Source: a virus. From it: a stretch of 29,002 bases of DNA. Within the stretch, counting starts at the first letter, position 1; every line of letters begins with the position of its first letter. The DNA is taken from positions 1 through 29,002 of IMG/VR virus record IMGVR_UViG_3300017782_000139; one strand, 5' to 3'. A program made the position numbers and the translations under genes. Below are positions 1-29,002 of the stretch, one piece after another. The notes under the pieces were generated by a model. That model ran no database searches and was not told the DNA's origin. It was given only the letters and a program-made list of their open reading frames with translations.

Positions 1-588
1 AAGCCTGCTGGGACAACATCTCTGGCATTAGGAACTTCATCTGGTATTCATGCATGGCATTCAGATTATTATACGCGTAGGATCAGAGTTGGTAAAAACG
101 AGTCTATGTATAAATACTTAGCAGCTAATCATCCTGAGTTAATTGAAGATGAGTTTTTTAGACCTCATGATACTGCAGTAATTAGCATACCGCAGAAAGC
201 ACCTAAAGGTTCTATACTTAGAACTGAGTCACCATTTGATTTACTTGAACGTATAAAGAAAGTAGCTACAGAGTGGGTTAAGCCTGGTCACAGAAAAGGA
301 TCTAACACTCACAATGTTTCAGCTACTGTTAGCTTAAAGCAAGAAGAATGGGATCAAGCAGGTAAATGGATGTGGAAAAACAGAGATCATTATAATGGAT
401 TATCTGTATTGCCTTATGACGGTGGTACATATACTCAAGCTCCATTTGAAGATATAAGCAAAGTAAAATACGATATGGCTATGAAACATCTTAAAGATGT
501 TGATCTTAGTAAAATTGTAGAAACAGAAGATGAAACAGATCTTGCGGGAGAGTTAGCTTGTGCAGGTGATAATTGTGAAATCAAATGA
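1..588 (+). CDS. nrdJ: Adenosylcobalamin-dependent (class II) ribonucleotide reductase, C-terminal part
   Basis: Partial gene: the frame is open from base 1 and the first 35 codons precede the first in-frame ATG, so the true start lies outside the window. The visible 195 residues read K-P-A-G-T-T-S-L near the edge, then L-G-T-S-S-G-I-H-A-W-H, a conserved block of monomeric B12-dependent ribonucleoside-triphosphate reductases. The extreme C-terminus is L-A-C-A-G-D-N-C-E-I-K, a C-x4-C redox pair matching the swinging-tail cysteines that re-reduce the active site in this family. Known role: reduction of ribonucleotides to deoxyribonucleotides in the cytoplasm without oxygen, using cobalamin. In a phage this supplies dNTPs for replication. 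The sequence style resembles Bacteroidota homologues (from memory). It is transcribed convergently to the virion genes and overlaps the next gene by four bases. The activity and substrate sites upstream cannot be seen. Confidence 0.95.
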   Translation, partial: KPAGTTSLALGTSSGIHAWHSDYYTRRIRVGKNESMYKYLAANHPELIEDEFFRPHDTAVISIPQKAPKGSILRTESPFDLLERIKKVATEWVKPGHRKGSNTHNVSATVSLKQEEWDQAGKWMWKNRDHYNGLSVLPYDGGTYTQAPFEDISKVKYDMAMKHLKDVDLSKIVETEDETDLAGELACAGDNCEIK

Positions 589-740
589 AACGACTAGCTT
601 TAATAGGTGGTATTGGCATGATGACTATTGCTGGTACTAATATGATTTGGCATAAACAAAAGCTAGATTTTAATCCAAATACACTTGCAATAGCAAGCGG
701 CGCTTTTATAGTGTCAATAGGTATAACTATTAAAATATGA
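585..740 (+). CDS. Small two-helix membrane protein (51 aa)
   Basis: An ATG at 585 overlaps the nrdJ stop codon (ATGA), the usual sign of translational coupling, and opens a 51-codon frame. The protein starts M-K-R and has two hydrophobic stretches, about residues 4-22 (L-A-L-I-G-G-I-G-M-M-T-I-A-G) and 33-50 (L-A-I-A-S-G-A-F-I-V-S-I-G-I-T-I), joined by a polar loop containing W-H-K-Q-K. This predicts a hairpin inner-membrane protein. I do not recognise the family. Size and topology would suit a holin or a small membrane effector, but the position beside nucleotide metabolism genes argues for neither. There is no Shine-Dalgarno sequence upstream, as elsewhere in this genome. A real gene is likely because of the overlap, the tidy topology and the terminator shortly after it; the function is unknown. 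Confidence 0.65.
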   Translation: MKRLALIGGIGMMTIAGTNMIWHKQKLDFNPNTLAIASGAFIVSIGITIKI

Positions 741-743
741 ACT

Positions 744-785
744 ATGTGTGACGGATGTCCGGGCGGATTTTGCCCATGGTGTTAA
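744..785 (+). CDS. Candidate 13-residue four-cysteine micropeptide
   Basis: Three bases after the membrane-protein stop, an ATG opens a frame reading MCDGCPGGFCPWC and then TAA. It has two CxxC pairs (C2/C5 and C10/C13); the second, C-P-W-C, resembles the redox-active CPYC/CGPC motifs of glutaredoxin and thioredoxin families. Four cysteines in thirteen residues is unusual for such an AT-rich genome. The stop lies five bases before the stem of the terminator, so the peptide would be the last gene of the nrdJ unit. It could be a metal- or thiol-binding micropeptide, a leader-like peptide, or chance: the stretch is locally GC-rich and such short frames are common. No ribosome-binding site is visible, which is uninformative here. 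Expression is unproven. Confidence 0.35.
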   Translation: MCDGCPGGFCPWC

Positions 786-790
786 ATATA

Positions 791-823
791 AAAAGGGGAA
801 GTCGTAATGACCTCCCCTTTTTT
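791..823. terminator. Bidirectional intrinsic terminator between convergent units
   Basis: The arms 791-803 (AAAAGGGGAAGTC) and 809-821 (GACCTCCCCTTTT) pair over 13 bp with one A-C mismatch around the loop GTAAT. A run of Ts follows on the plus strand (818-823). On the minus strand the same hairpin, now with a G-U wobble at that position, is followed by a U-rich stretch. It lies between the plus-strand nrdJ unit and the end of the giant minus-strand gene, so it probably stops transcription from both sides. Confidence 0.9.
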
Positions 824-866
824 GGTTACAGGAACTTTGGGTATGGTGCCCAGTTTTTTCTTGTTC

Positions 867-3800
867 CTAGTTATCTATAGTAACTCCTTTTTTTCTTCTC
901 CAAGTTTCAACTTCTTTTTTTACTTCAGTTGTATTACTACTTGATTTGTCTTTAGGATTTATTTGCCACTCTGGCCATCCAGCTATCATAGCTATTGATT
1001 GCCACCATTCTGTTTCTTCATCCATAGCTGCTTCTATATTTTGCATTTTCAACAATAGTCTATCTAATGGCACATTAGTAACTGCAGAAATAACTTTAGT
1101 TGTGGCCTCATATCCTGGGTTATCTAAACCAAAATCTTCCATAGCTTTTTTTCTACGTTTTTTACTATCCATTTGCCAAGCAGCAGCTCTAAACCTAGAT
1201 ATTTTAGAACTTATAGGCGGAGAAAATTGTAGTAACTTATATATAGAGTCAACATATTCAGGTCTGTCTCTACCTGATCTTTCGTATATATCTAATAAAA
1301 AGTTTTTAGCTACTGCTACTGCAGCTCCTCCCATTCCTAATCCTCTTAGTATAGAATCTGCCATACCGTTAGCAACATCAATAGCTTTTTCAACTTCTTT
1401 TTCATCATCATCTTCGCTATTAAAAGCTAAAGCAAATACAGCTTGTTGAAGAGTATTAAATATTAAATTTTGTACTACTCCATAATATATTATTTTACTA
1501 ACATTAGATTTGTTATCACCTCTACCTGCTGCTAAATCTTGAAAAGCTCTTTTTTGCATACGAGCATACTGCATGGGAGTGTTAGCATAAGCTAGTATCA
1601 AACGACCAGCATCACTAGACTGTTGTTGTGATATTCTCATTGGATCAGAGGACTGCTGAGATTCCTCAGCTTTTTCTCTAAACTCTAACATAGCCTGAGA
1701 CTCTGCTTCTTGCTGAGTTATATCAGGATTGTTCTTCATTAAATTAGCTACTCTGTTACGGAAGTAAGTAGCACCACCTAAAGCTATAGCAAAACTATCA
1801 GCAAATTGTGTAGGTGCATATCCTTTAGATAATATATAAGATATAGCTGCTTGGGCTTTGTTGCCACTAGTGTTAGCAGCGTTAGCTATTTCATTTTCAG
1901 ATATATTAATTCTCATCCCATTTCTACGATCAACAAGAAAATCAGAGTTCATTAACATCATAAAATCAGACCAATATTGTTTTTGATTAGCAAATGCTTT
2001 ACCAGCTTTATAAGGATTATTAAAGCTCCAATTTATAAAGTTAGCACTAGATATAGTTTGAAGTATAGCAGATCTTATGTTTAAAAACATGACAACACCG
2101 TTAGCGTTGTTTATGTAATCAAGTATTCTATTACTTAATCTATTTCCTGTAGCTAGCCTATTTTTACCTTGCTTCATTCTTTCAAGAACATTCTTTAAAG
2201 CTTCTACATATTTAGTTCCAAATGCTGCTTCTAGTTTATTCATGTTTTCTTGTGAAAATATTAAATCAACATTAGCCTGCCACTCTTCTAAATATTTACG
2301 TCTAACATTTTTATTTACACCATCAATTAAATCTGTTGTTATAGTTCCAGCTAGCCAACTTTCACTAGGAGCATTGTATTCAAAAGTTTTATTCAACTTC
2401 ATTATTTCATCACCAAAAGTCTTTAATGTTTGATTAGCTTCTACTATATCTAATAATTCTTTAGTATCTCCCTTAGATAGACCAGGAATACTCATACCTT
2501 GCTTATTCCATATGTATACTCTTACAGCCTGCTCATTACTAAATCCAGATTTGTTTGTTTTCTTTAAATCTTTAGGAACATCTAAATCTTCTTTTAATTT
2601 CTTAAAATCTTCAAACATATTCTTTCTGAAAGTAGATAAGTTATTAGCTGCTCTAGTGTAAGGATCCATTAGTCTTTCTTTAAACCATTTCATAGCTGAA
2701 TTTCCTTTAGCACCTTTAGGTAATATAGGATATATAAGACCTAAAAAATCTTCAGCAGAGTAAGGTATAAAGAATTTAAATCTACCTTTTTTAGCACCTA
2801 CTATTTTACCTTTAGCTTCTGAATATCTAGCTTCTGATCTTATACCTGTGGCTTCTTGAATTATATTATTAAAATCTTCGTTTATGTCTGTCTCTAAACT
2901 CATTTTAGCTTGTTGAACTTTAGACTTGACATCTAATACAGACATAGCATCTCTTACTGCTTTAACATTTTGATAAGCGTCGTCGGCAAAATAAAAATCA
3001 TTGTAACCTTCAGCAGCTTTTTCCACAACCCATTTAGCTTTAGCAGCACCTGTTGATTGACCTAACCCTGTTATGTTAGATAAAGGTATATTTAAACCTA
3101 AGCTGTCTAAAAATTCTTTAATAGGTCCTTGAGATTCAGGAGCTCTAGCAGTTAACACAAACACATCTTCAGTTCCTCTAGCTGCTTGTATTTTTTTAGC
3201 TATATCTAACAGTGGACCTGGCTTACCATCTCTAACTATATTAAAGTCTGAAAAATCAAAAGTATAACCGTCAATTAACATTTGAGCGCCGTTACTCGCA
3301 AACTCTTCCGCGTTCATTTCAGTTTTTTGACCTTCTTTAATAGCTATTACTTTACTATTACTTCTAGCTAAAGTGTCATCAAAATCAAATATTCTAATCT
3401 TTTTAACAGGTGCATTTAATTTTCTAGCATTATTAAGAGCTGCGTCTACTGTAGCTGCATAACCTATTATGTCTTCATTAGTTTCCATAGAAGCTTTAAC
3501 AGGTATAGATACTTTACCTTCTGGTCTAGCTAATTCATAATCGTAGCCAGATAATTTTCCAAATATTTCAACAGTATAAATATCTGTTTCCCAACCTAGG
3601 TCAGCGCCTAGTTTTTCTAACATTGTATTATAAAGTTTAACCCTACTTTTGTCTTTAGCTAAAGCGCTAAACTCTACAGTTTCAACGTTAGGATTATTTT
3701 TTATAAGATTAGTCAAAGAGTTGTAAACAATACCCATAGTTTTAAAAGCATTACCTGATCCTGTTATACCTTGTTTATTATCTTGGTCAAACTCTATAAC

Positions 3801-6800
3801 ATAAGCTGTATCTTCAATATCTACTGGGTAAAAATCTATATTATAATTTTTATTACCAACTTTAAATTTAGCACTCATGTTACCAGCGGCATCTGCTTTA
3901 AAATCTAAGTCTTTGTAAGACTCCATAGAAGCTTTTACAACATTATTACTTAAATTAGTTATATTGGCAGCCTTGGCTTGCTTTACACTGTTCCATAATT
4001 TAGCAGGAGCTATAGACTCTTTTACTACTTTACCTGTTTGTATATTAAATAATTCTGTAACTTCACCACCAATAGTATACTCATTAAACCATCTAGTGAG
4101 AGGAGTATCACCATATTGATATGTAAGTGGCATAGAAGCTTTAAAGAAGTTGCCAAAGTTATCATCAAAACCTTTTGATATAACACCCACTTGATAACTG
4201 TCTTTTAATTTACTTAAGCTAATCTCTTTGTTTTGGCCAAATATAGCATCAGCTATCATTAAGTTCATTACAGATGAAGGTATACCATGCTCATACTCAA
4301 ATAACTTACCTACGTTTTTGCTATTATAACCCTTAATATCTATGTTTGTTGGTACATAAGTTAATCTACCAGCAGCTCTCATAGGTCCTTTCATGTTATC
4401 ATTAAAGGCTTTCATTAACATTGCTGCATTTTCTTTAGTAGCAGTTTTACCTAACATTTTGTCTACAGTTTTGTAGTAAGTTGTAACAAAGTTCCAAGCT
4501 CTATCAGAGTAATCATTTCTGCCGTTTATTTCTTGCTGAGACATATTATTTGTAACCATATCCATAGTTGTTTTTTGTGGATATGATTTAGGACCTACAA
4601 CTTCTCTAGTAACACCATCAACTTCTAGCGTCCAAGTAGTAACACCATCTTTTGTTTTAGACTTGTAACTAGTTATACCAAAGTTTTCTTCTAAAAGTTC
4701 TTTGTTAAAAACCTCAACGTGACCTCCGCCAACTCTGTATTTCCCTTCGTATTTACCTTCTTTTTGATATGTTATCTTGCTTTCTTTTATCTTGTAACCT
4801 TTTAATTCTTCTAATGCTTTAATAGCGTCTTCAGCTTCTTTTTTAGTATCGTATATACCAGAAGCTTCATTACCATAAATCATATTTCTATTTAATCCAC
4901 CGTCTTCAAAACCACCTTTAAACAATATAAAGTCAATGGCTAAATCTAATTTAGTTTTACCTTGTTTTTTATAGGCTTTAACTAGCTGTGGTATTGATAC
5001 ATTTATAAAAGCCTTTTGAGTATCTCTTCCATCAGCATCATTTAAATCCCCAACATTAATACTATTTCCCTCTGCATCTTTTAAATTCCAGAACTTGTTT
5101 AAAGTAGAATTTTCATCTGCATTTAAACTACCATCTATATAAGACTTTAAAGGAAAATCAGTTATACCTTTGTATTCTGATACTTGTTTTCCAAATTTGT
5201 TTATTAATGGAGTATATAAACTTACTAACTTAGTTATTTCAGGTTTACTTAAATTATCACCATATATACCTTCTACAATACTTCTAACTTGTTTTTTAGT
5301 TTCTTTAATATCTTTAGCAAATCCAACGTTATATCCTGTATCAAGTAAATTACTAATTAACTTATCTTTGTCTTCCATGTATATTCCAAAGTTATTAGCT
5401 GTTGGATTTTTCATTTCAGAAAACTGTCTTTCTACTTCTTTAGATAATTTAGACTGAACACCTCTATCTATAGATGACGCCATTAATTGAACAACCTCAT
5501 CAGCTACTAAATAGTTTAACTCAGGGTTTCTACTAGTAATCTTATCTATAGTGTCTTGCTCGGTCATTACTTGCATGGTACCGTCAAAACCGTATGTCTT
5601 AGCTAGGTTTTTAATTAACGCTTCATCTCTACCTCTTTTCTTAAAAAAATCTAAATAAGCTTGATCACTAGGCATCAGTCTTGAGTAAAGATTAGGTCCT
5701 GACTTTGGATTAGAATATACTAATCTACCTGTACCTTCATATCTTTTTATATCTTCTGGACTTAAATTTTTACGATCTAGTGAAGTAAATATTTTATCTT
5801 TAGAAAGTCTTTCCATAGCTACTAAATCAGCTATAGAAAGTTTATTTACCATAGCGTTTTTAATATCTAATAGTCTTTGATCATAACCAGGTGTTCCTTT
5901 ACCTAATGATTGTTTTATATTATCATATAATATAGACTCGTACTGAGCTGCAATACCGTTTTTAAAATCTTTAATTATTCTTGAATAATCTATTTGAGCT
6001 TGATTGTATTCAGCTCTAGTATAGTTATCTGGGTTTTTAATAATATCTCTAACGTCTTTTAAACTAACTAAAACATCTGCTTGGCCTTTCTTTTTTCTAA
6101 CATAATCTAGCTTTGGCAATTTAGTACCTAATACTAGTTCATTAGCTCTAAGTATAGCATTGTACATATCAGAGCCTGGTAAAACGCCTGACTCTCTAGT
6201 AAAGTTTAATTCTTCTGGTATGTTAACTTCTTCTGCCGCTACTGGATCAAACTGTCTTCTACCTTCTACTTGAGCATCTATGTCTACTGTATTTTTTGGA
6301 GCAGCACCTTTAGCCATTTGTTTTCTAGCATCACCAACTTTAAATGGCGCATAGTTACCCATGTAAGCAGCTATAGGATTTTTAGCAGTTAATTGAGTTT
6401 CGGGATTCATTGCTAGCAAGTGATTTAAAAAAGGACCTGTTATAGTAGTCATTGCTAATTCTGGATCGAAGCCTGATAATTGCATCACCTGATCTATCCA
6501 GTCTCTACTAATATCTTCAAACAACTGTGCGCCTTCAGGAGTTAAAGTACCTCCATCTCTTAACTTAACACCATCGACTAACATGTATTTTTCGTAGTCG
6601 TCTCTAGTCATTGTTCTAAATGTCTTATCAAATATATCTCTATATTTTATATTTCTATCTTCTTGTTCTTTAGAGGTTTTTGGCTTTTGTTTTTTTGGAC
6701 CTTTACTTACTATACTATTAATAGTAGACAATACTGTTGGCGCTAAAGCTTCTGAAGATCTAGCATCTGCAATGTCTTGCTCTGTTAAAGTACCAGTACC

Positions 6801-9800
6801 TATTTTCTTAGCTAAGCCAACTAAAAACGAAACAGCGTCAGTTTCTCCTTTAAAATTAACTTCAAAACCTTTTTCTTTTGTAGTATTATTAGACATAAAA
6901 CCAAATAAACTAGCTAGCTTTTTATTTTTCTTTTGGTTAAAATCTATATTACCTTGATCTACCTGTTCTAAAAATTCTATTACAAACTCTTCTGCTTGAA
7001 TTTTAGTAGTTGCACCGACACTCATTTTTTGTCTTATAACATTTAGCATATCAATATCTTCTTTTCCTAGATAATCTGATATAGCTTGTGCTAATTGACT
7101 AAAATCTCCATCTCCAGTTTGCAATATTTCCTTAAATACAGCATGGCCAGGTTCATGTATACCTACAGAAGTTCTATCATTTTTAACAGAGTTTTCTAAT
7201 ATAACAAATTGCTGGCCGTTTATATTATCTAAACCGTTTAGCGTTCCATCTTTTATAGCTTGTATTTGAGCAGCTTTATCTTGTTCTGATAGGTTTTCAG
7301 CGTTTTTAACTAGATCAATTGCCTCAGCATTTGTTTTAGCAATTCGTATATCAACACCATAACTATTCTGAGCAGAAGCTACTTTATCTAATATAACTTG
7401 TTCTGTGTAAATGTCATAAGCAACATCTTGAATTTCTTTAATTTCTGGAGTAAAATCTGGATTTTCATTTTTCTTTATCCTTATCTTTTCTTTAGCATCA
7501 GCCATTATAGAATTATATCTATCAGGATCTGTTTGCTCTAGTAATTTAAAAGTATTTTTAAAAGCTTTATTGTTTCTAAAAAGATCTCTTGCATATTGTG
7601 TAGCATCAAACTTTTCTTTTAAGTCATTTAATAATTCTTGTTTCTTATCTTTGCTAAGTCCTGGATCATTATAAATGTCTTGTGCTTGCTTTTTTAAAGC
7701 CTCTTGCTCTTGAGTAGCTCTATTAAATCTTTTCCACCCATCTTTACCCATGTTATTTTCCATCTCACTAACCATACCTTTTAATATGTCTTGAGATTTT
7801 GTTTCTAAATCTGCTTTCTTTTTTCTAAGTATTTCTTTAGAAGATTCACTTATTAAATCGTTTTTAAGAAGTTTGTTTATACTAGAAACATCTTTTATAA
7901 CATTATTATACTCATCATATTTTTTAGGATCACTAAACTTTTGCAAAGCCATACCATACATTACTGGAGATACTGACATACCAAAACCAAACATACCACC
8001 AGAAAACATAGCATGATCAACATTGTCTAGCAAGCCTACGCCGTCTAACATGTTTTGAGTCATCTGAGTTAATCCTTCACCTACAGCTTCTGATAAAGGA
8101 TCTTGTATTAAAATTCTTTTACCTTGCTCTTTCCAAGTTTGTTTTATTGCTTGATTAAAGTTTAACAAGCTTTCACCACCCGCAGCTTTTAAATAGCTTT
8201 TACCACGCTTAAGTATTTGAACTGTAGTTAATGTTTCAAACACTGCTTCTGCAGCGCCATAACCTGCCGATACACCAAACTTAACAAGTTCATTTCTTTC
8301 AAAACCAGATCTTAAATCTTCTTGATCCATTTCCATATACTTCTCTCCAGCAGCATAAGCACCTATTATATATGGTGATGCGGTACCACCTGAAGCTATT
8401 ATAGTAGCAAGTATAGGTAATTGTTGTCCCATTTCTTGAGTCATAAACCTACCAAAAGCAGCTGGTCCACTTGTAAAAGCACGATCAAAACTTACGTCTT
8501 TAGCATACTGATCTCTGCTCATGTTCTTCCAGTCAGTAAATCTAGTAGCTGTTTCATCTAAGAAACCACCAATTGATTTAGATACAACATTTTCTTCTTC
8601 TAAAGTTTTATCACCTGATATTTCTTCAGCTAAATAAGTTCCACCTTGAATAACTTTACCTACTCCATAAGCTAAACCAGCTCCTATAGAAGCAAATCCT
8701 GAACCTACATTATATTGAAACTTACTCCAAGTATCATAATCTCTACGCAATAAATCAAACTGTGCGTCTATGTTTTTTAAGTTGTCTGTTTCAGCGTCAA
8801 TTCTAGATTGTCTATCTTGCAGTCTAGTGTACTTATCTCTTAAATTCTTAGATGATGTAAGGTATTTATCAAAAACCTCTTTAGAAACAGTTTTACCATT
8901 TCTAAGTTTTATAGCTTCTTGACCTTCTTCAATTATAAATTGCTTGCTATTATCAGAGTATATTTTTTCAAAGTCTTCTACTATAACTCTATCACCTTCT
9001 GAAGCTGACGAATTATAATCTGCTAATTCTACTTCTTGAAGCTTTTGTAGTCCAGCAGCTTTTTTAAATGATCGATCTTCTTCAACGGCTTTATAAGCTT
9101 TAAGAATACCTTGCATTTCATCATCATTAGCTTCTAAGTAATCAGTCCACTTATCATCTTGAAGTTTGTTGTATTTTTTGTTGTATATTATTTTTCTAGC
9201 AGCATCTTTTATCTCAGCTTCAGTAGCAGCTGGCAGTTGATCGTCTATAGATCTTTTTTTATTTTCTACTGCTCTAGCGTCATTGAGCATTTTTTCAGCG
9301 GCATTTAATTCTTTTTCGTATGGATTTACAACAACTTGTTTAGTTTGCTGAACCATAAAATCACCCATAGCTGTTGGACCTCCTCCATATATTGCTACGT
9401 CTTCAGTGTAAGGTTCAAATAAATCTATACGTTCAGATTCTTTTTCTATTTCAGCAGCTTCAGCATCTGTAACATTTACAATACTATTTATTATTTTAGT
9501 TTCTTCTGATATTTTTTTGTCTGCTTCATCATATAGTTTTGCATCATAACCGTGAGTGTCTACAAATTTTATAATATCACTCTTCATTGCAGTTACAGGA
9601 TCACGCTTTTCACCTAAGGTTATAGTTTTTGGGCCTATTAATTGGGTGTCACCATTAGGAGCTGTCATTTTTATACCAACATCATTACCTCCAAAACCAA
9701 GAATATCTCCTCTTGTTTCTACTTCAAAACTATAATCAGGGTACATAGTTTTTAAAGCGTCTGCTGTAGCGTCATAGTCATCAGATTTAAACGTCTCTGT

Positions 9801-10301
9801 AGTACTTTCATTGTCTAGCCAGTCGTGTATACCTCTACCGCTAGATGTTTCAGGATTTTTACTATTAGCTAATAGCTGTCTATCATTTCTTTTTTGCTCT
9901 GCTAAAGCTAGATCTTTTAATCTTTGCTCGTTAAGTTGTTTTGTTTTAGTTTCTATTACATTTTCATCTACAACAAAGTTACTATACAGTTCTTTATCAG
10001 ATTCACTTACATCTAAATTATTTATTTGCTCATCATAATTTAAATTAATGTTTTGAACTTCTGAATCGTAGTCCGATAAAACATTGTCCGATGTTAAGTC
10101 CGTATTCATAGACTTTAGTGCTGCTTCGTCTTCTTGCGCTACAGTGTTCGCAGCCTCCTCTGTAGCTTGTTCTTTTTTTGTTATAGAAGGGTTCTCTGCT
10201 AAGTATTCTTCTACATCTTCAAAACCTTTTTCTACAGCTCTACTATAAATTTGATCGTAAGTAAATTCAAGACCATTGTATAAGTATATATCCTCGTTCA
10301 T
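867..10301 (-). CDS. Giant polyvalent/internal virion protein (3144 aa) with zincin and HAD phosphatase domains
   Basis: The last gene of the virion module encodes 3144 residues in one unbroken frame. In order I see: a short N-terminal module (L-Y-N-G-L-E-F-T-Y-D-Q-I); long charged coiled coil to about 520; hydrophobic, Gly/Ala-rich segments near 527-555, 620-655 and 760-785, suited to membrane insertion; a metallopeptidase motif H1049-E-P-G-H1053 with an acidic pair near E1104; a long unassigned middle; a GNAT-like or large-polyvalent-protein stretch at about 2165-2240 (Q-G-I-T-G-S-G-N-A-F, then R-V-K-L-Y); a HAD-type phosphatase at about 2300-2460 with D2306-F-D-D-T, T2384 in V-L-T-A-R and D2440-D2441; and a helical C-terminal third with a hydrophobic patch near 2934-2957. 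Phage polyvalent proteins are known to combine such domains and to be packaged and injected with DNA. The place after two ejection-protein-like genes, as with T7 gp16, supports that role. Actual substrates are unknown. Confidence 0.88.
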   Translation of the reverse strand: MNEDIYLYNGLEFTYDQIYSRAVEKGFEDVEEYLAENPSITKKEQATEEAANTVAQEDEAALKSMNTDLTSDNVLSDYDSEVQNINLNYDEQINNLDVSESDKELYSNFVVDENVIETKTKQLNEQRLKDLALAEQKRNDRQLLANSKNPETSSGRGIHDWLDNESTTETFKSDDYDATADALKTMYPDYSFEVETRGDILGFGGNDVGIKMTAPNGDTQLIGPKTITLGEKRDPVTAMKSDIIKFVDTHGYDAKLYDEADKKISEETKIINSIVNVTDAEAAEIEKESERIDLFEPYTEDVAIYGGGPTAMGDFMVQQTKQVVVNPYEKELNAAEKMLNDARAVENKKRSIDDQLPAATEAEIKDAARKIIYNKKYNKLQDDKWTDYLEANDDEMQGILKAYKAVEEDRSFKKAAGLQKLQEVELADYNSSASEGDRVIVEDFEKIYSDNSKQFIIEEGQEAIKLRNGKTVSKEVFDKYLTSSKNLRDKYTRLQDRQSRIDAETDNLKNIDAQFDLLRRDYDTWSKFQYNVGSGFASIGAGLAYGVGKVIQGGTYLAEEISGDKTLEEENVVSKSIGGFLDETATRFTDWKNMSRDQYAKDVSFDRAFTSGPAAFGRFMTQEMGQQLPILATIIASGGTASPYIIGAYAAGEKYMEMDQEDLRSGFERNELVKFGVSAGYGAAEAVFETLTTVQILKRGKSYLKAAGGESLLNFNQAIKQTWKEQGKRILIQDPLSEAVGEGLTQMTQNMLDGVGLLDNVDHAMFSGGMFGFGMSVSPVMYGMALQKFSDPKKYDEYNNVIKDVSSINKLLKNDLISESSKEILRKKKADLETKSQDILKGMVSEMENNMGKDGWKRFNRATQEQEALKKQAQDIYNDPGLSKDKKQELLNDLKEKFDATQYARDLFRNNKAFKNTFKLLEQTDPDRYNSIMADAKEKIRIKKNENPDFTPEIKEIQDVAYDIYTEQVILDKVASAQNSYGVDIRIAKTNAEAIDLVKNAENLSEQDKAAQIQAIKDGTLNGLDNINGQQFVILENSVKNDRTSVGIHEPGHAVFKEILQTGDGDFSQLAQAISDYLGKEDIDMLNVIRQKMSVGATTKIQAEEFVIEFLEQVDQGNIDFNQKKNKKLASLFGFMSNNTTKEKGFEVNFKGETDAVSFLVGLAKKIGTGTLTEQDIADARSSEALAPTVLSTINSIVSKGPKKQKPKTSKEQEDRNIKYRDIFDKTFRTMTRDDYEKYMLVDGVKLRDGGTLTPEGAQLFEDISRDWIDQVMQLSGFDPELAMTTITGPFLNHLLAMNPETQLTAKNPIAAYMGNYAPFKVGDARKQMAKGAAPKNTVDIDAQVEGRRQFDPVAAEEVNIPEELNFTRESGVLPGSDMYNAILRANELVLGTKLPKLDYVRKKKGQADVLVSLKDVRDIIKNPDNYTRAEYNQAQIDYSRIIKDFKNGIAAQYESILYDNIKQSLGKGTPGYDQRLLDIKNAMVNKLSIADLVAMERLSKDKIFTSLDRKNLSPEDIKRYEGTGRLVYSNPKSGPNLYSRLMPSDQAYLDFFKKRGRDEALIKNLAKTYGFDGTMQVMTEQDTIDKITSRNPELNYLVADEVVQLMASSIDRGVQSKLSKEVERQFSEMKNPTANNFGIYMEDKDKLISNLLDTGYNVGFAKDIKETKKQVRSIVEGIYGDNLSKPEITKLVSLYTPLINKFGKQVSEYKGITDFPLKSYIDGSLNADENSTLNKFWNLKDAEGNSINVGDLNDADGRDTQKAFINVSIPQLVKAYKKQGKTKLDLAIDFILFKGGFEDGGLNRNMIYGNEASGIYDTKKEAEDAIKALEELKGYKIKESKITYQKEGKYEGKYRVGGGHVEVFNKELLEENFGITSYKSKTKDGVTTWTLEVDGVTREVVGPKSYPQKTTMDMVTNNMSQQEINGRNDYSDRAWNFVTTYYKTVDKMLGKTATKENAAMLMKAFNDNMKGPMRAAGRLTYVPTNIDIKGYNSKNVGKLFEYEHGIPSSVMNLMIADAIFGQNKEISLSKLKDSYQVGVISKGFDDNFGNFFKASMPLTYQYGDTPLTRWFNEYTIGGEVTELFNIQTGKVVKESIAPAKLWNSVKQAKAANITNLSNNVVKASMESYKDLDFKADAAGNMSAKFKVGNKNYNIDFYPVDIEDTAYVIEFDQDNKQGITGSGNAFKTMGIVYNSLTNLIKNNPNVETVEFSALAKDKSRVKLYNTMLEKLGADLGWETDIYTVEIFGKLSGYDYELARPEGKVSIPVKASMETNEDIIGYAATVDAALNNARKLNAPVKKIRIFDFDDTLARSNSKVIAIKEGQKTEMNAEEFASNGAQMLIDGYTFDFSDFNIVRDGKPGPLLDIAKKIQAARGTEDVFVLTARAPESQGPIKEFLDSLGLNIPLSNITGLGQSTGAAKAKWVVEKAAEGYNDFYFADDAYQNVKAVRDAMSVLDVKSKVQQAKMSLETDINEDFNNIIQEATGIRSEARYSEAKGKIVGAKKGRFKFFIPYSAEDFLGLIYPILPKGAKGNSAMKWFKERLMDPYTRAANNLSTFRKNMFEDFKKLKEDLDVPKDLKKTNKSGFSNEQAVRVYIWNKQGMSIPGLSKGDTKELLDIVEANQTLKTFGDEIMKLNKTFEYNAPSESWLAGTITTDLIDGVNKNVRRKYLEEWQANVDLIFSQENMNKLEAAFGTKYVEALKNVLERMKQGKNRLATGNRLSNRILDYINNANGVVMFLNIRSAILQTISSANFINWSFNNPYKAGKAFANQKQYWSDFMMLMNSDFLVDRRNGMRINISENEIANAANTSGNKAQAAISYILSKGYAPTQFADSFAIALGGATYFRNRVANLMKNNPDITQQEAESQAMLEFREKAEESQQSSDPMRISQQQSSDAGRLILAYANTPMQYARMQKRAFQDLAAGRGDNKSNVSKIIYYGVVQNLIFNTLQQAVFALAFNSEDDDEKEVEKAIDVANGMADSILRGLGMGGAAVAVAKNFLLDIYERSGRDRPEYVDSIYKLLQFSPPISSKISRFRAAAWQMDSKKRRKKAMEDFGLDNPGYEATTKVISAVTNVPLDRLLLKMQNIEAAMDEETEWWQSIAMIAGWPEWQINPKDKSSSNTTEVKKEVETWRRKKGVTIDN

Positions 10302-10311
10302 ATTATTTAAT

Positions 10312-11976
10312 TTATGGTAATTCTGTTTTTAAATAGTTTTGTGCTTCGTCTGTTATCTCTACTCCACTAGCCATGTAAAAAGTTAAATCTTCTTTATTGC
10401 CTGTTAATGCTTGTTCTTCTCTAATTACACGAGTAAACTGATAGGTGAACAAAGGTTCTCCTTTTTTACGGTTTGCAGTTTTAGTTTTAATTACTTTATA
10501 TATAGCGCTAGGGCTAAAATCAATACTTTCTGCTTCCTGCTTGTTACTTATAAGAGCTGCCTCTGCTTGATCTCCTGTCATGAATTCCATATCCCCAGCT
10601 TTAGTAGGTATATTGCTGTTCATTTCTTTTACTACGGCAATTGATCTTTTTTGTTTAGCTTCATCGCTAGACTTAGCATTTATAGGATTAGCTTTTATAA
10701 TACCTGGAGAATCTGTAACAAAATTATTATAATATCTTGATTCTGCTTGAAATTCTAATTTATCTTTTTCGCTATAGCCTGATCCTTTTCCGCCTGGCTC
10801 TGTTGTTACTCTTGTTATTTGATCTTCGGCTGGTACCATATTTCCAGAATAATAGTTAGCTAATCCTTCTCTAGCTGTACTCATCATTTTATCTTGTAAA
10901 TATTGCTTGTCCGCCTCTGCATCTGTAGTTGGGTCGTTATCTGGATCTCCATACTTGTTTATGAATGTTTGAGAATCCATAGATTTTATTTTCTTAAATT
11001 CTGACCATGATATTTCTGAACCCATTAAATCTTCACCATCATTATTTTTTAAATAACCATTTCTCCAAAGTTGATCCCAAGTTTTATCAAAACCAGGACC
11101 TAAAACCTCTGCATCTAATCTATTACTATAGTTAGATAATAAAGAAGTTTTAACTTCGTCTGGATCATATTTTTCTGTAGTTGTAGTTTTCCAACCATCT
11201 TTATCACTATAAACTTTATTTACTTCAACTCTTTTTTTAAACAACGTATTGTAGCCATTGTTTTTATCTGTCCAGTTTTTATTTAGTTTATTTTTTAATA
11301 AGTCTTTTTCTTTTATTTGAGAATACCATTCATTACCAGCTTTATTGTCAGCAACGTCCGCGCTGAGATTCCTGCTTGATGAATTAACTACTTGACCATT
11401 AGCATCAACATTTTGTGCATTTAATATTACATTACCAGAATCATCTAACCCAAAGTTATAATTACTATATTGATCATTTTGCATATTTTGTGCAAATGAA
11501 TATTTAGATAAATTATTACCTCTGGTCATTCTACCTAAGTCTATATTTTGAGCATAAGCAGATTGGTTTTCCTGCATTGCAGATGCATTATTGTTACTAA
11601 TAGCTGCCCATGATCCTATGTTAGATAATATTCCTCTGTCTCTTATTTGTCTTAGTCTCCAAGCATTTCTTAGTTCAGGTGTTCCATTAGGGCCGTGAGC
11701 TAAAGAATACATTTCTTCTTGTTCAGCCGCTAACTTACCTACAAATTCACCAGCTCCAGCGTTCCAAGCTTCATTACCAGACCTAGTTTGTTTACCGTAC
11801 ATTGCATAAAAGTCATCTGTATAAGCTTGACCTCTTTTGACAACTGCCGCAGCTTCAGCATTTTTTAATTGTTGAGCTTTTGCAATTTTGTTAGATATGT
11901 TTTGAATAGACTGCTGATTAAACGCGGTGATACGCGCTACACCTGCCCCTGCTTTTGTTATTTGAGTTAATGCCAT
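10312..11976 (-). CDS. Putative internal virion/ejection protein (554 aa)
   Basis: I do not recognise a named family. The protein starts M-A-L-T-Q-I-T-K-A-G-A-G-V-A and its first 100 residues are Ala/Gln/Lys-rich and helical. The middle is rich in Asn, Gln and Ser (A-Q-N-I-D-L-G-R-M, then Q-N-M-Q-N-D-Q-Y), and the rest is polar with no signal peptide, membrane helix or obvious catalytic motif. It sits 10 bases before the 3144-residue gene and 10 bases after the Ala-rich membrane protein. This is the position of the middle ejection protein in podoviruses (T7 gp14-gp15-gp16, P22 gp7-gp20-gp16). Role by context: a capsid-internal protein that travels with the DNA into the host envelope. The start has an A/T-only leader (ATTTAAAAT directly before ATG). 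Alternative: another tail-associated structural protein. Confidence 0.7.
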   Translation of the reverse strand: MALTQITKAGAGVARITAFNQQSIQNISNKIAKAQQLKNAEAAAVVKRGQAYTDDFYAMYGKQTRSGNEAWNAGAGEFVGKLAAEQEEMYSLAHGPNGTPELRNAWRLRQIRDRGILSNIGSWAAISNNNASAMQENQSAYAQNIDLGRMTRGNNLSKYSFAQNMQNDQYSNYNFGLDDSGNVILNAQNVDANGQVVNSSSRNLSADVADNKAGNEWYSQIKEKDLLKNKLNKNWTDKNNGYNTLFKKRVEVNKVYSDKDGWKTTTTEKYDPDEVKTSLLSNYSNRLDAEVLGPGFDKTWDQLWRNGYLKNNDGEDLMGSEISWSEFKKIKSMDSQTFINKYGDPDNDPTTDAEADKQYLQDKMMSTAREGLANYYSGNMVPAEDQITRVTTEPGGKGSGYSEKDKLEFQAESRYYNNFVTDSPGIIKANPINAKSSDEAKQKRSIAVVKEMNSNIPTKAGDMEFMTGDQAEAALISNKQEAESIDFSPSAIYKVIKTKTANRKKGEPLFTYQFTRVIREEQALTGNKEDLTFYMASGVEITDEAQNYLKTELP

Positions 11977-11986
11977 ATTTTAAATC

Positions 11987-12700
11987 TTATTTAAATGCTC
12001 CAGCTGCATATGCGTCCGATGCTGCCATACCAGCGCCACTTATGCCACCTACCAATGCTTCAGTTGCAGCATCTCCGTAAGCTATTTCTTGTTGTTTGTA
12101 AAAATCTTCTTTTTCTTCTACCCTAGCTAAATCTTCTTTAGTTCTTTGCTCTTCTCTTTCATATGCGTTTGACTCTTCAGCAAAAGCAGCTTGTTGTATA
12201 GCCATTCTTTGTTTATTAGCAGCATCTTCACCTTCAGCAGCTTTTTTAGCATTAGCAGTTTCTTGTTGTTCTATACTAGCAGCAATACCTTTTTTACTTT
12301 GTAAAGCAGCTCTAGCTAAAGCAGTTGCACCTCCAGCTGAGGCACCAGATGAGGCCATAGCGTCTAATGTGTTAGCTAAAGCCATATCGGTTTGTTCTGC
12401 TTGAAATTCTGCTGCTGCTGTAGATACTGCTAAATTCGCATAAGGATTATTTACTTGAGCTTGCAACGCTCTTATATCGTCTGCTTGGTTTAAAATAGGC
12501 TGTCTATTTTCTCTTATAGCATCTGCCTCAGCTTCGTATTCTGCGCTTTCTTCTGCTGCGTCTTTCTTTTTTTTATTGCTTACTCCAGCGGCTATACCTC
12601 CAGCCACTAACGCTGTTGATCCTGCTATTATTGCTGCTACTCCCATTGTGCCTTGTATAGGCTCGTAATTAACAGCTTCAATTAATATATCTAATATCAT
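11987..12700 (-). CDS. Putative Ala-rich ejection protein with N-terminal membrane helix (237 aa)
   Basis: Residues about 18-40 form a hydrophobic, Gly/Ala-rich segment (M-G-V-A-A-I-I-A-G-S-T-A-L-V-A-G-G-I) followed by a K-K-K-K patch, so it could span a membrane. Residues 45-210 are rich in Ala, Glu, Gln and Lys and predict long helices or coiled coil. The C-terminus is again Gly/Ala-rich (A-L-V-G-G-I-S-G-A-G-M-A-A). One hydrophobic N-terminal helix plus Ala-rich coiled coil is typical of small ejection proteins such as T7 gp14 and P22 gp7, which help build a channel across the host envelope. The start ATG overlaps the cupin gene's stop by four bases, implying coupled translation. Family assignment rests on composition and position, not on sequence identity. 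Confidence 0.72.
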   Translation of the reverse strand: MILDILIEAVNYEPIQGTMGVAAIIAGSTALVAGGIAAGVSNKKKKDAAEESAEYEAEADAIRENRQPILNQADDIRALQAQVNNPYANLAVSTAAAEFQAEQTDMALANTLDAMASSGASAGGATALARAALQSKKGIAASIEQQETANAKKAAEGEDAANKQRMAIQQAAFAEESNAYEREEQRTKEDLARVEEKEDFYKQQEIAYGDAATEALVGGISGAGMAASDAYAAGAFK

Positions 12701-13200
12701 ATTTCTAATTTTGGATGATTGTAATTTTCACTAGTAACATCTTTAACAACATCTTCAACGTTTTTTTTGTCAGTTGGATGTACTGTTACCCATACACATT
12801 CTTCATTAATGTATAAAATTCTTTGTGTTCCTGGCTCTGTCATACCATGATGAGGAGCTTTTATCTTAGTTAAACCTTTATCTGAAACAACAGTACATTC
12901 GCCTGACATAACGAAGTAAGGATGTTTTACTAGGTGTATAGCGCTAAGATATATCATACCTTTAGGCATTGTTATTTTTCTAATATAAGTACCTTCACCA
13001 AAGTCGTGCTCTAGTTTTCCACCGTTAAAAGTGTCTAATTCATCATTTTCTTTGTAAGACTTTCTAACTACAGAGCCTTCAAAATCTCTCATATTGTTTT
13101 GAAACTCAGTTATTTTTTCTCTAAATCCTATTTTATCAATTTCAGCTTTAGTTGCTAGTGAAATGATGTCATTAAGATTATCACTTGTTTTTTTATTCAT
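12697..13200 (-). CDS. Cupin-fold virion-module protein (167 aa)
   Basis: After a polar helical N-terminus (1-60) comes a cupin-like double-strand pattern: G-T-Y-I-R-K-I-T-M-P-K-G-M at about 70-82, A-I-H89-L-V-K-H93-P-Y-F-V-M-S-G-E at 87-101, A-P-H-H-G at 115-119, P123-G-T-Q-R, and W-V-T-V-H141-P. This follows cupin motif 1 (histidines then G-E) and motif 2 (P-G), but the motif 2 histidine is Arg and the HxH pair is stretched to H-x3-H. Metal binding is therefore doubtful, though H89, H93 and H141 could still cluster. Similar cupin proteins recur within tail gene blocks of marine podoviruses, where their role is unclear; they may be structural or bind a sugar. It lies between the tail proteins and the ejection proteins and overlaps the next gene by four bases. 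Confidence 0.75.
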   Translation of the reverse strand: MNKKTSDNLNDIISLATKAEIDKIGFREKITEFQNNMRDFEGSVVRKSYKENDELDTFNGGKLEHDFGEGTYIRKITMPKGMIYLSAIHLVKHPYFVMSGECTVVSDKGLTKIKAPHHGMTEPGTQRILYINEECVWVTVHPTDKKNVEDVVKDVTSENYNHPKLEI

Positions 13201-13216
13201 TTAATTATATTTAATT

Positions 13217-14953
13217 TTAAGATCCCACATACTCAGTACTAGCAGCCCAAAGTTCTTTAGCTCCACCAATATCAGTAGTGTTATCTGTAGATATTTTTAC
13301 TGTTGCAAAATATCCTTTTATACCTGTCATGTCTGCTCCAAATCTAACTTCTCCAGGTGCTACAGTAGAGCTTGAAACTAAATTAGCAACATATGAGTTT
13401 TCTTTTCTATCAAAACCAGCTCTAGCAGGTTGACCAGTTACTGAGTTGGTATACAAGCCTTCGTTATAGCTGTATACATTATTAGCTGTATCATTACTAA
13501 ACGCGCCTTGAGCTGTCGGACCTACAAATCCAGAAACAAAAGAATCTACCTGCCAACCGTTACTTCCTTCATATTCTACAGTTTTAAATACTTTCATAGC
13601 TGAAGGATTAGCATTAAAAACAAAAGTAACACTAGAAGAAGAACTTACTTCGTAAAATATAGAATGACTAGCATTATCATAGTGTTTATATAGATCAGAA
13701 GTATTAATAGTATAGAAGTTGTTTCTTAAGCTTAACATTTCAGTAGGCTTAAAAGATAAAAAACTAACCCACCCATTTATTTGTTCATCAAAAGATAAAG
13801 TACCATATTTGTCTGATGGAGGTATATTTAAAGTGCTAGTTTGTCCAGAGAAATTAGTAGGTGTTTGTTGTATTGATAAAACATAATTTTTATTATGTAT
13901 GTCCCAACCACCTAGAAGTTTTCCTTCAAAAGGTATTTCAAATCTAACTACATCAGTAGCTAATAAATCAGGTAGTGGTTTTGAAAAATAAACTTTAGAT
14001 CCTGGAAAAGAGCTAACTTTTGTTACAAATCCATTTATTCTTGTAAAATTTGAACTACCTGCAGCAGCGTAATACAAAGACATTCCTGGAGTTATAGCCA
14101 CTTGAGGGTTTGAGGAGTTGCTAGCGAATGTTGATGTAACAAGATCCATTTCTATATCTCCAGCATTGACAACTGTGGCTAAATTAGATGTTATAAAAAG
14201 AGTTTGATTAGGCGTAGAAACTAAAGCAAATTGATCTCTAAAAAAATCTTGCATACCGTAAGCGCTTATTTCAGTTAAACCATCATTAGATAACCTCATC
14301 ACAGCGTTTCTTCTTAAATCAGTAAAGTATTTTCTATATCCATAAACAGCTAAGCTTTCTGGATTATCACTTATACCATATTCACCTTTGTAAGGAACTA
14401 TTTGACCTAATACTCTTTGACCAGCTTGAGTTTGAGTACCACCTTCAGTAGTGTATATAGTGTCTTTATCTATTAACGCTCTACTTACTTTGTTTTGTTG
14501 CCAAACTATTAAGTTGGTATCTTCAGCTAAAGTGATTTGTATTGATCCATTTTGAGGATCTGCTGATCTAACTAAATCGTCAGCCACGGAAAATACATTA
14601 GTATCATTTACACCTGTTCTAGAGTTGTAAACACCAGAGTATATTAAAGAGTTAAATCTATGTTGTTGATTTACTTTTTCTTCATTTAAATAAGCTTTAA
14701 CACCAAGATCCGTAGCTACATTATTAAAACCTCCTCTAATTCTAGACTCTTCAACGTACCACTCTCCAACTCTACCATAATCAGTTGAGTCATATACTTC
14801 TCCTTTCAAGTTGCCTGGAAAAGCAACTCCAGGCGTAATAGGAAAACCTACAGCATCAAAACTATTAGTAGATTCATTGCCTCCTGTTGGTATTTCATAA
14901 TTGCCTCTTCTTAATAAGTAGGTGTTAAAAAAGTCTACCTCTGTAATTACCAT
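13217..14953 (-). CDS. Tail protein, second part (578 aa), stabilisation/tail-tube family
   Basis: The protein is rich in Asn, Ser, Thr, Tyr and Phe, as expected for a beta-rich tail protein. Recognisable blocks are E-E-S-R-I-R-G-G-F-N-N (about 68-78), N-S-L-I-Y-S-G-V-Y-N-S-R-T-G (about 100-113), D-K-D-T-I-Y-T-T-E-G-G, V-P-Y-K-G-E-Y-G-I-S-D-N-P-E-S, L-T-E-I-S-A-Y-G-M-Q-D-F-F-R-D (about 226-240), and later T-L-S-F-D-E-Q-I-N-G-W-V-S-F. I recall these from large structural/tail proteins of marine and crAss-like phages, where they can form one chain with the sequence of the preceding gene. It has no signal peptide and starts abruptly without its own N-terminal assembly module. The start is 12 bases after the 1275-residue gene and in the same frame, with a single TAA between them. 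Probable role: head-tail stabilisation or tail tube. Confidence 0.75.
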   Translation of the reverse strand: MVITEVDFFNTYLLRRGNYEIPTGGNESTNSFDAVGFPITPGVAFPGNLKGEVYDSTDYGRVGEWYVEESRIRGGFNNVATDLGVKAYLNEEKVNQQHRFNSLIYSGVYNSRTGVNDTNVFSVADDLVRSADPQNGSIQITLAEDTNLIVWQQNKVSRALIDKDTIYTTEGGTQTQAGQRVLGQIVPYKGEYGISDNPESLAVYGYRKYFTDLRRNAVMRLSNDGLTEISAYGMQDFFRDQFALVSTPNQTLFITSNLATVVNAGDIEMDLVTSTFASNSSNPQVAITPGMSLYYAAAGSSNFTRINGFVTKVSSFPGSKVYFSKPLPDLLATDVVRFEIPFEGKLLGGWDIHNKNYVLSIQQTPTNFSGQTSTLNIPPSDKYGTLSFDEQINGWVSFLSFKPTEMLSLRNNFYTINTSDLYKHYDNASHSIFYEVSSSSSVTFVFNANPSAMKVFKTVEYEGSNGWQVDSFVSGFVGPTAQGAFSNDTANNVYSYNEGLYTNSVTGQPARAGFDRKENSYVANLVSSSTVAPGEVRFGADMTGIKGYFATVKISTDNTTDIGGAKELWAASTEYVGS

Positions 14954-14965
14954 ATTTATATTTGT

Positions 14966-17900
14966 TTAAACATTTTCATCGTTTTCTTCGCTAGGTAATG
15001 AAACCGTAACAGTAACAGTTAAAGACCCGTGTGATATGCCAGTTCCATTAGCGTCTGTTACATCTATGTTACAAGTGTAAGTGCCGTTTGTATATGTGGT
15101 AAGTCTTAAAGTGTTTCTATTTAATTGTTGTAATGTAGGGTTATTTGTGTTTACTCCTACTTCAGTACCAGAAGTACCACCTACCCAAGAAAAGCTACTA
15201 GCATTAGTTCCGGTAGGATTACTCCAACTTAGTTCTTTACCTCCAAAGCCACCAAAGTTAGCACTGCCAAAATACGAGAATTGACTACCGTTTCTAGCAT
15301 TAAACACTATATCTGTAGTACTTGTTGTTGTACTCTGGCTATAGCTGGTTATAGCAGTTCCTGATGCGTTGTATATAGTTGGAGAGACGTTAGACAAGCT
15401 TCCATTAACTGTAAAAGTACCAGTGATAGTATTAGGTCCATCAACTTTATTAACTGTTATAACGTGGTTAAAATTAGTTAAATTATTATTTTGTTGATAA
15501 TAATAATACAAACCAGGAGTTGTCACATATATACTAGCTGGATTTGTAGAGTTTATTGCAGCGTCTATACCCCAATTGCCCAAAACAGTTCCAGATCCAT
15601 TTGTAGTGACCATAGTCATAGTATCGCCAGTTACGAGTTGCATTTGATCTCCATTACCATTTAACAATTTAAACTTGTATACGCTGAAAGGAGTACCGTA
15701 ACTAGAGTTTCCCTCTGAAAGACTATACGGCTGTGTTGTTTGCAAAGAAGTAGGTGTGTTAGCAGCATTATCACTTAATATATCTCTATTTAATTCACTT
15801 ACTAAACCTGAAGTTGAGGTTTCCCAAAATATTTCTTCTCTAAATTTAGAATTTTTTGGTTTTACTTCTAATATTCCAGAAAGACCTTCTAGCGAAGAGC
15901 TAGTTGGAGCACCACTGAAATTTGGTAATGGAGCGTTAAATTTTGATCCAAAGCTAATACCAGAAGTTCTAATACTAGCTATGACAGGGTTTGAAATAGC
16001 ATTAAACACTCCAGGAGCTGTTATTTCAGAATCAGTTAAAGGATCATTAGTATTTAACCCAACGTCTGTTAACTTTCCTAAATTACCTACTGTGAAAAAA
16101 ATACCTTCATTGGAATAATCTAAATAAGTTTGTTTTGGCATTACTTTACCAGCATATCCTGTTTTTATAACTACAGACAGTTTTGTAGTTGCAACTCTAG
16201 GAAACAATATTTCATCACTAGTTCTAAATAATGTTTGTTCAGGAGATACTTCTGTTAAATCAGCTGGAATTTTATTTATATTATCGCTTAGTAGTGTTAA
16301 TATTGAACCATCACCTACAGGGTTATTTGGTGTAGATCCTGTTGGGCTATTTAATAAAGGTGCAGGAGCATAAACATTGTAGTAGTCTTCCGCTTGTTGT
16401 TTTACAACTACTTTATAACTATACCAACCTAATGGATTTGCGTTACCAACTACTGTAGCTATAGAGCCAGTAGTTAAATTTAAAGTGCTACCTTCAATAT
16501 ATATTGTAGGATAACCATTAACATCTGCCGCTACAGAAGTTATCGCTCTATTATAAGGCGCTGGTAGTACCGGTGGAGTAGCACTTGGGTTACCTGCATC
16601 CATGCCTTTTATAAAGCTACCTGCAATTATACCTGATATATCAGAGCCTTGAGCTAAAATAATTTTACCTGGTGCAGCGCCAAAAACATCTACGTCTATA
16701 AAGCCGCTTCTATACGTGCCAGGATAACCAGATGCATTTGCTATTGTTTCTGGTATTATATTGCTCCATAATATTTTTAAACTATCACCTTCCCAGTCTA
16801 TATCCTGGGGGACTGGCATAGTTTTATTTCTGTATTTATGAAAAAGAGTAGATCCTCCAAATTTAAGGTTATTATAAGTTAATACAGAGTCTTTAATAGA
16901 AGATATTATTACATCAGAAGATCTACCATATTTATCTTGTAATACTATTCCAACTTGATATGTTCTATTTTGTTTTAAACTGTGTTTTGGATAAGACACG
17001 CTACACCCATTGCTTTCGTCAGAAAAAGAAAAAAACTTTGAACTAGCATTAACCGCGTAGTCTAAGGTTTCAGGAGAAGTGTGTTTATCCATGAAATTAC
17101 CAAACACAACTCTATTTCCAGTTACAGACTGTGTTTTTGCTCTTACTGGAATTTTATCATAAATTCTAATAGTGTCAGCTTCAGTTACTTGTTTCCAAGG
17201 TTTTTTTGATTGGTAATTATAAATAAAAGTATCGGTGGAGTTACTAGTCACAATAGCATCTGAAGTAGAAAAAGTGTCTAATACTCTAACAATTAAACCA
17301 TCTGACTCTTTATAAAGTATATCTATTTCTATAATCTTTAATTTTTCAAACAAAGTATTAACTACATGAGGCATTTTTATATGGACTTTAACTTCATTAA
17401 TTTGATTTTCAAAAAATGAAACTATAGTACTAGCGCCTAGCTCTGCTTCTTGAGTGTTTAAATAAGTAGCTCCTTGGTTTGGATTACTTTTTGAAACACC
17501 TACATAACCTTGCTGTTTAGGGATAAAAGCTGGTTGAGTATATGGAGATATTAATGAATACTCTCCATCGTCAAACTTAAATCTATAAGCAAACCTTACA
17601 AATTTATCTTCTAAATAATCTGAATCACCAGGCCAGCTAGCTTCATAATCTGGATTTGGTTTACAAAAACTAACCACATCTGGTCCAGAACCTAAATCGC
17701 TTGATGGAGTTGGACTTAGAGTAACGTTATATATTGGTCCGTCAGAAGCACCTACTTGATTAACAGCAGTTACTAAAGTATTTTCAGGAATAGTGCTATG
17801 TATCGCTTGGTCTCCTACTTCAGGCTTAGATATACAGTATAAATCTCTAGAAGACCCTGTCTGTCCAGTTGTAGTTATTTGCCCATAGTTACTAATAGAT

Positions 17901-18793
17901 AAAAACTCTGTATTTTTATCTCTCATTGTAGAAGAAAGTATAGTTATAGACTGAGAAGGCCACACAAGCCCATTGTCTGTTGGATCATTAACGCCTGTAT
18001 CTGTACTTTCTATATAGAATGTGGTAGCATTTACAATTTTTATAACTCTAATATTTCTTTGTTGAGCGGTAACAGCACCTCCAGTACTTAATTTTATATA
18101 ATCTCCTACTTCAGGTAATGTTTCGCCAGTTCCAAGGCTTACAGTAACTTGTCCATACCAACCTTTGATAGCATTGCCTTGTCTAATACTTGATGCTGAT
18201 GTTATATTTTTTGTAGTAAATAAAACTGGAGTATCACAAGGATAATATTTTGCTAAAGATATTTGATCTTCATTTATATAATAAGGATTAGAGCCTGAGG
18301 CCGGTGAACTTATAGCAGAGTTTACATTTATTTTTCTTGGTTGATTCCTGTTATCAGTCCAAAACAATAAATCTTCAACAAGGTTTATTCCATATACAGG
18401 ATGTGTTGTAGAAAAATTTAAATAATTACCTTTTAAAAGTGTTTGAGTGCTATCTGAATTTTGATCATACATAATCAAAGCACATGTAGCACCTTCTGGT
18501 GCAGGATTAGATAGAGTATCACTAGAAGTATCTGTATAATTAGTTATTATAAAAAACATTCTATTATTAGACTCATCACTCAAACTACCTATAGTTGTAG
18601 TGCTTAGCTCGGAATCTTCAAGTGTTCTAACTAATGAGTTACCTAATACATTTTCTAAAGCACCTACGTCATCTCCTTCAGATTTACTTACCGAAACGTT
18701 CTGAGCATCTCTATACTCTCCTTTAGATAATATTCTATCATCTAAGTCTTTGTTCATTTTAGACTTAATAAAAGTGTTTTGTGCTTTTGCCAT
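14966..18793 (-). CDS. Large tail/stabilisation protein (1275 aa) with C-terminal Ig-like domain
   Basis: The N-terminus reads F-I-K-S-K-M-N-K-D-L-D-D-R at about 8-20, then G-E-Y-R-D-A-Q-N-V and D-V-G-A-L-E-N-V-L-G-N. This opening marks large structural proteins (P22 gp10-like stabilisation/tail proteins) in marine and crAss-like phages. Further blocks are V-R-F-A-Y-R-F-K-F-D-D-G-E-Y-S near 395-410, I-R-I-Y-D-K-I-P near 545, G-N-R-V-V-F-G-N-F-M-D, V-G-I-V-L-Q-D-K-Y-G-R-S near 620, and F-W-E-T-S-T-S-G-L-V-S-E-L-N near 1040. The last 90 residues form an Ig/cadherin-like domain (G-T-Y-T-C-N-I-D-V-T-D-A-N-G, then L-T-V-T-V-T-V), often found on exposed virion surfaces. It starts five bases after the ring-protein gene and is followed in frame by the 578-residue gene. 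The receptor, if any, cannot be deduced. Confidence 0.8.
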   Translation of the reverse strand: MAKAQNTFIKSKMNKDLDDRILSKGEYRDAQNVSVSKSEGDDVGALENVLGNSLVRTLEDSELSTTTIGSLSDESNNRMFFIITNYTDTSSDTLSNPAPEGATCALIMYDQNSDSTQTLLKGNYLNFSTTHPVYGINLVEDLLFWTDNRNQPRKINVNSAISSPASGSNPYYINEDQISLAKYYPCDTPVLFTTKNITSASSIRQGNAIKGWYGQVTVSLGTGETLPEVGDYIKLSTGGAVTAQQRNIRVIKIVNATTFYIESTDTGVNDPTDNGLVWPSQSITILSSTMRDKNTEFLSISNYGQITTTGQTGSSRDLYCISKPEVGDQAIHSTIPENTLVTAVNQVGASDGPIYNVTLSPTPSSDLGSGPDVVSFCKPNPDYEASWPGDSDYLEDKFVRFAYRFKFDDGEYSLISPYTQPAFIPKQQGYVGVSKSNPNQGATYLNTQEAELGASTIVSFFENQINEVKVHIKMPHVVNTLFEKLKIIEIDILYKESDGLIVRVLDTFSTSDAIVTSNSTDTFIYNYQSKKPWKQVTEADTIRIYDKIPVRAKTQSVTGNRVVFGNFMDKHTSPETLDYAVNASSKFFSFSDESNGCSVSYPKHSLKQNRTYQVGIVLQDKYGRSSDVIISSIKDSVLTYNNLKFGGSTLFHKYRNKTMPVPQDIDWEGDSLKILWSNIIPETIANASGYPGTYRSGFIDVDVFGAAPGKIILAQGSDISGIIAGSFIKGMDAGNPSATPPVLPAPYNRAITSVAADVNGYPTIYIEGSTLNLTTGSIATVVGNANPLGWYSYKVVVKQQAEDYYNVYAPAPLLNSPTGSTPNNPVGDGSILTLLSDNINKIPADLTEVSPEQTLFRTSDEILFPRVATTKLSVVIKTGYAGKVMPKQTYLDYSNEGIFFTVGNLGKLTDVGLNTNDPLTDSEITAPGVFNAISNPVIASIRTSGISFGSKFNAPLPNFSGAPTSSSLEGLSGILEVKPKNSKFREEIFWETSTSGLVSELNRDILSDNAANTPTSLQTTQPYSLSEGNSSYGTPFSVYKFKLLNGNGDQMQLVTGDTMTMVTTNGSGTVLGNWGIDAAINSTNPASIYVTTPGLYYYYQQNNNLTNFNHVITVNKVDGPNTITGTFTVNGSLSNVSPTIYNASGTAITSYSQSTTTSTTDIVFNARNGSQFSYFGSANFGGFGGKELSWSNPTGTNASSFSWVGGTSGTEVGVNTNNPTLQQLNRNTLRLTTYTNGTYTCNIDVTDANGTGISHGSLTVTVTVSLPSEENDENV

Positions 18794-18798
18794 TTAAT

Positions 18799-20019
18799 CT
18801 AGTGTTTTAGCCATTTAGATTTACCCCTCATAACTTGGGTAAACTCTCCAATTTTAATGTTACTTAGTCTTATTTTAGCGTTTCTTAGTTTTGCAGCTTT
18901 TTCTTTTTTAAATCTTTGAACTATATACTCAGGAGTTTTAGGCCTATAAGATATTATATTATATACCATGTAAGAATATAGTGCGTCCTCGGCCATCTTA
19001 GGCACTTTAGAATCAGTGTCGTAAGCTAAACCATCTGATATATACTCTAAAGTTATCAATCTGCCAGATAAGTTTCCACTAAAAGCAAATACGCCTCTTC
19101 TTTGATCTATAGTAAACCATCCATTTTTTTGAGAAGTAACAGGGTTTAATCCATATCTTTGGCCATAAGCTGACTTCCACCAAGACCAATCAAAAGCGTT
19201 AGATCCATCATTTATGTCTTGACTAGTAACGTTGCCACTTATAGAATTATCATTTGCTCCTCTCCAGTTTTCATTAACTAAAGACTGTGATGCTTGTATA
19301 GAATTTCCATATATATCTTGTGTTGGAATACCTTGATCATCTTGTATTGGTAAAAAAGTAGGATTAACAGTTAGATCAGTAGGATATATAATATGTTTAA
19401 CACCATTTGAATCTGTCCAAGATAATTGCACATAATTAACATAATCTTGAGGTATTACTAAAGAAAGACTAGCCGGTACAGTTAGCTCTTGTACATTCAC
19501 AGACTTAAGAGTGTCATAGCTAAATTCTTGTAATCCTCTTTTTGCATGGAAAATAACGTCAGATCTTTTTACTCTACTAATAACTTTGTCTGTTCCAACG
19601 TATGCAAGCATAAAATTGTTTACTATGTCTTTTAAACTTATATACTCGTAACTTTTATAGTTATCCCATATAGAGGTTTCTATTAGTCTTATTATTATAG
19701 TAGAGCTCTGAGGTATATTTGTAGTAACGCCTGTAACAGGATCTGGGTTAGAACTTAAAACAACTTGTTGAGAACTAATTCCATTATTTACTACAGACGT
19801 TAAATTAGTTGTTACATAATAAGGAGATAACTCTGGATATTGCTTTACACCATCTATATAAACATCATAATTGTCATAAGATTTTGGACTTGAGGTGTTA
19901 GACCATATCAAAGGAGTCATGTTATTTGGCCATGTTAAAGTGTTAGATACATTGCCATTTGGTGAATAAATTATTTCACCTTCATAGTATTCTGAAGAAT
20001 TTTGATCTATTAAACCCAT
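18799..20019 (-). CDS. Head-tail connector / tail tubular ring protein (406 aa)
   Basis: The N-terminal third is a beta-rich module (Y-D-N-Y-D-V-Y-I-D-G-V-K-Q-Y, with many Ser/Thr). From about 125 it reads L-K-D-I-V-N-N-F-M-L-A-Y-V-G, then V-K-R-S-D-V-I-F-H-A-K-R-G-L-Q-E-F-S-Y-D-T-L, then V-I-P-Q-D-Y-V-N-Y-V-Q-L-S-W. This helix followed by a beta-sandwich (L-P-x-D-Y) is the usual plan of ring/adaptor proteins such as T7 gp11 and P22 gp4-type connectors. The C-terminus is a basic helix (A-E-D-A-L-Y-S-Y-M-V-Y-N-I-I, then F-K-K-E-K-A-A-K-L-R-N-A-K) that in this class packs against the portal. The gene lies three bases after the preceding connector gene and five before the large tail protein, consistent with a head-closure role. 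Which ring it forms is not decidable here. Confidence 0.75.
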   Translation of the reverse strand: MGLIDQNSSEYYEGEIIYSPNGNVSNTLTWPNNMTPLIWSNTSSPKSYDNYDVYIDGVKQYPELSPYYVTTNLTSVVNNGISSQQVVLSSNPDPVTGVTTNIPQSSTIIIRLIETSIWDNYKSYEYISLKDIVNNFMLAYVGTDKVISRVKRSDVIFHAKRGLQEFSYDTLKSVNVQELTVPASLSLVIPQDYVNYVQLSWTDSNGVKHIIYPTDLTVNPTFLPIQDDQGIPTQDIYGNSIQASQSLVNENWRGANDNSISGNVTSQDINDGSNAFDWSWWKSAYGQRYGLNPVTSQKNGWFTIDQRRGVFAFSGNLSGRLITLEYISDGLAYDTDSKVPKMAEDALYSYMVYNIISYRPKTPEYIVQRFKKEKAAKLRNAKIRLSNIKIGEFTQVMRGKSKWLKH

Positions 20020-20022
20020 ATT

Positions 20023-21117
20023 TTATTTTTTTGAATTTTGTTCATCAAGCTGCTGTAAACCACTAGCTGCTTGAATTATTTGAGTATCTTTTATTATAAT
20101 TCCCGCATATTTTAGAATACCTAGTATAACTTCTATTTGTTGGCTTTCACTTATTTCAAATTGCAAGCTACCTTGACCTGAAGCGCTCATAAGATTAGAA
20201 GCTGCTAGCTCTATCATTAAAGGATTAGTTGTTCCAATAGATTGAGAACTAAGTAAAAACTGATCTCCTACTTTGTAACCAGAACCAACATTAGTAACAA
20301 AAGCAGCTGTATTAGCACTACTTAATGCAATATTAGTACCACCTGAAGGACTTACAACAATTTGTATTTCAGCGCCAGCACCAGTTACACCTGTTTGTGG
20401 TTGAAAAGTACCAGGACCTACAGCCACACTTTGAGTTAAATTAAAAGTACCACCAGTGTTGTTAACAAGTACAGCATTGTTAAATGGATTACTTGAGTTA
20501 GGATCAAAACGATTAGTTATATTTTGATTTACTATTAAAGACGTGTTATCAAAAGAAGTTGGATCATAAATATATTGACCTAAGTTGCCAACTGTATATC
20601 CCCATCTAACGTCTTTAGGTTTTCTAATGTAGTTAAAACTAACGTCAGAGTTAGAAAAAGTTGACAAAGACGGAAATACTGTTAATTTGTCTTGTTTGTA
20701 TTTTGCTATAGGAAAGTTTAAGCTAGGTTGTAGTAATGGTGATAACGACTGTTGTCTATATTCTCTAGAACTTGTAATTTCTATAGGAGGTTGACCATTA
20801 GCTTTAGTATATGTTGCAGATCCAAATCTATGTAAGTCTACTGGTTGAGTATACACGTTAGAAGCATGAGCAGAAGCACTTTCTGTTTTTTCAAACACTT
20901 GAAACTCTTCTCTAATATGATCAACTCTAGATGCAAACTCTTCATCTGTTTTAGGCATTCGTAAATACTGGTTGTAGTCTTCAAAAAACTTTTCAAATAT
21001 CTCTAATTGAACTTGTGTGCCTAGCTTATTAAACTCGTCGGGAGTTAAATAACCACGTTGTTCCTTGTTAAGAATACTTAGTACTGTTGTATATACCGTG
21101 TTTACGTTTATTGCCAT
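20023..21117 (-). CDS. Head-tail connector protein (364 aa) with an inserted beta domain
   Basis: The N-terminal helix block contains N-K-E-Q-R-G-Y-L-T-P-D-E-F-N-K-L (about 17-32) and Q-L-E-I-F-E-K-F-F-E-D-Y-N, a signature I recall from connector/structural proteins of marine and crAss-like phages. A beta region follows, with V-D-L-H-R-F-G, K-L-T-V-F-P and Y-I-R-K-P-K-D-V-R-W-G-Y. The C-terminus returns to helix (V-I-L-G-I-L-K-Y-A-G-I-I-I-K-D-T-Q-I-I-Q-A-A) as in that family. Between about 195 and 320 sits a Gly/Thr/Asn-rich stretch with V-G-S-G-Y-K-V-G-D-Q, which looks like an extra beta domain. The gene follows a terminator (21130-21158), so it is expressed by readthrough or from a promoter I cannot see. 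It abuts the ring-protein gene three bases downstream, in the same frame. Confidence 0.72.
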   Translation of the reverse strand: MAINVNTVYTTVLSILNKEQRGYLTPDEFNKLGTQVQLEIFEKFFEDYNQYLRMPKTDEEFASRVDHIREEFQVFEKTESASAHASNVYTQPVDLHRFGSATYTKANGQPPIEITSSREYRQQSLSPLLQPSLNFPIAKYKQDKLTVFPSLSTFSNSDVSFNYIRKPKDVRWGYTVGNLGQYIYDPTSFDNTSLIVNQNITNRFDPNSSNPFNNAVLVNNTGGTFNLTQSVAVGPGTFQPQTGVTGAGAEIQIVVSPSGGTNIALSSANTAAFVTNVGSGYKVGDQFLLSSQSIGTTNPLMIELAASNLMSASGQGSLQFEISESQQIEVILGILKYAGIIIKDTQIIQAASGLQQLDEQNSKK

Positions 21118-21129
21118 TTTAATATTTTT

Positions 21130-21158
21130 AAAAAAAAAGGGTGGCGTTAACCACCCTT
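21130..21158 (-). terminator. Intrinsic terminator after the 261-residue gene
   Basis: On the minus strand the arms AAGGGTGG (21158-21151) and CCACCCTT (21144-21137) form an 8-bp perfect stem around the loop TTAACG, followed by a run of nine Ts (21138-21130). It lies between the stop at 21174 and the next start at 21117. It is a textbook rho-independent terminator within the virion module. Confidence 0.88.
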
Positions 21159-21173
21159 ATTTATAATCACTTG

Positions 21174-21959
21174 TTATTTCATTTTTTTCTCTATAGACTT
21201 GTAAACCGCGAGCCCTTCGTCTGTTTTAAACCACGCAGCCATTGCTGAGTACGGATTTTCATCAAAAGGTACTGTCATTAATTTACGATTGTTACTAGCC
21301 CAAGTAAACGTTCTTTGATCATCTGCTAAAGATATTATTCTTTGTTCTACAGCTACTATAGCAAAATTTCTAAGTTGTACATTTTCATCATTTGATAACT
21401 CTATAAACAGTTGTGGATTTTGTCTAGCAAATAAGAGTAAGTCTCTTTTTAGTTCTTTAGAGCTTAATTCTGTTACTGAAGAGCCTTTCTCAACTCTTAA
21501 TATTGCTTCTGCTTTATCTATATCTGTGTCATAAGCCATATTCATAGCCATCAATTCCATCTCTAAGTAATCATGGTGGTTTTCAGCTTCTACAACTTGA
21601 TCGTGTTGTGTAAAAACTAAACCATTATGAGGATGATGATCTAAAAATTCTTGTAAATTTCTTTTTTCTTTAGGAACCATTAAATGTCCTTTTTCAAAAA
21701 CAATATGCTTTAAAGTTACAGCCCCTTTTTGTTCATCTACAAATATACTCTTGTGGTTAGTAGCATATCTAAGCTCTCTTTCAAAACCTTGTTTTTTATC
21801 AAACCAAACTAAAGGATATTTTTGAGAGTGTCTAGAGGGTAAAGTGTGAGTTAAAGGCATTTTATCTCTAAGCAAATAATAGTTTCTATCTTTATATTCC
21901 CAAGTATCTTTTTTAATCTCTTGCTTGGGAGCAGGAGCTTTTTTTTCTTTTGTTTCCAT
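21174..21959 (-). CDS. Unknown virion-module protein (261 aa)
   Basis: I do not recognise the family. The N-terminus is a short Lys/Pro/Glu-rich tail (K-E-K-K-A-P-A-P-K-Q-E-I-K-K). A compact region with many aromatic and basic residues follows (W-E-Y-K-D-R-N-Y-Y-L-L-R-D, then H-T-L-P-S-R-H-S-Q-K-Y-P-L-V-W-F-D), then G-H-L-M-V-P-K-E-K-R-N-L-Q-E-F-L-D-H-H-P-H-N. An acidic helix runs to about 165, then helices with L-L-L-F-A-R-Q-N-P-Q-L-F. It ends with F-T-W-A-S-N-N-R-K-L and F-D-E-N-P-Y-S-A-M-A-A-W-F-K-T-D-E-G. No membrane segment or catalytic triad is evident. It is bracketed by two intrinsic terminators and has a pentamer-repeat leader touching its ATG, so its expression is set apart from its neighbours. 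Position between capsid and connector genes suggests a head-completion, internal capsid or DNA-binding role; this is contextual only. Confidence 0.85.
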   Translation of the reverse strand: METKEKKAPAPKQEIKKDTWEYKDRNYYLLRDKMPLTHTLPSRHSQKYPLVWFDKKQGFERELRYATNHKSIFVDEQKGAVTLKHIVFEKGHLMVPKEKRNLQEFLDHHPHNGLVFTQHDQVVEAENHHDYLEMELMAMNMAYDTDIDKAEAILRVEKGSSVTELSSKELKRDLLLFARQNPQLFIELSNDENVQLRNFAIVAVEQRIISLADDQRTFTWASNNRKLMTVPFDENPYSAMAAWFKTDEGLAVYKSIEKKMK

Positions 21960-21982
21960 AATATAATATAATATAATAATTT
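21960..21982 (-). repeat. AT pentamer-repeat leader directly before the 261-aa gene
   Basis: On the plus strand the bases read three AATAT units (21960-21974), then AATAA and TTT. In the minus-strand mRNA this is UUAUU followed by (AUAUU)x3 touching AUG. It fills the whole gap between the upstream terminator's T-tract and the start codon. An equivalent leader with two units precedes the scaffold gene at 25032. It probably serves as an unstructured, non-Shine-Dalgarno ribosome entry site. Confidence 0.75.
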
Positions 21983-22009
21983 AAAAAAGACCCCGCCGAA
22001 GCGGGATCT
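21983..22009 (-). terminator. Intrinsic terminator with UUCG tetraloop after the 95-aa gene
   Basis: In minus-strand RNA the arms AGAUCCCGC (22009-22001) and GCGGGGUCU (21996-21988) form nine pairs (one G-U) closed by the loop UUCG, an extra-stable tetraloop. A run of six Us follows from 21988, its first base being the end of the stem. It begins about 16 bases after the stop of the 95-residue gene. It should end most transcripts carrying the capsid genes. Confidence 0.92.
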
Positions 22010-22024
22010 TATTATTTTTAAAAC

Positions 22025-22312
22025 CTACGATATAGCAGGGTAAAGAATATCGCCATTGCTAGCAATTATTCTTGGTGCTACTACAGCGGGGCCAGCAGCT
22101 CCGTTAGCAGCTCCAACAACTGGTGCCCATAGATCAAAAATTACTTGATCAGATGGTAATGAACCTGTTGTTGCTGTGTAAGTAATAGTTGATGATCCAA
22201 GAGTAACAACACCCGAAGCTATTGCTAATGCTCCTGTTCCAGCATCTATTAATTTATTCACTCCTGGATTCTCAGGAAGTGTATCTTGTGGTATGATATT
22301 TATTAAACCCAT
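22025..22312 (-). CDS. Small protein downstream of capsid gene (95 aa), possible head decoration
   Basis: No family is recognised. The protein is rich in Gly, Ala, Thr, Val and Pro. After L-P-E-N-P-G-V-N-K-L-I-D-A-G-T-G-A it alternates hydrophobic and small residues (G-V-V-T-L-G-S-S-T-I-T-Y-T-A-T-T-G-S) as in a beta-sandwich, then a Gly/Ala/Pro-rich loop, ending A-P-R-I-I-A-S-N-G-D-I-L-Y-P-A-I-S. It has no convincing membrane helix and no charged tail. It lies 29 bases after the major capsid gene and is the last gene before the UUCG terminator, so it shares the capsid transcript. A small beta protein in that position is often a capsid decoration or head-fibre base protein; here that is inference from position and composition. 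Confidence 0.8.
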   Translation of the reverse strand: MGLINIIPQDTLPENPGVNKLIDAGTGALAIASGVVTLGSSTITYTATTGSLPSDQVIFDLWAPVVGAANGAAGPAVVAPRIIASNGDILYPAIS

Positions 22313-22341
22313 TTTCTTATTTTTTAAATGTTAATAATTAA

Positions 22342-23850
22342 TTAAGCTCCTTTGAATAACACGAAGTTATTAGCAGCTTGAGTTACTAAACATCTTTCAG
22401 ATAAGAAACTTACAGTCATAGCATCTAAAGTGTCAGTGTAAGCACCACCAACAGATCCAGTTACCCAAGATTTCATTCTTCTATCTTCAGTTTCAGAAGC
22501 TCTATATCTTACATGTAAGAAAGGACGTCTGATATTAGAACCTAACATTTGATCGTATACTGTAGTAGTTCCAGCAGGAATCATTACACCATCGATTTCT
22601 TTAGATAACCCTCTTAATGAAGCATCATTTAGATATTTCCAGTCAGTCTTGTAGAAGTCATAAGAACCTCTTCTAAATCCTGAAAATCCAAAGTTAAGAG
22701 CCATATCACCATCGTTCTCAAATAAACCATAAGAAGCAGCTTGAGTAGAAGCGAATCCACCATTAACAGCAGCGATCATATCGTCAAAATCAAGAGCAGT
22801 AGATCTAGATAAGAAAAGCATGTTTTCTTCAATAGCACCTTGCTTGTCTAAGTTTTTAAGGATTTCATCGAAATCACCTAAAGCACCTGAACCAGGAGCA
22901 GCAGCTCCAGCAAAGCCAGAATATACATTACCTCTATCTTCTATAGCAGCAAATAATCCTTCAGAACCATCAACTCTAACAGTTGTACCTAAACTACCGT
23001 TGTTTGTTTGTGATCCAAAAGCAAAATTAGTTGCAGCTGTATATGTTTTAGTATTCATATTCTCAGCTTCAACCATTGCCATTTCTAGAGTATCTTCAAA
23101 TCTTAATCTTGTTTCAGACTCAGACTTTAAATACCATAAGTATCCAGACTGTCCATCTTCAGTAGCTACTTCAACCCACCCAATTTGAGCAGTATCAGAA
23201 CCATTGATTTGAAAGTTGTCTTTCAATATCATTGGCTTGTTAGCGTACTGAGTAAAACCTGGTTCGATAGATCCTTCCATACCTACAGATCCTTTTCCAA
23301 ATTCAGAACCGTATACATACAAGTTACAAAGACCAGCTCCAACAGGTAAAGCATTAGTTGCAGTACCGTAAAGTTTTACTTCTAGAGTATCTTTAGTAGC
23401 GCCTGAAACAGCTTGAACTAAACCTTTTTGAACTATAAGTCCAGTAGCATTATCTGATATTAAAACTGTTTGACCAATTCTAACAGCTCCAGTAGTAGCA
23501 TCAGCTCCAGTTGCAGCACTAAGATCTAAAGTTACAGAAATATCACTTTGAGCAGCTACAGCATTAAGCTGAACATTTACTTTTTTGTAAGCAATATGTA
23601 ATCTATTTTGTTCAGACCAAATTACTTGATCAGATGTCATAGGCATTTCAGCGCCTACCATTCTTAAGAAACCACCAATTGTTCGGTTTCCGTATCTCTC
23701 TATCTCAGCTTCATAAAGCTCAGGTAGATATTGTTGAGCGAAGTTACCTCCAGCAGCATCATCAAAAGACAAATAGTTGGTGTTTAAAGCCATTCTATTT
23801 TGTGCAGGTGTCAATGACGCAGGAAAACTTCCTCCTTGATTAAAAGCCAT
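22342..23850 (-). CDS. Major capsid protein (502 aa)
   Basis: It is identified by position (terminase, portal, scaffold, then this gene), length, and capsid-like sequence. The N-terminal part carries Y-L-P-E-L-Y-E-A-E-I-E-R-Y-G-N-R-T-I-G-G, the helix that precedes the HK97-type core in related marine phages (from memory). A beta stretch follows (I-S-V-T-L-D-L-S-A-A-T-G, then I-G-Q-T-V-L-I-S-D-N). Further along are the long-helix region with R-F-E-D-T-L-E-M-A-M-V-E-A-E-N-M, and N-M-L-F-L-S-R-S-T-A-L-D-F-D-D-M. The C-terminal part ends V-S-F-L-S-E-R-C-L-V-T-Q-A-A-N-N. A segment near 90-170 may be an insertion domain. No protease gene is visible in the window. It lies 15 bases after the scaffold gene and heads the transcript that ends at the UUCG terminator. 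Confidence 0.88.
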   Translation of the reverse strand: MAFNQGGSFPASLTPAQNRMALNTNYLSFDDAAGGNFAQQYLPELYEAEIERYGNRTIGGFLRMVGAEMPMTSDQVIWSEQNRLHIAYKKVNVQLNAVAAQSDISVTLDLSAATGADATTGAVRIGQTVLISDNATGLIVQKGLVQAVSGATKDTLEVKLYGTATNALPVGAGLCNLYVYGSEFGKGSVGMEGSIEPGFTQYANKPMILKDNFQINGSDTAQIGWVEVATEDGQSGYLWYLKSESETRLRFEDTLEMAMVEAENMNTKTYTAATNFAFGSQTNNGSLGTTVRVDGSEGLFAAIEDRGNVYSGFAGAAAPGSGALGDFDEILKNLDKQGAIEENMLFLSRSTALDFDDMIAAVNGGFASTQAASYGLFENDGDMALNFGFSGFRRGSYDFYKTDWKYLNDASLRGLSKEIDGVMIPAGTTTVYDQMLGSNIRRPFLHVRYRASETEDRRMKSWVTGSVGGAYTDTLDAMTVSFLSERCLVTQAANNFVLFKGA

Positions 23851-23865
23851 AATTTTATGTTTTTA

Positions 23866-25032
23866 TTAATTATTCTTGTTTTTTATTTTAAATTTCAACT
23901 TAGAACTATCAACACCATTAACTGCTTTTACTTTTAATCCACCTATAAAAACATCACCACCAGCATTAGGCTTAGGATCTGAACTTATATTGTTAGATTT
24001 AGCTAAAACATCTTTAACAGCATCGGCTTTGCCTTGCTCATAAAAATGTTGCGCTATAGTATCCGCATTTCTGGCAGCATATATTGCTTTGTGATAGCCA
24101 ACAGTATCACTAATCTCACCCTCTTTGTTTAAGAACTTCTTAACAAACGTACTCAAGCTTGACTGCTTTTCAACAATATCGTTAGGATTTGAAACATTAT
24201 ACCTAAAAGTTTTTTCACCAACATTAAAGTCGAAACCTTCGAATTCATTATTTAGTAAATTTTTAGTATTGGTTTCAAAATTTTCACGAATTTGTTTTAC
24301 TTTTTCTTGTTCCTTGTTGTATCTATTGAAAAAGTCCATAGCTTTTTGAGATTCTTGAGTTACGCTCGGCCTCAACTTGATTTCGTCGTAGTATTTACTC
24401 TTTGTATCTTCCAAAAAGCCTTTGGCTTTTGCAATTTCTTCTTTGAAGGCAAGTTTCTTTTTCTTTATATCTCGCTCTTCATCCACTTCTTCGTCATAAG
24501 TGAAACTGTCTTCCATTATAAAAGATATTTCCTCATGGTCAAGATGTGGTTTAGTATTTTTATAGTACTCTCTTAATAAAGATTTTTCATCTAACTCAGA
24601 GTAGTCTCTATTTAGCCTTGTGTAATCATCTATGGTTCCACCTGTTTCTTTCATAAACGAAATTAATTTGTTTATGTTATCAGGCATTACAACTTCTGTT
24701 TTTGCTTCTTCTACAGGTTCTTTAGTCGCTGGTTTTTCAACTTTTTCTATTTCTTTAATAGGAGACTCTATTGTTTTTTCTTCGGTGGCCCGTACTTCTT
24801 CAACCACTCTTTCGCCACTCGCTTCGTTTTCTTGTCCTTCGATAATAGCATTGCTATCATTTGTTTTTTGTTCTTGAATGGCATCTTTTTTTAATTCTAC
24901 TTTATTTATTTCTGGTTCTGGTTTTTTATCTAAGTTAACTTTAACAGTATTTTGATTTTTTTTGTTAGTTAATTTTTTTGGCTTTTTAATTTTAAGAGGA
25001 GCCTTCTCTTTATCTTGAATTGTTTCTGACAT
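23866..25032 (-). CDS. Scaffold-like capsid assembly protein (388 aa)
   Basis: Residues 1-115 are low complexity, dominated by Lys, Glu and Pro (A-P-L-K-I-K-K-P-K-K-L-T). The middle, about 115-280, is strongly charged and helical (D-E-E-V-D-E-E-R-D-I-K-K-K-K-L-A-F-K-E-E-I, then R-Y-N-K-E-Q-E-K-V-K-Q-I). The C-terminus is a basic tail, S-S-K-L-K-F-K-I-K-N-K-N-N. A charged coiled-coil body with a basic end that docks on the capsid protein, located just before the capsid gene, is the normal form of phage scaffolding proteins. Scaffolds are poorly conserved in sequence, so this rests on architecture and position. A pentamer-repeat leader with two AATAT units touches its start codon, matching that of the 261-residue gene. 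Confidence 0.8.
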   Translation of the reverse strand: MSETIQDKEKAPLKIKKPKKLTNKKNQNTVKVNLDKKPEPEINKVELKKDAIQEQKTNDSNAIIEGQENEASGERVVEEVRATEEKTIESPIKEIEKVEKPATKEPVEEAKTEVVMPDNINKLISFMKETGGTIDDYTRLNRDYSELDEKSLLREYYKNTKPHLDHEEISFIMEDSFTYDEEVDEERDIKKKKLAFKEEIAKAKGFLEDTKSKYYDEIKLRPSVTQESQKAMDFFNRYNKEQEKVKQIRENFETNTKNLLNNEFEGFDFNVGEKTFRYNVSNPNDIVEKQSSLSTFVKKFLNKEGEISDTVGYHKAIYAARNADTIAQHFYEQGKADAVKDVLAKSNNISSDPKPNAGGDVFIGGLKVKAVNGVDSSKLKFKIKNKNN

Positions 25033-25049
25033 AATATAATATAATAATT
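25033..25049 (-). repeat. AT pentamer-repeat leader directly before the scaffold gene
   Basis: On the plus strand two AATAT units (25033-25042) are followed by AATAA and TT. This is the same pattern as 21960-21982 but one unit shorter. In mRNA it reads AAUUAUU(AUAUU)x2 touching AUG. The rest of the gap up to 25057 is also nearly pure A/T. Confidence 0.75.
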
Positions 25050-25057
25050 AATAATAT

Positions 25058-27472
25058 TTAAGACATGTTAAATGCACTTAAATCTAGACCTTCAGGGTTT
25101 TCAGTTTCAGTAAAATTAGTTGGCGCACTATCGTTTGTACGCTGACTAATCATTTCACTTTGCTGAGTGCCTGATATTCTAGTTCTTTTATCTTTACGAT
25201 CTTCTATAAAAGATTCTCTTTCTTTGTCTCTACCGATCTTCATTTTTTCTAATTGAACGCTATGACCAAATTGAAATTCTGTTAATTCTTTTTTAAGTTG
25301 AGCCTCAGTTTGCATTCTCTGTATTTCAAACTGAGATTTTGCTTGCTCTATTTGAATTTGAGTTTCTGCAAGAGCTTGTTGTTTTTGCATTTCTGCTAAC
25401 GCAGCTTTTTCAGCTGTTTCTTGATTAGCTTTTGCTTGAGCTTGTATATTTGCTTGAGCAGCTTTTTGAGCAGCTTGAGCTTTCTTCTTTCTTCTATATT
25501 TTAAGAATTGATTAGCAAGCTGTATATTTCTAACTTCTCTAATATCTATAGCATCCTCAAGATCTATTTGTCCAGATTTAAGAGCTACTTGTATGTTTTC
25601 TTCTAACTTAGCTTTTTGCTCTTCATCTGGTTCTAAATTTAAAAATATACCAAAATCGTGAGTATTTAAATTTACTAATTCATCTAATGTTGCGACATTA
25701 TACTGTGATATGCTGTTTTCTAAAGCATTTCTAGTTAATGGAAATTTTAAAGAATCAGCAACTCTTAAAGAAACATTTTCACAAGCTCTTAATGTTAAAA
25801 ATAATTGAGCTTGTAAAATATGCCTAGTAGCTACATTAGAGTTAGCGGCGGCTAATTTCTGCAACCCAACTAAAGACTGTTTGTCTGGCATTGATCCATC
25901 TCTAGCTTCATTTAACCCTGTTACGTCTCTTATCATTTGTAAGTAATACTGATAAGTCTGTATTAAACTTTGTATTTTAGAACCACCTGATCCAGTCTGT
26001 AATTCTTGTATTGGAACCTTACCTCTATTAGGATCTCCTTCAATAGTGTTTGATCTACCTACAATACTACCAGTTTGAAAATACATGTTTAAAGCTTCTC
26101 TAGGATTGTAATTTGTGCCATTACCTAAGTCTACCTCGGCTAAACCATCAACATCTAAGAAAACACCATCAGGAACTACCCTAGCTAATACTTGTTGTAT
26201 TTTTAAATGTGTAAGCTGTATCATATCAGCAAAACCAGTCACTCTTGATACTAAAGATTCTATTCTACCCTTGTACATTCTAGGAGCACAAATAGCGTAG
26301 TTTAAATAAACTTTGTTAGTATCTGCAGTTGGCCTAGTCATATTTTCTGATAATTTCCACTGCATCATCATAGGATGTCCTAGTATTTTAGCTCCACTGT
26401 ATAATGTTTCTATAGTTCTAGACACTCTTTCAAAATTATCATTTGGTGCAGGATTAAAAGTATCTGGCTTTTCTAAAGCTTTCTCAAGACCATAAGCATT
26501 TTTCTTTATTTTAAATACTTGATCTGAATATGTTTTATATTCAAAATACAAAACTTGAACTGTTAAATCATCAGACCTACCATTCCAATTTCTTAAGTAT
26601 TCTGCATTTCCAGGATACTTTTGTATAGTTTCCATTTCTTCGTCAGTTAAACCTGGAAACTGAGTTTTTAAATCTTGTAAAGAAACAGATTTAACTTCAC
26701 CAGCATAATAAAGATCTTCAAAATTAGGATCCTCAGTATAAGAATAAACTAAAGTAGCTGGATCTACATATTCAACTACTACCCCTTTGGATCTATCCCA
26801 TCTAGTTTTAAGTGCTCCTATGCCTAATACTGTTAAATCATAGCAAACTCTTTGCCTAGTTAAATCGTATTTGTTTTTATCTAAAACAGTATTTATAATC
26901 TCTTCTTCTGCTACTTCTACACTTTGTTTAAAGTCCATTTGCAAGTGAACCGATAGTTCTTCTTTATCTTGAGGAGCATTGTCTGGATCTGCTGAATTAA
27001 AACCATCTACATTTAAAACTGCTTTTGCTTCTTTTAAAAAATCTTTAGCTACTATATCTGTCATTAAACCTCTAGCATAAGCTGTCCTTTGTCTAGAACA
27101 AACTGGATCTTGTGCATATGCATTTATTTCATAACTTCTATCTGCTATTCCGTTTACAACAATATCTACAAATTTAGATAAAACTGGAACAGGTTTCCAG
27201 TCTAAGTTTAAGTAAGATAAATCTCCATCAATGGCTAATTCATCTTTATATTTTTGAACAGGCTGTTCACCTCTCGCGTATAGCCTTAGTGTGTGGTAGT
27301 GGTTGTAGTTGACAGCGTAACCAGACATACCTGCGCCACCTCTATAGTTTCTAAACCATTCACCTTCTATTGCTCTTCCTACAGCAAGACCATACTCTAA
27401 TGTAGCTTTTTCTGCATCAGGAACCACTTGGTTTGGAAATGAACTATTATTGCTAGTGTAAATTTGCGCCAT
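25058..27472 (-). CDS. Portal protein (804 aa)
   Basis: The gene lies directly after the terminase gene (two bases apart) and before the scaffold, the standard portal position, and its length suits podovirus and crAss-like portals. Blocks include Y-N-H-Y-H-T-L-R-L-Y-A-R-G (about 55-68), V-P-V-L-S-K-F-V-D-I-V-V-N-G-I (about 93-108), E-E-I-I-N-T-V-L-D-K-N, L-G-I-G-A-L-K-T-R-W-D, D-P-A-T-L-V-Y-S-Y-T, and later I-R-D-V-T-G-L-N-E-A-R-D-G (about 515-530), typical of the portal stem/wing helices. From about 655 to 767 the protein becomes a Gln/Ala/Lys-rich coiled coil (A-Q-A-A-Q-K-A-A-Q-A-N-I-Q-A-Q-A-K), like the C-terminal barrel extension of long portals. The portal is the dodecameric DNA channel and the docking ring for terminase and connector proteins. 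Confidence 0.88.
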   Translation of the reverse strand: MAQIYTSNNSSFPNQVVPDAEKATLEYGLAVGRAIEGEWFRNYRGGAGMSGYAVNYNHYHTLRLYARGEQPVQKYKDELAIDGDLSYLNLDWKPVPVLSKFVDIVVNGIADRSYEINAYAQDPVCSRQRTAYARGLMTDIVAKDFLKEAKAVLNVDGFNSADPDNAPQDKEELSVHLQMDFKQSVEVAEEEIINTVLDKNKYDLTRQRVCYDLTVLGIGALKTRWDRSKGVVVEYVDPATLVYSYTEDPNFEDLYYAGEVKSVSLQDLKTQFPGLTDEEMETIQKYPGNAEYLRNWNGRSDDLTVQVLYFEYKTYSDQVFKIKKNAYGLEKALEKPDTFNPAPNDNFERVSRTIETLYSGAKILGHPMMMQWKLSENMTRPTADTNKVYLNYAICAPRMYKGRIESLVSRVTGFADMIQLTHLKIQQVLARVVPDGVFLDVDGLAEVDLGNGTNYNPREALNMYFQTGSIVGRSNTIEGDPNRGKVPIQELQTGSGGSKIQSLIQTYQYYLQMIRDVTGLNEARDGSMPDKQSLVGLQKLAAANSNVATRHILQAQLFLTLRACENVSLRVADSLKFPLTRNALENSISQYNVATLDELVNLNTHDFGIFLNLEPDEEQKAKLEENIQVALKSGQIDLEDAIDIREVRNIQLANQFLKYRRKKKAQAAQKAAQANIQAQAKANQETAEKAALAEMQKQQALAETQIQIEQAKSQFEIQRMQTEAQLKKELTEFQFGHSVQLEKMKIGRDKERESFIEDRKDKRTRISGTQQSEMISQRTNDSAPTNFTETENPEGLDLSAFNMS

Positions 27473-27474
27473 AC

Positions 27475-29002
27475 TTATTTTATAATTTTTGAAATACTTC
27501 CCTTATTATCATACCTTTTAAAGTCTAAGCTAATAGGTTGTCTTTTTGTGTTGGGAACTGGTCTATACCTGTTTTTATTACAGGCCATTATAGCCAAACC
27601 AGAGCTAATCGTAGCATCATGCTTTGTTCTATTATTTATATTAAAGACCGCCCAGTCTTCTAATGTTTTTTGAAGATACATATCACCATATTCTTCATTA
27701 TGTAACCCTACATATTCTTCAATATAGGATTCTATCGCAGCGGCATGCGCCTGCTTAATATCTTCACTTGAGTTAGGTATTCCACCTATTTCTTTTTCAG
27801 TCGTAGAAAGCTTGTTCCAAATTTTATCAGGACGATTCATAGAATATCCTCTATATCCTCTTCTTTTAAAATGATAAAGCAGTCTTGGTTTATTGTTTTC
27901 ACAAAGTATTGGCATACCATAAAATACACAAGCCATTAATACATCTTCTAAAAATATCTCAGCTGTCTGAGGCCTTGATATGTATTCTAAAAAAAAGTGG
28001 TTTGGAGGTGCATCTTCCATACTAAACTTAGTCAAACCATGCAGAGCACCGTTAGAACCCTTACCATCTACAGTGCCGCTAATATCGTAACTATCACAAC
28101 CAAAAGCCCCTAAGTGTTCATTTCCTGGGTATTTAACTCCATTTTTATTTATCAAACTGTTTTGCAAATTAACAGGAGGAACCCATGTTATTAAAAATCT
28201 ACCTTTATTGTCAGGAATAAATATTACACTAGTATCTTTTATTCCGTTGTTCCACATAAATTTACCTTGAGTAACGCTTGTTGAATTGTTAAACTCTTGA
28301 TTATAATCTATTTGTTCGTATATTCTAGTTAGATTAAATAAACTTTGTTTAGATTCGTCTCTAAAAGCATGTTGCTCAGTTCTTGGAAACTGTCTATAAT
28401 ATTCGTTTAGACTATCTTGATCATTTTTTAATCCTTCAACCTCGTTCTGCCAGTGTTCAATAACGCCTGTTGTAATTTCAAAACCGTCGACTCCTTTGAC
28501 TGAATTTTCTTTTCTAATGAAAACAGGTGATCCGTAAGAATCCATGAATCCTTCGTAGTTCCATTCCATAGGGATGAACAGAGAATAGAGTCCAGAAGAT
28601 GTTTGTCCGTTTCTATTTCTTTTTGTAACGTCTGAATTATAGTATAGTTTTTTGAAGTTATTTCCACCTTTATCTAAAGCATTTGAAGTTGAACCCATCA
28701 TACACTTACCTACGATTCTTGATCCTAGCCTCAATGTAGTTTTTGTAACTCTCCAGTTATTTAATATGTTATCAGGCCTCTCCCATTTACCACTTTCATC
28801 ATGAGCTAATAGTTTTAGCTTTTCACCATCATAAGAGTTATCACCTGTGTTTTTCCAGTCAATAGTTGTATCAAGTCCGTCTAATTCTCTCAGTTGTTCA
28901 TTGCTTTCAAGCTTCCTTCTAGTAAGCTTCGAAGCTGGAACTCTGTATGCAAGTTCTGTTTTAGGACGATCCATACCGTCCTGGATCGGTTTGAAGAAAA
29001 AC
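27475..29002 (-). CDS. terL: Terminase large subunit, C-terminal part
   Basis: The frame stays open to the right edge (reading F-F-K-P-I-Q-D-G before the Met at 28974), so the gene is truncated at its 5' end and that Met is internal. Near the edge is the end of the ATPase domain, with K-C-M-M-G-S-T-S-N-A-L, the Ser/Thr-rich coupling motif. The C-terminal RNase H-like nuclease is complete: F-G-C-D294-S-Y-D297, C-E359-N-N-K-P-R-L, and K-H-D453-A-T-I-S-S-G-L-A (numbered from the Met at 28974) supply the acidic residues expected for two-metal catalysis. The Walker A and B motifs lie outside the window. The enzyme docks on the portal, pumps DNA into the prohead and cuts concatemers. It is the first visible gene of the minus-strand virion unit. 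Confidence 0.93.
   Translation of the reverse strand, partial: FFFKPIQDGMDRPKTELAYRVPASKLTRRKLESNEQLRELDGLDTTIDWKNTGDNSYDGEKLKLLAHDESGKWERPDNILNNWRVTKTTLRLGSRIVGKCMMGSTSNALDKGGNNFKKLYYNSDVTKRNRNGQTSSGLYSLFIPMEWNYEGFMDSYGSPVFIRKENSVKGVDGFEITTGVIEHWQNEVEGLKNDQDSLNEYYRQFPRTEQHAFRDESKQSLFNLTRIYEQIDYNQEFNNSTSVTQGKFMWNNGIKDTSVIFIPDNKGRFLITWVPPVNLQNSLINKNGVKYPGNEHLGAFGCDSYDISGTVDGKGSNGALHGLTKFSMEDAPPNHFFLEYISRPQTAEIFLEDVLMACVFYGMPILCENNKPRLLYHFKRRGYRGYSMNRPDKIWNKLSTTEKEIGGIPNSSEDIKQAHAAAIESYIEEYVGLHNEEYGDMYLQKTLEDWAVFNINNRTKHDATISSGLAIMACNKNRYRPVPNTKRQPISLDFKRYDNKGSISKIIK

What the first reader, a model, noticed from the sequence alone, without database searches (positions are those of the whole stretch)
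744..785. Thirteen-residue four-cysteine reading frame at the end of the ribonucleotide reductase unit
The peptide MCDGCPGGFCPWC has two CxxC pairs and sits between a membrane microprotein and the terminator. Ribonucleotide reductases need a dithiol reductant, and the nrdJ product ends in a C-x4-C tail, so a redox or metal-binding micropeptide encoded in the same unit is an attractive idea. Standard gene callers would miss it. Its stop lies five bases from the terminator stem, so a terminating ribosome could also interfere with hairpin formation. A chance frame in a locally GC-rich stretch cannot be excluded.
Basis: partly seen in the sequence, partly recalled or inferred. Interest (0 to 1): 0.62.

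Follow-up and report, generated by a model that had tools for sequence, protein, structure and literature searches.

The report
Four-cysteine mini-gene of marine phages
A 13-amino-acid reading frame that normal software would ignore is a real gene, kept in many marine phages with four cysteines that almost never change, and it probably makes a tiny metal-binding (or thiol) peptide whose job is unknown.

Summary
The 13-codon frame at 744-785 (MCDGCPGGFCPWC) is exactly as described, and it is not chance. Relatives fetched blind to it, by the neighbouring nrdJ, carry an 11-16-residue four-cysteine ORF in the same slot in 53 of 70 cases: 27 different peptides, 39 DNA versions, all four Cys kept while their codons swap TGT/TGC (dN/dS 0.33). 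The opposite strand gives 1 such ORF per 445 kb. Similar micro-genes occur in at least three other settings: after a thioredoxin-like gene in other marine phages (65 of 80 loci, 0 on the opposite strand), upstream of the terminase in pelagiphage-like contigs, and after tail-fibre genes with a perfect AGGAGG ribosome site (14 of 14). They are at chance level in 85,000 prokaryote genomes for the pattern tested, and no family library matched.

Its specific links fail: 17 of 70 nrdJ loci lack the peptide, pelagiphage-type carriers show no detectable reductase, and in nine loci a tRNA separates it from the terminator. Four fixed thiols with loose spacing fit a minimal metal-tetrathiolate peptide best (inferred). 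There is no expression or biochemical evidence.

The parts
744..785 (+). 13-codon gene for the four-cysteine micropeptide MCDGCPGGFCPWC
585..740 (+). 51-aa hydrophobic, probably membrane protein; conserved upstream neighbour in many but not all carriers
   Evidence: no PHROG or Pfam match
1..588 (+). 3' part of nrdJ, ribonucleotide reductase closest to monomeric adenosylcobalamin-dependent class II (RTPR), with C-x4-C tail
   Evidence: PHROG 367; full-length relative hits TIGR02505 below its cut-off and PDB 1l1l
790..822 (+). intrinsic terminator hairpin with A/T flanks (likely works in both directions)
   Evidence: hairpin kept with different sequences in loci with and without the peptide
824..867 (.). 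nearly invariant element GGTTACAGGAACTTTGGGTATGGTGCCCAG...GTTCC at the junction of the two convergent units
   Evidence: no Rfam family at gathering score

Best explanation
The ORF is a real, translated micro-gene, one of a family of 11-19-residue tetracysteine peptides carried as small accessory genes by several groups of marine phages. Shown by sequence: a conserved start, stop and four cysteines with synonymous drift, in several unrelated operon settings. Inferred: the four thiolates wrap one metal ion (Zn2+ most likely; Cu+ or an Fe-S cluster possible) in a minimal M(Cys)4 site, CP[I/L/V/F/Y]C-turn-C-x(1-3)-C. The peptide would then act as a mini-metallothionein or zinc-knuckle, buffering, delivering or stripping metal during infection, perhaps while bound to a partner protein. 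Probability that it is a translated gene under selection: about 0.95. Probability that metal-thiolate binding is its working chemistry: about 0.5.
For: Selection on the peptide: the unbiased nrdJ set has 53 of 70 loci, 27 peptides, 39 DNA versions, Cys invariant with TGT/TGC swaps in 7 of 8 columns, dN/dS 0.33 overall and about 1 on non-Cys codons. Strand control 53 versus 1 (nrdJ set) and 68 versus 0 (Trx-like set). In the terminase-upstream group 11 of 13 codon columns vary in codon and only one amino-acid position changes (the search pattern fixed Cys and some Gly but not E, Y, R and the last G). Translation signals: AGGAGG 8 nt before ATG in 14 of 14 tail-fibre-group loci, with TAATG overlap with the next gene in those checked, while the gene upstream varies. 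All 51 listed short hits of the first broad pattern lie before the same element; the other 29 listed hits are N-termini of larger proteins. Metal site: always four Cys, but the second pair varies (CxC, CxxC, CxxxC) and so does the spacer. That suits flexible tetrathiolate ligation better than a fixed dithiol active site. Chemical precedent: a free CPVC-type tetrapeptide of the Rad50 hook already forms Zn(peptide)2 with log K12 14.9 and a 14-mer 19.2, the Pro-hydrophobic spacer being stabilising (PMC5093744).
Against: No expression, proteomic or metal-binding data. Twelve residues are too few for a fold prediction or a significant profile match. Two adjacent CxxC motifs, one often CPYC/CPFC, also fit a thiol-redox role. 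The neighbours in two groups (nrdJ, thioredoxin-like protein) are redox-related. Homology between the groups cannot be shown at this length; they may be convergent.
Confidence: 0.5

Rival explanations
1. Thiol-redox micropeptide: the CPxC pair shuttles electrons to the phage ribonucleotide reductase or another dithiol enzyme, standing in for a glutaredoxin or for a detached RNR cysteine-rich tail.
For: It sits in the nrdJ unit; the window-type genomes tested show no glutaredoxin or thioredoxin by Pfam; in another group it follows a PF00085 thioredoxin-like gene; CPYC/CPFC resemble glutaredoxin active sites; class II RNRs are known whose Cys-rich electron-relay domain is a separate gene, nrdJb (PMC5704485).
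Against: 17 of 70 nrdJ loci lack it; no RNR found in pelagiphage-type carriers, though contigs are partial; four rather than two Cys are invariant and the second pair's spacing is loose; nrdJ already has its own Cys pair, and a viral monomeric NrdJ works with host thioredoxin (PMC6459318).
Confidence: 0.2
2. Host-takeover or counter-defence peptide: it binds a specific host protein, probably at a zinc or cysteine site, and the cysteines serve that interface rather than free metal handling.
For: Accessory distribution (53/70, 65/80), shifting position among neighbouring genes, and conserved extra residues within groups such as MCEYCGG.
Against: No partner known; the only features shared across groups are cysteines plus Gly/Pro turns, so a common protein target is not implied.
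Confidence: 0.2
3. Regulatory ORF: ribosomes ending on it affect the adjacent terminator, or it is a cysteine-sensing leader.
For: The stop lies 5 nt from the hairpin in the window.
Against: A tRNA gene lies between in nine loci; no co-directional gene follows in the window; in other groups it is internal to operons; the amino acids, not just start and stop, are conserved.
Confidence: 0.03
4. Chance ORF, DNA-level conservation, stop read-through tail of the upstream gene, or shadow of an overlapping signal peptide.
For: In part of the thioredoxin-linked group it overlaps the next gene's signal peptide out of frame, and much of CCGGGCGGATTTTGCCCATGG is identical between window-type variants.
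Against: Synonymous drift; strand controls; all three frames relative to the upstream gene occur (21/17/11); the peptide persists where the overlapping frame is closed (L203, L249, L280, L290).
Confidence: 0.02

Closest known systems
Metallothioneins (small Cys-rich metal-binding proteins)
   Same: Very Cys-rich, thiolates the only strictly kept residues
   Different: From general knowledge metallothioneins are longer and bind several metals; here 11-19 residues and four Cys; no family match for the longer variants
Rad50 zinc hook CxxC (PMC5093744)
   Same: Pro-hydrophobic CxxC; isolated peptides of 4-14 residues bind Zn extremely tightly
   Different: The hook is the apex of a coiled coil and uses two chains; here both Cys pairs are in one free peptide
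Glutaredoxin / thioredoxin
   Same: CPYC/CPFC-type dithiol motif
   Different: No thioredoxin fold; four Cys, variable second pair
Cys-rich C-terminal domain of class II RNR and NrdJb (PMC5704485)
   Same: Cys-rich Zn-binding element linked to an RNR, sometimes encoded separately
   Different: That domain has 150-220 residues and six Cys; the micropeptide has 11-19 residues, four Cys, and occurs away from class II RNR

Membership tests
Protein-coding gene | Conserved frame with excess synonymous change | tested here: met
   dN/dS 0.33 in two length classes; Cys codons drift TGT/TGC; 11 of 13 codon columns vary with one amino-acid change in the terminase-upstream group
Protein-coding gene | Translation initiation signals | tested here: met
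   AGGAGG plus 8 nt in 14 of 14 tail-fibre-group loci; the window group has no clear ribosome site, only a short A/T-rich gap after the upstream stop
Protein-coding gene | Detected translation product | not testable with these tools
   No ribosome profiling or peptidomics available
Glutaredoxin/thioredoxin | Thioredoxin-fold domain of about 80-100 residues | tested here: not met
   The peptide has 11-19 residues
Glutaredoxin/thioredoxin | Dithiol-reductant activity | not testable with these tools
   Needs a biochemical assay
RNR cysteine-rich domain / NrdJb | 150-220 residues ending in six conserved Cys, linked to class II RNR | tested here: not met
   Size and Cys number differ; found beside a class I-type RNR and where no RNR is seen
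Metallothionein | Binds d10 metal ions through Cys thiolates | not testable with these tools
   Inferred from four invariant Cys only
Metallothionein | Sequence match to a curated family | tested here: inconclusive
   No Pfam or PHROG match for three 21-22-aa variants, but the test has little power at this length
Leader/attenuator peptide | Lies upstream of the gene it controls with a conditional terminator between | tested here: not met
   In the window only a terminator and a convergent gene follow; a tRNA intervenes in nine loci

The most novel reading that the evidence does not exclude
Several unrelated groups of ocean phages carry a gene class unseen by annotation: free-standing 11-19-residue tetrathiolate peptides, among the smallest metal-binding 'proteins' encoded as independent genes, made at infection to control metal or thiol chemistry of the host.
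Probability: 0.4. Interest if true: 0.85.

Novelty: new variant of a known kind. Interest (0 to 1): 0.7.

Why it matters
Conserved genes this short are very rarely demonstrated, and standard gene callers and family libraries do not look at this size. The family gives a test case for functional proteins near the lower size limit, a simple set of peptides (dozens of natural variants, cheap to synthesise) for measuring metal or redox chemistry, and a reminder that marine phage genomes hold selected genes of 11-19 codons between annotated ones.

Tried and rejected
Cellular origin: the GTDB scan with the 12-mer Gly/TAA pattern gave five scattered hits, about what I estimate for chance. Isolated relatives (Maribacter phage Panino, elemoF, Cellulophaga phi38:1 and phi19:3, Tenacibaculum Gundel_1, MW202828, Pelagibacter HTVC033P/103P/104P/115P, Roseobacter CRP-3/CRP-345, Microcystis Mel-JY01) have no matching short peptide; the two pattern hits lack the family's form. 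Thioredoxin and glutaredoxin were sought in the phages: only the thioredoxin-like protein of the second group was found. Rfam gave only sub-threshold hits near the hairpin. PDB and family searches with longer variants gave nothing. Structure prediction was not run: the peptide is below the 30-residue limit. CPACKAICIFC in L494/L495 belongs to a long open frame and CPTCGPACDC in L497 to a longer protein, so both were discarded; L496 turned out to be a genuine extra member, MENCPLCGGYCGAC. Literature searches found no description of such peptides; the Fremin 2022 phage small-gene paper is not held, so its catalogue could not be checked.

Full report
OBSERVATION. The frame at 744-785 is exactly as reported: ATG TGT GAC GGA TGT CCG GGC GGA TTT TGC CCA TGG TGT TAA, MCDGCPGGFCPWC. 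Upstream are the 3' end of nrdJ (1-588, tail C-x4-C) and a 51-aa hydrophobic ORF (585-740). Downstream is a hairpin with T-run (stem 790-822, -17.2 kcal/mol), then a short element (824-867) and the convergent 3144-aa ORF (867-10301, minus strand). Terminase and portal place the phage among podovirus-like phages of marine Bacteroidota: portal 50% identical to MW202828, 44% to Maribacter phage Panino, 41% to Flavobacterium elemo phages.

IS IT CHANCE? No dinucleotide shuffle of the slot (0 of 20,000), of window 1-900 (0 of 300) or of the whole window (0 of 20) gives an ORF of this form. The stronger test is comparative. I fetched 80 relatives by the nrdJ C-terminus, without reference to the ORF. 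In 70 the downstream element could be found. In 53 of these a four-Cys ORF of 11-16 residues lies between nrdJ and the element, usually as the last ORF before the terminator. There are 39 distinct DNA versions and 27 distinct peptides: MCDGCPGGFCPWC, MCENCPGGFCPWC, MCPLCLGGICEYCNS, MCGLCLGGICEYCNS, MCPYCNGYCGSC, MCELCEGLCQGC, MCPFCNGYCSC and others. All four Cys are kept in all, while their codons switch between TGT and TGC in 7 of 8 columns. Pooled dN/dS is 0.33 in both length classes and about 1 on the non-Cys codons, so the cysteines carry the constraint. Counting every ATG-ORF of at most 20 residues with at least four Cys, these loci give 53 on the gene strand and 1 on the other. Pairwise values are pooled and not corrected for relatedness.

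OTHER SETTINGS. A broad pattern (MC-x2-C-xGGx-C-x2-C) in IMG/VR returned 83 contigs, 80 listed. The 51 listed short hits all stand just before the same element; the 29 others are starts of proteins over 50 residues. A second pattern (12-mers ending in TAA) found the same slot plus new settings.

Setting 2: other marine phages that share parts of the giant protein and lysis region. The peptide usually lies within a few bases of the stop of a PF00085 thioredoxin-like gene with a putative signal peptide. Fetching 80 loci by that thioredoxin-like protein, again blind to the peptide, gave four-Cys ORFs in 65 on the gene strand and 0 on the other, plus one more just outside the fetched flank (L496). 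New forms appeared: MCPFCPICICK, MCGIPNCPFCCGC, MENCPLCGGYCGVC, MTNEKINPCPLCGGICGIC. In some of these genomes the micro-gene overlaps the next gene's signal peptide out of frame, but where that frame is closed (L203, L249, L280, L290) the peptide remains with synonymous changes.

Setting 3: after tail-fibre genes in contigs whose neighbouring protein matches Pelagibacter phage HTVC115P. Of the relatives fetched by the next gene, 14 of 14 with an intact upstream stretch have a four-Cys peptide (MCEYCGGGCGGC, MCEYCNGECGQGC...) with AGGAGG 8 nt before the ATG, and the stop (TAATG) overlaps the next start where checked. The preceding gene differs between loci.

Setting 4: MCEYCGG[S/N/D]CGGCRG in operons of small basic genes upstream of a terminase 71% identical to Pelagibacter phage HTVC033P. 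Nine DNA versions vary at 11 of 13 codons and change one amino-acid position. The search pattern fixed the Cys and some Gly residues, not E, Y, R or the last G. Here the peptide is rare: 5 of 80 loci fetched by the neighbouring gene.

The same kind of pattern in 84,980 prokaryote genomes gave five scattered hits, about chance by my estimate. Thirteen isolated phages had no matching peptide. So far the family is known to me only from metagenomic phage contigs.

WHAT IT IS NOT. Chance, DNA-level conservation and stop read-through are excluded (all three frames relative to the upstream gene occur: 21, 17, 11). A terminator-ribosome device is very unlikely: a tRNA-Ala gene lies between peptide and terminator in nine loci, and the other settings are inside operons. 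A dedicated reductase partner is not supported. Seventeen nrdJ loci lack the gene entirely, without remnants, though they keep the hairpin. In setting 2 the reductase is a class I-type alpha subunit on the opposite strand (and the L234 arrangement), and all 19 large genomes tested have it, with or without the peptide found nearby. In settings 3 and 4 no reductase was found in 20 partial contigs. None of this excludes a redox role.

HOW IT MAY WORK. Shown: four cysteines are the conserved content, the first pair is nearly always CxxC, often CP-hydrophobic/aromatic-C, and the second pair and spacer vary (CxC, CxxC, CxxxC). Inferred: a dithiol active site would need two Cys at fixed spacing, whereas a single tetrathiolate metal ion needs four at loose spacing. 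Chemistry allows it: the four-residue CxxC peptide of the Rad50 hook alone forms a Zn complex with log K12 14.9 and a 14-mer 19.2, the Pro-hydrophobic spacer being stabilising (PMC5093744). I therefore favour a mini-metallothionein or zinc-knuckle peptide (about 0.5), with a redox peptide (0.2) and a host-protein inhibitor (0.2) as live rivals. The accessory distribution and shifting position point to a conditional advantage rather than a core step.

KNOWN OR NEW. No Pfam, PHROG or PDB match was found for the longer variants and no paper in the library describes such peptides. The nearest things differ in defining features: metallothioneins are longer, thioredoxins and glutaredoxins need a fold, and the RNR Cys-rich domain has 150-220 residues and six Cys (PMC5704485). 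Phage small genes as a class are known, so I rate this a new variant of a known kind, at an extreme size and with unknown function. Whether the four settings share one ancestor cannot be decided from 12 residues.

LIMITS. No expression data; contigs are partial and hosts inferred; near-identical contigs inflate raw counts, so distinct DNA versions are the safer number; the bacterial-genome scan covered only one spacing class and one stop codon.

Noticed in passing
window 824-867: Nearly invariant element GGTTACAGGAACTTTGGGTATGGTGCCCAG...GTTCC (small hairpin inside GGAAC/GTTCC) at the junction of convergent units, kept in most of the fetched phage contigs with or without the peptide; no Rfam family at threshold. 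Function unknown.
   Followed up: partly
L012, L013, L014, L018, L042, L043, L049, L052, L058: A tRNA-Ala(TGC) gene is inserted between the micropeptide and the terminator.
   Followed up: yes
L173:6058-6465 and relatives L314-L393: Phage thioredoxin-like protein (PF00085) with a putative signal peptide and only one Cys in its motif (WAKFNEANCF), usually next to the micropeptide gene.
   Followed up: partly
L171, L173, L188, L252: Micropeptide frame overlaps out of frame with the signal-peptide coding start of the next gene (e.g. KLCVLFVMGIVGFANAQ): two short coding frames sharing the same DNA.
   Followed up: partly
L094, L096, L106, L120 and similar: Phage proteins of 51-62 residues with the same start motif (MCEICEGGGCSVCFKTEG...), G+C about 0.44, a different group; possibly a longer relative or a convergent Zn motif.
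   Followed up: no
window 867-10301 (-): 3144-aa ORF next to virion genes with no PHROG match; its C-terminal part is similar in the thioredoxin-linked group, where it runs toward the lysis genes.
   Followed up: no
L015, L022 downstream of nrdJ: Extra 234-aa ORF (MANIKWANYSW...), resembling a glycosidase/concanavalin-like protein by eye, inserted between nrdJ and the membrane microprotein in some phages.
   Followed up: no
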